In this document: positions 1-44,894 of the stretch, piece by piece | How positions within the stretch are numbered: the first letter of the stretch is position 1 | Layout: each line of letters starts with the position of its first letter | NCBI GenBank assembly: GCA_016841325.1 | Contig: JAENZJ010000025.1 | Location: 1 to 44,894 of the forward strand | Direction of reading: 5' to 3' | From: Thermincola carboxydiphila | GTDB lineage: Bacteria; Bacillota; Thermincolia; Thermincolales; UBA2595 | Length of the DNA stretch: 44,894 bases | Program-made: the position numbers and the translations under genes | Notes under the pieces: generated by a model | Seen by the model: only the letters and a program-made list of their open reading frames with translations | Told to the model about the DNA's origin: nothing | The model's database searches: none

Positions 1-37
1 AATTCTTTGAAATTGAATATTTTGCGAGGTGACGAAG

Positions 38-562
38 ATGCAACTGAACTACAAGACAGCTCCCCAGGATGAAGTCTCAGACAGTATAGGCCTATTAATA
101 TCAATTTTAGTTCGCTATCCCGAACTGGGTACCGTAAATTACGACCCTGTACTTCAGCAGTTAAGGTTTACTTTTATTTTTTCGTGTGTATTAGATGAAG
201 AAAAACTGGTTAATTTTAAAGAGGTAGTAGTTGCAAGTATTGAGGCATATAACGCTCTTGAGGACAGGATCCCCCAGGTTACGGAAGTAAGGTTTAATCC
301 CTGTGAAGAGTTTACCATGTTGGAGATAATAAGGGATGTAGGGACCTTGACTCAGGAAGAATTAGCAATGCTTATTGAACTGGTCCACTGCAACTTTAAA
401 ACAGATCTGATTTTTGAAAAAAACGACTACCTGCTGGAAGAAGACTTGTTAATGCAGGAAGAACTAATAGAGCACATGCTGGAAAACATAAAGATATCAT
501 ACCCCGGGAAAAACCTGATTGCCTTCAGGGAGGACGGCAGAGTATTGGTATTCAATAAATAA
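38..562 (+). CDS. Conserved-looking hypothetical protein upstream of ymdB
   Basis: A 174-residue acidic protein that I do not recognise. It has no signal peptide, membrane segment or cysteine cluster, and it looks cytoplasmic and mixed alpha/beta, ending in a short beta-like tail (residues ~155-174). I chose the ATG at 38 because GAGGTG (26-31) lies 6 bases before it. The in-frame GTG at 29 sits inside that ribosome binding site. The ymdB-like gene follows after 17 bases, so the two are probably co-transcribed. The upstream context is cut off by the window edge. The function is unknown. Confidence 0.7.
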   Translation: MQLNYKTAPQDEVSDSIGLLISILVRYPELGTVNYDPVLQQLRFTFIFSCVLDEEKLVNFKEVVVASIEAYNALEDRIPQVTEVRFNPCEEFTMLEIIRDVGTLTQEELAMLIELVHCNFKTDLIFEKNDYLLEEDLLMQEELIEHMLENIKISYPGKNLIAFREDGRVLVFNK

Positions 563-579
563 AATGGAGGACAGATTCT

Positions 580-1359
580 TTGCGTATCTTAGTAATCGGT
601 GATGTCTTCGGCCGCCCCGGAAGGCAGGCGGTCAGGGAAAATCTGAGTACAATTAAACAGGAACTCAGTCTGGACATGATTATTGCCAATGGAGAAAATG
701 CAGCCGGCGGAAATGGCATAAATGTTTCTACGGCCAAAGAACTCTTTGATTATGGTATTGATGTCCTGACAATGGGAAACCATGTCTGGGACAAAAAAGA
801 GATACTCAGCCACATAGATAAAGAGCCAAGGATTATAAGGCCTGCCAATTATCCTCCGGGTACTCCGGGTAGAGGTTATGGTATATTTAATATAAACGGT
901 ATTAATGTAGGAGTTATCAACCTATCCGGGGTAGTATACCTTTCGAACCTTGACTGTCCTTTTAGAACTGTTGACGGGATTCTTAATGAAATAAGTGACC
1001 GGACAAAAATAGTTATTGTGGATTTTCATGCTGAAGCCACTTCAGAAAAAATTGCCCTCGGCTGGTATCTTGATGGTAAAGTCTCAGCAGTAGCCGGTAC
1101 ACATACCCATGTACAGACCGCTGATGAAAGGATACTCCCCGGAGGAACGGCATATATCACAGATATTGGGATGACCGGACCCCTTAATTCGATAATAGGG
1201 GTAAAAGTAGATATTGCTTTAAAGAAATTCCTGACACAAATGCCGGTCAGATTTGAGTCTGCTGACGGCCCATTCCAGTTTAATGCAGTTGTCATTGAAG
1301 TTGATGAAGATACAGGCCATGCAGTAAGTATCAATAGGATATTTAATATAGAATATTAA
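580..1359 (+). CDS. ymdB: YmdB-family metallophosphoesterase (2',3'-cyclic-nucleotide 2'-phosphodiesterase)
   Basis: A 259-residue cytoplasmic metallophosphoesterase of the TIGR00282/YmdB family. The metal-binding signatures are in order: GDVFG (res 7-11), NGENAA (~37-42), GNHVWD (~66-71), DFHAEATSEK (~149) and GTHTHVQTADERI (~172). The length is normal for the family. In Bacillus, YmdB hydrolyses 2',3'-cyclic nucleotides and affects biofilm and motility decisions; it usually lies near ribonuclease Y and spoVS, and spoVS is indeed next here. The start is a TTG at 580, preceded by TGGAGG (565-570). An ATG start is not available nearby. Confidence 0.9.
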   Translation: MRILVIGDVFGRPGRQAVRENLSTIKQELSLDMIIANGENAAGGNGINVSTAKELFDYGIDVLTMGNHVWDKKEILSHIDKEPRIIRPANYPPGTPGRGYGIFNINGINVGVINLSGVVYLSNLDCPFRTVDGILNEISDRTKIVIVDFHAEATSEKIALGWYLDGKVSAVAGTHTHVQTADERILPGGTAYITDIGMTGPLNSIIGVKVDIALKKFLTQMPVRFESADGPFQFNAVVIEVDEDTGHAVSINRIFNIEY

Positions 1360-1438
1360 AAGAATATTTAATATAAGATACTAAAGATATTAATTATATC
1401 TAATTTTTAAAGTAGTCTGAAATATTTGTTTGAGAAAA

Positions 1439-1467
1439 AGAGGAATTTTTAGTTAATTATCGAATAT
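1439..1467 (+). promoter_or_regulatory. Sigma-H-type promoter of spoVS
   Basis: The -35-like element AGAGGAATT (1439-1447) and the -10-like element ATCGAATAT (1459-1467) are separated by 11 bases. They fit the Bacillus sigma-H consensus (RnAGGAwWW, 11-12 bases, RnnGAATww) at every specified position. Bacillus spoVS is known to be sigma-H dependent, so both position and identity fit. It lies 57 bases before the spoVS ATG. Confidence 0.75.
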
Positions 1468-1523
1468 ATTCGTTTATAAAGAAAACGGCTAAATTGAATC
1501 GTTCAATTAAGGAGGTTCTGTTC

Positions 1524-1784
1524 ATGGAAGTATTGAAGGTTTCAGCAAAATCCAACCCAAATTCAGTAGCAGGAGCTCTCGCCGGTGTCCTCAGGGAACG
1601 CGGTGGAGCAGAAATTCAAGCAATTGGCGCCGGTGCTTTAAACCAAGCTGTTAAAGCTGTTGCTATTGCCAGAGGATTCGTAGCGCCCAGTGGAGTTGAT
1701 TTGATTTGTATCCCGGCTTTTACTGACATTATTATTGATGGAGAGGAACGGACAGCAATTAAACTTATTGTTGAGCCCAGGTAA
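1524..1784 (+). CDS. spoVS: Stage V sporulation protein S
   Basis: An 86-residue SpoVS protein, an Alba-fold-like regulator needed for coat assembly and septation control in sporulating Bacillus and widely conserved in spore formers. The N-terminus MEVLKVSAKSNPNSVAGA and the internal block GAGALNQAVKAVAIARG are near-invariant in the family. The ATG at 1524 follows AAGGAGG (1509-1515). The longer reading frame from 1494 has no such site and does not match family length. It is transcribed alone, from the sigma-H-like promoter at 1439 to the terminator at 1842. Confidence 0.96.
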   Translation: MEVLKVSAKSNPNSVAGALAGVLRERGGAEIQAIGAGALNQAVKAVAIARGFVAPSGVDLICIPAFTDIIIDGEERTAIKLIVEPR

Positions 1785-1841
1785 TTGATGGTTGCTGCTG
1801 AAAACCAGAATTACTGATACAATTTTATAAGTGAGAACCAT

Positions 1842-1876
1842 AACCTGTTTGTTCTATAGAATAAACAGGTTTTTCC
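1842..1876 (+). terminator. Rho-independent terminator after spoVS
   Basis: A perfect 9-bp stem AACCTGTTT (1842-1850) / AAACAGGTT (1863-1871) with a 12-base loop, followed by TTTTCC. It closes the spoVS unit before the dipeptidase gene. Confidence 0.8.
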
Positions 1877-1931
1877 ATCATATATTGTCATTAAAAGGCG
1901 CTGTCAATGAAATTTGAAAAGGACTGATATG

Positions 1932-2921
1932 ATGGTAAAAAAAACTGTTTCCACAGATGCCCTGAACCTGCACAGAAAATTAACGGTTGTAGACTGTCAT
2001 TGTGATACGGTTCTCCAGGTTGCCAGGGGTAAGACGAAACTGGGACAATATAATGAAACAGGACATGTTGATATTCAAAAACTCCAGGAAGGCGGCATCA
2101 GAGTCCAGTTTTTTGCCCTGTTTATAGAAAGTATTTTCAAACCTTACCGTTCCCTGTCGAGGACTCTGCACCTGATTGATACTTTATCTACGGAAATTGA
2201 TTCCTGTAGCCATATACTGTGTCCCGGACTTAATATGATACAAATTAAAAGGGAGCTGAAACGCGGCAAGATAATTGCAGTTATGGGAATAGAAGGCGGG
2301 GAGGCTATAAATGGTGATATTTCGGCACTCCGCATATTCTACAAACTGGGTGTTCGTTTTCTTGGACTGACATGGAACCAGAGAAATGACATCGCTGACG
2401 GAGTTAGCGAAAAAATTACCGGTGGTGGGCTAACATGTTTCGGCAGAAATGTTGTCCAGGAAATGAACAGGCTGGGAATGATCATCGACCTGGCCCATAT
2501 ATCTGAGGCCGGCTTTTGGGATGTACTGGAAATATCAAAGTTTCCTGTTATGGTATCACATGCTAACTGCCGTACCCTGTGCAATCACCCCAGGAACCTG
2601 AGTGATGAACAGATTAAAGCCCTTGCGGAAACCAGGGGGATTTTTGGATTAAGTTTTGTCCCTGAGTTCCTGGGCAAGGGAAAGACCGGTATTAGTGACC
2701 TCCTGGACCATATTGATCATGTGGCCGGATTGGCAGGGACAGATGTTATTGCCCTTGGCTCAGATTTCGACGGGATAGAGGAGACTCCTGCAGGTCTTAA
2801 TGACTGTACCTGTTACCCGGCAATTACTGAGGGGCTGTTGGACCGGGGCTATACTGAAAAAGAGATTAAAGGAATCATGGGTGAAAACATGATTAGGTTT
2901 ATGAACAGAATATTGAACTAA
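1932..2921 (+). CDS. Membrane-dipeptidase-family (peptidase M19) metallopeptidase
   Basis: A 329-residue amidohydrolase-fold dipeptidase. Zinc ligands of the M19 (renal dipeptidase) family are visible: HCD after VVDC near the N-terminus, the glutamate in MGIEGGEAI (~res 114-122), the histidines in DLAHIS and SHANCR, and the late aspartate in GSDFDGIEETP. No signal peptide or lipobox is seen, so despite the family name it is probably cytoplasmic. The start could be ATG 1929 or 1932. I took 1932 because the AAAAGGA site (1917-1923) is then better spaced. The aminotransferase gene follows after 21 bases. Natural substrate is unknown; Firmicute relatives act on dipeptides. Confidence 0.88.
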   Translation: MVKKTVSTDALNLHRKLTVVDCHCDTVLQVARGKTKLGQYNETGHVDIQKLQEGGIRVQFFALFIESIFKPYRSLSRTLHLIDTLSTEIDSCSHILCPGLNMIQIKRELKRGKIIAVMGIEGGEAINGDISALRIFYKLGVRFLGLTWNQRNDIADGVSEKITGGGLTCFGRNVVQEMNRLGMIIDLAHISEAGFWDVLEISKFPVMVSHANCRTLCNHPRNLSDEQIKALAETRGIFGLSFVPEFLGKGKTGISDLLDHIDHVAGLAGTDVIALGSDFDGIEETPAGLNDCTCYPAITEGLLDRGYTEKEIKGIMGENMIRFMNRILN

Positions 2922-2942
2922 CTGCAATAGGGGGAAAATGAC

Positions 2943-4109
2943 TTGAAGAAATCAAAGAGGCTGGAAGGAATGAAGTCAGCAATATTTGCTGAAATAGATA
3001 AAATTAAGGAAGAAGTTGCTGCCAGGGGTATAACGATAATAGACCTGGGGATTGGCAGCCCTGACATGCCGCCAATGCCGCACATATTTCATGCCCTCCA
3101 GGAGGCTGCGGAGAACCTCAATAATTACGGATATCCAACATCGAAAGGGACCAGGGAGCTTAGGGAGACAATCTCCTGGTGGTATGGAGAGAGATTTGGG
3201 GTACAGCTGGACCCGGAAACAGAGGTCCTGGTACTGATGGGTTCGCAGGACGGACTGGGGCATCTGCCGCTCTGCCTGCTGGACCCCGGGGATATAGCCC
3301 TGGTACCGGATCCGGGATATCCGGTTTACAGCGCCGGAGTTACACTGGCCGGTGGTCAGGTTTACCACATGCCTCTTAAAAAGGAAAATCAGTTTCTGCC
3401 TGACTTTGATGCTATTCCGGAAGACATTGCCCGGAATGCCAATATGATGATTCTTAATTATCCCAACAATCCGGTAGCTGCTGTTGCTGATTCTGCCTTC
3501 TTTGAACGGGCAGTTGAGTTTGCCTTACGGTATGACATAGTTGTCTGCCATGATATTGCCTACTCGGAACTTGCTTTTGACGGGTACAGGCCGCCAAGCA
3601 TCCTGGAATCAAAGGATGCCATTAAAGTCGGCGTGGAATTTCATTCAGTATCTAAGACCTACAACATGGCTGGGTGCCGGCTTGGCTTTGTGGTGGGAAA
3701 CAGTGAAATCATCGAGGCACTGGCAAGGGTAAAATCCAATATTGATTATGGAGTATTTTTACCCATCCAGATGGCAGGAATTGCCGCACTGCGCGGGCCC
3801 CAGGACATAACTCAGCGGAATGCGGCTGCTTATAAAGCCAGAAGGGACATTCTGATTGACGGGCTTGCCAAAACCGGATGGGTGATGGACAAGCCCCAGG
3901 CAACCATGTTTGTATGGGCTCCGCTGCCAAAGGGGTATACTTCATCACAGAAGTTTACCGAAGATGTCCTCAGGGAAACCGGAGTCGCTATGGTACCCGG
4001 AATTGCCTTTGGCAGCCAGGGAGAGGGCTATGTCCGGATAGCCCTGGTCCAGGATGAAGGTGTGATTCAAGAAACTGTAAGGCGTATTGGAGACAAATTC
4101 AGGTTCTGA
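2943..4109 (+). CDS. PLP-dependent aminotransferase, LL-diaminopimelate-aminotransferase-like
   Basis: A 388-residue class I/II (fold type I) aminotransferase. The PLP lysine is K238 in HSVSKTYNMAGCRLGF. Other family marks are IDLGIGSPDMPP (~33-44), NYGYPTSKGTRELRE (~61-75), DPGYPVY (~123-129) and ILNYPNNPVAA (~170). These match the DapL-like group that converts tetrahydrodipicolinate to LL-diaminopimelate, a step for lysine and peptidoglycan (and, in spores, dipicolinate precursors). Other substrates in this superfamily are possible and no dap genes are adjacent. The start is TTG 2943; the nearby ATG at 2938 runs into a stop after two codons. A G-rich site (2929-2934) precedes it. Confidence 0.85.
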   Translation: MKKSKRLEGMKSAIFAEIDKIKEEVAARGITIIDLGIGSPDMPPMPHIFHALQEAAENLNNYGYPTSKGTRELRETISWWYGERFGVQLDPETEVLVLMGSQDGLGHLPLCLLDPGDIALVPDPGYPVYSAGVTLAGGQVYHMPLKKENQFLPDFDAIPEDIARNANMMILNYPNNPVAAVADSAFFERAVEFALRYDIVVCHDIAYSELAFDGYRPPSILESKDAIKVGVEFHSVSKTYNMAGCRLGFVVGNSEIIEALARVKSNIDYGVFLPIQMAGIAALRGPQDITQRNAAAYKARRDILIDGLAKTGWVMDKPQATMFVWAPLPKGYTSSQKFTEDVLRETGVAMVPGIAFGSQGEGYVRIALVQDEGVIQETVRRIGDKFRF

Positions 4110-4183
4110 CCCGTCGGACTCATGTCTAAACCACCTCTTTCCCGCATATACTATAGTTAGAAGTATTTGGGAGGGGTTACCGG

Positions 4184-4480
4184 ATGGGAAATGACCGCTC
4201 TAAACTGCTGGAAGCCAAAATCAGGGAGCTGGAGGGGAAAATCGAACAGCTCCGGTTTAGCAGGCGGGTATTAATGAACCTGATTGAAAGAATCGAAAAA
4301 GAAAAGTATGATGAATTATCAAAACTTGAAAAAGAGAACCGCAAACTTCAGCAGAGCAATACCAGGTATGCGCGTAAACTGTTAAACAAGAACAGACAGA
4401 TTATTGAGATGGAGACGAAATTGCAGATTTTTGATAAAAAGTTACCCACAGATTTATCCACACAACGTCAACAATTGTGA
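4184..4480 (+). CDS. Small coiled-coil protein of unknown function
   Basis: A 98-residue, very charged protein (Lys/Glu/Arg/Gln). Nearly all of residues 1-85 shows a heptad-like pattern (LEAKIRELEGKIEQLRFS, then repeated E-K-leucine runs), so it is predicted to be one long coiled coil. It has no membrane or signal segment. A GGGAGGGG-type site precedes the ATG. It stands alone between the aminotransferase and a terminator. The function is unknown. An oddity: its last 25 codons also encode DnaA-box-like 9-mers, described separately. Confidence 0.72.
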   Translation: MGNDRSKLLEAKIRELEGKIEQLRFSRRVLMNLIERIEKEKYDELSKLEKENRKLQQSNTRYARKLLNKNRQIIEMETKLQIFDKKLPTDLSTQRQQL

Positions 4481-4484
4481 ATAA
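4442..4484. other. Cluster of three DnaA-box-like 9-mers
   Basis: TTATCCACA (4454-4462) is a perfect consensus DnaA box. TTACCCACA (4442-4450) differs by one base and starts 12 bases earlier on the same strand. TGTGAATAA (4476-4484) is TTATTCACA on the other strand, which fits TTATNCACA. The first two lie in the final codons of the coiled-coil gene; the third crosses its stop codon. No dnaA, dnaN or AT-rich unwinding element is nearby, so this is not an origin. A DnaA titration or regulatory site is possible. Confidence 0.45.
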
Positions 4485-4520
4485 TCTGAAAATACAACAA
4501 AAGTTTCATTATTTCGTAAA

Positions 4521-4547
4521 AAACAGGACTTAAGGTCCTGTTTTTTG
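4521..4547 (+). terminator. Rho-independent terminator after the coiled-coil gene
   Basis: The stem AAACAGGAC (4521-4529) / GTCCTGTTT (4535-4543) has a 5-base loop and is followed by a T run (4541-4546). It separates the coiled-coil gene from the hyp operon. Confidence 0.85.
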
Positions 4548-4635
4548 CGCAGGATACAACTAAATTAAGTAATAATTATAACAATCTTTGCACCAGATAT
4601 TGTTTATGCCGAAACACGTCATGCCATGGAAGGTA

Positions 4636-4665
4636 TTGCTAAAACAAAGAATATACTGGTATAAT
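4636..4665 (+). promoter_or_regulatory. Sigma-A promoter with extended -10, in front of hypF
   Basis: TTGCTA (4636-4641), an 18-base spacer, and TATAAT (4660-4665) preceded by TG at 4657-4658 (extended -10). Transcription should begin near 4672. This is downstream of the ATG at 4667, which bears on the hypF start. Confidence 0.7.
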
Positions 4666-4732
4666 CATGTTAAGCTCAAAAGGGAAATCCGGAAGGGTTT
4701 CCACTTATAACAGAAAGGTCCGGGGTTGTCAA

Positions 4733-7063
4733 TTGCCAATTACAAGGTGTTTGATTTCAGTAAAGGGTATTGTCCAGGGGGTTGGTTTCAGGCCTTTTGT
4801 ATATGGTCTGGCCAAATTATACTCACTTAGGGGATCAGTCAGGAACAATACCAGAGGTGTCGACATCGATGTCGAAGGAGAGCAGGAATCAGTTAATAAA
4901 TTTGTCGATGAATTGAAACGGAAAGCGCCGCCCCTGGCCCAAATTGAAGAAATAAACATACAAGAGGCTGAACCGGTTAGCTGCCCGGAATTCACCATTG
5001 AAGTCTCTGAACGCGGCGGAAATAGAGATTTACCGGTTGCTGTTGATGTTGCTGTTTGTGACGACTGTCTCCGGGAACTTTTTGACCCCGGGGACAGGCG
5101 TTTTAGGTATCCCTTTATTAACTGTACCAATTGCGGCCCCAGGTTTACCATAATTAAAGATGTGCCTTATGACAGGGAACTGACCACTATGAAGGCTTTT
5201 CCCATGTGTCCTAACTGTGTCGATGAGTACCATGACCCGGAGAATCGCCGTTTTCATGCCCAACCCAATGCGTGTGCTGTATGCGGCCCCAGGGTCTTTT
5301 TACGGGACTCATCAGGAGGCCTAATTGATGAAGACCGCCCGATTCTGAAGGCTGCTGAACTCTTAAGAGAAAATAATATTATAGCTGTTAAAGGTCTGGG
5401 CGGATATCACCTGGCGTGTAATGCCCTGAGCAAAGAAGCCGTTTCCGGCCTGAGGGAAAGAAAGGTCAGGGAAGACAAACCTTTCGCAGTTATGGTGAGA
5501 GACTGTTCCGATGCCGGCCTTTACTGCCAGGTCAGTGAAGAGGAAAAACTGCTTCTGGAGTCCCCGGCCAGACCGATTGTACTGCTGCGCAAAAAAAATA
5601 ATTTACTGGCTGAGGAGACAGCCCCCGGAAATGCTTTCCTCGGGTTAATGCTTCCATACACTCCGCTGCATTACCTGCTCTTTGAGCATATTGATTTTCC
5701 CCTGGTAATGACCAGCGGAAACCTCAGTGATGAACCAATTGCGTATGAAGATAAGGATGCTTTTTTAAGGCTGGGAGAGATCGCTGAATACTTTCTCACC
5801 CACAACAGGGTCATCAGCCACCGCTGCGATGACTCCGTAACCCGTATCTACCGGCAAAAAGAGTATCCCATAAGGAGGTCCAGGGGCTATGCGCCTGCTC
5901 CGGTGAGGATACAGAATAAAATGGAGCCGGTACTTGCTGTTGGTGGTGAACAGAAAAACACCTTCTGCCTGACCAGGGGCAGTTATGCCTTTGTCAGCCA
6001 CCATATAGGGGACCTGGAGAATCTGGAGACCCTGAGGGCATTTGAAAAGGAAATACAGTTGTATAAAAGGCTTTTTAATATAGAACCTGAGATTGTCGCC
6101 TATGACTTACATCCTGAATACCTGTCAACCAAGTACGCTCTTGAACTCAGAGGAGTCAACACAACAGGGGTACAACACCACCATGCCCATACAGCCTCCT
6201 GTATGGCTGAACATGGCTTGCAGGGCCAGGTAATCGGGGTTTGTTTTGACGGGACCGGATTCGGACCTGACGGCTCCATTTGGGGAGGCGAGTTTTTGCT
6301 GGCCTCCTTTACAGAGTTTAAGAGAATAGGGCACCTGAGGTATGTCCCCATGCCCGGCAGCGCCAGGGCTGTCAGGGAACCATGGCGGATGGCTGCGGGG
6401 TACCTGCACAGCCAGTTGGGAGCTGATTGGAGGGTGGTACCCGGAATAAGGTTCCTCAAGGAAAAAAACGGGATGCTCCTGGATGCCCTGGGTGACATGA
6501 TGGACAAGTGGCTAAACTGTCCGCCCACATCCAGTATGGGAAGGCTTTTTGATGCCGTGGCCGCATTGCTGGGAATCCGGCATCAGGTTAATTATGAAGG
6601 CCAGGCTGCTGTGGAAATGGAGCAGCTGGCTGTACAATACATGTATAATATAAAGAAAATAATGAAAACAAGCAAAACTGGACCGGACATACCGGGGTAT
6701 GCATTGGCTTATGAGGATAAGGCCGGTACCTGGGAAATTGATACCAGGAACCTGATCAGGGATATTATTAAGGAATTGTCAGGTGAAATTCCGGCGGGTG
6801 AAATAGCTTACAGGTTTCACCTAACGGTAAGGGACATGGTTATCGGCATGTGCCGGAGGGCCCGGGAGGTTTACGGAGAAAACCGGGTAACCTTAAGCGG
6901 CGGGGTTTTTCAAAATTTGCTGCTTCTAGACATGGTCCACAGGGGGCTTGAAGAAAACGGTTTTGATGTCTTTATACACCGTATTGTTCCTGCAAATGAC
7001 GGGGGAATCTCCCTGGGACAAGCGGTTATTGCCAGTGAAAGGAGGAAATCGGGATGTGTTTAG
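4733..7063 (+). CDS. hypF: [NiFe]-hydrogenase maturation carbamoyltransferase HypF
   Basis: HypF makes the cyanide ligands of the [NiFe] site: it converts carbamoyl phosphate and ATP to carbamoyl-adenylate and passes the carbamoyl group to HypE. Domains in order: acylphosphatase-like (VKGIVQGVGFRPFVYG, ~res 10-25), two zinc-finger pairs (CDDC/CTNCGPRF, then CPNC/CAVCGPR, ~105-185), a YrdC-like domain (~195-385) and a Kae1-like domain with HHHAH (~461) and VCFDGTGFGPDG. Total is 776 residues from TTG 4733. The open frame reaches back to ATG 4667, but that ATG lies before the predicted transcription start and has no ribosome binding site. The TTG also gives the family-typical N-terminus. Its own site (AAAGG, 4714-4718) is weak. 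It overlaps hypC by 10 bases. Confidence 0.95.
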   Translation: MPITRCLISVKGIVQGVGFRPFVYGLAKLYSLRGSVRNNTRGVDIDVEGEQESVNKFVDELKRKAPPLAQIEEINIQEAEPVSCPEFTIEVSERGGNRDLPVAVDVAVCDDCLRELFDPGDRRFRYPFINCTNCGPRFTIIKDVPYDRELTTMKAFPMCPNCVDEYHDPENRRFHAQPNACAVCGPRVFLRDSSGGLIDEDRPILKAAELLRENNIIAVKGLGGYHLACNALSKEAVSGLRERKVREDKPFAVMVRDCSDAGLYCQVSEEEKLLLESPARPIVLLRKKNNLLAEETAPGNAFLGLMLPYTPLHYLLFEHIDFPLVMTSGNLSDEPIAYEDKDAFLRLGEIAEYFLTHNRVISHRCDDSVTRIYRQKEYPIRRSRGYAPAPVRIQNKMEPVLAVGGEQKNTFCLTRGSYAFVSHHIGDLENLETLRAFEKEIQLYKRLFNIEPEIVAYDLHPEYLSTKYALELRGVNTTGVQHHHAHTASCMAEHGLQGQVIGVCFDGTGFGPDGSIWGGEFLLASFTEFKRIGHLRYVPMPGSARAVREPWRMAAGYLHSQLGADWRVVPGIRFLKEKNGMLLDALGDMMDKWLNCPPTSSMGRLFDAVAALLGIRHQVNYEGQAAVEMEQLAVQYMYNIKKIMKTSKTGPDIPGYALAYEDKAGTWEIDTRNLIRDIIKELSGEIPAGEIAYRFHLTVRDMVIGMCRRAREVYGENRVTLSGGVFQNLLLLDMVHRGLEENGFDVFIHRIVPANDGGISLGQAVIASERRKSGCV

Positions 7064-7284
7064 CAGTACCGGCAAAAATTGTATCCCTGTCAGGGATGAC
7101 TGCTGAAGTTGAAACAGGAGGAGTGACTAAAAAGGTTAGTACCGACCTGGTGCCTGAGGTTAGGATTAATGATTATGTCCTTGTCCACGCGGGTTTTGCC
7201 ATTCAGGTAATAGATGAGCAGGAGGCTGTGGAGACACTTAAATTATTTCAGGAGATATTGGAGCATGAACATGAAGTTTCTTAA
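7054..7284 (+). CDS. hypC: Hydrogenase maturation chaperone HypC
   Basis: A 76-residue HypC/HypG-family chaperone. It binds HypD and the hydrogenase large-subunit precursor and delivers the Fe(CN)2CO unit. The N-terminal MCLAVPAKI motif, with its essential Cys2 exposed after Met removal, is intact. The ATG overlaps the end of hypF by 10 bases, and its own 3' end overlaps hypD by 14 bases, so translation is coupled. The length is normal. Confidence 0.96.
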   Translation: MCLAVPAKIVSLSGMTAEVETGGVTKKVSTDLVPEVRINDYVLVHAGFAIQVIDEQEAVETLKLFQEILEHEHEVS

Positions 7285-8374
7285 AGATTACAGAGATGGT
7301 GAGATTGCCAGGGGTATCATCAGAAAAATTAATGAGATTTCCAGAAGACCTGCCAAACTGATGGAGGTTTGCGGTACCCATACTGTAGCTATTTTCAGGC
7401 ACGGCATCAGGGAGGTCCTGCCCAGGAATATATCATTGATATCCGGTCCGGGATGCCCGGTATGTGTAACCCCAAACAGGCATATAGATGAGGCTGTGGA
7501 AATCTGCCGCAGGCCCGGGGTTATCCTGACCACCTTTGGTGACATGATGAAGGTCCCGGGGTCATCATCCAGTCTCGCTGCCGAAAAAGCAGCAGGGGCA
7601 GATATCCGGATTGTATATTCCACTATGGATGCTGTTGATATAGCAAGGGACAACCCTGATAAAGAAACGGTTTTTTTCGGTATTGGTTTTGAAACGACCT
7701 CACCAACAGTGGCTGCTGCTATTCTCAGGGCTGAACAGGAAGGAATAGGTAATTTCTCTGTAGTCGGAGCACAAAAACTTATTCCACAGGCAATCAGGGC
7801 TTTGCTGCAAAGCAATGAAATCGGAATCAATGGATTTATTCTACCCGGCCATGTAAGTTCGCTCATTGGGACCAAACCCTATCGTTTTATTGCAGAGGAA
7901 TTTTCGATACCGGCAGTTGTAATCGGGTTTGAGCCTGTGGATATCCTGCAGGGAATTTATATGCTGGTAAAACAGATTGAAGAGGGGACAGCCAGGGTGG
8001 AAATTCAATACAACAGGGGTGTACCTCCCGAAGGGAACCCACATGCAATGAACCTCCTCTTTAAGGTTTTTGAGCCGGCTGATGCCATTTGGAGGGGGGT
8101 GGGGACAATTCCCGGGACGGGGCTTACGATTAGACCGGAGTACAGCCGGTTTGATGCAGTGAGGAAGTTCGGAGTCTGTATTCAGGAGGACCGGGACCTG
8201 CCGGGGTGCAGGTGTGGTGAAGTACTCAGGGGAGTCATAACTCCACTCCAATGCGGTCATTTTGGCAGGACATGTATTCCGGAAAACCCGGTGGGACCGT
8301 GTATGGTTTCAGTAGAGGGTACCTGTGCTGCGTATTACAAATTCGGGAAAGGAGCATCCGGCGATGAGGCATGA
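7271..8374 (+). CDS. hypD: Hydrogenase maturation iron-sulfur protein HypD
   Basis: HypD is the 4Fe-4S scaffold on which, with HypC, the Fe(CN)2CO group is assembled. This 367-residue protein has the conserved cysteine blocks: MEVCGTHT (Cys34), GPGCPVCVTP (Cys62, Cys65) and a C-terminal cluster CRCGEVLRG...CGHFGRTC...GPCMVSVEGTC. The start is ATG 7271, set by TGGAG seven bases upstream. The ATG at 7265 is too close to that site, and the longer open frame from 7214 lies inside hypC. It overlaps hypE by 11 bases. Confidence 0.96.
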   Translation: MKFLKDYRDGEIARGIIRKINEISRRPAKLMEVCGTHTVAIFRHGIREVLPRNISLISGPGCPVCVTPNRHIDEAVEICRRPGVILTTFGDMMKVPGSSSSLAAEKAAGADIRIVYSTMDAVDIARDNPDKETVFFGIGFETTSPTVAAAILRAEQEGIGNFSVVGAQKLIPQAIRALLQSNEIGINGFILPGHVSSLIGTKPYRFIAEEFSIPAVVIGFEPVDILQGIYMLVKQIEEGTARVEIQYNRGVPPEGNPHAMNLLFKVFEPADAIWRGVGTIPGTGLTIRPEYSRFDAVRKFGVCIQEDRDLPGCRCGEVLRGVITPLQCGHFGRTCIPENPVGPCMVSVEGTCAAYYKFGKGASGDEA

Positions 8375-9374
8375 CAAAATACTTTTGGCACATGGCAGTG
8401 GAGGAAAACTGTCACATGAACTTGTGACGGAACTGTTTTTGCCCGTATTTGACAGCCCTGAGCTGAACAGGCTTGATGACAGGGCAGAGGTGCAGGTAGC
8501 CGGCGCCAGGCTGGCATTTACCACAGATTCCTTTGTGGTCAGTCCGCCTTTTTTTCCCGGAGGTGATATTGGTAAGCTGGCAGTCTGTGGTACAGTAAAT
8601 GACCTGGCTATGGGTGGCGCCGAACCGCTTTGGCTCAGCACCGGTTTTATTATAGAAGAGGGGTTCCCTGTGGATAAGCTGAGGGCCATTACCGCATCTA
8701 TGAAAAAGACTGCAGATGAAGCCGGGGTTAAGATCGTTTGTGGGGATACCAAGGTTGTTGAAAAGGGTTCCTTAGACCAAATATTCATCAATACCTCCGG
8801 AATAGGGATGGTGCCTGAAGGTGTTGACATCTCAGGAAACAGGGCCAGACCAGGGGATAAGGTAATTATTAACGGGTTTATCGGCGACCACGGGATAGCG
8901 GTGATGGCAGAACGACAGGGGTTGTCTTTCAGGAACCAGATTACTACTGACAGTGCGCCTTTAAACGGCCTTGTCCGTTCAATGCTGGAAGTGTCCAAGG
9001 ATATCCATGTTCTCAGGGATCCTACCAGGGGAGGAGTTGCCACAACCCTGAATGAGATTGCAATGCAGAGCAATGTGGGTATTGTGCTCCGGGAAGACTC
9101 TGTACCCGTCAGGGATGAAGTCATGGCAGCCTGCGAGATATTGGGCTTTGACCCATTGTATGTTGCCAATGAGGGCAAGGTTCTGGCCATAGTACCTCCG
9201 GAAAGTGCTGACTCTGTTGTTACTGAGATGAGAAAAAACAGGTATGGTGAAGACAGTGTGATTATCGGAGAAGTTGTTGATGACCACCATGGGAAGGTAG
9301 TGTTGTCTACCGGAATCGGTGGTAAACGAATTGTTGATATGCTTGTTGGGGAACAGCTTCCCCGGATATGTTAG
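8364..9374 (+). CDS. hypE: Hydrogenase maturation dehydratase HypE
   Basis: HypE dehydrates the carbamoyl group on its C-terminal cysteine to a thiocyanate, the cyanide donor. The 336-residue protein has the AIR-synthase (PurM) fold marks: LLAHGSGGK (~7-15), TTDSFVVSP, GTVNDLAMGGA and DPTRGGVATTLNE. It ends in the family PRIC motif with the acceptor cysteine as the last residue. ATG 8364 follows AAAGGAG (8348-8354). Nothing is missing. No hypA or hypB is in the window, so nickel insertion genes must be elsewhere. Confidence 0.96.
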   Translation: MRHDKILLAHGSGGKLSHELVTELFLPVFDSPELNRLDDRAEVQVAGARLAFTTDSFVVSPPFFPGGDIGKLAVCGTVNDLAMGGAEPLWLSTGFIIEEGFPVDKLRAITASMKKTADEAGVKIVCGDTKVVEKGSLDQIFINTSGIGMVPEGVDISGNRARPGDKVIINGFIGDHGIAVMAERQGLSFRNQITTDSAPLNGLVRSMLEVSKDIHVLRDPTRGGVATTLNEIAMQSNVGIVLREDSVPVRDEVMAACEILGFDPLYVANEGKVLAIVPPESADSVVTEMRKNRYGEDSVIIGEVVDDHHGKVVLSTGIGGKRIVDMLVGEQLPRIC

Positions 9375-9390
9375 TTGTGAGGGGGCAAAT

Positions 9391-9807
9391 ATGAAAATTG
9401 CTGTGATTGACGGCCAGGGCGGCGGAATCGGAAAATATATTATTGAACGGTTCAGGAAAGAACTTCCGGAAGAAACAGAAATCCTGGCCTTTGGGACAAA
9501 TGCCTTGGCAACCGCGGCAATGCTCAGGGCAGGGGCCAATGAAGGCGCTTCGGGTGAAAACGCTATCATATATAATACCCGGCTTGTTGACCTGATTGTC
9601 GGGCCGATAGGTATTATTATTGCAAATTCATTCTTGGGAGAGGTTACTCCGGGAATTGCAGCCGCAGTGGCTTCCAGCACTGCCCCCAAGATTCTGCTGC
9701 CTGTGATCAGGGGCGGGATTGAAATAGCCGGTTATACCCCTGAGCCTCTCCCTCACCTGACAGATGACCTGGTAGACAAGGTCAGGAGATATTTGGCCGC
9801 CGGCTGA
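9391..9807 (+). CDS. DUF3842 family protein
   Basis: A 138-residue protein with the family signature MKIAVIDGQGGGIGK at the N-terminus, a nucleotide-binding-like glycine loop. The rest alternates strands and small-residue helices (GTNALATAAMLRAGAN; VGPIGIIIANSFLGEVTP), suggesting a Rossmann-like fold. No biochemical role is known to me. It follows hypE by 16 bases with GTGAGGGGGC as ribosome binding site, so it is probably the last gene of the hyp operon. The longer open frame from 9319 lies in hypE. It ends only 4 bases from the convergent cytochrome gene. Confidence 0.85.
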   Translation: MKIAVIDGQGGGIGKYIIERFRKELPEETEILAFGTNALATAAMLRAGANEGASGENAIIYNTRLVDLIVGPIGIIIANSFLGEVTPGIAAAVASSTAPKILLPVIRGGIEIAGYTPEPLPHLTDDLVDKVRRYLAAG

Positions 9808-9811
9808 TAAA

Positions 9812-10279
9812 TCAGGTTGTAAAATCCTTTTTACTGAACAAATTAATCCCGTGTCCGGTTTCCCTGTGGCATTCCAGGCATTTGCGGTCACTTTTGAGCC
9901 ATTGATAGTGTTTTGAGTCAAGTCTTACAGTATCCGGATAATTATAATAATCGCCCAGGTGGCAGGCAATACAGTTTTGTTCAAAAACAATGGCTTCAGC
10001 AATTATTGTGTACTGACCGGTGAGCTGTTGGTAGACGTAGTTCAGGCCCCGCGATTTAGAGTGCAGCTTGCCAAAGAAACCCCTGAATTCATGACAGTAA
10101 AGGCACTTGACGTCTTGATGCGGGGACCGCCGCCATGAAGCAACATATTTTTTTATCTCATGACAGGTACCGCAGAAAGAAGGTTCGGATGTAGGGAAAT
10201 AAAGTGCCATGAAGGCAGTATAAAGCAACAAAACAGTCACCGAGATTATTAAGGCTCCTTTTTTCCATGATATCAACAT
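9812..10279 (-). CDS. Membrane-anchored tetraheme cytochrome c, NapC/NirT/NrfH-like
   Basis: 155 residues: one N-terminal membrane helix (~res 8-28) with an extracellular domain carrying four CXXCH haem sites (CGTCH, CLYCH, CIACH, CLECH). The first pair, with the spacer EIKKYVASWRRSPHQDVK, is the classic NapC/NirT arrangement. Such proteins take electrons from menaquinol and pass them to a periplasmic or extracellular partner. No nrfA, napA or other reductase is adjacent, so the partner is unknown. The ATG at 10279 has GGAGG (10286-10290 on the complement). It is transcribed against the hyp operon and away from the B12 operon. Confidence 0.88.
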   Translation of the reverse strand: MLISWKKGALIISVTVLLLYTAFMALYFPTSEPSFCGTCHEIKKYVASWRRSPHQDVKCLYCHEFRGFFGKLHSKSRGLNYVYQQLTGQYTIIAEAIVFEQNCIACHLGDYYNYPDTVRLDSKHYQWLKSDRKCLECHRETGHGINLFSKKDFTT

Positions 10280-10311
10280 TGTTACCTCCGGTAATTATTT
10301 TAACTGCCTCT

Positions 10312-10339
10312 AATAGTATTTCATATATGAATAGTATTT
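10312..10339. repeat. Pair of AATAGTATTT direct repeats around a palindrome
   Basis: AATAGTATTT occurs at 10312-10321 and 10330-10339, 18 bases apart. TTCATATATGAA (10320-10331), a perfect 12-base palindrome, sits between and overlaps both. It lies in the divergent region between the tetraheme gene and the B12 operon and could be an operator for the minus-strand gene. No regulator is identified. Confidence 0.35.
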
Positions 10340-10354
10340 TATGTTTAATATCTG

Positions 10355-10383
10355 CAGACAAGTTAATAAAACTGTGATATAAT
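10355..10383 (+). promoter_or_regulatory. Promoter of the cobalamin riboswitch and B12 operon
   Basis: CAGACA (10355-10360), a 17-base spacer, and TATAAT (10378-10383) with TG at 10375-10376 (extended -10). Predicted start is near 10390, just before the riboswitch. Confidence 0.6.
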
Positions 10384-10404
10384 GTGAACTACAAATAAAT
10401 ATCT

Positions 10405-10560
10405 GTAACTTCTGGGTTTTTTTCAAATGGGAATCAGGTCAAGCCTGAGCGGTCTCCGCCACTGTATCCGGGGAGTGCCCTTACATGATGCCACTCGTTT
10501 AAAGGGGAAGGCGTAAGCGGCATGTTTATCCGGGAGCCAGGATACCAGCCCGGAAGTGAC
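10405..10560 (+). promoter_or_regulatory. Adenosylcobalamin riboswitch
   Basis: A cobalamin-riboswitch aptamer. Conserved pieces in order: GGGAATCAGGTC (10429-10440), the core CTCCGCCACTGTA (10453-10465), GCCACT (10490-10495), GGGGAAGGCG (10504-10513) and the B12-box GAGCCAGGATACC (10534-10546). Helix P1 closes it: CTTCTGGG (10409-10416) with CCCGGAAG (10549-10556), one G-U pair. Binding of adenosylcobalamin normally represses the downstream genes, and here those are B12 synthesis genes. The 425-base gap between the cytochrome gene and cobU holds only this element, its promoter and its hairpins. Confidence 0.93.
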
Positions 10561-10655
10561 CATACAGTCCTTCGCGAGAAAGGATTATGGTTGTTTTACA
10601 GGGGTTTTATGCCTTGATAACCATGTCCTCAGTCGCTGACTGGGGATTTTATTTT
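10559..10655 (+). terminator. Expression platform of the cobalamin riboswitch: two hairpins
   Basis: Hairpin 1: ACCATA (10559-10564) / TATGGT (10586-10591), plus TCCTT (10568-10572) / AAGGA (10580-10584), then TTGTTTT. Hairpin 2: TCCTCAGTC (10626-10634) / GACTGGGGA (10638-10646), one G-U pair, followed by TTTTATTTTG, a good intrinsic terminator. ATGGTT (10587-10592) can instead pair with AACCAT (10619-10624), which would change the folding. Attenuation before cobU is therefore likely; the exact switch is inference. Confidence 0.65.
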
Positions 10656-10704
10656 GTTATTTCATAATACCATGACAGCAAATAAATACTTATGGAGTGT
10701 ACTT

Positions 10705-11286
10705 ATGAGAGGAAAACTGATTTTTGTTACCGGGGGTATCAGAAGCGGTAAAAGCGAGTTTGCCGAGATGATTACCGCAAAACTGGGCAATGAGGTTACA
10801 TATATTGCCACAGCACAGGCGTTGGACGAAGAAATGCGGCACCGGGTCAGGCTTCATCGTGAGAGAAGGCCTGGCACTTGGCAAACAGTGGAGGAACCGT
10901 ACCTGGTTACCGAAATAATCAGGGAAAAAGGCCGGAGTTCCGGTGTTATTATGCTGGACTGCCTGACTCTGCTTTTAAGTAATCTGATGTTTAAAAAAGA
11001 ACAGGAAACCGGGGGGGATTTTCAAAAAGAATTTCAGGCTGAGATTCTCCGGGAAATTGATTCTCTTGCCGGGGCAGCAGTCGAGGCAGTGGCCCATGTT
11101 GTCATTGTATCAAATGAGGTAGGGATGACCCTGGTTTCTGACAATTTTCTTGGCAGGCAGTATCAGGAACTGGTGGGAAAAGCCAATCAGATCCTGGCTG
11201 CAGCGGCTGACAAGGCATACCTCGTTGTTGCCGGATATCCCATTGATTTAAAAAAGGAAGGGGCAGCAGTAAATGATGAATTCTAA
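10705..11286 (+). CDS. cobU: Adenosylcobinamide kinase / adenosylcobinamide-phosphate guanylyltransferase
   Basis: A bifunctional cytoplasmic enzyme that phosphorylates adenosylcobinamide and then transfers GMP, giving AdoCbi-GDP for CobS. The 193-residue protein has the P-loop GGIRSGKS (res 10-17) and His51 in LHRERRP, matching the histidine guanylylated in Salmonella CobU. Also visible is the CobU-typical block DCLTLLLSNLM. I chose ATG 10705, with GGAG (10694-10697) seven bases before it, rather than the TTG at 10654 inside the terminator. It overlaps cobQ by 14 bases. First gene of the B12 operon. Confidence 0.95.
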   Translation: MRGKLIFVTGGIRSGKSEFAEMITAKLGNEVTYIATAQALDEEMRHRVRLHRERRPGTWQTVEEPYLVTEIIREKGRSSGVIMLDCLTLLLSNLMFKKEQETGGDFQKEFQAEILREIDSLAGAAVEAVAHVVIVSNEVGMTLVSDNFLGRQYQELVGKANQILAAAADKAYLVVAGYPIDLKKEGAAVNDEF

Positions 11287-12850
11287 GTGTATTATGTTTC
11301 AGGGTACAGGCTCACATGTCGGTAAAAGTGTTCTGGTGGCAGCATTGGGAAGAATTTTTCTCCAGGATGGATATAAGGTGGCGCCTTTTAAGTCACAGAA
11401 TATGGCCCTCAATTCTTATGTGACAAAAGACGGGGGGGAAATGGGCAGGGCCCAGGTTGTTCAGGCAGAAGCATGCGGCCTGGCGCCTGATGTAGTCATG
11501 AACCCAATCCTGCTCAAACCTACCGGACAGGCCACATCCCAGGTCATCGTCCTCGGCAGGCCGGTGGGAAACCTGTCTGCGAGGGAATATCATGAAAAAT
11601 ATAATATGACGGCACTTGATGTGGTTGAGAACTCTCTAAACAAACTAAAATCAGAATTTGACATTGTTGTTATTGAGGGAGCAGGCAGCCCGGCTGAAGT
11701 CAATCTGCAGGCAACAGAAATTGTCAACATGAGGATAGCCAGGATGGCTGACTGCCCTGTATTGCTGGTAGCGGACATAGATAAGGGGGGAGCCCTGGCT
11801 TCAGTTGTAGGTACTCTCGAACTTCTTGACCCTGAGGACAGGGCCAGGGTAAAAGGGATAGTTATCAATAAATTCCGTGGTGATGTAAAACTGTTTTATC
11901 CTGCTGTGGAGTTCCTGGAAAAAAAGACAGGTATCCCTGTTGTGGGTATTATTCCGTATTTCCAGGGTTTCAAGGTTCAGGAGGAGGATACAATTCCCGA
12001 GGATACCCTGAAGGAAGCTGACAGGGTCATTGAAAATAAGCTGGACATAGTTGTAATTAACCTGCCACACATTTCCAATTTTACTGATTTTGACTGCCTG
12101 GCAGATGAGCCTGATGTCCAGTTGAGGTATGTATCCAAGGGCAATAAAATGGGCAATCCTGATATGGTTATCATACCGGGAAGCAAAAACACCATCCATG
12201 ACCTGGCATTTCTCCAGAAGTCGGGATTGTTTTCCCAGATCATTGAACAGGAAAAGAGAGGGATACCCATAGTGGGAATCTGTGGAGGGTTCCAGATACT
12301 TGGTTCTGAGCTTCATGATCCGCTGCATACCGAGTCAGATATTGACAGCATGAAGGGTCTGGGCCTGTTAAATATGGTTACTACTTTTGACCCTGATAAG
12401 ATTACTACCCAGGTCCGTGCAGAAATTATCGGTAAAGGTCACTTTTTTAACGGGATGCAGGGACTTGAAGTAACCGGCTATGAAATCCATATGGGACGTT
12501 CCGAGATTGGAGAAGGTGTGATTCCTGCTTTCCGGATATTCGAACGGTCCACCAGGGAAGTGGATATCCTTGACGGAGCCATCCGCTCAGACGGTATGGT
12601 TTTCGGAACATATATCCACGGAATTTTTGATAATGATTCCTTCCGCAGGCATATCCTTGACCTGCTCAGGGGGCGCAAGGGATGGGGACCTCTGGAAGCC
12701 AGCGAAATTCTGACAGTCTACCAGCAGCGTGAAAAAGACTTTAATAAACTGGCTGAGGTAGTCCGGAACAGTATGGATATGGATAAGATTTATGAAATTA
12801 TGGGTCTGAACGGTGGCCTATCTAAGCAGCAGGAGCAGGGAGCGGTATAA
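11273..12850 (+). CDS. cobQ: Adenosylcobyric acid synthase (glutamine-hydrolysing)
   Basis: CobQ/CbiP amidates four side chains of adenosylcobyrinic acid a,c-diamide. The 525-residue protein has an N-terminal dethiobiotin-synthetase-like ATP domain (P-loop-like GTGSHVGKS, res 11-19; FKSQNMALNSYVT) and a C-terminal class I glutamine amidotransferase with the nucleophile in GICGGFQILG (~res 343). The motifs VIEGAGSPAEVNL and TYIHGIFDN are typical. The start could be ATG 11273 or 11276; GGAAGGGG lies about ten bases upstream. It is separated from cbiB by one base. Confidence 0.96.
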   Translation: MMNSKCIMFQGTGSHVGKSVLVAALGRIFLQDGYKVAPFKSQNMALNSYVTKDGGEMGRAQVVQAEACGLAPDVVMNPILLKPTGQATSQVIVLGRPVGNLSAREYHEKYNMTALDVVENSLNKLKSEFDIVVIEGAGSPAEVNLQATEIVNMRIARMADCPVLLVADIDKGGALASVVGTLELLDPEDRARVKGIVINKFRGDVKLFYPAVEFLEKKTGIPVVGIIPYFQGFKVQEEDTIPEDTLKEADRVIENKLDIVVINLPHISNFTDFDCLADEPDVQLRYVSKGNKMGNPDMVIIPGSKNTIHDLAFLQKSGLFSQIIEQEKRGIPIVGICGGFQILGSELHDPLHTESDIDSMKGLGLLNMVTTFDPDKITTQVRAEIIGKGHFFNGMQGLEVTGYEIHMGRSEIGEGVIPAFRIFERSTREVDILDGAIRSDGMVFGTYIHGIFDNDSFRRHILDLLRGRKGWGPLEASEILTVYQQREKDFNKLAEVVRNSMDMDKIYEIMGLNGGLSKQQEQGAV

Positions 12851-12851
12851 G

Positions 12852-13817
12852 ATGTTACAGATAGCTGCAGCCTATGTGGTTGACCTGTTAGTCGGTGATC
12901 CCAGGCAGATTCCGCACCCGGTGGTATTGATCGGAAAGATGATCGATACACTGGAGAAAATCCTCAGGAAATGGGCGGTCCCTGTAGTAGGACTCAGAGT
13001 CTCCGGAGTGGTACTTACTGTCGTTACGGTCCTGGCAACCTATATTACGATGTGGGGCATAATTGCCGGAACCAGTAAAATAAACCACTGGTTCGGTATG
13101 CTGACCGGAATCTGGTTTCTGAGCACCACAATTGCCGTCAGGGGACTGGGCAGTGCTGCTATGGAAATATATGCACTGCTTAAAACCGGCGATTTGGCTG
13201 AGGCGCGAAAAAAGGTTGGCTGGATAGTCGGCCGTGATACCCAAAACCTTGATGAGGGCGAAATTTCCCGCGCTACTGTGGAAACCGTTGCCGAAAACAT
13301 TGTAGATGGAATCATCGCTCCTTTGTTTTATGGTTTTATCGGCGGCGCTCCGCTGGCCATGGCATATAAGGCAGTTAACACCCTTGATTCCATGGTGGGA
13401 TACCGGAATGACAAATACCGCGAGCTGGGATGGGCTTCAGCCAGGTTTGACGACATCTGCAACTATATCCCTGCCAGGCTGACCGGGATATTTCTGTTAA
13501 TGGCATTTTTATTTACCGGAAGACCGGTGAAAAAAGCCGTCCGGGTCATTGCCAGGGATTCATCCCGTCATCCGAGTCCCAACAGCGGCATACCTGAAGC
13601 TGCAGTAGCCGGAGCGCTGGGAATTCGCCTGGGCGGGGTCAATTATTACGGGGGTATTGAGTCCTTCCGGGCGTATATGGGAGACCCGGATACATGTCTT
13701 GAGAAAAAACATATCCCGGAGACAGTAAAAATAATGCATATTACTTCCCTGATAACTGTCCTGACAGGCAGCCTTGCGGTATATGCTGTTCAATGGCTGA
13801 CTGCCGGATTAAAATAA
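12852..13817 (+). CDS. cbiB: Adenosylcobinamide-phosphate synthase CbiB
   Basis: CbiB (CobD in Pseudomonas naming) attaches (R)-1-amino-2-propanol or its phosphate to adenosylcobyric acid. The 321-residue membrane protein starts with AAAYVVDLLVGDPRQIPHP, the family N-terminus. It has the conserved blocks GRDTQNLDEGEISRATVETVAENIVDG (quoted in parts: GRDT, ATVETVAEN), NTLDSMVGY and SPNSGIPEAAVAGALG. About five membrane segments are seen. ATG 12852 follows GGGAGCGG; the longer open frame from 12813 lies inside cobQ. The aminopropanol phosphate comes from PduX and CobD, encoded downstream. Confidence 0.94.
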   Translation: MLQIAAAYVVDLLVGDPRQIPHPVVLIGKMIDTLEKILRKWAVPVVGLRVSGVVLTVVTVLATYITMWGIIAGTSKINHWFGMLTGIWFLSTTIAVRGLGSAAMEIYALLKTGDLAEARKKVGWIVGRDTQNLDEGEISRATVETVAENIVDGIIAPLFYGFIGGAPLAMAYKAVNTLDSMVGYRNDKYRELGWASARFDDICNYIPARLTGIFLLMAFLFTGRPVKKAVRVIARDSSRHPSPNSGIPEAAVAGALGIRLGGVNYYGGIESFRAYMGDPDTCLEKKHIPETVKIMHITSLITVLTGSLAVYAVQWLTAGLK

Positions 13818-13859
13818 GTGATTCTTCCGGATTAAAATAAACTTAAGGATGGAACAGAT

Positions 13860-15269
13860 ATGAAAATACCCAGGTTTATGATAGCCGGGACCCACAGCGG
13901 AGTGGGAAAAACAACAATTACAACAGGTATTATGGCTGCACTGGCAGAAGAGGGGTTCAGGGTTCAGCCTTACAAAGTGGGGCCGGACTATATTGACCCA
14001 TCATATCATACTATGGCCACGGGAAACAGGAGCCGCAACCTTGATGCCTGGATTCTTGATGAAGATACCGTAAAAGAAATATTTGTAAAATCAGCATCTA
14101 AGTCAGACATTGCAGTTGTCGAAGGTGTGATGGGTGTTTTTGACGGTTCTTCCGGGACAGTTGACATGGGGAGTTCGGCACATATCGCCAAACTTATTGA
14201 TTGCCCCGTGGTGCTGATTGTTGATGTCAGGGCAATGGCAAGGAGCGCAGCCGCACTTGTTGCCGGGTTTCAGAACTTTGACCCGGCGCTGCATATTGCC
14301 GGTGTTATCCTTAACAGGATAGGCAGTGAGCGGCACCTCAGACTGGTAACTGAAGCTATCGAGACTTACTGCAGCATACCTGTGGTAGGTCACGTGAAGA
14401 AGAACGCCCGTTTGGAGCTTCCGTCCCGGCACCTGGGGCTGGTCCCTACTGTTGAGGGAGGAGAACTTGCCCAAATGGTAACTTCTCTTGCAGGTGAAAT
14501 AAAGGACGGTATTGATATCGACAAGCTGACAGAGATTGCCCGGTCTGCTTCGGATATACCGGGTGATACTGCGGCAGATTTGAGCAGGGCTTTGATTTCC
14601 CGAACAGACCAATGCCCGAAAGACGTCAGGATTGGAATTGCCTGGGATGAAGCCTTTTCTTTTTATTACCAGGATAGCCTGGAGGCGCTGGAGGAAAAAG
14701 GCGCACAACTGGTGCCTTTCAGCCCTCTCCATGACCAGGCGCTCCCCCGGGATATTGACGGCCTGTATATTGGCGGCGGTTTCCCGGAAATATTCATCAG
14801 AGAACTGTCCCAGAATACTGCCCTGATGAGGGAAATAAAACTGGCCGGAACTCAGGGGATGCCGGTTTTTGCGGAATGTGGCGGCCTGATGTATATTGCC
14901 AGGGAGATTGTGGATTTTGACGGAAACAGATACCAGATGGTAGGTCTGGTACCCGGGTCCTGTATCATGGAAAAGAAACTTGTCGGTATGGGTTATGTGG
15001 AGGCTGAGTCTTTGTCAGACAACATTCTGGCTGCAAAGGGAAAAAAAGCCAGGGGCCATGAGTTTCATTATTCCAGAATAGAGCCAGGCAAAAATTCATA
15101 TTTTAAGTATGCATACAGGTTGGTGAGAAACCGTTACCGGGAACCGGTCCTCGACGGGTATGTTGATGGTAATATCCTTGCTACCTATGTACACCATCAC
15201 TTTGCCTCAGACCCGGAGCTGGCAGAACGGTACATCCAGAGCTGTAGTGATTATAAAAAGATCCGTTGA
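13860..15269 (+). CDS. cbiA: Cobyrinic acid a,c-diamide synthase
   Basis: CbiA/CobB amidates the a and c side chains of cobyrinic acid with glutamine and ATP. The 469-residue protein has an N-terminal P-loop AGTHSGVGKTTI (res 9-20), KVGPDYIDPSYH and a C-terminal glutamine amidotransferase domain with GGGFPEIF and the cysteine in FAECGGLMYI (~res 341). The C-terminal YVHHHFASDP is family-typical. AAGGATGG sits before the ATG. This is the only step before CobQ encoded in the operon; corrin-ring genes must lie elsewhere or be absent (salvage). Confidence 0.95.
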   Translation: MKIPRFMIAGTHSGVGKTTITTGIMAALAEEGFRVQPYKVGPDYIDPSYHTMATGNRSRNLDAWILDEDTVKEIFVKSASKSDIAVVEGVMGVFDGSSGTVDMGSSAHIAKLIDCPVVLIVDVRAMARSAAALVAGFQNFDPALHIAGVILNRIGSERHLRLVTEAIETYCSIPVVGHVKKNARLELPSRHLGLVPTVEGGELAQMVTSLAGEIKDGIDIDKLTEIARSASDIPGDTAADLSRALISRTDQCPKDVRIGIAWDEAFSFYYQDSLEALEEKGAQLVPFSPLHDQALPRDIDGLYIGGGFPEIFIRELSQNTALMREIKLAGTQGMPVFAECGGLMYIAREIVDFDGNRYQMVGLVPGSCIMEKKLVGMGYVEAESLSDNILAAKGKKARGHEFHYSRIEPGKNSYFKYAYRLVRNRYREPVLDGYVDGNILATYVHHHFASDPELAERYIQSCSDYKKIR

Positions 15270-15282
15270 AGGAAGTGTTCAG

Positions 15283-15876
15283 ATGAAAATTAAAAACGAA
15301 TTTGGACTGGTGCAGGTATATACGGGAAACGGAAAAGGGAAGACAACCGCTTCCCTGGGCATTGCCGCCAGGGCTGTCGGCCACGGATTCCGGGTCCACA
15401 TGGTCCAGTTTACCAAAGGCCGCTGCTATGCCGGAGAGCTGTCCCTGTCCCAGAGACTGGGTCCGCAGTTTACTATCAGTCAGTTTGGCCGGGGGTGCCG
15501 TATCGGTGTTCTGATCAAACAGGGATACAAGAAATGTACCGGGTGCGGGGATTGTTTTCTTAAGGACCGCGGACCGAATGAGGAGGATTTTGAACACGCG
15601 CGCCTGGGTTTTGAAGAAGCTCTTGAATACCTGTCTGAGGGTAAATGTGACATATTAATACTTGACGAAATTGGGAATGCGATACACTACAACCTGGTAA
15701 CAACTGACCAGGTTATCCAAATGATAAAAAATAAACCTGACAATATTGAACTCATTCTTACCGGCAGGGGAATGCCTCATGAGATAATGGCACTGGCGGA
15801 CCTGGTGACAGAGATGAAAGAGATTAAACACCCGTATAAAAACGGAGTCGGAAGCAGGCGCGGGATTGAATATTAA
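15283..15876 (+). CDS. cobO: Cob(I)alamin adenosyltransferase, CobO/BtuR type, with a cysteine-rich insert
   Basis: CobO adds the 5'-deoxyadenosyl group from ATP to Co(I) corrinoids. The 197-residue protein has the inverted P-loop GNGKGKTT (res 15-22), MVQFTKG and DEIGNAIHYNLV with the LILTGRGMP block near the end, as expected. Unusual for the family: Cys72 (FGRGC) and the tight set Cys85-x2-Cys88-x2-Cys91 (KKCTGCGDC) where most BtuR proteins have a short loop; this could bind a metal or cluster. ATG 15283 has GAAGGAAG (15268-15275) upstream; the longer frame from 15160 is inside cbiA. Confidence 0.93.
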   Translation: MKIKNEFGLVQVYTGNGKGKTTASLGIAARAVGHGFRVHMVQFTKGRCYAGELSLSQRLGPQFTISQFGRGCRIGVLIKQGYKKCTGCGDCFLKDRGPNEEDFEHARLGFEEALEYLSEGKCDILILDEIGNAIHYNLVTTDQVIQMIKNKPDNIELILTGRGMPHEIMALADLVTEMKEIKHPYKNGVGSRRGIEY

Positions 15877-15893
15877 TAAATTGGGAGAGAGTT

Positions 15894-16631
15894 ATGTGGT
15901 CTAGTTTTGTATTTGCACTTCAGTTTTTAACCCGGATACATATTGCGGACCCCGAATGGGATTACCGGAAATGCGGAGAGGGTTCATCGTTCTTTCCGGC
16001 AGCAGGCCTGATTATTGGGGTGTTTTTGTACATCACTGCTTTTGTTGGACTAAAGCTGTTCACCCCCCTGATTGTGGCCGTCCTTCTGATTGTTACCGGG
16101 GTGGTAATCAGTGGCGGGCTTCACCTTGACGGTTTTATGGACAGTATGGACGGGTTATTTAGCGGGAGAAGCCTTGAACGCAAACTGGAAATTATGAAGG
16201 ACAGCCGTGCCGGTTCATTCGGTGTTGTGGGATTGGGCTGCCTTTTCCTGATAAAGCTCAGTTTCATGGTTGAGTTACTTACCCTGGGGAAAATAGGGTG
16301 GTTGTTTGCGGTACCGGTATTTGCCCGCTGGTGCATGGTGTACTCCATACGGCATTTTCCCTATTTGAGGCAGGCGGGATTGGGAAACCCATATTCCGAC
16401 CATACCGGGAAAAAAGAATTTTTAATCGCCTCGGCAATTACTGCAGTGGTCCTGCTGGCTGCCATGGGGACAGAAGTTATTGTTTTTTTGGTTCTAATAC
16501 CTTTAAATCATCTCTTCGCCAGGTGGGTCAACAATACCCTCGGCGGTCTCACGGGAGATATCTATGGGGCTACAGCTGAAATCATGGAAGCCATGGGCCT
16601 GATAGCTGTTTATCTTACTTATACCACTTAA
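15894..16631 (+). CDS. cobS: Adenosylcobinamide-GDP ribazoletransferase (cobalamin synthase)
   Basis: CobS joins AdoCbi-GDP to alpha-ribazole (phosphate) in the membrane, the last assembly step. The 245-residue protein has the family block GGLHLDGFMDSMDGLFSGR (~res 74-92) with the metal-binding aspartates, followed by KDSRAGSFG. About six membrane helices fill the rest. GGGAGAGAG precedes ATG 15894. No cobT (nicotinate-mononucleotide:DMB phosphoribosyltransferase) is in this operon. Confidence 0.95.
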   Translation: MWSSFVFALQFLTRIHIADPEWDYRKCGEGSSFFPAAGLIIGVFLYITAFVGLKLFTPLIVAVLLIVTGVVISGGLHLDGFMDSMDGLFSGRSLERKLEIMKDSRAGSFGVVGLGCLFLIKLSFMVELLTLGKIGWLFAVPVFARWCMVYSIRHFPYLRQAGLGNPYSDHTGKKEFLIASAITAVVLLAAMGTEVIVFLVLIPLNHLFARWVNNTLGGLTGDIYGATAEIMEAMGLIAVYLTYTT

Positions 16632-16657
16632 ATTGTTCAGTAACCCTTTTTTTATTG

Positions 16658-16674
16658 TTATCCACTTATCCACC
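16658..16674 (+). other. Two overlapping DnaA-box-like 9-mers between cobS and pduX
   Basis: TTATCCACT (16658-16666) and TTATCCACC (16666-16674) each match the DnaA box at 8 of 9 positions and sit head to tail in the 94-base gap inside the B12 operon. Function is uncertain; they could be chance. Confidence 0.25.
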
Positions 16675-16725
16675 TGTGTCGGCTGCCAGTCGCCGGCCAC
16701 CGGACATAAAGGCAGGTAATGCAAA

Positions 16726-17673
16726 ATGTTAGGGATTGCACGGGCACCGGGAACATGTGGTGAACTGGTCCAGGGGAAACTCGAAGGGACCAATTTACTG
16801 GTAACCTGTCCGGTTGACCTTTTTTCAGTTGTTACAGTAAAGCTAAATAAAAACGGGAATACAGTTGTTGCCGGCAACCTGCCCAAAGTAAAACTGGCTG
16901 TTGAAAGGACCCTGCATTTGTTGGGGAAGACCGGGTACGGCGCTGAGGTAACCGTAGTTTCAGAAATACCCCACGGCAAAGGGATGGCCAGCAGTACGGC
17001 AGATATTTCAGCGGCCTGTGCTGCTGTGGCCAAGGGGCTGGATTTGTTTATCTCTGACTGGGATATTGCCCGAATTGCCCTGTCAATAGAGCCTACTGAC
17101 GGCCTGATGTTTCCCGGGATAACCGCTTTTGACCATATCGGGGGCAGGATTGCCAGGGTCCTGGGACCTGCTCCGGAAATGGAGATCATTATTATTGACC
17201 TGGGAGGGACTGTGGACACGGTTGGCTTTAATGCCAAAAACGACCTGGACATCCTCAACAGGGCCAAAGAAAACAAAATAGCAGCTGCCATGGAAAAAAC
17301 GGAACAGGGGCTGGCAGCGGGGAACTGTGAATTGATTGCCCGGGCTGCCACAGAAAGCGCCTTTGCAAACCAGCATATGTTACCAAAACCTGATCTGAAA
17401 AGAGCATTTGATATGTGCATTAAGACAGGCGGACTGGGTGTTAATGTTGCCCATAGCGGCACGGTAATAGGGGCCCTCTATAGTGCAGGTACAGGGCTTG
17501 CAGAGCAGGCAGCGGATACTTTCAGGACTGCGGGTTTCACTGTTTACGCCAGGGTACACATCATTAATGGCGGCATAGATGTTTTTGAGGAGAGGGCAGG
17601 TGAAAAGTTTTGGAAACCATTGAACACATACACGGAGGAAACCTGCGGGAGGCTGCGGAAAGGTACGGGTTAA
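16726..17673 (+). CDS. pduX: L-threonine kinase PduX-like (GHMP kinase family)
   Basis: PduX phosphorylates L-threonine to L-threonine-O-3-phosphate, the substrate of CobD. The 315-residue GHMP-fold protein has an N-terminal APGTCGELVQG (res 7-17), typical of this subgroup, and the GHMP phosphate loop PHGKGMASS (res 82-90). The placement directly before cobD in a B12 operon supports the threonine kinase role over other GHMP kinases. AAAGGCAGG precedes the ATG. Its last 64 bases overlap cobD in another frame, an unusually long overlap. Confidence 0.9.
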   Translation: MLGIARAPGTCGELVQGKLEGTNLLVTCPVDLFSVVTVKLNKNGNTVVAGNLPKVKLAVERTLHLLGKTGYGAEVTVVSEIPHGKGMASSTADISAACAAVAKGLDLFISDWDIARIALSIEPTDGLMFPGITAFDHIGGRIARVLGPAPEMEIIIIDLGGTVDTVGFNAKNDLDILNRAKENKIAAAMEKTEQGLAAGNCELIARAATESAFANQHMLPKPDLKRAFDMCIKTGGLGVNVAHSGTVIGALYSAGTGLAEQAADTFRTAGFTVYARVHIINGGIDVFEERAGEKFWKPLNTYTEETCGRLRKGTG

Positions 17674-18701
17674 CTGAGAGCAGTCTGGTTGATTTCAGTG
17701 CCAATATCAATCCATTGGGATTGTCTCCCAAAGTAGTGGAAGCGATTATCAAGAACATTGAACTGATCAAAAACTATCCTGACCCTGAAGCCGTGGTTTT
17801 GCGCCGTGTTGTTTCGGAATGGCTCAGTTTGCCTCAGGACATGATTGTTGCCGGCAACGGTGCAGTTGAAATACTGTATCTTATGGTCAAAGTAATGGAA
17901 CCCCGGCATGCACTGATCCCGGCCCCCACTTTTAATGAGTATGAGATTGCTGTCAGGAACAATAAGGGGCAGGTAAAAGACTGCTGCCTCGATGAAGAAC
18001 GTTACTTTGCCCTTGAACCTGATAAGATATTCCGGCTCTGGCATGATACAGATATGGTCTTTATCTGTAATCCAAACAACCCGACCGGAAGCCTGATTTA
18101 CAGGGATGAGGTGGAGGATATTATCAAAAAGGCCTCGGTCCTTGGTAAATTGGTTATTGTAGATGAAGCATTTATGGATTTTATTCCAGACAGGGACAAC
18201 TATTCAGTTGTGGACCTGGTTACCAGGTACAATAACCTTTTTGTGCTGTATTCCCTGACAAAATTTTTTGCTATTCCGGGACTGCGCCTGGGGATAGGGA
18301 TTGGTTGTCCTGATGTTATTGAAAAAATTAACCGGTTCAGGGACCCGTGGAATGTAAATTGTTTTGCCCAGCTTGCAGGTTCAGTGGTGTTAAAGGATGA
18401 ACAGTATATCAAAAATACTGTCTCTTTTATTAATCAGGAAAAAAAATACCTCTATGACCAGGTAAAGCAAATCCCGGGACTGACTCCCATTGCTCCCAGT
18501 GCCAACTATATGCTGATTAATGTGGCAGGTTTGGGATATACGGCCGCGGAAGTATGCCGCCTGTTGGGTGAACAGGGAATCCTGGTCAGGGACTGTTCGT
18601 CATACAAAAACATGAGACCGGTCTATATAAGGACGGCAGTCAAAGGGAGAGCCGAAAACAACATTTTGGTCGAATCTTTGCAGAGATTGGGGAGAAAGTA
18701 A
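17610..18701 (+). CDS. cobD: L-threonine-O-3-phosphate decarboxylase CobD
   Basis: A PLP enzyme that decarboxylates threonine phosphate to (R)-1-amino-2-propanol phosphate, the linker used by CbiB. The 363-residue class I/II aminotransferase-fold protein has PLP Lys218 in YSLTKFFAIPGLRLG, plus the family blocks VDFSANINPLG (~27-37), ICNPNNPTGSL (~152) and VDEAFMDF (~184). The start is TTG 17610 with AGAGGGCAGG before it, lying well inside pduX; the N-terminal HGGNLREAAERYG is expected for CobD, which supports this start. Confidence 0.94.
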   Translation: METIEHIHGGNLREAAERYGLTESSLVDFSANINPLGLSPKVVEAIIKNIELIKNYPDPEAVVLRRVVSEWLSLPQDMIVAGNGAVEILYLMVKVMEPRHALIPAPTFNEYEIAVRNNKGQVKDCCLDEERYFALEPDKIFRLWHDTDMVFICNPNNPTGSLIYRDEVEDIIKKASVLGKLVIVDEAFMDFIPDRDNYSVVDLVTRYNNLFVLYSLTKFFAIPGLRLGIGIGCPDVIEKINRFRDPWNVNCFAQLAGSVVLKDEQYIKNTVSFINQEKKYLYDQVKQIPGLTPIAPSANYMLINVAGLGYTAAEVCRLLGEQGILVRDCSSYKNMRPVYIRTAVKGRAENNILVESLQRLGRK

Positions 18702-18702
18702 T

Positions 18703-19332
18703 TTGGCTGACAGAAGAACCAGACTGTATATAGTGCGCCACGGGGAAACGGAATGGAATAAAACCCTGAGGTACCAGGGGCACCGCGATATCCCCCTCAG
18801 TGAGGCCGGGCGTTTGCAGGCTGCCAAAATTGCTAAACGGCTGTCAGGAGTCAGACTCCATGCCGCATATGCCAGTGACCTTTCCAGGGCCCAGGAGACA
18901 GCCCGTATCATTGCGGAATATCATGGCCTTACGGTAAAGGAAATGCCCGAACTGAGGGAAACAAACTTTGGCTTATGGGAAGGCCTTACCTATAGTGAAA
19001 TTGACCAGCAGTTTCATGAAACTATGAAGGGCTGGTACGAAAACCCCAGGGATACCCAAATCCCGGGAGGTGAATCCCTTGGAGAGGTAGCCGACCGCTG
19101 CCAGGCCGGGATTGATAAGATTTTGCGGGAAAATCCCGGAAAGGATGTCCTGGTGACAGCCCACGGGGGCATAATCAGGATAATTGTGGCCACGGTGCTG
19201 GGGATGAGTCTGAATGATTACTGGAAAATTAAACAGGATAATGTCTCTTTAAATATTATTGAATTCTTTGAAAACGGCCGGGCTATTTTATGCCTTTTAA
19301 ATGATACGGCACACCTTGGAAAAAAACTCTAA
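18703..19332 (+). CDS. cobC: Histidine phosphatase, probable alpha-ribazole phosphatase
   Basis: A 209-residue phosphoglycerate-mutase-fold phosphatase. The catalytic motif is VRHGETEWN (His13) with the second histidine in VTAHGGIIRI (~res 152). In Salmonella CobC removes the phosphate from alpha-ribazole-phosphate or from cobalamin phosphate. Its place at the end of the B12 operon is the basis for this choice; the fold alone would also fit a generic sugar phosphatase. TTG start at 18703, one base after the cobD stop; GGGGAGAAAG is the likely ribosome binding site. Confidence 0.85.
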   Translation: MADRRTRLYIVRHGETEWNKTLRYQGHRDIPLSEAGRLQAAKIAKRLSGVRLHAAYASDLSRAQETARIIAEYHGLTVKEMPELRETNFGLWEGLTYSEIDQQFHETMKGWYENPRDTQIPGGESLGEVADRCQAGIDKILRENPGKDVLVTAHGGIIRIIVATVLGMSLNDYWKIKQDNVSLNIIEFFENGRAILCLLNDTAHLGKKL

Positions 19333-19358
19333 AAAATTGAATAGAAAAAAGAGGGAAA

Positions 19359-19375
19359 AGTCGTATACTGTCGAA
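19359..19375 (+). promoter_or_regulatory. Possible Spo0A box pair upstream of the cytochrome cluster
   Basis: TGTCGAA (19369-19375) is a perfect 0A box; AGTCGTA (19359-19365) matches 5 of 7 bases and starts exactly 10 bases earlier, the spacing typical of tandem 0A boxes. A TAATAT (19396-19401) could be the -10 element. Individual 7-mers occur by chance in a window this size, so this is tentative. Confidence 0.3.
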
Positions 19376-19425
19376 AAATAATTTTAGAAGGACGAATAAT
19401 ATCTACATAATGTAAGGTGTGGAAA

Positions 19426-20946
19426 ATGCAGTCAGGAAACAGGGATGCAGTAAAAAAACAGACTCAGTTATTCGATGTCCGGGGGTTATGGGTTTTATAC
19501 TCGACCTCAATCATATGTGGTGCTGCCCTGATGGCTCTGGAAATTGTTGGTGGACGTCTTTTATCACCGTTTTTTGGCGGTTCGGTCTATGTCTGGGGCA
19601 GTATCATTTTTGTCTTTCTGAGTGCCCTTAGTTCAGGGTACTATCTTGGTGGTGTCGCCTCTGATAAAAGGCCAAGCCTCACTTATCTGGCAGTTTTTAT
19701 TGCAGTGGCAGGTTTACTGATTCTACTCATTCCACCTATGGTATCCCCCTTGGTCAAATTTGCCTTTGCCATAGGATTGGGGAATTACGGGACACTCTTT
19801 GTGGCTATGCTGTTGTTTTTTTTACCCAGCATAGGACTGGGGATGGTATCACCATACATAGTTAAGCTGGGGATAAAAGAGTCAAGCAGGTTAGGGAATA
19901 TGGTTGGCAAGTTTTATGCCATTTCCAACATTGGGAGTATTGTCGGTACTCTGGCTACCACTTTTTTTCTGGTCCCCATGTTTGGCACAAGACATATAAT
20001 TATCGCTTTGGGTGTTATCCTGGTTATCCTGGCAACGGGTATATTAGTAACTAACAAAAGAATGTCACAGGGCATTCTGGTTTTTTGCCTGCTGGTATTT
20101 TCCCTGTTTGCAGTAACCGCGGCTGATTCCCGGGAAAGCAGCCATGCCGGGGAACTGATTTATCAGAAGGAGACGGCTTACAACAATATCAGGGTAGAGG
20201 ATTATTATGAACGGCGTTACCTGCTTTTTAATGAGTCTGAGCAAAGTGTCATCAATAAGTTACGGCCTGAAGAACACATTTGGCCATATACGGAGCTGAT
20301 GGACAATGCTGCCAGTTATTTCAGTCCCGCTGCTACGGACGCTTTGGTTATCGGAATTGGCGGTGGGACTGTTATCAATAGTATGCTGGCGCAAAACCCG
20401 AACCTGTTTATTGATGCCGTAGACATTGACCCCGAAGTTATCAGGGTGGCTTATGAATACTTTAACATGCCGGACAGTCAACAGCTCCGGACATTTGCTG
20501 CAGATGGCAGGGTGTTCCTGAGAGGCAAAAAGAACCGGTATGATGTAATTATGGTAGATGCATATAACCGTACAAGTATTCCGGCCCACCTGACGACCAG
20601 AGAGTTTTTTTCCGAAATGAAAAATGCCCTTAAACCGGATGGTATTGTAATCTTTAATATTGTCAGCAGCATTGAGGGTGCTTACAGTCCGTTTTTCAAG
20701 AGTTTATTACTCACTTCACAGCAGGTTTTCCCCGAAAGCCGTCTTTTTCAGGCGGAAACCGATGACCCGTCAGATTTGGATAATCTTATCCTGATCGCCT
20801 CAAACCGCAGGCTAAGCATGCCGGACCTGCTTGCCAACCGTTCCGGGTATATAACAGATGATATCGACCTCAGCAATGCCATAGTACTCACAGATGATTA
20901 TGCACCTGTAGACACCCTGGCATTGGAAATTATGTCACTTTACTAA
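19426..20946 (+). CDS. Membrane protein with C-terminal spermidine-synthase-like domain
   Basis: 506 residues in two halves. The N-terminal half (~15-225) holds about seven hydrophobic helices. The C-terminal half (~245-500) is a Rossmann-fold methyltransferase/aminopropyltransferase-like domain with the glycine loop ALVIGIGGGTVINSML, the acidic end DAVDIDPEV and VIMVDAYNRTSIPAHLTT, as in spermidine synthases. Such fused proteins are common but poorly characterised. I infer no polyamine role here, since it begins a cytochrome cluster (15-heme gene 31 bases downstream). AAGGTG (19414-19419) sets ATG 19426 rather than GTG 19417. Confidence 0.82.
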   Translation: MQSGNRDAVKKQTQLFDVRGLWVLYSTSIICGAALMALEIVGGRLLSPFFGGSVYVWGSIIFVFLSALSSGYYLGGVASDKRPSLTYLAVFIAVAGLLILLIPPMVSPLVKFAFAIGLGNYGTLFVAMLLFFLPSIGLGMVSPYIVKLGIKESSRLGNMVGKFYAISNIGSIVGTLATTFFLVPMFGTRHIIIALGVILVILATGILVTNKRMSQGILVFCLLVFSLFAVTAADSRESSHAGELIYQKETAYNNIRVEDYYERRYLLFNESEQSVINKLRPEEHIWPYTELMDNAASYFSPAATDALVIGIGGGTVINSMLAQNPNLFIDAVDIDPEVIRVAYEYFNMPDSQQLRTFAADGRVFLRGKKNRYDVIMVDAYNRTSIPAHLTTREFFSEMKNALKPDGIVIFNIVSSIEGAYSPFFKSLLLTSQQVFPESRLFQAETDDPSDLDNLILIASNRRLSMPDLLANRSGYITDDIDLSNAIVLTDDYAPVDTLALEIMSLY

Positions 20947-20977
20947 CCAGAGGACCAATGAGGCGAAGGTGTTAAAT

Positions 20978-22348
20978 ATGAAAGGTGTCTGGCTTAGAGC
21001 CAAAAAAATTAAATTAAGTCCACGAGCCAAACTACTAATAGTCATAGTACTTATCATAATGGCAATATCCGTATCTTCCTATAAGACTCTTGAGTACATA
21101 GAGCAACCAGAATTTTGCCGTATGTGCCATACCATGGGCCCTTATTACAGTTCATGGGAAGGGTCGGACCACAGTCAGGTTAACTGCTACAGTTGCCATG
21201 GGGAGACAGAATTAAAGCTAAAGACTGATGATACTGTTAAAGTCACCACAAAATATACCCTTTCCAGGGATTTGCTTACAACAAACAGAGTGGTGAAGGT
21301 TTTTGGTAAAATTGTTGACAGGATGTCGGAGTATTATAAAGCAGTTTCCGATTATGCAGATGAAAAAAACAGGCAATTAGCATTTCTTGTTGACATGTAT
21401 ACAGATTCGACAGGCCGATCGGAGAGACATCGTGCTTGGGACAGTTGTGTGACATGCCACGAGGGTTTTCTGTTTTCCCGATCAGGAAATGACCATTACG
21501 GCCATTTTAGACATACCGGAAGTGGAGTAACCACATGCCAACAGTGTCACGGAAATCTGGTCCATGAACAGAAAAAGGAAATTACCAGGGAAGCATGTCT
21601 CAACTGCCACGACAGTAAAATACCCAAACCCCCGTCACATCTCCCTGATTCATTTAAGATAAGCCATGGGAAGGATTACCTTTCAGAGAAAAACTGCAGC
21701 CTGTGTCATGTTAACGGTGTCCGGGAGCCTCTCTGTCAGGATTGTCACAAGGTACAGATGCCACACCCGGAAAATTATAGAGAAGCCCACATACCGGCAA
21801 TAGCGGAAATAGGGGTGAGGACATGTTTTAAGTGCCATCAGGAGGATTTTGACCTACAACAGGCAGAACCGTCACAGACTGATGAGACTGCCCCTGTGGA
21901 TAAGGCATCGTGCAGTGTTTGTCATGGGGTGAAGATGCCCCACAAAGAAAATGTATTGAAAGAACATACATCACTGGCAAAAAGGTCGGGTTTGCGGAGC
22001 TGTAGTTATTGTCACCAGACATCCCCGGGGCAAAAAGACATGGCTGTGGCCTGTGCTGACTGTCACAAATTGGATATGCCGCATTCAGCGGGTTTTAAAA
22101 CCAATCACAGGGGGGTGGTTGAGACCAAAGGCCAGGGTGTTTGCAACTATTGTCATACTCCAATGAATCCGGTAAACCCGGGAGCGCCCTGGGCCCGTCC
22201 GGGATTCTGCCTGGACTGTCACATGAAGAATAAGCCCCATGAAACAGGTTATAAAATTGATCATCAGTTAGGCGGATATGACCGTAACAGGTGCAGTACC
22301 TGCCATCCCAAGGAAATCCACTGCAATGAATGTCATTTTGGGGAGTGA
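20978..22348 (+). CDS. Fifteen-haem membrane-anchored cytochrome c, NapC/NirT-like N-terminus
   Basis: 456 residues. An N-terminal membrane helix (~res 18-36) is followed by 15 CXXCH sites. The first two (CRMCH, CYSCH), with the spacer TMGPYYSSWEGSDHSQVN, copy the NapC/NirT quinol-oxidising module. A ~90-residue haem-free stretch follows, then 13 more sites (CVTCH to CNECH) ending a few residues before the C-terminus, with repeated MPH/KPH segments offering distal His ligands. It probably takes electrons from menaquinol and passes them outward. ATG 20978 has GAAGGTG (20965-20971). No catalytic reductase domain was recognised. Confidence 0.9.
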   Translation: MKGVWLRAKKIKLSPRAKLLIVIVLIIMAISVSSYKTLEYIEQPEFCRMCHTMGPYYSSWEGSDHSQVNCYSCHGETELKLKTDDTVKVTTKYTLSRDLLTTNRVVKVFGKIVDRMSEYYKAVSDYADEKNRQLAFLVDMYTDSTGRSERHRAWDSCVTCHEGFLFSRSGNDHYGHFRHTGSGVTTCQQCHGNLVHEQKKEITREACLNCHDSKIPKPPSHLPDSFKISHGKDYLSEKNCSLCHVNGVREPLCQDCHKVQMPHPENYREAHIPAIAEIGVRTCFKCHQEDFDLQQAEPSQTDETAPVDKASCSVCHGVKMPHKENVLKEHTSLAKRSGLRSCSYCHQTSPGQKDMAVACADCHKLDMPHSAGFKTNHRGVVETKGQGVCNYCHTPMNPVNPGAPWARPGFCLDCHMKNKPHETGYKIDHQLGGYDRNRCSTCHPKEIHCNECHFGE

Positions 22349-22438
22349 TATTATTTATAAATAATAGAAAAATTCATACAAATAGGCAATAAAAAATACT
22401 ACTCTTTGTAGAAAAAGTTGGGTTTACAAGAAGGATTT

Positions 22439-22455
22439 TGTCGATAGATGTCGAA
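22439..22455 (+). promoter_or_regulatory. Possible Spo0A box pair upstream of the TPR gene
   Basis: TGTCGAT (22439-22445, within TTTTGTCGA) and TGTCGAA (22449-22455) start exactly 10 bases apart in the 257-base gap between the 15-haem and TPR genes. A TG-g-TATTGA (22479-22487) might be a weak extended -10. Nothing else is recognised in this gap apart from a short GGTC/GACC hairpin near 22554-22571. Confidence 0.38.
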
Positions 22456-22605
22456 ATAACGTCATGATGATTTAGTGATGGTATTGAAGAAAAAGTGAGA
22501 GCAACGAATTCGGTTATGGCATGTTGTGTTGAAAGCCAAGAATATCGGGGGGGTCTTTCAAGAAGGTGACCCGGTAACAATCAGTTTGTTTAGGAGTGAT
22601 TTAAA

Positions 22606-23244
22606 TTGTCTGATTTATCGGTAAAACAGCAGCAAAAGGTATCTGTTCCGATTGTGATTATAATTCTGGCTCTGCTGGCATCCAATATAGTTATGGGGGT
22701 TCTAACTGTTAGAAAGTACATATCCAAAGAACCCACTGTTGCCCCACAGATAGCCCAGCTCCAAAGCTATCTCGACAAAGTTAATGCCAACCCTGCAGAT
22801 ATCAATAATAGGCTGCAGCTTGCCTATACCCTGCAAATGATGAATGAGTACGAACAGGCCAGAGAGCAATACATGGAGGTCCTTAAGATTGAAGAAAATA
22901 ACCTGGCAGCCAATTATAATTTGGGTGTGATAGCCCAAAAAGAAGAAAAATACCCGGAGGCTGAAGAGTATTACACAAAAGTCCTCAGCCTCAAAGAAAA
23001 TCATGTGATTGCTGCCATCGGTCTTGGTGAAACCTACCTGGCCCAGGAAAAATATGATGAGGCAATTACAGTTGCTGACAAAGTTCTCAAATTGCAACCC
23101 GGAAAGACGGATTTGCACTTGCTTAAGGCCCGGGCCTATGAACAGAAGGGAGATAACGAAAAGGCTGCCGAACAATACAATGAAGTACTTAAATATATAC
23201 CTGATGATCCGGAAGCAGTTGAAGGTTTGAAAAGAGTGAAGTAG
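22606..23244 (+). CDS. Membrane-anchored TPR protein
   Basis: 212 residues: a single N-terminal membrane helix (~res 13-35) then an outward-facing tetratricopeptide domain of about four to five repeats (~66-205), with typical W/A-G-Y-P spacing such as NNLAANYNLGVIAQKEEKYPEAEEYY (described by its A-N-L-G and Y-P-E-A cores). TPR domains dock other proteins; here it may tether the secreted cytochromes or NHL protein. TTG start at 22606 after TAGGAGTGA. 20 bases before the NHL gene. Confidence 0.85.
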   Translation: MSDLSVKQQQKVSVPIVIIILALLASNIVMGVLTVRKYISKEPTVAPQIAQLQSYLDKVNANPADINNRLQLAYTLQMMNEYEQAREQYMEVLKIEENNLAANYNLGVIAQKEEKYPEAEEYYTKVLSLKENHVIAAIGLGETYLAQEKYDEAITVADKVLKLQPGKTDLHLLKARAYEQKGDNEKAAEQYNEVLKYIPDDPEAVEGLKRVK

Positions 23245-23264
23245 GGAATTGAAAGGAGCTTAAA

Positions 23265-24341
23265 ATGAAGGGGAAACACAAGGCAAATATAACTATCGCA
23301 GTACTGACAGCGACCCTTGCTCTCTTAGTATATATTTTTATCAGTATTCCGGAATTCGGAGGTGGCGGTATTGTTTCCGCCCAAAAGAAGACAGTCGGTA
23401 AAATCGAATTCCTCTTTGCCGTCTACGGTCCGGGACGGGGTGCACTTCCCAGCCTGAATAAACCCATGTCTGTGGCTACAGATTCCGAAAACAATATTTA
23501 TGTCAGTGACAGTGGAAATAACCGGATTGTGGTTTTTAACCGCAGGGGAGAATATATGTTTGAATTCGGAACCCGGGGTGTGGCCCACCCCCGGGCGGGT
23601 GAAAAGGCTGACTGGAGTCCGGGAAAATTTAATTATCCCTATGGCATTGATATCGATGAACAGACAGGGAATATATTTGTGGCTGACCTGGTAAATAAGA
23701 GGATACAGGTATTTGACAACCAGGGTAAGTTTATTGACTGGTTCCCCAAAGAGCCGTATGGCGGAACTGCTGATGATATTTTCCCTCTGGCCATGGATGT
23801 CAGTGGCGGGAATGTATATATCGCCAATCCATTCAATATAGTGATTTTTACTACCGAGGGTAAGTTTGTAAAGGACTTTGGCATGCCCGGTGACGGTGAC
23901 GGCCAGTTTGACCGTCCCAATGGGATTGCCGCCGGAAAAGACGGGACCATTTATGTCTCTGATTCAAATAATCTGCGGCTGCAGGCCCTGGACCCTAACG
24001 GAAAAGTCAAATGGGTGTATGGCAAGGTGGTTAATGCCTTTGACAATTTCAACAAACAACCCCAGGAATTCGAACTGCCGCGAAACATTGCGATCGGACC
24101 TGATGATAACATCTATGTGGTTGACAGCTTTGATTTCAATATCAAGGTAATCTCACCCAAAGGAAAATTACTGGCAGAAATGGGCCGGCGCGGGGTGGAA
24201 GACGGGACCTTTAATTTCCCCAATGGGATAACGGTGACTCAGGACAAAATCCTGTATGTTGCAGATAAGGGTAATGACAGAGTCCAGGCTGTCAGACTTA
24301 CTGATTTTGTCATCGAAAAGAATCAGGAGAATGAATTTTAG
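23265..24341 (+). CDS. Extracytoplasmic NHL-repeat beta-propeller protein
   Basis: 358 residues. An N-terminal membrane or uncleaved signal helix (~res 9-28) is followed by about six NHL repeats (recurring signature N.IYVSDSGNNRIVVF, IFVADLVNKRIQVF, IYVSDSNNLRLQAL, IYVVDSFDFNIKVI, LYVADKGNDRVQAV), forming a six-bladed propeller. No catalytic site is evident; the family commonly acts as binding scaffold. Sits between the TPR protein and the 7-haem cytochromes, so I infer a structural or docking role in the same complex. AAAGGAG precedes ATG 23265. Confidence 0.88.
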   Translation: MKGKHKANITIAVLTATLALLVYIFISIPEFGGGGIVSAQKKTVGKIEFLFAVYGPGRGALPSLNKPMSVATDSENNIYVSDSGNNRIVVFNRRGEYMFEFGTRGVAHPRAGEKADWSPGKFNYPYGIDIDEQTGNIFVADLVNKRIQVFDNQGKFIDWFPKEPYGGTADDIFPLAMDVSGGNVYIANPFNIVIFTTEGKFVKDFGMPGDGDGQFDRPNGIAAGKDGTIYVSDSNNLRLQALDPNGKVKWVYGKVVNAFDNFNKQPQEFELPRNIAIGPDDNIYVVDSFDFNIKVISPKGKLLAEMGRRGVEDGTFNFPNGITVTQDKILYVADKGNDRVQAVRLTDFVIEKNQENEF

Positions 24342-24370
24342 TCCCTGAATAATATTTTAGACTTTAAATA

Positions 24371-24387
24371 TACCTGGTTACCAGGTA
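24371..24387. promoter_or_regulatory. 17-base perfect palindrome before the first 7-haem gene
   Basis: TACCTGG (24371-24377), loop TTA, CCAGGTA (24381-24387). It sits 14 bases before the AAGGAGGTG ribosome binding site, so it may be an operator or a 5' mRNA hairpin that sets expression of the cytochrome above the NHL gene. No known regulator consensus recognised. Confidence 0.4.
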
Positions 24388-24415
24388 GCATTATATGGGA
24401 AAGGAGGTGAAAAAG

Positions 24416-25615
24416 ATGCGTAAATTCACTTTGATTGCTATGCTGACAATGTGTCTTGTACTGCTGACAGCAGGAGCTGCTTTTGCAGCCCACGGCGCCA
24501 GCGGTGACCGTACCGGCTACTATGATGCCGGTGGTTGTTCCGGATGTCACCCTTCAGGTGTGGACAAGCATACCTTTGGTCCGCACGGTGGTTATACAAC
24601 AACCAGTAACAAGTGCCAGTTGTGCCACCAGGTGCACGATGCCGGCAGCGCCCGCTTGCTGCCTGGTCAGACTGTAACTGATGCCTGCCAGCACTGTCAT
24701 GACATTACAGGAACTAATTCTGCTCCCTATTATGCCAGCGACCTTACAGACCCCAGCTATGGGAATGATGTTAAGGCAGCACACAGGGTATTTGGTACTG
24801 TAGCAGGCTTTGTCTATAATGATGTTTATGGCTCTACCACAATCCCGGGCGGTGATGCCACCAGCGGTGGTGACAGTACTCTGGATGTAAGCGACCAGGG
24901 AGCCCTTTCCGGGACTGATTTCACCTGCAACAGCTGTCACACACCTCACGCCATAGCTGGCAACACTGTTGGAATCTACCTAGGGGAGTCTCACGTAAAA
25001 TCCACAACAAAAGATCTGGCAGCTACAGAGATGAAGCTATACCTGACTAATAGGATCCTTAAGAGGACCGTTAACGGTACAGACACAGGAGGTGAATACG
25101 GCACCGCATGGTGTGCCGGATGTCACCAGGGACGTGACAACATGGGTGATGCCTTCAACCACCCGGTTGATGAGAACGGACTTGGCTATGACATGTTAGG
25201 TGCTGCTTTACCTGCCGGTGCAACATGGCTAAACGGCTCAGGCGAAGCAACAGTTGTCAGCAAGGCTTATCTGTTTATTGACACCGCTGGTACAAACCCC
25301 ATTGCAGACCTCGATGTGGACCCACGGAGCAATAAGTGGTATGCTATGGAAGGCACTGACCCGGTAAATGGAGATGCTGTTCGTCCCGACGGATTTGTAC
25401 CTTTCGCCAATTATGACGGAGGTATCGGGCCAAGCTGCCAGCAGTGCCATGCCAGCCCGCGGGATGTTGATGCAGCATTCTGGGCAGGTTTAGGCACAGC
25501 CGGTGATGGACACCCCTCCAGAGGTACTTTCCCACACTTAAGTACCAACCCAGCCCTGCTGGCGGAGAGTGGTGATGACTTCTGCACCAACTGTCACAAT
25601 CTGAACTTACCATAA
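24416..25615 (+). CDS. Secreted heptahaem cytochrome c, copy 1
   Basis: 399 residues. A signal peptide ends near AFA-AHG (res 24/25). Seven CXXCH sites follow: CSGCH (41), CQLCH (67), CQHCH (91), CNSCH (171), CAGCH (233), CQQCH and CTNCH near the C-terminus. The first three and the last two resemble the doubled-CXXCH family. No membrane anchor or cell-wall sorting signal is seen, so it is probably extracellular and held by partners. AAAGGAGGTG sets ATG 24416; the upstream ATG at 24395 precedes that site. Tandem paralogue follows at 25730. Electron partner unknown; may be the terminal wire of the cluster. Confidence 0.9.
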   Translation: MRKFTLIAMLTMCLVLLTAGAAFAAHGASGDRTGYYDAGGCSGCHPSGVDKHTFGPHGGYTTTSNKCQLCHQVHDAGSARLLPGQTVTDACQHCHDITGTNSAPYYASDLTDPSYGNDVKAAHRVFGTVAGFVYNDVYGSTTIPGGDATSGGDSTLDVSDQGALSGTDFTCNSCHTPHAIAGNTVGIYLGESHVKSTTKDLAATEMKLYLTNRILKRTVNGTDTGGEYGTAWCAGCHQGRDNMGDAFNHPVDENGLGYDMLGAALPAGATWLNGSGEATVVSKAYLFIDTAGTNPIADLDVDPRSNKWYAMEGTDPVNGDAVRPDGFVPFANYDGGIGPSCQQCHASPRDVDAAFWAGLGTAGDGHPSRGTFPHLSTNPALLAESGDDFCTNCHNLNLP

Positions 25616-25628
25616 AATTACTTAAAAA

Positions 25629-25662
25629 ATCAAAACTGCAACCTCAAGGTTGCAGTTTTGAT
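25629..25662 (+). terminator. Long hairpin after the first 7-haem gene
   Basis: A perfect 16-bp stem ATCAAAACTGCAACCT (25629-25644) / AGGTTGCAGTTTTGAT (25647-25662) with a 2-base loop and TTTTGATTT at its end. It acts as a terminator or as an mRNA-stabilising hairpin between the two paralogues. Confidence 0.7.
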
Positions 25663-25729
25663 TTCCAGAAAATATATGGCATTAATATCCTTAATTAACA
25701 TAAAAGTAATCCGGAAGAGAGTGAAAAAA

Positions 25730-26950
25730 GTGCGCAAGATGGTTTTAGGTGCTATCCTGGCTTTATTAACAGTTATATTGATTTCTGGTCCTGCCTTTGC
25801 GGCCCACACCAACCCGGGTGACCGCACCGGATGGGATGACAGGTACAATGCTGATGGTTGCGACGGCTGCCATGCCGGAAGCGCCGCCGGTACTTCCGGC
25901 CTGCATGGTAAGTATACAGCCTCCAGTAATAACTGCCAGGTATGCCACCAGGTTCATTCTTCCGATAACCCACGGTTACTGCTGGGCCAGACGGTAACTG
26001 AGGTTTGCCAGTTCTGTCATGATATTACCGGATCAAATCTGGCCCCGTACTTTACCAGCGACCTTCCGGACCCCGGTTATGGAAATGATGTTAAGGCATC
26101 ACACCGGGTATTTGGGGTATTAAACGGTTTCACCTACAACCTAGATTACGGTTCAACCACCATCCCAGGAGGGGATGCAGTTAACGGCGGGGATGCACCG
26201 CTGGATACCGGCGGTCAGGGTAAACTATCGGGAAATAATTTTACCTGTAACAGCTGTCATACACCACATGCGATGACAACAAATACCGTTGACATCTACC
26301 TTGGCGAATCTGCCCTCAAGGAGAGTGAAAGCGGTTTGAGTAACGGGCAGAGAAAAATCTACCTGACCAACCGCCTCCTGAAACGGGTGGTTAACGGGGT
26401 TGATACCGGCGGTACATACGGCGCCGCTTGGTGTGCCGGATGCCACCAGGGTAAGGTCAATAAGATGACAGTTAGTGATGGCGTTTACAGCTATGACCAC
26501 CCGGTTGATGGCTTCGGGCCGGCTTATGACCTGCTGGGTATGGGCAGGAACAACAGTTCTGATTGGATTAACGGTTCCGGTGAAGCGAAGGTTTTGAATC
26601 AAAAATATGTCTTTATTGACAGCAATCAAGACCCGGCGGGAGATGCCGATCTCAGCTTTGACCCCAGGAGTAATAAATGGTACGCTATGACTGATACTGA
26701 CCCTGTAAACGGTAATGTATATCGTCCCGACGGATTTGTCCCGTTCGGTGATTATACGGATATTGGGCCAAGCTGCCAGCAGTGCCATGCCAGCCCGCGG
26801 GATGTAGATGAGGCATTTTGGGCCGGATTTGACACAAAAGGAGCCGGTTATCCAACCAGAGGTACTTTCCCACACTTGAGTACCAACAGCTCATTGCTGA
26901 CTGAGCAAAACGGTGATGACTTCTGCACCAACTGCCACAACCCGGAATAA
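25730..26950 (+). CDS. Secreted heptahaem cytochrome c, copy 2
   Basis: 406 residues, a tandem paralogue of the preceding cytochrome with the same plan: signal peptide to AFA-AHT (24/25), then seven CXXCH sites (CDGCH 44, CQVCH, CQFCH, CNSCH, CAGCH, CQQCH, CTNCH). GTG 25730 is chosen because it aligns with the ATG of copy 1 (both read R-K-hydrophobic) and follows GAGAGTG. Blocks of DNA are identical between copies, including 41 bases around the sixth haem (25427-25467 against 26765-26805), which suggests recent duplication or gene conversion. The C-terminus ends right after the last haem. Confidence 0.9.
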   Translation: MRKMVLGAILALLTVILISGPAFAAHTNPGDRTGWDDRYNADGCDGCHAGSAAGTSGLHGKYTASSNNCQVCHQVHSSDNPRLLLGQTVTEVCQFCHDITGSNLAPYFTSDLPDPGYGNDVKASHRVFGVLNGFTYNLDYGSTTIPGGDAVNGGDAPLDTGGQGKLSGNNFTCNSCHTPHAMTTNTVDIYLGESALKESESGLSNGQRKIYLTNRLLKRVVNGVDTGGTYGAAWCAGCHQGKVNKMTVSDGVYSYDHPVDGFGPAYDLLGMGRNNSSDWINGSGEAKVLNQKYVFIDSNQDPAGDADLSFDPRSNKWYAMTDTDPVNGNVYRPDGFVPFGDYTDIGPSCQQCHASPRDVDEAFWAGFDTKGAGYPTRGTFPHLSTNSSLLTEQNGDDFCTNCHNPE

Positions 26951-26967
26951 GTTCAGGGTATTAGCAC

Positions 26968-26998
26968 AAAACTGCATCCACATGGCTGCAGTTTTTTG
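26968..26998 (+). terminator. Terminator after the second 7-haem gene
   Basis: AAAACTGCA (26968-26976) / TGCAGTTTT (26987-26995), 10-base loop, then TTG. It closes the cytochrome cluster. Its stem shares the AAAACTGCA arm with the hairpin after copy 1, consistent with duplication of gene plus terminator. Confidence 0.8.
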
Positions 26999-27099
26999 TA
27001 TCATCACTTGCCTTTCTGGTATTGGATAACCGGCATTCCTGCGGTTTATTGTAACCTCAGGGCAGTCAGGATGTATCCCTGAGGGAACAAGCTATTTGA

Positions 27100-27567
27100 T
27101 TATGGGTGATTAGAGGGGACAGAATCCTTATCAAGGGGGAGCATCATTCCTGTTTCTATGCCATATACCTGCCACCGGTCACCTTTCTTTCGTAAATCAA
27201 AAGTTAAAGTCGTTTGATATTTATCTGTCGTCACCTTTGTTTTTATTATTGCCTGGTTGTTAACTTCATCAAGATATGGGTCAGGTTCAAATTCCCATGA
27301 TTTTATTTTACCCACCGGTTCCTGCTGCTGGGAGAGCTTCTCTTTAAATTTTTCGCGGTCTGCCGGCCAGGAACTGTATACACTGTATGTAACTGTTTCT
27401 TTAAGTTTGTCATAGTCCAGGTCCCGCATCCCTTCGAGGTAGGTATTGATTACCTGTTTTTGAATTGCTACATCAGGTTCTTTACTGCCGGTATTACACC
27501 CGGTGAATAGTGAGGCCAGAAGAATTACAAGGAATACAGAGAACAGTGCATTAATTTTTGGCATCAT
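27100..27567 (-). CDS. Putative lipoprotein, NTF2-like
   Basis: 155 residues from ATG at 27567. A signal peptide ends in the lipobox-like LFTGC (cysteine ~res 24), so it should be a membrane lipoprotein facing outward. The mature part has the strand-rich pattern of small NTF2-like domains: YLEGMRDLDYDKLKE, IIKTKVTTDKYQTTLTF, DRWQVYGIE. No catalytic residues are seen. The open frame reaches 27594, but GGGGGA on the complement (27579-27584) fits the later ATGs better, though spacing is long. Stands alone on the minus strand downstream of the cytochromes. Function unknown. Confidence 0.7.
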   Translation of the reverse strand: MMPKINALFSVFLVILLASLFTGCNTGSKEPDVAIQKQVINTYLEGMRDLDYDKLKETVTYSVYSSWPADREKFKEKLSQQQEPVGKIKSWEFEPDPYLDEVNNQAIIKTKVTTDKYQTTLTFDLRKKGDRWQVYGIETGMMLPLDKDSVPSNHP

Positions 27568-27669
27568 TAGAATTATGTCCCCCTTAGCTGTCATTGAAAC
27601 AAGAATATATGTTTATATTATATGATTAAATAAGTCAGAATTCAATATCAAGATGAGTTTTACGGGTGT

Positions 27670-27698
27670 TTGACAAATAGCACAAAATAAGGTAATAT
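27670..27698 (+). promoter_or_regulatory. Sigma-A promoter of the DUF5320-like gene
   Basis: TTGACA (27670-27675), a 17-base spacer, TAATAT (27693-27698). Transcription should begin near 27705. Confidence 0.65.
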
Positions 27699-27743
27699 AA
27701 AAAAGGGCATATGCCCAAAATAGAATTAAGGGGGTGTTTTAAT

Positions 27744-28082
27744 ATGCCAGGTTTTGATGGAGCAGGGCCATCAGGTCGGGGTTCAATGACCGGAAGAGGA
27801 CAGGGTTACTGTATTACAGCTTTGCCTCTGGAAAACAGGTTTTCCGGCCTGGGTTTTGGTGTCGGAAGGGGCAGGCGTCCACATGGCTGCGGCCTGGGCC
27901 GGTGTGCCGGTGGAGGCCGCAGCACAAGGGGCGGAAGAAATACCGGTCCTGGCCGCAGATTTGGCGGAAGATGGCAAACTGCACAAAACGGTGGTTCCCA
28001 GAGTTCAACAGGATCACCGGATTACCCGGGGACTTCCGGTACCCCCGATAGTGCCGGTAATCCCAATACTTCCGGAACGTGA
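27744..28082 (+). CDS. DUF5320-like Gly/Arg-rich small protein
   Basis: 112 residues. The N-terminus MPGFDGAGPSGRGSMTGRGQGYC matches the DUF5320 signature (found in many anaerobic Firmicutes and archaea, often near dinitrogenase-iron-molybdenum-cofactor-type proteins). The rest is low-complexity Gly/Arg with a Ser/Gly/Pro tail. Cysteines at ~23, ~53 and ~58 could bind metal. AAGGGGGTG (27729-27737) sets ATG 27744; the frame from 27711 overlaps the predicted transcription start. Function unknown. Confidence 0.72.
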   Translation: MPGFDGAGPSGRGSMTGRGQGYCITALPLENRFSGLGFGVGRGRRPHGCGLGRCAGGGRSTRGGRNTGPGRRFGGRWQTAQNGGSQSSTGSPDYPGTSGTPDSAGNPNTSGT

Positions 28083-28100
28083 TACGGATAAGGATATTTC

Positions 28101-28140
28101 CAGAGACGGTATCCCCTGTGGTATCCGGTCTCTTTTTTTA
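28101..28140 (+). terminator. Terminator after the DUF5320-like gene
   Basis: AGAGACGG pairs with CCgGTCTCT (one bulge) around a GTATCC-containing loop, and TTTTTTT follows. Typical intrinsic terminator. Confidence 0.7.
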
Positions 28141-28219
28141 TGAGCCTGAAAAGATGTATAACCTGATACATATTTTAGTAATATTATATAGAAGTGTTAT
28201 TTAAAAGGAGGTTATTCAC

Positions 28220-28501
28220 ATGGGATGGCTTGACCGTCAGGTTACCGGGAGGCTGTTAATGCTGCTGAACCTGCCAAGATCCGTTCCCCTGGTATGGAAT
28301 CTTGTATGGGACAAACGGGTCAAGTGGACAGCAAAACTTGTTTTTCCGGGAGCAGCCCTGGCATATTTCCTGCTGCCTTATGACATTATTCCTGACTGGA
28401 TACCTCTCCTGGGACAATTGGATGACCTTACCGCAATGTTCTTTTTAATGGAACGTTTTATTGCTATGATTCCTGATTACATAGTTAACCAGTATTATTG
28501 A
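28220..28501 (+). CDS. DUF1232 (YkvA-like) membrane protein
   Basis: 93 residues. The family motif LLPYDIIPDWIPLLGQLDDL (in ~res 52-71) and a flanking hydrophobic stretch mark DUF1232, small membrane proteins of unknown function. AAAAGGAGG precedes ATG 28220. It ends at the foot of a very long hairpin (28504-28553), which may terminate its transcript although no T run follows. Confidence 0.85.
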   Translation: MGWLDRQVTGRLLMLLNLPRSVPLVWNLVWDKRVKWTAKLVFPGAALAYFLLPYDIIPDWIPLLGQLDDLTAMFFLMERFIAMIPDYIVNQYY

Positions 28502-28503
28502 CA

Positions 28504-28553
28504 GATTTCTAATCGTCAGGTGGAGTTTGGACTCCATCTGACGATTAGAAATC
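28504..28553. repeat. 23-bp near-perfect inverted repeat (hairpin)
   Basis: Arms at 28504-28526 and 28531-28553 are complementary at all 23 positions with one G-U pair and a 4-base loop (TTGG). It is far longer than ordinary terminators and lacks a T run. Possibly the end of a mobile-element relic or a strong terminator or mRNA stabiliser. Confidence 0.6.
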
Positions 28554-28554
28554 G

Positions 28555-28812
28555 TTATCCAGGAGCTTAGCGCCGATTGTCTCCCACCTGATGAGGTGCG
28601 AGTCTTGGCGGCGGTTAGCTACCGGATAAATAAAATTAGCGCTGGCAGCAGGGGTTTGGCACTTTCCGGTGAAATATATGCCAGAAAAGCATAGGCTTTT
28701 GGAAATGACCATATGCCACGGTCATTTCCGGAGCCTCCGTGGAGGAAAAAAAAGTCCGAGGCGCAAAGCCTTGAAAACAAAGGAAATTTTCTATTTCCGA
28801 ATGACTTAAATA
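28555..28812 (+). other. Non-coding block with many helices before ade (possible structured RNA or MITE-like relic)
   Basis: No gene fits the 333 bases between the DUF1232 gene and ade. Visible helices in order: TTATCC(A)GG (28555-28563) with CCGGATAA (28622-28629) enclosing AGCT..CGCCG / CGGCG..AGCT and hairpin CACCT-GATG-AGGTG (28585-28598); CTGGCA (28643-28648) with TGCCAG (28679-28684); AAAAGC/GCTTTT (28685-28700); GGAAATGACC (28701-28710) / GGTCATTTCC (28720-28729); CCTCC/GGAGG (28734-28745) followed by A8; GAGGC-GCAAA-GCCTT (28758-28772). I do not recognise any Rfam family in it; the adenine riboswitch core is absent. Confidence 0.5.
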
Positions 28813-28834
28813 GCAGTAAAGGGAGGGGCAGCAG

Positions 28835-30532
28835 ATGTTGCCTGATGATTTACTAACAGTTTCAAGGGGAGAAAAAGAGGCAGAACTGGTCCTGAGGAAT
28901 GCCAGGGTGGTGAATGTATTCTCAGGGGAGACTGTGAAAATAAATATTGCAGTCCATAATGGATATATTGCCGGACTGGGAGATTACCATGGAAAGATTG
29001 AATATGACCTGGCCGGAAGTTTTGTGACTCCGGGGTTCATTGACGGGCATATCCATATTGAGAGTTCTTTGCTGTTGCCTCACAATTTTGCCCGGGCCGT
29101 GGTAGTCTGGGGGACCACCACTGTGGTTACTGACCCTCATGAGATAACAAATGTCCTGGGAACAGACGGTATCAGACTGATGCAGTCAAGCTCTGAACTT
29201 GGTCCGGTTAACATAGAAATGATGGTGCCATCCTGTGTCCCGGCAACTGAAATGGAGACTTCGGGAGCAAGACTTGGGGCAGATGATATCGAAGGGTTAT
29301 TCCAAACCGGAGATTTCCGCGGCCTTGCAGAAATGATGAATTTTCCGGGGGTAGTTTATGGGGATTCAGGAGTAATTAAAAAGCTCAGCAGGGCATCAGG
29401 TACAATCATTGACGGACATTCACCGGGCCTTACCGGCAGGGAACTGAATACATATATCGCTGCCGGAATAAAGTCTGACCACGAATGTACCACAGTAACC
29501 GAAGCGCTGGAAAAACTGGGTTTAGGTATGTTTATCATGATCAGGGAAGGGTCTACGGCGAAGAATATGGAAGCACTGCTTCCAGCGGTTAACAGCAAGA
29601 ATTTTTCCAGATTTATGCTGGTAACGGATGATGCCCATGCAGAGGACTTGCTTTGCGGACATATTAACCTCCTGCTGAGAAAGGCAGTGGCTTCAGGTCT
29701 TGATGCGGTTACTGCATTGAGAATGGTTACCCTGAATCCGGCATCATATTTCCGGCTGGACGGGTATGGGGCTGTAGCTCCGGGTTACCGGGCCGACATG
29801 GTGGTTATTGACAGCCTCACAGAGTTCAACCCTCTAATGGTCTTTAAAGACGGGAGGCTTGTTGCCCAAAACGGGCAGCCGGCAGCGCCCTGGCCACCGG
29901 TCAGTTTTCCGGTGATGACATCCATGGATGTGAAATTACCCGATAAGCTGTTTTTAATCAAGGCTGAGAGTAAACAGGCCAGGGTAATCGGCATTAATCC
30001 GGGACAGCTCTTTACCGATTCGTTGATAAGGAGTCCCGGTGTGGCAGACGGATATGCCGTGTCAGATACGGTTGACGATATTTTAAAAATTGCCGTAGTC
30101 GAAAGACACCGGGGCACCGGTAATATAGGGGTTGGTTTTGTACATGGATTTGGACTGAAAAGAGGTGCAATTGCATCATCAGTGGCCCATGACAGCCATA
30201 ACATTATAGTTATTGGTACCACTGATACCGATATGGAGGCAGCAGTACGGGAAGTTATCAAATTTGGCGGCGGACTGGCTGCTGCATCTGATGGCAGGAT
30301 TTTAGCAGGTTTACCCCTTCCGGTCGGCGGACTAATGGCTGAGGGCGATGCCCGGGAAGTTGCGCAAAAATATGCAGGACTGAAGAAAGCGGCCAAGGAA
30401 CTGGGGTGTAGCCTAGATGAACCTTTTATGGCGATGTCTTTCCTGGCACTGCCTGTGATACCTGAAATCAAGATTACCGATAAAGGGCTGGTAGATGTAA
30501 AAAAATTCGGATTTGTACCTCTGTTTGTTTAA
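28835..30532 (+). CDS. ade: Adenine deaminase
   Basis: Ade converts adenine to hypoxanthine and ammonia. The 565-residue amidohydrolase has the metal-binding HIHIESS motif (in FIDGHIHIESSLL, ~res 70-82), the histidines in DGHSPGLTG and KSDHECTT, and the Ade-specific C-terminal domain (VERHRGTGNIGVGFVHGFG; SVAHDSHNIIVIG). The length is normal. GGGAGGGG precedes ATG 28835. It is monocistronic-looking. The long structured leader upstream may control it, but no purine riboswitch signature was found. Confidence 0.95.
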   Translation: MLPDDLLTVSRGEKEAELVLRNARVVNVFSGETVKINIAVHNGYIAGLGDYHGKIEYDLAGSFVTPGFIDGHIHIESSLLLPHNFARAVVVWGTTTVVTDPHEITNVLGTDGIRLMQSSSELGPVNIEMMVPSCVPATEMETSGARLGADDIEGLFQTGDFRGLAEMMNFPGVVYGDSGVIKKLSRASGTIIDGHSPGLTGRELNTYIAAGIKSDHECTTVTEALEKLGLGMFIMIREGSTAKNMEALLPAVNSKNFSRFMLVTDDAHAEDLLCGHINLLLRKAVASGLDAVTALRMVTLNPASYFRLDGYGAVAPGYRADMVVIDSLTEFNPLMVFKDGRLVAQNGQPAAPWPPVSFPVMTSMDVKLPDKLFLIKAESKQARVIGINPGQLFTDSLIRSPGVADGYAVSDTVDDILKIAVVERHRGTGNIGVGFVHGFGLKRGAIASSVAHDSHNIIVIGTTDTDMEAAVREVIKFGGGLAAASDGRILAGLPLPVGGLMAEGDAREVAQKYAGLKKAAKELGCSLDEPFMAMSFLALPVIPEIKITDKGLVDVKKFGFVPLFV

Positions 30533-30615
30533 TGATACCTGTAACCATCCACTCCACGTTTATCTTTTTCTTTTGGGGGAATGATAAAAGGAAAAGAACT
30601 ACGGAGGGTTGTTAA

Positions 30616-30840
30616 ATGGAAATATTCTTAAGGTCACGGGTTCCATGGCAGGCGGGTCCGAGCCTCAAAGAAATGACTGATGAGGTTGGGGTTGATATGG
30701 ACAGTTTTGTTGAAGCAATAGGAGCCAATAAGAGTGATGTGGAAATGGCAGCTGAGTTTGGGGTCAGTGAGAAGACGATACAGGCACTGAAGGAACATTT
30801 TTTTAGTAAAGGTATTGGTACAACTGTAGGCCAGGATTAG
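30616..30840 (+). CDS. Small helix-turn-helix-like protein
   Basis: 74 residues. The segment NKSDVEMAAEFGVSEKTIQALKEHFF (~res 38-63, core AAEFGVSEKTI) has the form of a helix-turn-helix, so it may bind DNA. No other domain. ACGGAGGG sits before ATG 30616. It is convergent with the next minus-strand gene; the stop codons lie 20 bases apart inside one shared hairpin. Function unknown. Confidence 0.7.
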   Translation: MEIFLRSRVPWQAGPSLKEMTDEVGVDMDSFVEAIGANKSDVEMAAEFGVSEKTIQALKEHFFSKGIGTTVGQD

Positions 30841-30864
30841 GACAGCCTTAGGCTGTCCTAATCC
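30834..30864. terminator. Shared bidirectional terminator hairpin
   Basis: GGATTAGGACAGCC (30834-30847), loop TTA, GGCTGTCCTAATCC (30851-30864): a perfect 14-bp stem. It contains the stop codons of both converging genes and can terminate both transcripts, though there is no T run on either side. Confidence 0.65.
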
Positions 30865-31082
30865 GTATTCTGGACCCAGCCCCAGCTCTCCACAGGTTCA
30901 TCTTTGACTTCTGCAGCGCTTTCTTTCCTCCTGTTATCATCTGAAGGCTCCTCATAGTCAACAATGGATTCTGCTGAACAGAATGGGTCATAATCATACT
31001 TTGTTAAAGAACTATAGGGTGGATAGGGGGAGTGTCCTGTCTTGTTTTCCTGCCTGTCTTTAAAATTTCTGTTCTCTGTCAT
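30858..31082 (-). CDS. Small acidic hypothetical protein
   Basis: 74 residues, rich in Asp/Glu/Ser/Tyr, predicted disordered, e.g. PYPPYSSLTKYDYDPFCSAE and a negatively charged C-terminal half. No domain is recognised. GGAGG on the complement (31097-31101) lies 14 bases from the ATG, longer than usual, so the start is uncertain. It may be a small spore-former-specific protein; function unknown. Confidence 0.5.
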   Translation of the reverse strand: MTENRNFKDRQENKTGHSPYPPYSSLTKYDYDPFCSAESIVDYEEPSDDNRRKESAAEVKDEPVESWGWVQNTD

Positions 31083-31207
31083 GATAAACTGCTCACCTCC
31101 GGTTAATTAATATTATTTACTGTGAATAATCCAATATACAGGGACAGAGGATAAACAGGGGAAATGGTGAATTATATAAAACAAATGTCAGGTAAGGGTG
31201 AATTAAT

Positions 31208-31591
31208 GTGCTGAAATGGATCTTTATTTTTATGCTGATTCCGGTCACTGAAATCTTAATATACATACAATTAGGCAAATATATCGGGTTGCCTGCAGTT
31301 ATGCTGCTTATTCTGGGCACTGGTGTCGCCGGGGTAATCCTTACCAGGCAGCAGGGCTTCTATATCCTTACCAGGGTTAGGGCTGACCTTCAGTCAGGGG
31401 TGGTTCCCAGGAATCAGCTTTTGGACGGCCTGCTTGTCCTGACAGGAGCAATTATGCTGCTGACTCCGGGCCTGCTGACAGACCTTACGGGATTTTCATT
31501 CCTAATTCCCTTTACCCGTTATCATATCAGGGAATTCATTAAAAAAAGGCTTCGTAAATGGATTAATGAAGGAAAAATCATTATTTATTAA
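31208..31591 (+). CDS. fxsA: FxsA family membrane protein
   Basis: 127 residues with three to four membrane helices. The FxsA marks are the N-terminal FIFMLIPVTEILIYIQLG, the GTGVAGVILTRQQGF turn, and PGLLTDLTGF (~res 93-102). In E. coli FxsA relieves F-exclusion of phage T7, but its normal role is unknown. GTG start at 31208 with AAGGGTGA (31194-31201). Confidence 0.88.
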   Translation: MLKWIFIFMLIPVTEILIYIQLGKYIGLPAVMLLILGTGVAGVILTRQQGFYILTRVRADLQSGVVPRNQLLDGLLVLTGAIMLLTPGLLTDLTGFSFLIPFTRYHIREFIKKRLRKWINEGKIIIY

Positions 31592-31613
31592 TATAGCGCT
31601 AAGCCTATTGTTG

Positions 31614-31622
31614 TGATATAAT
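31614..31622 (+). promoter_or_regulatory. Extended -10 promoter of guaB
   Basis: TG-A-TATAAT (31614-31622) lies 69 bases before guaB. No good -35 is seen, as expected for an extended -10. No purine riboswitch or PurR box was recognised in the leader. Confidence 0.5.
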
Positions 31623-31660
31623 ATTCAAAATAAATGAGGGTCTGGCAAAAATGGATCTGA

Positions 31661-33145
<1,485 letters not shown>

Positions 33146-33183
33146 GCCTCATGGCAGAGCCTGGATTGCTGCTAAAATAAATA

Positions 33184-33213
33184 TTGGAAATTAAGAATAA
33201 ATAATGGTATAAT
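33184..33213 (+). promoter_or_regulatory. Promoter of the 98-residue unknown gene
   Basis: TTGGAA (33184-33189), an 18-base spacer, TATAAT (33208-33213) with TG at 33205-33206 (extended -10). Confidence 0.55.
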
Positions 33214-33251
33214 AATTCATGCAGGAAGCCAAATTTGGGGGTGTACTTTGA

Positions 33252-33548
33252 ATGATTGACAGGGAAACACTGAAGATGGTATTAGACCAGTACCTGTCAG
33301 GCAGGATTACCCGGGAAGAGATATCAGACTGGGCATACCAGATGATAACTGAACATGGTGAAGCTGAAGACCAACTGGTTAATGAAGTTCTCTATAATCT
33401 GGTCAGCTTTCACGATGTTGGCATGATTTTTGAACAGTACCGTCCCAGCCGGGAGAAACTGGAGTATTTTATTAACTGGCTCGAAGATGACGGTGAATGT
33501 GGCTGGGATCAATACACAGCCATGTTTGATCCGGGTAAGCTGATGTAA
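33252..33548 (+). CDS. Hypothetical protein
   Basis: 98 residues, acidic and mainly helical. The segment LDQYLSGRITREEISDWAYQM (~res 11-31, core SGRITREEIS) resembles a short helical hairpin. No domain recognised. The G-rich TTTGGGGGTG sits before ATG 33252. It is flanked by its own promoter (33184) and terminator (33561), so it is a single-gene unit. Function unknown. Confidence 0.7.
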   Translation: MIDRETLKMVLDQYLSGRITREEISDWAYQMITEHGEAEDQLVNEVLYNLVSFHDVGMIFEQYRPSREKLEYFINWLEDDGECGWDQYTAMFDPGKLM

Positions 33549-33560
33549 TAATTATACATC

Positions 33561-33591
33561 CCACTAACCTAAGGGTTAGTGGTTTATTTTT
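33561..33591 (+). terminator. Terminator after the 98-residue gene
   Basis: CCACTAACC (33561-33569), loop TAAG, GGTTAGTGG (33574-33582), then TTTATTTTTC. Confidence 0.85.
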
Positions 33592-33651
33592 CTGCAGGTA
33601 TCTGATACATTAAAGGTAATGTCGTATTATGTGATGTGGGGAGAGGTGTCT

Positions 33652-34521
33652 TTGTTGTTTGAGTCTATAGAAGATGTCAAAAAAAAGCTGACCAAACAAA
33701 ACTACCTGATTAATTACAGGGCAGCCACCGCTGTTTTCCTGGCAGTCAAACTGCAAAAGCCGCTGCTAATCGAGGGTCCTGCAGGTGTTGGAAAAACGGA
33801 ACTTGCCAAGGCTGTGGCCGGCGCTCTGGACACAAGCCTGATCAGATTGCAGTGTTATGAGGGACTGGATGAATCAAAGGCTCTTTTTGAATGGAATTAC
33901 CAGAAACAGCTGCTCCGCATACAGTCGAACCACCTGACTGACAAGACCTGGGAAGAAACCAGGGCCAATATTTTCTCTGAGGAATTTTTCCTGGCCAGGC
34001 CCTTGCTGCAGGCACTAAAGGCAGAAAATACCGTTGTCCTGCTGGTTGATGAACTGGACAAGAGTGATGAGGAATTTGAAAGTTTTCTCCTGGAGGCGCT
34101 TTCTGATTACCAGGTCTCTATCCCGGAGCTGGGCACAGTAAAGGCAAGCTCCATACCTGTAGTTGTCCTGACCAGTAACAACTACAGGGAATTGAGTGAT
34201 GCCCTGAAAAGACGGTGTATTCATTTATATATTGACTATCCTTCCTTTGAACGGGAACTTGCCATAGTAAGAATAAAAGTACCTGAGGCCAATAAGGTGC
34301 TGACTGAAAAAATTGTGCAATTTGTACAGTCACTGAGAAAAATGGTTCTGAAAAAGCCGCCCAGTATTTCCGAAACCCTTGACTGGGCCCGGACCCTGGT
34401 CTTACTGGGGGCACAATCAATTAATGAAGAACTGGTTCTGAATACAATTAATATTCTTTTGAAGTATCAGCAGGATATCAAAAAGGTAGAAGAACGGATC
34501 AGCGGTCTTCTGCCAGAATAA
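33652..34521 (+). CDS. MoxR-family AAA+ ATPase (CoxD-like)
   Basis: 289 residues from TTG 33652. The P-loop is GPAGVGKT (res 42-49); Walker B is VVLLVDELDK, then a sensor-1 TSNNYREL and an arginine-finger region (LKRRCIHLYI). MoxR ATPases act with VWA-domain proteins to mature or activate enzymes; the VWA partner is encoded next. GAGAGGTG (33641-33648) favours TTG 33652 or 33655 over ATG 33619, which precedes that site. Substrate enzyme unknown. Confidence 0.88.
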   Translation: MLFESIEDVKKKLTKQNYLINYRAATAVFLAVKLQKPLLIEGPAGVGKTELAKAVAGALDTSLIRLQCYEGLDESKALFEWNYQKQLLRIQSNHLTDKTWEETRANIFSEEFFLARPLLQALKAENTVVLLVDELDKSDEEFESFLLEALSDYQVSIPELGTVKASSIPVVVLTSNNYRELSDALKRRCIHLYIDYPSFERELAIVRIKVPEANKVLTEKIVQFVQSLRKMVLKKPPSISETLDWARTLVLLGAQSINEELVLNTINILLKYQQDIKKVEERISGLLPE

Positions 34522-34530
34522 AGCCGGGTG

Positions 34531-35967
34531 ATGACATTGGACAAAAACATCCTTCAGTTTGCTGTCCTCCTGAGGAAAGCCGGGTTAAACGTCTCTCATT
34601 CTGAGGTAAGCGAAGCCTTAAAGGCACTTGCGTTAACAGGAATGGACAAAAAAACGTTTTTTGATACTCTTTCTGCCACCCTGATTAAGGACCAGGCAGA
34701 TATGCGTGTATTTGAAAAGGTATTTGAGTATTATTTCGCCCCGGAGTTTATCAGCAGCCAACGGGACCACAGCGGCCTGTTGAGTGCCATTATCAATACT
34801 GACTCCCAATCTGTCTCCCAAAATGACTGTCAGGGGTGTGACAGGGTGCCGGGGACTGAAATAGGGAGAAGTACCGGATTTGGTCAGGGCCAGGGTTTAG
34901 CAACCGCAGCAGTTGATAATTTTGTCCAGGTTATTAAAGCAGGTATTCCAGAGGACATGTCCCGGCTGGTCAAAAGAGGGGTTGAAAGCCTCGGCAGGCT
35001 GGATGAAGAAGACCTGGAGGATATGAAGACTGCCATCAGACAGGTTAAAGTATTTCTGGAATGGAACATGGGCATTTATGAACTGGAGAAAGCCGCAGCT
35101 GACCTTGATGCAAAGACATGGCTGACCTGGCAGGAGCGCCTGAACTCTCTCGAAGACAAGCTTTACCGGGAGCTGGAAAAAAAACTGATCAATGAACTGG
35201 GCACTAAGGCACTGGAAACAGTCCTGATCAGAGAAAATCTCAACCAACTGGATTTCTACAGGCTTTCGGCCCCACAGGTTGCTGAAATCAGGAAGAAAGT
35301 CAGCAAGCTGGCCCATAAACTTGCCTCCAGGCTCTCATTCCGGTACAAGAGGTCAAACAGAGGGCAGGTTGACCTTGCCCGGACAATCAGGAAGTCAATG
35401 TCATATGGGGGTGTTCCGATCAAACCTGCCTATCGCGACAGATATCCCACCAGGCCGGAATTTGTGGTCCTCTGTGACTTATCAGGTTCGGTAAGGGTGT
35501 TCAGTGAGTTTATCCTGCAGCTTGTTTATTCAATACAGAGCAGGTATATCCATGCCAGGTCATTTGTTTTTGTAGATACCCCTGATGAAATAACCGGATA
35601 TTTTCAGAACCGGGAAATAGAAGACGGTATTAAAGATATATATAATTTGGCTAAGTTTTCCAGGACAGCGTTTTCTGACTATGGACAGGTGTTTATTGAT
35701 TTTAATGAAAAGTATTTCGATGTCCTCAACAAAAAAACCACTTTGCTTATCATCGGAGATGCGCGTAACAACTACCACAGGGAACACGCTGAATGTCTCC
35801 GCAGGATGTGTCAGCAAGTCAAAAAATCTATCTGGCTGAATCCGGAGCCCGCGGAACGATGGGACACCGAAGACAGCCTGATATCACTTTACGGCAGGTT
35901 ATGTGACCAGGTTTTCGAATGCAGGAACCTCGAACAGTTAGACAGGGCAGCCAGAAAAATTGTATAA
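34531..35967 (+). CDS. VWA-domain protein, CoxE-like
   Basis: 478 residues. The C-terminal half carries a von Willebrand A domain with the MIDAS motif DLSGS (in VVLCDLSGSVRVF, ~res 312) and the later IIGDARNNYH, as in CoxE. The N-terminal half is helical. It follows the MoxR-like ATPase by 9 bases; such pairs mature enzymes such as CO dehydrogenase in aerobes, but no cox or other target gene is nearby. Start could be GTG 34528, ATG 34531 or TTG 34537, since the ribosome binding site GGTGAT overlaps them. Confidence 0.85.
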   Translation: MTLDKNILQFAVLLRKAGLNVSHSEVSEALKALALTGMDKKTFFDTLSATLIKDQADMRVFEKVFEYYFAPEFISSQRDHSGLLSAIINTDSQSVSQNDCQGCDRVPGTEIGRSTGFGQGQGLATAAVDNFVQVIKAGIPEDMSRLVKRGVESLGRLDEEDLEDMKTAIRQVKVFLEWNMGIYELEKAAADLDAKTWLTWQERLNSLEDKLYRELEKKLINELGTKALETVLIRENLNQLDFYRLSAPQVAEIRKKVSKLAHKLASRLSFRYKRSNRGQVDLARTIRKSMSYGGVPIKPAYRDRYPTRPEFVVLCDLSGSVRVFSEFILQLVYSIQSRYIHARSFVFVDTPDEITGYFQNREIEDGIKDIYNLAKFSRTAFSDYGQVFIDFNEKYFDVLNKKTTLLIIGDARNNYHREHAECLRRMCQQVKKSIWLNPEPAERWDTEDSLISLYGRLCDQVFECRNLEQLDRAARKIV

Positions 35968-35988
35968 TGTGCAAAAATAATTAAGGTG

Positions 35989-36032
35989 GTCGACAGATTA
36001 CGACATAACAACTGGAAATATTCTGGTATAAT
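35989..36032 (+). promoter_or_regulatory. Extended -10 promoter with possible Spo0A boxes, for the riboswitch and spo0E-like gene
   Basis: TG-g-TATAAT (36024-36032) has no good -35. In its place, on the complement, lie TGTCGTA (starting at 36005) and TGTCGAC (starting at 35995), exactly 10 bases apart, each matching the 0A box TGTCGAA at 5-6 of 7 positions. Start of transcription should be near 36039, so the boxes cover about -50 to -34, where Spo0A binds at activated sigma-A promoters. Tentative for the boxes, firmer for the -10. Confidence 0.4.
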
Positions 36033-36057
36033 TTTAATTGTAAGGAGGTACAATTTA

Positions 36058-36152
36058 ATATCAGTATCGAAAGGGCAAAATCAGTGAAAACTGGTGGCGC
36101 AAAACTACGGGTCTAAAGCTTAATAAATGCTATGACAGCCGGGTTACCGAAA
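36058..36152 (+). promoter_or_regulatory. Cyclic di-GMP-I (GEMM) riboswitch
   Basis: The GEMM core is clear. AAGGGCAAAA (36071-36080), then a CAGT-GAAA-ACTG stem with its GNRA tetraloop (36082-36093), then GGCGCAAAACTACGGGTCTAAA (36097-36118), and finally GACAGCCGGGTTACC (36134-36148). These align base for base with the known Vibrio Vc2 element at the GGGCAAA, GAAA, GCAAA and GGTCTAAA-type positions. Downstream lie a terminator and a Spo0E-like gene. The exact ends of P1 are uncertain. Confidence 0.9.
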
Positions 36153-36166
36153 TCAAAATGTTCCGG

Positions 36167-36206
36167 CCCGGTATCTGGTGACTGATACCGGTCAATTTTT
36201 GTTTTT
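36167..36206 (+). terminator. Riboswitch terminator before the Spo0E-like gene
   Basis: CCGGTATC (36168-36175), loop TGGTGACT, GATACCGG (36184-36191), then TCAATTTTTGTTTTTT. CCCGG (36167-36171) in its left arm could instead pair with CCGGG (36139-36143) of the aptamer's 3' end, giving an antiterminator. Ligand binding would then favour termination (an OFF switch); this direction is inference. Confidence 0.85.
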
Positions 36207-36244
36207 TAGTCAGGGACTGGGAAATGGGGAAGGGAGGATTCCTA

Positions 36245-36403
36245 ATGGATCTTGTGCAGGAGATCGAAAAAATGCAGCAGGAACTCAATACCTTGGCAGA
36301 ACAGAAAAACAACATCTTAAGTGACCCCGAAATTTACCGGCAGAGTTGTATCATTGACAATATGATTGTGCAGTTTATGAAACTCGCTGAACCTAAGGGA
36401 TAG
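36245..36403 (+). CDS. Spo0E-like aspartyl-phosphate phosphatase (short protein)
   Basis: A 52-residue protein: two helices joined by a loop, as in Spo0E/YisI/YnzD, small proteins that remove the phosphate from Spo0A~P and hold back sporulation. The signature stretch SCIIDNMIVQFMK (~res 34-46) matches the family pattern S-x-x-x-D-x-x-I-x-x-(Y/F) that contacts Spo0A. The N-terminal helix is MDLVQEIEKMQQELNTL. ATG 36245 follows GGGAGG (36232-36237). It lies alone between the riboswitch terminator and its own terminator at 36402. The family assignment is from pattern only; activity on Spo0A is inference. Confidence 0.75.
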   Translation: MDLVQEIEKMQQELNTLAEQKNNILSDPEIYRQSCIIDNMIVQFMKLAEPKG

Positions 36404-36427
36404 GCCGATCAGGCCTGTTTTTTTTTG
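36402..36427 (+). terminator. Terminator after the Spo0E-like gene
   Basis: AGGCC (36402-36406), loop GATCA, GGCCT (36412-36416), then GTTTTTTTTT. Overlaps the stop codon. Confidence 0.75.
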
Positions 36428-36446
36428 CTTTTTTTAACGGGAGATA

Positions 36447-36500
36447 TTGACTATTAAATGAGTATAACTTATAATTGGGAATGAGAATACTTCTCAATGG
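36447..36500 (+). promoter_or_regulatory. feoAB promoter with Fur-box-like operator
   Basis: TTGACT (36447-36452), a 17-base spacer, TATAAT (36470-36475): a near-ideal sigma-A promoter. Immediately after it is the palindrome TGAGAA-TAC-TTCTCA (36482-36496), inside ATTGGGAATGAGAATA..., which is Fur-box-like (GATAATGATAATCATTATC type). Located at +1, it should block transcription when iron is plentiful. A fur gene lies 2.5 kb downstream. Confidence 0.7.
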
Positions 36501-36538
36501 AAACCGGGTCTGTTAATATAACTGCAGGAGGTAGAACG

Positions 36539-36760
36539 ATGAACCTGGATCAGTGTAAAAAGGGACATAAAGTAAAGATCCTCGGTATTGGCAATACAGA
36601 TATCAGGGCTCAGGCAATAAGGTTCGGAATTTGTGAAGGTGAAATCATTAACTGTGCTGAAGTGGTGCCAGCCGGTCCGGTGGTGGTCCGCAAGAATAAC
36701 CAGGAAATTGCCATTGGGAGGAGACTGGCACGTCAGATTACGGTTGAACTCATTGGCTGA
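36539..36760 (+). CDS. feoA: Ferrous iron transport protein A
   Basis: 73 residues with the FeoA SH3-like fold (MNLDQCKKGHKVKILGIG; late VRKNNQEIAIGRRLARQITV). FeoA is a small cytoplasmic partner of the FeoB ferrous iron transporter. AGGAGG sets ATG 36539 rather than the frame start at 36497, which lies next to the operator. feoB follows after 53 bases. Confidence 0.92.
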   Translation: MNLDQCKKGHKVKILGIGNTDIRAQAIRFGICEGEIINCAEVVPAGPVVVRKNNQEIAIGRRLARQITVELIG

Positions 36761-36813
36761 AGCATTCAGGACCAGAAAATTCAGGAACAGATTACAAAAG
36801 GAGACTGATACGT

Positions 36814-38781
36814 ATGCATTGTCATGAAAGTGGTGTTAAAATTAATATTCCGCCGGATTCAAGGAAAATCGTGTTAGCCGGAAATCCGAATGTCGGCAAG
36901 TCAGTGTTTTTTAATGCACTGACCGGTCTCTATGTTGATGTTTCCAATTATCCCGGTACAACTCTGGAAATATCCCATGGAAGATACGGAAGTGACGTCA
37001 TCATTGATACTCCGGGTGTATACGGTATTTCTTCATTCAATGATGAGGAAAGAATTGCCCGTGATATTATTCTTGATGCAGATGTTGTGGTTAACATAGT
37101 AGATGCGGTTCATCTGGAACGGGACCTTTTCCTGACACAACAGATAATAGATACAGGTGTTCCCGTGGTGGTTGCCCTGAATATGCTGGATGAGGCAGAG
37201 AAGCAGGGGCGCAGGATCGATACCGACCTCCTGGCTGATTTACTGGGTGTGCCGGTCATTCCGACTGTTGCTGTTAAGCAAATGGGTATGGATGAACTAA
37301 AGGAAAAAATATGCTGTGCCAGGCCAGGAAACATTGACCCGGCGCTTCACAGTAAATTACATGAACTGCATGACCGGGTAGCTAACCAGGGAGAGGCCTT
37401 GCTGATACTGGAGGGGGACCCTGTGGTAGCAGAACGCCATGGAATTGCCCCGGGCACGGAAAGGGAAGAAATTTACCTCAGCAGGAGGGCAAGGGTCAAC
37501 GATATTGTCGGACATGTAGTTTCAGAAGGCAGCAAAGGTTCTGGACTGGGAACCATGCTGGGCAGGATGATGATCCAGCCGGTTACAGGAATACCGTTAC
37601 TGGCATTATGCCTTTACCTGATGTACAAGTTTATCGGTGTTTTCATTGCCGGTGATATTGTCGGCTTTACAGAGGAAACTCTGATGCAGGGTAAGTACGA
37701 GCCTTTTATAAGGTCAGTGGTTAGCAGATACTTCAGTGAAGATTCTGTACTGGGAACTATTCTGATAGGTGAATTCGGTGTATTGACCATGACAGTGACA
37801 TATATTCTGGGGCTCCTGTTACCCCTTGTTTTTGGATTTTATCTTGTATTATCTGCTTTTGAAGATTCCGGATACCTCCCCAGGATTGCTGCCCTTACCG
37901 ACAGGGCCCTTTCGGGGATAGGGCTGAACGGCAGGGCTGTAATTCCCCTTATCCTGGGTTTCGGGTGTGTTACCCTGGCTACTATTGTGACCAGGGTCCT
38001 GGGGTCGGAAAGGGAGCGGCGGATTGCAGTGTTTCTCCTGGCGCTTGCGATCCCGTGTTCAGCCCAGCTTGCAGTAATTGCCGGTTTGATTACTTCGCTG
38101 AACGGATCTCTGATAGCCCTGTATGTTATGTCTGTCCTGACAGTACTTATAGTGGCCGGGACTCTGCTGAACAGGTTTTTACCGGGTGAATCCACAGATC
38201 TGTTAATTGACCTGCCTCCTTTAAGGCTGCCACGGGTAGAAAATGTACTCAAAAAGACAATAACCAAATCATATCACTTTGTCATGGAAGCAACACCACT
38301 TTTTGCTGGAGGCGCACTTTTGATAGGAATCCTGCAGGTAACCGGTTTGCTGCAGGTCCTGCAGAGGCTGTTGGCTCCGGTTACCGTCGGCTGGCTGGGT
38401 ATGCCAAAGGAATCAGCAACTATATTTATTATGGGTTTTGTCAGGCGTGATTTTGGGGCAGCCGGTCTGTACAACCTGGGCCTCAATGATTTCCAGACTG
38501 TAATCGGCCTTGTAACTATAACCCTTTTTGTGCCCTGTATTGCTTCAACCCTGATTATATTTAAGGAACGCAGTAAGCGGGAAGGATTTATTATGTGGTC
38601 AGGGGTTTTGTTCCTGGCGTTCCTTATCGGTGGTTTACTGAATCAGGTTTACCGGGCCACCGGTTCTGTTTACGGTGTGATCATCGGCCTGGCTGCAGTC
38701 CTGGTGATAACTGTACTGCTGAGCAAATTTCCGGTCAGGAAGCAAAAACTAACTTCAGAAGGAATAAACTATGGAAGATAA
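36814..38781 (+). CDS. feoB: Ferrous iron transport protein B
   Basis: FeoB is the GTP-gated membrane ferrous iron transporter. The 655-residue protein has an N-terminal G domain with G1 GNPNVGKS (res 23-30), NYPGTT, G3 DTPGVYG and G4 NMLD, then the helical linker and two Gate domains with hydrophobic segments (from ~265 to the C-terminus), including FGCVTLATIVTRVL and RRDFGAAGLY. His/Cys near the start (MHCHE) could sense metal. AAAGGAGA precedes ATG 36814. It overlaps the zinc-ribbon gene by 11 bases. Confidence 0.97.
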   Translation: MHCHESGVKINIPPDSRKIVLAGNPNVGKSVFFNALTGLYVDVSNYPGTTLEISHGRYGSDVIIDTPGVYGISSFNDEERIARDIILDADVVVNIVDAVHLERDLFLTQQIIDTGVPVVVALNMLDEAEKQGRRIDTDLLADLLGVPVIPTVAVKQMGMDELKEKICCARPGNIDPALHSKLHELHDRVANQGEALLILEGDPVVAERHGIAPGTEREEIYLSRRARVNDIVGHVVSEGSKGSGLGTMLGRMMIQPVTGIPLLALCLYLMYKFIGVFIAGDIVGFTEETLMQGKYEPFIRSVVSRYFSEDSVLGTILIGEFGVLTMTVTYILGLLLPLVFGFYLVLSAFEDSGYLPRIAALTDRALSGIGLNGRAVIPLILGFGCVTLATIVTRVLGSERERRIAVFLLALAIPCSAQLAVIAGLITSLNGSLIALYVMSVLTVLIVAGTLLNRFLPGESTDLLIDLPPLRLPRVENVLKKTITKSYHFVMEATPLFAGGALLIGILQVTGLLQVLQRLLAPVTVGWLGMPKESATIFIMGFVRRDFGAAGLYNLGLNDFQTVIGLVTITLFVPCIASTLIIFKERSKREGFIMWSGVLFLAFLIGGLLNQVYRATGSVYGVIIGLAAVLVITVLLSKFPVRKQKLTSEGINYGR

Positions 38782-38956
38782 AATAATAATTAAAATTAAA
38801 AATGCCAAAAACAGAGATGTTAACCATGAAATCGTATGTCCAACGTGTGGGAATAAGATTAGTACACCTCAAAACCTGAGATGCCCCAGGTGCTTTGCAC
38901 CGCTTATAAGGACAGGTTGTGACGGGAAATGCAGCAGGTGTAACGAAAAATGTTAA
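38771..38956 (+). CDS. Small zinc-ribbon protein translationally coupled to feoB
   Basis: 61 residues with four CXXC-type pairs: CPTC (~23-26), CPRC (~38-41), and the end CDGKCSRCNEKC. Two zinc ribbons are likely. It begins within the last codons of feoB, so it is co-expressed with the iron transporter. It is not FeoC-like by sequence (no winged helix). A role in iron handling or regulation is inference from context. A short basic-acidic N-terminus (MEDKIIIKIKNAKNRD) precedes the ribbons. Confidence 0.78.
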   Translation: MEDKIIIKIKNAKNRDVNHEIVCPTCGNKISTPQNLRCPRCFAPLIRTGCDGKCSRCNEKC

Positions 38957-38960
38957 ATTA

Positions 38961-38989
38961 TTGCATAAGCCTGGGTTTTAAAATATAAT
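38961..38989 (+). promoter_or_regulatory. Promoter of fur
   Basis: TTGCAT (38961-38966), a 17-base spacer, TATAAT (38984-38989), 22 bases before the fur ATG. Confidence 0.65.
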
Positions 38990-39010
38990 TAGGTTGAGGT
39001 GTGATTATTA

Positions 39011-39445
39011 ATGGAATTCTCACTTGAGACCTTAAAACAAAAGCTCTGTGACCGGGAATACAAATTGACCCCTCAGAGAAGGATAATTATGGAGGCCTTT
39101 ACCCGAAATCCTGAAAAGCACCTGAGCGCTGAGGATGTATATGGAATGGTGAAGCAAAACAATCCGGAGATCGGACTGGCTACGGTATACCGGACTTTGG
39201 ACCTCTTTGCAGAACTTGACATCCTGCAGAAAATGGATTTTGGTGATGGCCGCAGCAGATATGAATTTTCTGCTTCTGATGTGCACCATCACCATCACCT
39301 GATATGTCTCGCATGTGGTAAGGTTATGGAATTTGAGGATGACCTGTTGGAAACCCTGGAATCAGCTGTCGAGAAAAAAAGCAGGTTCAGGATTGTTGAC
39401 CACCAGCTTAAGTTCTACGGGTACTGTGAAAAATGCGGCAAATAG
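39011..39445 (+). CDS. fur: Fur-family metal-responsive transcriptional regulator
   Basis: 144 residues, full length. N-terminal winged helix (KLTPQRRIIMEAF; LATVYRTLDLF) and a C-terminal dimerisation domain with the histidine run H92-H96, CLAC (C99, C102) and the final CEKC (C139, C142) zinc site. The family includes Fur, Zur and PerR; the location next to feoAB and a Fur-box-like operator there favour iron regulation. GAGGTG precedes ATG 39011. Confidence 0.88.
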   Translation: MEFSLETLKQKLCDREYKLTPQRRIIMEAFTRNPEKHLSAEDVYGMVKQNNPEIGLATVYRTLDLFAELDILQKMDFGDGRSRYEFSASDVHHHHHLICLACGKVMEFEDDLLETLESAVEKKSRFRIVDHQLKFYGYCEKCGK

Positions 39446-39452
39446 TTTTTTC

Positions 39453-39809
39453 TTATTCTTTACGGCTTTTGTAAAAAAATTCGTAAAAACCCATTGCCAT
39501 CAGGAAAACTCCAAAAATGCGCTGCAGGGCCGGGGCAGGTATCCTTACCGCTATCAAAGCGCCCAATACCGCTCCTGCCACTGTGCCGATGGCCAGATAA
39601 CCTGCCAGCCGGGGCCTTACATTGCCCTGCCTGTAGTGAATAAATACAGCAACAATGGATGTAGGTATAAATGACAGGAGAGAAACCCCCTGGGCAGTAT
39701 GTTGCGAAATCCCGGTAAGGAATACCAGGGCAGGGACAAGCAGTGTGCCTCCGCCAACGGCAAGGCCGCTCAATATTCCGGCAAAAAATCCGATTATTGT
39801 AACTAACAT
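39453..39809 (-). CDS. TauE/SafE-family half-size permease, second gene
   Basis: 118 residues, about four membrane helices. N-terminal GILSGLAVGGGTLLVPALVFLTGISQHTAQGVSL is the TauE/SafE (DUF81) signature (core GGGTLLVP; SQHTAQG). Full TauE proteins have ~250 residues and two such halves; here each half is a separate gene, with start and stop of the two genes touching (39809/39810). They probably form a heterodimer exporter of sulfonate or sulfite-like anions or other small anions. Confidence 0.85.
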   Translation of the reverse strand: MLVTIIGFFAGILSGLAVGGGTLLVPALVFLTGISQHTAQGVSLLSFIPTSIVAVFIHYRQGNVRPRLAGYLAIGTVAGAVLGALIAVRIPAPALQRIFGVFLMAMGFYEFFYKSRKE

Positions 39810-40169
39810 CTAAAACATCATCCTCAGGCCGGCCAAAAACATGAAAATACCGAAAAACTGCTTTAACTTCCGGGCCGGAATTCTGTTCATCAGTTTCGCC
39901 CCCAGGTAGCCGCCGATTACGCCACCGGTGACCACCTGAAGTGTGAGCATAAAATTAAGGTCATCATTTAGGCCATAGATGAAACAACTGGCAACGGTAG
40001 TCGGCAGGATCACCGCAAGTGATGTCCCATGGGCCTGGTGCTGGGCGACTCCCATTAAGAAAACCATCGCCGGAATTAGAATAGTCCCTCCTCCAATTCC
40101 CAGCAGGCCATTTACCAAACCTGTAATAATTCCTATTCCAATAAGGAAAATTAGACTCAAGTGTTTCAT
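39810..40169 (-). CDS. TauE/SafE-family half-size permease, first gene
   Basis: 119 residues, about four membrane helices, with the same signature as its downstream partner: TGLVNGLLGIGGGTILIPAMVFLMGVAQHQAHGTS (core GIGGGTILIP; AQHQAHG). It is the first of a two-gene minus-strand unit, convergent with fur and divergent from the RCKP gene. The two halves together equal one normal TauE/SafE protein, an ancestral-like split arrangement. Confidence 0.85.
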   Translation of the reverse strand: MKHLSLIFLIGIGIITGLVNGLLGIGGGTILIPAMVFLMGVAQHQAHGTSLAVILPTTVASCFIYGLNDDLNFMLTLQVVTGGVIGGYLGAKLMNRIPARKLKQFFGIFMFLAGLRMMF

Positions 40170-40231
40170 GCTTCACCCGTGTTAAATGGTTTTTATGGAT
40201 TCAGAAATTATTATTTTACCTGTTCCGCCTT

Positions 40232-40260
40232 TTGACTCAGGAAAATATGTGGTATATTAT
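40232..40260 (+). promoter_or_regulatory. Promoter of the RCKP-glycosyltransferase unit
   Basis: TTGACT (40232-40237), a 17-base spacer, TATTAT (40255-40260). Confidence 0.6.
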
Positions 40261-40294
40261 AACAAGAACCAATTATTACTGGGAGGTTTTGAGC

Positions 40295-40414
40295 ATGGCA
40301 GTTTTTGTTTGTGCAAACTGTGGTTTTACCAAGGAAACCAGGTGTAAACCCAAAAAGTGCCCCGAGTGCGGCGCCAATGAGTCATTTGAAAAGAAGGAAG
40401 AAGCCGGTAAATGA
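40295..40414 (+). CDS. RCKP-type rubredoxin-like zinc-ribbon peptide
   Basis: 39 residues: MAVFVCANCGFTKETRCKPKKCPECGA then an acidic-basic tail. The CANC and CPEC knuckles with RCKP between form a rubredoxin-like fold binding iron or zinc. Function unknown. GGGAGG (40281-40286) sets ATG 40295; the open frame from 40232 includes the promoter. It overlaps the glycosyltransferase by 4 bases (ATGA). Confidence 0.82.
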   Translation: MAVFVCANCGFTKETRCKPKKCPECGANESFEKKEEAGK

Positions 40415-41517
40415 AACGAATCCTCTTTTTTTCGGTTTCCATTGGGTCAGGCCATGACCTTGCCGCTGAAGCCGTGGTCAGGGAAGTCATGTTACGCTTC
40501 CCTGACTGCCGGACAATGACAGTTGATACCTTCAAATACATAAACCCTGTACTTAACAAGGTCATTGCGGGAAGTTACATGGAGTCCCTGAAATTCAGCC
40601 CCAAAATCTGGGGATACCTTTACAACCAGGCTGAAGCAGGGGATAAGTTTATCGACCTCAACCAGATACTTTCCAAACTTCTTTCAGTAAAGATGGAAAA
40701 ACTGATAAAAGAGTTTGACCCTGAGGCAATTATCTGTACACATGCATTTCCCGCCGGCATACTGTCAATGCTTAAGTCAAAGCTTGGCCTGCAGATTCCC
40801 CTTATTGCAGTAATGACAGACTATACTATTCATCCGTTCTGGGTGCATGACAATATCGACATATATGTCCTTCCATGTGAGGAACTTAAATACCTGATAA
40901 AAGAATATCACATTAGTGACGAAAAAATTATGTGTACCGGGATCCCGCTGAGGAGACAGTTTACTCAGAGGATGGATAAAGAGGAAATGAGGGGAAAGCT
41001 TGGTCTGGAACCTGAAGTCACTGTCCTGGTAATGGGTGGGGGGCTCGGCCTGGGTGAGATCGAAGACATTATTAATACCCTGGGAAATGCTGATCTTAGG
41101 CTGCAGGTTATTTCGTTAACCGGGAAGAATGACAACCTGTGCAGATCACTGCAGTTGCTTAACACTGAAAACAAAATAAGAGTCTTTGGCTATATTGACA
41201 ATGTTGCCGAAGTTATGGCGGCCAGTGACTTTATTATCACCAAACCGGGGGGTCTGACTACCGCAGAAGTGCTGGCACAACAACTGCCTATGGTCATAGT
41301 TAATCCACTCCCCGGGCAGGAGGACCGGAATACCGAATTCCTGCTAAATCACGGTGTTGCGGTAAAGGTCCGCAAAATGCAGTATCTGGTACCTCAGATA
41401 AAATACCTGTTAAGTAATGAAGTCAGGCTGAGGCAAATTAAAGAGATGTCCGCTCTTATCGGCAAACCGGATTCAGCGTCCAGGCTTGTCGATTATATTG
41501 AAACTTTAGTAATGTAG
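40411..41517 (+). CDS. MGDG-synthase-like glycosyltransferase
   Basis: 368 residues, GT28-type two-domain fold. N-terminal SVSIGSGHDLAAEAV (res 8-22) is the family's acceptor-lipid loop; C-terminal KPGGLTTAEVLAQQLPMVIVNPLPGQEDRN binds the UDP-sugar. Such enzymes (UgtP, MGDG synthase) add glucose or galactose to diacylglycerol at the membrane, making glycolipid anchors. The exact sugar is not readable. Coupled to the RCKP peptide upstream; DUF3786 gene 11 bases downstream. Confidence 0.87.
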   Translation: MKRILFFSVSIGSGHDLAAEAVVREVMLRFPDCRTMTVDTFKYINPVLNKVIAGSYMESLKFSPKIWGYLYNQAEAGDKFIDLNQILSKLLSVKMEKLIKEFDPEAIICTHAFPAGILSMLKSKLGLQIPLIAVMTDYTIHPFWVHDNIDIYVLPCEELKYLIKEYHISDEKIMCTGIPLRRQFTQRMDKEEMRGKLGLEPEVTVLVMGGGLGLGEIEDIINTLGNADLRLQVISLTGKNDNLCRSLQLLNTENKIRVFGYIDNVAEVMAASDFIITKPGGLTTAEVLAQQLPMVIVNPLPGQEDRNTEFLLNHGVAVKVRKMQYLVPQIKYLLSNEVRLRQIKEMSALIGKPDSASRLVDYIETLVM

Positions 41518-41528
41518 GGGGATTTACC

Positions 41529-42155
41529 TTGTCCAAAAGTTATTTGAACCTTGAGGTAACTTACCAGTTTGCAGTAGAACAGCTTGAAAAGAAAGAACCC
41601 CGGGAAGCTGCCAGAAATGCCGGGGCTGAGTACAATCCTGAAACGGGAGAAATCACAGTCAGTTATCTGGGAGATGATTTCCGGGTTTCATATCCCGGCG
41701 GAAAAGTTGAACCGGTTAAAGAAGGAAAAGAAATATCACTTACCGAAAAAATACTTCTTTTGCACTATCTGAATACAGCAAACGGGGCGCCGCTTCAGGG
41801 TAAACTGATCTCCTTTAAGGAACTTCCCGATGGGGCAATCTATATCGAACCATTTACCCGCCGGGCAATAAAGCCTATGCTGAGTTTATTTGCCGAGAGG
41901 CAGGATGATTTTGTAAGGCTTGCCCGGAGTATGAGAGCTGAGATACAGAATCTGGGTGACACCAGTGTGACCATATACCCATTTCCCAGAGTACCGATTA
42001 CTTATGTGATCTGGTCAGGTGATGATGAGTTTCCGGCTTCAGGAAATATACTTTTTGATGCCTCTGCTCCCTGTTACCTACCAACTGAAGACTATGCCCT
42101 GGTGTCAGGACTTATTATCTACCAAATGGGCAGCCTTCTGCAAAATAGCAAATAA
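41529..42155 (+). CDS. DUF3786 domain protein
   Basis: 208 residues, cytoplasmic. The C-terminal PFPRVPITYVIWSGDDEFPASGNILFDASAPCYLPTEDY is the DUF3786 signature (core PRVPITYVIW; DEFPASG); family genes often accompany corrinoid or iron-sulfur proteins in anaerobes. Biochemical role unknown. TTG start at 41529 with a GGGGGA site (41517-41522). Confidence 0.82.
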   Translation: MSKSYLNLEVTYQFAVEQLEKKEPREAARNAGAEYNPETGEITVSYLGDDFRVSYPGGKVEPVKEGKEISLTEKILLLHYLNTANGAPLQGKLISFKELPDGAIYIEPFTRRAIKPMLSLFAERQDDFVRLARSMRAEIQNLGDTSVTIYPFPRVPITYVIWSGDDEFPASGNILFDASAPCYLPTEDYALVSGLIIYQMGSLLQNSK

Positions 42156-42193
42156 TTTGTAGATTTTCATTCCTGTCATTTCAACAAGTTTCA

Positions 42194-42240
42194 GGACACC
42201 TCCGGTGTAAAATAGTAATTGACTAAACCGGAGGTGATCC
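42194..42240 (+). promoter_or_regulatory. Hairpin that masks an unusually long ribosome binding site
   Basis: GGAGGTGATCC (42230-42240) is an 11-base match to the 3' end of 16S rRNA. Upstream, GGACACCTCCGG (42194-42205) pairs with CCGGAGGTGaTCC (42228-42240), one bulged base, 22-base loop. The left arm therefore mimics the anti-Shine-Dalgarno sequence. Folding would hide the site of the following TPR gene (ATG 42247). Confidence 0.5.
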
Positions 42241-42246
42241 TTTTTT

Positions 42247-42744
42247 ATGTATCGTTTTTATGGCACAATTTTTTTAGTTGTCCTGATATTGGCAGTATAT
42301 AACAATATTCCTGACCTAACGCCCGTGATTGATTATTTGGGTTCACATTATACCCGACGCCAGTTGGAGATAACATTTCCTGCTGTTGCAGAAGAAAAAA
42401 CAGTATCATACGGATGGGCTTATTATAAAATGGGCAAGCCTGACATGGCAAAGGATATAATGCGGGAAGTGCTTGAAAGTGAATCCAATATATCAGCACT
42501 ATACTGCCTGGGCCTGATTGAACTGGAGCAAGGTTCCTATGAGCCTGCGGCAAAACGGCTGCAGGCAGTCCTGAAACTGGCGCCACAGCACGTACCTTCT
42601 TTATTAAATCTGGGCAGGGCGTATTATTTTTCCGGAAGGTATTCCCTGGCCAAACAGTGTTTTGATTCCGTCCTGAAGGAAGAACCGCAGAACAGGGAAG
42701 CATTGGTTTGGAGAGAGAAGACCTGCTCCCGGGCAGGAATTTAA
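42247..42744 (+). CDS. TPR-repeat protein with N-terminal membrane segment
   Basis: 165 residues. A short hydrophobic stretch (~res 3-19) anchors it or serves as a signal; two to three TPRs follow (~52-155, e.g. ISALYCLGLIELEQGSYEPA and VPSLLNLGRAYYFSGRYS). Probably a scaffold facing outward. The very strong ribosome binding site GGAGGTGATCC ends 6 bases before ATG 42247 and may be hidden in a hairpin. Function unknown. Confidence 0.78.
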   Translation: MYRFYGTIFLVVLILAVYNNIPDLTPVIDYLGSHYTRRQLEITFPAVAEEKTVSYGWAYYKMGKPDMAKDIMREVLESESNISALYCLGLIELEQGSYEPAAKRLQAVLKLAPQHVPSLLNLGRAYYFSGRYSLAKQCFDSVLKEEPQNREALVWREKTCSRAGI

Positions 42745-42765
42745 GGATTAAATGTGGAAATTAAT

Positions 42766-42793
42766 AGTTACATAATGTGACCCAAGTTACATA
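42766..42793. repeat. Direct repeats AGTTACATA before the FtsW-like gene
   Basis: AGTTACATA at 42766-42774 and 42785-42793, 19 bases apart; the first continues as the near-palindrome TTACAT-A-ATGTGA. Possible operator near the ftsW-like promoter. Confidence 0.3.
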
Positions 42794-42814
42794 CCATCCA
42801 GAGGAGCAATAATT

Positions 42815-43927
42815 GTGAGAAACAGAAATATTGACTGGTATGTCCTGGTTTCCGTGATGCTGATGCTTGGAATCGGAATAATTATGGTGTTAAGCGCCAG
42901 TTCACCGACTACTGTTGCCGGAGAAAGCAGGGATGGTTTTTTATATTTCCGGAAACAACTGACCTGGATTGGTGTCGGCCTGCTGGGAATGCTGTTTATG
43001 TCCAGGTATAATTACCGCAAGCTGCGTGAACTGGTGATTCCGTCAGCAATACTGACGGTTGTTCTGCTATTGGCTGTTTTTGCTTTTGAACCAAGGAACG
43101 GGGCTTATAGCTGGATTATAATAGGTAATTATCAGTTTCAGCCTTCAGAGCTGGTAAAGCTATGTCTGATCCTGATACTGGCAAAAATTATCAGTGTGAA
43201 ACATGATAAAATGAATTCATTTAAGGAAGGATTGGTCCCGCCGCTAATACTTATTGCAGTTGTATGGGCCCTTGTGGTAATAGAGCCGGACCTGGGGACG
43301 GCAATGGTAATAGGTATAACTTCTTTTATAATGTTGTATGCCGGAGGCGCAAACCTGAAACACCTGGGCGGAATTGCTCTGGTGGGAGCTGTTGTAGCTG
43401 GGGTTGCCGTGGTAGTTGAAGGTTACCGTCTGGAAAGATTTTATGCTTTTCTTAATCCTTTTGAAGACCCCCTTGGCAGTACTTATCAGATTGTGCAGTC
43501 ATTGTATGCGATTGGTTCGGGCGGATTTTTAGGTGTGGGACTGGGCCAGTCCATGCAAAAGTTCGGACATATTCCCGAACAGCACACAGACTTTATTTTT
43601 AGTGTCCTGTCCGAAGAACTTGGGTTTGTAGGCGCGGTTTTTGTGATTGCACTTTTTGTAATTTTTGCTTCCAGGGGTTACCTGATTGCCCGCAACTCCA
43701 GGGATAACTTTGGCAGCCTGCTGGCTATCGGAATCACCACACTGATTGTTGTAGAAGCAGTAATTAACATTGCAGTAGTAACCTCATCCATGCCGGTAAC
43801 CGGAATTACCCTGCCGTTTATAAGTTACGGAGGTTCTTCACTGGTTTTCAAGATGGCAGCAATCGGAGTTCTCCTGAATATATCCAGATATTCCAACATT
43901 ACTGAACAAAGGACAATGGGTGAATAA
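42815..43927 (+). CDS. FtsW/RodA/SpoVE-family peptidoglycan polymerase
   Basis: 370 residues with about ten membrane helices. Family marks: ASSPTT near the start, PSELVKL, IEPDLGTAMVIG, GQSMQKFGHIPEQHTDFIF and PVTGITLPFISYGGSS. These SEDS proteins polymerise lipid II in division, elongation or spore cortex formation. The sequence does not tell which; no class B PBP is adjacent. GTG start at 42815 after GAGGAGCAA. Confidence 0.9.
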   Translation: MRNRNIDWYVLVSVMLMLGIGIIMVLSASSPTTVAGESRDGFLYFRKQLTWIGVGLLGMLFMSRYNYRKLRELVIPSAILTVVLLLAVFAFEPRNGAYSWIIIGNYQFQPSELVKLCLILILAKIISVKHDKMNSFKEGLVPPLILIAVVWALVVIEPDLGTAMVIGITSFIMLYAGGANLKHLGGIALVGAVVAGVAVVVEGYRLERFYAFLNPFEDPLGSTYQIVQSLYAIGSGGFLGVGLGQSMQKFGHIPEQHTDFIFSVLSEELGFVGAVFVIALFVIFASRGYLIARNSRDNFGSLLAIGITTLIVVEAVINIAVVTSSMPVTGITLPFISYGGSSLVFKMAAIGVLLNISRYSNITEQRTMGE

Positions 43928-44894
43928 ATGCAGGCCACTTACAAAATGAGGGCTTTGGTCAGGACTACAGGCAGAGATACCGGGATCGTTTACAGGATTG
44001 CCGGCCTTCTGGCGGCAGACATGACGCTGAATCCACATATTATTAAAAATAACGGCCGGGCTGCAGGATACCCACTACCAGGTGCTGTCAGGAGAAATAC
44101 TGAACTAATCTCCTGCTTTTCCTCCTTTTTGGGAGACATCGCGGACACACCGGAACGATTCAGTGAAACCGCTGCCTTGATTAATGACATTATATTTGCG
44201 GCACCCCACCATGAACTGCTGCATATTCCGGGACAAATCTTTGAGGCCCTAATGAATCAAAATGACTGCAATGACAATGCTGCCAACAGAAAGAACAGCG
44301 GGACTTATTACACTCCGCCACATATAGTGGAATACATGGTTTCCCGTTCTTTGCAAAGAATTTTGAGGGCACCTGATAACGATACAGTTCCCCTGGGTTT
44401 CAAAGTACTCGATCCTGCCTGTGGCGGCGCATCTTTTCTCATTGAGCTTTTTGAACACCTGACCGGTTACGGATTTTCTCCACAAGAGGCACTAAAAGCA
44501 GTATACGGGACCGATATTAATCCTGAGGCAGTGGAATTGGCTGTTTTTATAATGACGGTCTTAAATATTTCAAAGTTTTCTGAACGAAAATATCGCGAAA
44601 TGTCATATATTGCCCGTGCAAAATGCATGACTGCAAAAAATATCAGGGCAGCCAATTCCCTCACTACAGAACGCAGATTACTATATCAGGAATTGTTTGG
44701 ATCCGGTATGCCTGCTGAGCTGCATGGATTTGATCTTGTGATTGGTAATCCTCCCTATGTGTCAAATAAGCTGATACCGTCTGGTGACAAGAGAATATAC
44801 CGTGCCAAATACCGTTCTGTGACCGGGCAGTATGACCTCAGTGTCCCTTTTATAGTGGAGGGACTGGAACTCCTGAATGTGAAAGGCCTGCTCT
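43928..44894 (+). CDS. N6-adenine DNA methyltransferase, partial (runs off the window)
   Basis: 322 codons visible, no stop. YYTPPHIVEYMV (~res 129) and the motif I block VLDPACGGASFLIELFEHL (~res 160) are followed by the catalytic motif NPPYVSNK (~res 273), so this is an N6_Mtase/Eco57I-like adenine methylase. The class usually includes type IIG or BREX-like enzymes. The C-terminus with target recognition is off the window. ATG 43928 follows the FtsW stop directly, with GGGTGA upstream. Confidence 0.85.
   Translation, partial: MQATYKMRALVRTTGRDTGIVYRIAGLLAADMTLNPHIIKNNGRAAGYPLPGAVRRNTELISCFSSFLGDIADTPERFSETAALINDIIFAAPHHELLHIPGQIFEALMNQNDCNDNAANRKNSGTYYTPPHIVEYMVSRSLQRILRAPDNDTVPLGFKVLDPACGGASFLIELFEHLTGYGFSPQEALKAVYGTDINPEAVELAVFIMTVLNISKFSERKYREMSYIARAKCMTAKNIRAANSLTTERRLLYQELFGSGMPAELHGFDLVIGNPPYVSNKLIPSGDKRIYRAKYRSVTGQYDLSVPFIVEGLELLNVKGLL

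Follow-up and report, generated by a model that had tools for sequence, protein, structure and literature searches.

The window analysed here is a 44.9 kb stretch of DNA (44,894 nt) from Thermincola carboxydiphila. ORF calling across this window identified a collinear cluster of six ORFs, all oriented in one direction on the + strand, at positions 19417-26950 (Table 1). In the forward frame of the cluster, all 29 CxxCH sites of the window lie within the three cytochrome genes (15 in cytA and 7 each in cytB and cytC), and the remaining five frames contain 0, 2, 4, 7 and 0 such sites. These counts bear out an earlier sequence-only reading of the locus as six collinear genes encoding about 29 haems in 7.5 kb. 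The spacing within the cluster is uneven, with a 257-nt gap between the 15-haem gene and the TPR gene, and a hairpin that parts the two 7-haem genes. The cytC ORF opens at a TTG codon (25658) located within this hairpin; the GTG at 25721 agrees better with the homologues and is the likelier start.

Table 1. Genes and intergenic features of the cluster, with their positions in the window
Feature	Position	Strand	Evidence
g1, fused MFS/spermidine-synthase-like membrane protein, 509 aa	19417..20946	+	NF037959
cytA, 15-haem NapC/NrfH-type membrane-anchored cytochrome, 459 aa	20969..22348	+	15 CxxCH, PF03264
Intergenic leader 5' of tpr	22349..22605	+	Alignment A5, motif positions
tpr, TPR protein, 212 aa	22606..23244	+	Pfam TPR
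nhl, NHL protein, 358 aa	23265..24341	+	PF01436, 2e-34
cytB, secreted 7-haem OmcS/CwcA-type cytochrome, 406 aa	24395..25615	+	7 CxxCH, profile match to OmcS
Terminator-like hairpin between cytB and cytC	25627..25664	+	RNA folding of intergenic stretches
cytC, secreted 7-haem OmcS/CwcA-type cytochrome	25721..26950	+	7 CxxCH, start codons

The six proteins were compared with Pfam and NCBIfam. The domain matched by CytB and CytC was Paired_CXXCH, and none of the six proteins matched a nitrite, sulfite, tetrathionate or other terminal reductase family above the curated cut-off. The original reading had likewise recognised no terminal reductase, and no catalytic family of NrfA, OTR, SirA or other dedicated terminal reductases was recognised in the six-gene unit. 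A prolyl isomerase (OscH-like) domain was absent from the six proteins in the same searches.

The g1 product matched NF037959 with 262 bits (cut-off 40). In CytA, PF03264 (NapC/NirT N-terminus) covers residues 22-201 (29.7 bits, cut-off 24.1), and is followed by cytochrome c3/c7 repeats with 11 further haems. A profile built from CytA relatives matched the NrfH quinol dehydrogenase (2j7a) with E=3e-9. NapC/NrfH-type modules usually oxidise menaquinol and, judging from these matches, CytA is likely to be a menaquinol dehydrogenase and the first conduit. A stand-alone 155-aa four-haem cytochrome of the NapC/NrfH type is encoded elsewhere in the window, at 9812-10279 (-), where it adjoins hydrogenase-maturation-like genes.

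The tpr and nhl products contain neither haem motifs nor cysteine. By inspection, the TPR protein has one N-terminal hydrophobic stretch. AlphaFold2 predicted the NHL protein as an N-terminal helix followed by six four-stranded blades (mean pLDDT 91.6), and the nearest solved folds in the PDB were NHL domains. Their hydrophobic N-termini suggest that both proteins are membrane-anchored and face outwards. When plasmids were searched with the NHL protein, the matches were limited to distant propellers (best 35% identity).

Relationship of the secreted cytochromes to OmcS and CwcA

Comparison of CytB and CytC with the PDB was performed using profiles, as single-sequence searches were uninformative. 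OmcS was the best solved structure for the 7-haem family both with profile A1 (14 sequences, E=1.2e-4) and with profile A6 (24 sequences; 6ef8, E=2.9e-12). The specificity of the A6 match to OmcS is only moderate, because other multihaem cytochromes follow closely, at 3.8e-10 and 7.7e-10. The A6-OmcS score was 47.2 bits, and permutation of the columns other than Cys and His reduced it to a mean of 4.1 and a maximum of 21.0 (40 trials). Haems 2-5 of the family are collinear with the first four haems of OmcS, and the last two OmcS haems align out of order. Profile A8, representing the CwcA-type 6-haem proteins of sister cassettes (described below), matched OmcS at 1.1e-14 with all six haems collinear, the next best solved structure being at 4.8e-5. 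The CwcA-type and 7-haem profiles matched each other at 3.7e-31, over the N-terminal part. Based on these alignments, CytB and CytC are relatives of OmcS and CwcA, probably composed of an OmcS-like six-haem core and one N-terminal haem. This haem 1 is an addition, as it is missing from the two proteins of locus L046, one of which begins at a contig end. The AlphaFold2 model of CytC (24 sequences) reached a mean pLDDT of only 40.5 and was left out of the fold search, and the likeness to OmcS thus stays at the level of sequence.

The supply of haem ligands was examined by counting histidines. CytC has 14 in all, 7 within the CxxCH motifs and exactly 7 others. Among the 14 sequences of the 7-haem family, the number of non-motif His is never below 7, which suffices for bis-His coordination of seven haems, and it is exactly 7 in four of the five CytC proteins (G000, G001, G003 and G009). 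Of these 7, six are invariant in all 14 family sequences and one lies near the mature N-terminus. If all haems are bis-His ligated, the N-terminal His of CytC must therefore be a ligand, which we put forward as a prediction. Most actinobacterial members of the family do not have this N-terminal His, and in some of them a different His stands ahead of haem 6.

These counts also bear on the idea that the cluster encodes a reductase of unrecognised type for a soluble acceptor, in which one 7-haem protein carries a substrate-binding haem. In its favour, no more than six His columns outside the motifs are invariant across the family, for seven haems. We nevertheless regard this reading as highly improbable: all seven haems have CxxCH, at least seven further His are present in every one of the 14 sequences, exactly seven (one of them near the mature N-terminus) occur in four of the five CytC proteins, and no catalytic reductase family was matched.

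The His of CxxCHxxH is common to the 7-haem family and OmcS. Being a general element of the Paired_CXXCH motif, it does not show ligation across subunits. OmcS and OmcE have in common a haem with a ligand from the adjacent subunit (PMC9473688, PMC12954529).

In the phylogeny of the family, cytC forms one clade that includes the G009 sequence (99/99), and G009 cytB stands apart from the other cytB genes. The cytB/cytC pair is therefore older than the split between the two families. A scan of viral contigs revealed no relatives.

Distribution of the TPR-NHL-cytochrome cassette

Full-length relatives of the 7-haem proteins were identified in 6 of 61 near genomes, and relatives covering at least 300 of the 346 profile positions in 6 of the 398 genomes of the phylum. 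Three genomes (G001, G002 and G003) carry all six genes in identical order. G009 has five of the six together, and its g1 on another contig. G005 carries three TPR-NHL-7-haem cassettes and one orphan 7-haem gene; a 17-haem NapC-type gene precedes two of the cassettes. The sequence-only reading had been staked on the genes staying together in other genomes and on the unit being free of a known dedicated reductase; the genes proved to be co-conserved in Thermincola-like relatives, and no such enzyme is encoded among them. The g1 gene is present as a single copy in all six genomes with the full-length 7-haem family, and in one of 15 other genomes searched (at 38% identity). It thus co-occurs with the 7-haem family; the electron route proposed below assigns it no role.

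Within the same genome as the window, 10 NHL matches were found, six of which lie directly behind a TPR gene in TPR-NHL-6/7-haem cassettes (the window, L031, L128, L129, L125 and L127). When this genome was searched with the tpr profile, the top six matches were precisely the TPR genes that stand immediately 5' of the cassette NHL genes. A NapC-like or 12-haem cytochrome gene is among the upstream genes of four cassettes (the window, L031, L128 and L129). In contrast to the sister cassettes, no large surface cytochrome is encoded downstream of the cluster in the window.

Several genes flanking the cassettes were recorded. On contig C40 of this genome, a reading frame of ~3056 aa (L125:15432-20000, continued in L126:1-4593) contains 25 and 17 CxxCH in its two fetched halves, and is located directly downstream of a TPR-NHL-6-haem-NHL-6-haem cassette. 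Secreted 8- and 7-haem proteins are encoded 3' of two sister cassettes, at L129:9884-11932 (+) and L128:3539-5770 (-), respectively; their matches to Ca_tandemer, bacterial Ig and collagenase domains mark them as cytochrome-adhesin fusions. A small lipoprotein-like ORF without a Pfam match (window 27100-27594, -) is convergent with the cluster, and similar-looking small ORFs were seen by eye beside the cassette in G001, G002, G003 and G009, and twice in G005. One G005 cassette is followed by two ORFs with Tat-like signals (L028:12137-14154), which have matches of the C_GCAxxG_C_C type and 2 or 3 CxxCH.

On the scale of the phylum, an NHL match was found in 37 genomes, and 30 NHL loci, from 30 of these genomes, were examined. 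A TPR gene is directly upstream of the NHL gene at 25 of the 30 loci. A gene with at least three haems adjoins it at 29, and is located downstream within the fetched stretch at 24. OmcS-like matches were detected in 25 of the 398 genomes, all 25 of which have NHL, compared to 12 of the 373 others (Fisher p 6e-31, ignoring kinship and with scoring limited to the top 4 or 5 candidates in each genome). Across the phylum there were 56 cytochrome matches, of which 28 have an NHL gene directly upstream within 1 kb and 39 within 5 kb; some of the 28 without one within 1 kb are the second gene of a pair.

A scan of named genomes yielded 18 loci, 13 of them in 10 actinobacterial-type genomes (labelled Actinomycetes, Coriobacteriia, Coriobacteriaceae, Actinobacteria, Actinomycetota and, once, uncultured bacterium). 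NHL matches were present in all 10, at a total of 23 loci, with a TPR gene directly upstream at 20 and a multihaem gene directly downstream at 18 of these; only short stretches were fetched, and one of the loci without a TPR gene is at a contig end. At the 13 actinobacterial-type 7-haem loci, an NHL gene stands beside the 7-haem gene in only 4 cases and a TPR gene in 2, and therefore single genes also occur outside cassettes. Taken together, a TPR gene, an NHL gene and a gene for a secreted 6/7-haem cytochrome form a cassette that is repeated in the genome of the window, in its phylum and in actinobacterial MAGs. At two actinobacterial loci (L038:5107-7308 and L041:3397-5808), a gene for an O-antigen-ligase-like protein with a C-terminal TPR precedes a TPR-NHL-7-haem cassette.

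Known systems and the proposed electron route

Electron passage through the thick wall of Gram-positive metal reducers has so far only been modelled. The published wall-crossing homologue of OmcS is CwcA (Tfer_0075) of T. ferriacetica, encoded near ImdcA (Tfer_0070) and modelled as an OmcS-like polymer in the wall (PMC7911101). This locus and the cluster in the window have in common a NapC-type membrane cytochrome and a secreted cytochrome homologous to OmcS in a Gram-positive bacterium. The haem counts and gene spacing of Tfer_0070 to Tfer_0075 recur at the sister locus L031: a 10-haem NapC-like gene is followed, at an offset of five genes, by a 6-haem gene, which at L031 is directly preceded by TPR and NHL. 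Unlike the CwcA locus, the window cassette has one 15-haem membrane cytochrome, two 7-haem subunits and g1, and lacks the 14- and 24-haem genes.

No Omp85 match was found in the genome of the window (99% complete), while 7 of 14 control genomes were positive; this is consistent with a single membrane. None of the six cluster proteins is a porin. A porin-cytochrome conduit of the MtrCAB type was rejected on these two grounds.

We consider it fairly probable that the cluster provides a respiratory electron exit across the monoderm wall, via an OmcS/CwcA-type wire with TPR and NHL partners. CytA would take electrons from menaquinol and relay them outwards, where secreted CytB and CytC would stack into a haem wire through the wall and possibly beyond it. 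The TPR and NHL-propeller proteins, presumably membrane-anchored, would be dedicated partners of the wire, with a role in capture, assembly or anchoring of the cytochrome where the membrane meets the base of the wall.

The sequence-only reading had offered either extracellular electron transfer or an undescribed complex across the Gram-positive wall. The former is now the best-supported reading, because of the lack of Omp85, the OmcS/CwcA-related cytochromes and the gene order of L031, which is like that of the CwcA locus. The term "undescribed complex" went too far, since CwcA has been published (PMC7911101) and NHL/TPR genes have been noted in electron-transfer clusters of a Gram-positive bacterium (PMC10376724).

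It is possible, though rather doubtful, that the conduit in the wall is not polymeric. CytB and CytC would then be monomers or dimers that link CytA with surface cytochromes encoded elsewhere, the NHL and TPR proteins being static scaffolds. Two paralogues rather than one would suit a heteromeric complex, and possible terminal partners exist in the large secreted cytochromes encoded at other loci of this genome, one of which is fused to adhesin-like repeats. However, the best structural relative identified by sequence, OmcS, is a filament subunit, and the relative CwcA was not kept soluble after expression in E. coli (PMC7911101).

A reversed direction, in which the same wire draws electrons inward from cathodes, partner cells or Fe(II) and uses them to reduce membrane oxidoreductases or the quinone pool, is improbable. 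Multihaem wiring is neutral as to direction, but the NapC/NrfH-type modules mentioned above usually draw electrons from menaquinol. The studied Thermincola relatives export electrons (PMC7911101). On the side of uptake, electron uptake from a cathode has been proposed for a Coriobacteriaceae strain with multihaem cytochromes (PMC7943316), and NHL genes also accompany the Uet set (PMC10734462).

Returning to the outward wire, three further systems offer parallels for its TPR and NHL partners. In Geobacter, the osc operon was reportedly described by Shen et al. in 2025 as encoding a propeller protein, OscD, and a prolyl isomerase, OscH. Secretion parts are described for this operon along with OscD, a morphology factor related to propellers, and OscH, which acts in folding (PMC13194489). 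An OmcS-family cytochrome with a beta-propeller companion is common to both systems, the nhl match being at the level of the fold only (six-bladed NHL). The window cassette differs in having a TPR protein, no prolyl isomerase, one more haem and no outer membrane to cross. The TPR and NHL proteins may be comparable in role to the Osc companions of Geobacter OmcS, a parallel drawn from role and not from sequence.

In Dethiobacter alkaliphilus, NHL and TPR genes occur among the multihaem genes of electron-transfer clusters, and a role in secretion, orientation or complex assembly has been suggested for them (PMC10376724). The fixed TPR-NHL-OmcS-type order and the link to OmcS, both features of the window cassette, are not described there in the text consulted. 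In the Uet pathway, UetA is an extracellular tetrahaem cytochrome, UetB a prolyl isomerase and UetHI are NHL proteins (PMC10734462). NHL proteins are thus again in a set with a small extracellular multihaem cytochrome; unlike the window cassette, this set is Gram-negative and includes a porin, a prolyl isomerase and a four-haem cytochrome. NHL genes also occur in Desulfovibrio ferrophilus (PMC9769857).

No description of the fixed TPR-NHL-OmcS-type order was found in the available text of the literature searched for this arrangement. CwcA across the wall and NHL/TPR genes in Gram-positive electron-transfer clusters were known already; what this cassette adds is the fixed gene order, its copy number, the pair of 7-haem cytochromes and the accompanying g1. 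Distinctive of the window cassette are the extra N-terminal haem, the duplicated pair parted by a conserved terminator-like hairpin and the co-occurring g1. The occurrence of the fixed order in two phyla points to named candidates for assembly factors. With its six parallel cassettes, the genome offers a genetic handle on whether OmcS-type wires are formed in cells that lack an outer membrane, and on which parts build them.

The hairpin and the leader region

The hairpin directly 3' of cytB has a 17-bp stem and a 4-nt loop. Its stem is near-identical in G001, G002 and G003, and the hairpin is kept in the four closest genomes; in G009, a shorter hairpin with the same core is located 3' of cytB. 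A further hairpin was found 3' of cytC. If the cytB hairpin acts as a terminator, it would lower cytC expression relative to cytB, and CytB may then be the more abundant subunit of the wire.

As a tentative extension of the proposed route, TPR and NHL could constitute a dedicated Gram-positive module for wire assembly, serving OmcS-family cytochromes across Bacillota and Actinomycetota. Six such modules in one genome, with different entry and surface cytochromes, could be interchangeable outlets. In the window cassette, CytB might form the shaft and the scarcer CytC an end or junction of one mixed wire, in a ratio set by the hairpin.

In an alignment of the four closest genomes (A5), conserved blocks were seen in the leader 5' of tpr, one of them being TGTCGATAGATGTCGAA at about 22439-22455. 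Paired TGTCGAA-like motifs 10 nt apart were found at this position (22439-22455, with one change), and at L024:5690-5706, L026:6942-6958 and L026:10010-10026. They are located 5' of g1 in G001 and G002, and 5' of tpr in G002 and the window. These pairs and TGTCGATAGATGTCGAA resemble tandem Spo0A boxes. A promoter scan returned 29 promoter-like sites compared to 15.6 in shuffled sequences, and is not specific. The leader gave only a chance-level match to Rfam. Elsewhere in the window, a cobalamin riboswitch (10397-10567, +) lies 5' of a run of cobalamin genes, and a c-di-GMP-I riboswitch is present at 36064-36151 (+).

Follow-up and report, generated by a model that had tools for sequence, protein, structure and literature searches.

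A Spo0E-type gene of Thermincola carboxydiphila is preceded by a c-di-GMP-I riboswitch aptamer and a terminator-like hairpin, and the same succession of elements occurs four times in a genome from an unrelated family of the phylum. The T. carboxydiphila unit lies on the forward strand of a 44,894-nucleotide contig (hereafter, the window). The original prediction, made from the letters of this DNA, had placed a c-di-GMP-I aptamer, an intrinsic terminator, and a gene of the Spo0E family at positions 36058–36403; its coordinates were correct, and each of the three elements was recovered by an independent search. We give roughly even chances to the full reading of the unit, in which a protein of the Spo0E type acts on Spo0A and is itself under riboswitch control, the switch most likely turning transcription OFF.

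The aptamer, the Spo0E-like protein, and their transcript

The Rfam model RF01051 matched positions 36064–36151 (+) over its full length (1–87 of 87) with 83.3 bits, against a gathering threshold of 35 (E = 4.4e-15). By hand alignment with the Vc2 aptamer, the three bases that contact c-di-GMP (G20, A47, and C92 in Vc2 numbering) presumably correspond to positions 36074, 36101, and 36147. With a G at position 20, c-di-GMP is a more likely ligand than cGAMP. The aptamer was 93% and 90% identical between the window and two other Thermincola genomes, whereas the linker 3′ of the aptamer showed 27% identity to each relative and the neighboring coxE showed 77% and 76% identity to the same two relatives. 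This difference points to selection acting on the aptamer.

The 3.43-Mb genome contained 16 c-di-GMP-I aptamers, including the spo0E leader, together with 16 GGDEF domains, Spo0A, and three Spo0E-like genes. Inspected by eye, the genes preceded by the other c-di-GMP riboswitches included flgB and genes for Flp-pilus-like, chemoreceptor, signal peptidase, and HD-GYP proteins, as well as a gene for a surface protein with S-layer-like repeats, whose function was likewise judged by eye; an HD_5 domain was confirmed for the HD-GYP gene. At locus L015 (1501–1961), a c-di-GMP-I riboswitch was located approximately 180 nt ahead of a gene for a putative HU-like DNA-binding protein, an unusual target. 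The window also contained a cobalamin riboswitch at 10397–10567 (RF00174, 91.5 bits).

The gene following the leader (36245–36403, +) starts with ATG at 36245, behind a ribosome-binding site GGGAGG at 36232–36237 (+), and encodes 52 amino acids. The product matched the full PF09388 (SpoOE-like) profile (1–42 of 42) with 42.6 bits against a cut-off of 23 (E = 5.9e-11). The SxxxD motif, which is the signature of the Spo0E family and in which the Asp residue is critical (PMC11115286), was present as S34-C-I-I-D38, and S34, C35, I37, and D38 were invariant across nine orthologs. The AlphaFold model consisted of two helices (residues 3–20 and 28–48; pLDDT 91), and its best fold match in the PDB by Foldseek was the B. 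anthracis structure 2C0S, an aspartic acid phosphatase of the Spo0E type (TM 0.77, rmsd 1.2); the short length of the protein accounts for the E-value of 2. Comparison with PDB entries by sequence returned no match for this protein. The closest named record at the locus was that of Thermincola ferriacetica, with 87% identity across the 52-aa protein. T. ferriacetica forms spores, and none have been seen so far in T. carboxydiphila (PMC3533761).

A search for terminator-like sites identified an intrinsic terminator that closes spo0E and overlaps its stop codon (36395–36423, +), and the downstream feoA has a promoter of the form TTGACT-17-TATAAT followed by a Fur-box-like sequence (36447–36475, +), which is kept in relatives. 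Given this terminator and the separate feoA promoter, spo0E is probably transcribed as a single gene, with the riboswitch as the leader of spo0E only.

A promoter search upstream of the aptamer placed an extended −10 element, TGGTATAAT, at 36024–36032 (+), from which transcription would start at approximately 36039. The promoter sequence GGTATAAT was also found in five other genomes (G002, G004, G005, G006, and G008). Upstream of the extended −10 element, GTCGACA (35989–35995, +) and TACGACA (35999–36005, +) form direct repeats with an exact 10-bp period, and both resemble the Spo0A box TGTCGAA on the opposite strand: the reverse complement of the first, TGTCGAC, is one base off the box, and that of the second, TGTCGTA, is a near-match. 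The tandem Spo0A boxes of the abrB promoter have the same 10-bp period. Tandem pairs as good as this one occurred in 5 of 1000 shuffles at the window locus, and in at most 10 of 1000 in six of the nine orthologs, some of which carry no riboswitch. Spo0A contacts bases G2, C4, and G5 of its box (PMC3485338), all of which are present in both repeats. Since such repeats also occur in orthologs without the riboswitch, they would predate it; Spo0A feedback on spo0E may thus be ancestral and the riboswitch a later addition, and spo0E may serve as a feedback brake on Spo0A, with c-di-GMP as its gate.

Distribution of the riboswitch–spo0E pairing

Within the order, nine genomes shared the syntenic gene block p98–AAA–CoxE–Spo0E–FeoA–FeoB–zinc ribbon–Fur, in a count for which some end genes lay outside the stretches compared. 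The three genes that precede spo0E–feoAB–fur throughout the order encode a 98-aa protein, an AAA ATPase resembling MadB, and a VWA protein of the CoxE type (33252–35967 in the window). The position of spo0E between coxE and feoA was common to all nine genomes; the riboswitch was present in the three Thermincola genomes only, and no recognizable riboswitch was found at the other six of the nine orthologous spo0E loci. The pairing, whose conservation in relatives had been proposed as a check on the original prediction, was therefore kept in three of three Thermincola genomes, and its conservation across the order was rejected. The restriction of the riboswitch to three of nine genomes indicates either a gain in the Thermincola lineage or retention by this lineage alone. 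At the orthologous position in G009 (L024, 2986–3074), an aptamer-like stretch of 8.2 bits was located before a terminator-like hairpin; it is a possible decayed remnant of a riboswitch and was not counted.

Another arrangement of the two elements was observed at locus L029 (G000:C23, 4905–5281) and its orthologs L030–L033, representing five genomes of the order, in which spo0E comes first and a c-di-GMP-I riboswitch follows. The riboswitches of L030–L032 belonged to the GGC subtype (RF03167). In the loci examined for it (L029, L030, and L033), the riboswitch was followed by an HD-GYP-like gene, a probable c-di-GMP phosphodiesterase gene. These loci share both the gene family and the riboswitch family of the 36064–36403 unit but, unlike in Thermincola, the riboswitch leads the HD-GYP gene and is not a spo0E leader.

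We surveyed approximately 180 Spo0E-like loci of the phylum, taken from outside Clostridia and Bacilli proper, with a covariance model built from 19 aptamers. A genome of an unrelated family (G045) contained four aptamer–terminator–spo0E units, all confirmed by Rfam (58.5–77 bits). This genome encodes 10 c-di-GMP-I aptamers and 8 Spo0E genes, and 4 of the 10 aptamers precede a Spo0E gene, a coincidence with a chance probability of approximately 7e-9, or approximately 2e-6 when a tandem pair is counted once. The two tandem units (L197, 6569–7520) were located directly upstream of dacF–spoIIAA–spoIIAB–sigF. The remaining units were found singly at L195 (5479–8064) and L196 (5261–6473), and the genes after them were a PAS-SpoIIE-type phosphatase gene and an HD-domain gene. 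The pairing was not found at the loci searched in relatives of G045. These distributions suggest that the riboswitch–spo0E pairing arose independently at least twice. For the window genome, the chance that 1 of 16 riboswitches would precede 1 of 3 Spo0E genes was approximately 0.014, and the Thermincola case is therefore not decisive by itself. At 60 further Spo0E loci, no convincing c-di-GMP-II or other riboswitch was found ahead of Spo0E; a T-box was present in one of these stretches and a lysine riboswitch in another.

The genomic contexts also bear on the target of the protein. Under riboswitch control, the Spo0E-like protein might have a different partner in place of Spo0A, for instance another response regulator or a peptide-binding regulator, and thereby tune motility or surface growth instead of sporulation. 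In C. difficile, Spo0E represses sporulation, has RstA as a binding partner besides Spo0A, and influences motility and toxin (PMC11115286). The Thermincola gene accompanies coxE and feoAB throughout the order, not sporulation genes, and the genes led by the other c-di-GMP riboswitches of its genome, as judged by eye, relate to flagella, chemotaxis, Flp-like pili, and the cell surface. We nevertheless regard such a partner as fairly unlikely, given the intact SxxxD motif, the Spo0A-box-like repeats at the promoter, and the two G045 units that adjoin dacF–spoIIA–sigF.

Terminator, competing pairing, and switch direction

Between the aptamer and spo0E, the search for terminator-like sites identified a hairpin with a U-rich tail at 36168–36207 (+), composed of CCGGTATC, a loop, and GATACCGG. 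Its stem (36168–36191) comprises 8 bp with a folding energy of −12.6 kcal/mol, and its tail is TCAATTTTTGTTTTTT. The search returned three terminator-like sites, of which two were parts of this hairpin; shuffled sequence gave 0.4. Both stem arms were identical in all three Thermincola genomes, and the loop alone varied. The U-tracts of the leader terminator in G005 and G006 (TTAATTTATG and TAAATTTATG, respectively) were poor and weaker than that of the window.

A candidate antiterminator could form by pairing of GCCGGGTT (36138–36145, +), which is the 3′ strand of aptamer helix P3, with GGCCCGGT (36165–36172, +), a weak candidate strand that overlaps the terminator 5′ arm. In the most complete of three test versions, the Thermincola antiterminators were equaled by 163, 194, and 44 of 300 shuffles. 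In the four G045 leaders, the shuffles that captured the terminator 5′ arm equally well numbered 3, 4, 16, and 71 of 300, and the antiterminator was better than shuffles in three of the four units. Folding of the G045 leaders showed that the terminator forms when the aptamer 3′ strand is blocked. In all seven leaders, the terminator was located outside the aptamer, and its 5′ arm was able to pair with aptamer strands; this competition corresponds to the layout of an OFF switch. The direction originally predicted, in which ligand binding lowers Spo0E, was thus supported in part, by the layout and by three of the four G045 units, and found no support in the Thermincola antiterminators, which resembled shuffles, or in the U-tracts, two of three of which were poor. 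Overall, OFF appears to be the better-supported direction, and we consider it probable. Among the c-di-GMP-I riboswitches of C. difficile, Cdi1_9 and Cdi1_12 are OFF switches that act via premature termination (PMC3649979).

In an ON switch, c-di-GMP would prevent termination or expose the ribosome-binding site, so that more Spo0E is made and sporulation is held back. The sign would match that of C. difficile, in which c-di-GMP inhibits early sporulation (PMC8653836). Against this direction, the terminator and the aptamer have no sequence in common, and all seven leaders show the 5′ arm competition of the OFF layout. The weak Thermincola U-tracts would leave room for a translational mechanism, and the linker sequence TTCACCTTT of G005 and G006 might base-pair close to the Shine-Dalgarno region, which is rich in purines, but this pairing is absent from the window genome. 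We accordingly rate an ON switch as unlikely. That the riboswitch is a chance intergenic passenger without working output, or serves mainly the downstream feoAB, is very improbable: it occurs in one genus of the order only and its terminators are weak in two of three genomes, but the aptamer and hairpin stem are conserved beside a diverged linker, a terminator closes spo0E ahead of the separate feoA promoter, and G045 acquired this arrangement as well.

Proposed control of Spo0A and comparison with known systems

For an OFF switch on a Spo0E protein that acts on Spo0A, we infer ligand binding, termination, its direction, the action on Spo0A, and the role of the promoter boxes as follows. At low c-di-GMP, aptamer strands would pair with the terminator 5′ arm, permitting read-through and synthesis of Spo0E; at high c-di-GMP, the locked aptamer would free the 5′ arm, the terminator would form, and Spo0E would drop. 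Spo0E would remove the phosphate from Spo0A~P, or block the receiver domain, such that c-di-GMP would raise active Spo0A. Spo0A~P would in turn set spo0E transcription through the promoter boxes, resulting in a feedback brake releasable by c-di-GMP. A broader proposal, possible but held tentatively, is that endospore formers possess a two-input gate on Spo0A, in which Spo0A~P, through the tandem Spo0A boxes, drives the gene for its own phosphatase and a c-di-GMP riboswitch cuts this feedback, and that this wiring was recruited independently by different lineages, in one of them four times in a single genome, where two of the units adjoin spoIIA–sigF.

An OFF switch on Spo0E fits the high c-di-GMP of sporulating B. 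subtilis (cited in PMC8653836), not C. difficile, in which raised c-di-GMP decreases sporulation by inhibiting an early stage (PMC8653836). The sign in C. difficile is opposite to that of an OFF switch on Spo0E, and no such riboswitch is known in that organism.

Direct control of sporulation by c-di-GMP is known in Streptomyces only, and the route from c-di-GMP to sporulation has been described as unknown (PMC8653836); the signals that act via Spo0E are still unknown according to a 2025 review (PMC12471899). If the proposed reading is true, a riboswitch before spo0E would answer both questions in the lineages that have the unit, providing a route of c-di-GMP to endospores and a signal acting via Spo0E. 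A second messenger of surface life would then set the level of a Spo0A inhibitor, and the unit is a candidate for a direct route from c-di-GMP to the sporulation decision in endospore formers. The recurrence in unrelated families, together with the small size of the RNA and of the 52-residue protein, makes this question directly testable in vitro.

A search of the open-licence literature, with subscription papers and preprints largely outside its scope, did not find a c-di-GMP riboswitch paired with spo0E, and the pairing was absent from the titles and opening parts of abstracts of papers on c-di-GMP-I riboswitches and sporulation. The novelty that had been claimed for the arrangement fits this searchable literature, including a paper in which no C. 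difficile c-di-GMP riboswitch seems to influence sporulation genes (PMC8653836). Each component is of a known kind; we found no earlier description of the two being coupled.

The C. difficile OFF switches Cdi1_3 (flgB operon), Cdi1_9, and Cdi1_12 have the same succession of an RF01051 aptamer and a terminator, with loss of expression proposed upon ligand binding (PMC3649979). The targets of c-di-GMP riboswitches in C. difficile are motility, surface, and prophage genes, with no apparent effect of any of these riboswitches on sporulation genes (PMC8653836). The Spo0E, YnzD, and YisI phosphatases of Bacillus and the Spo0E of C. difficile are likewise small two-helix proteins of PF09388 with SxxxD, but unlike for the Thermincola unit, no control by a c-di-GMP riboswitch has been reported for the Bacillus and C. 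difficile proteins. In Streptomyces (BldD and RsiG–WhiG), c-di-GMP directly targets a developmental regulator, as it would in the unit proposed here, although the Streptomyces control operates through protein effectors, concerns exospores, and is mechanistically unrelated (PMC8653836).
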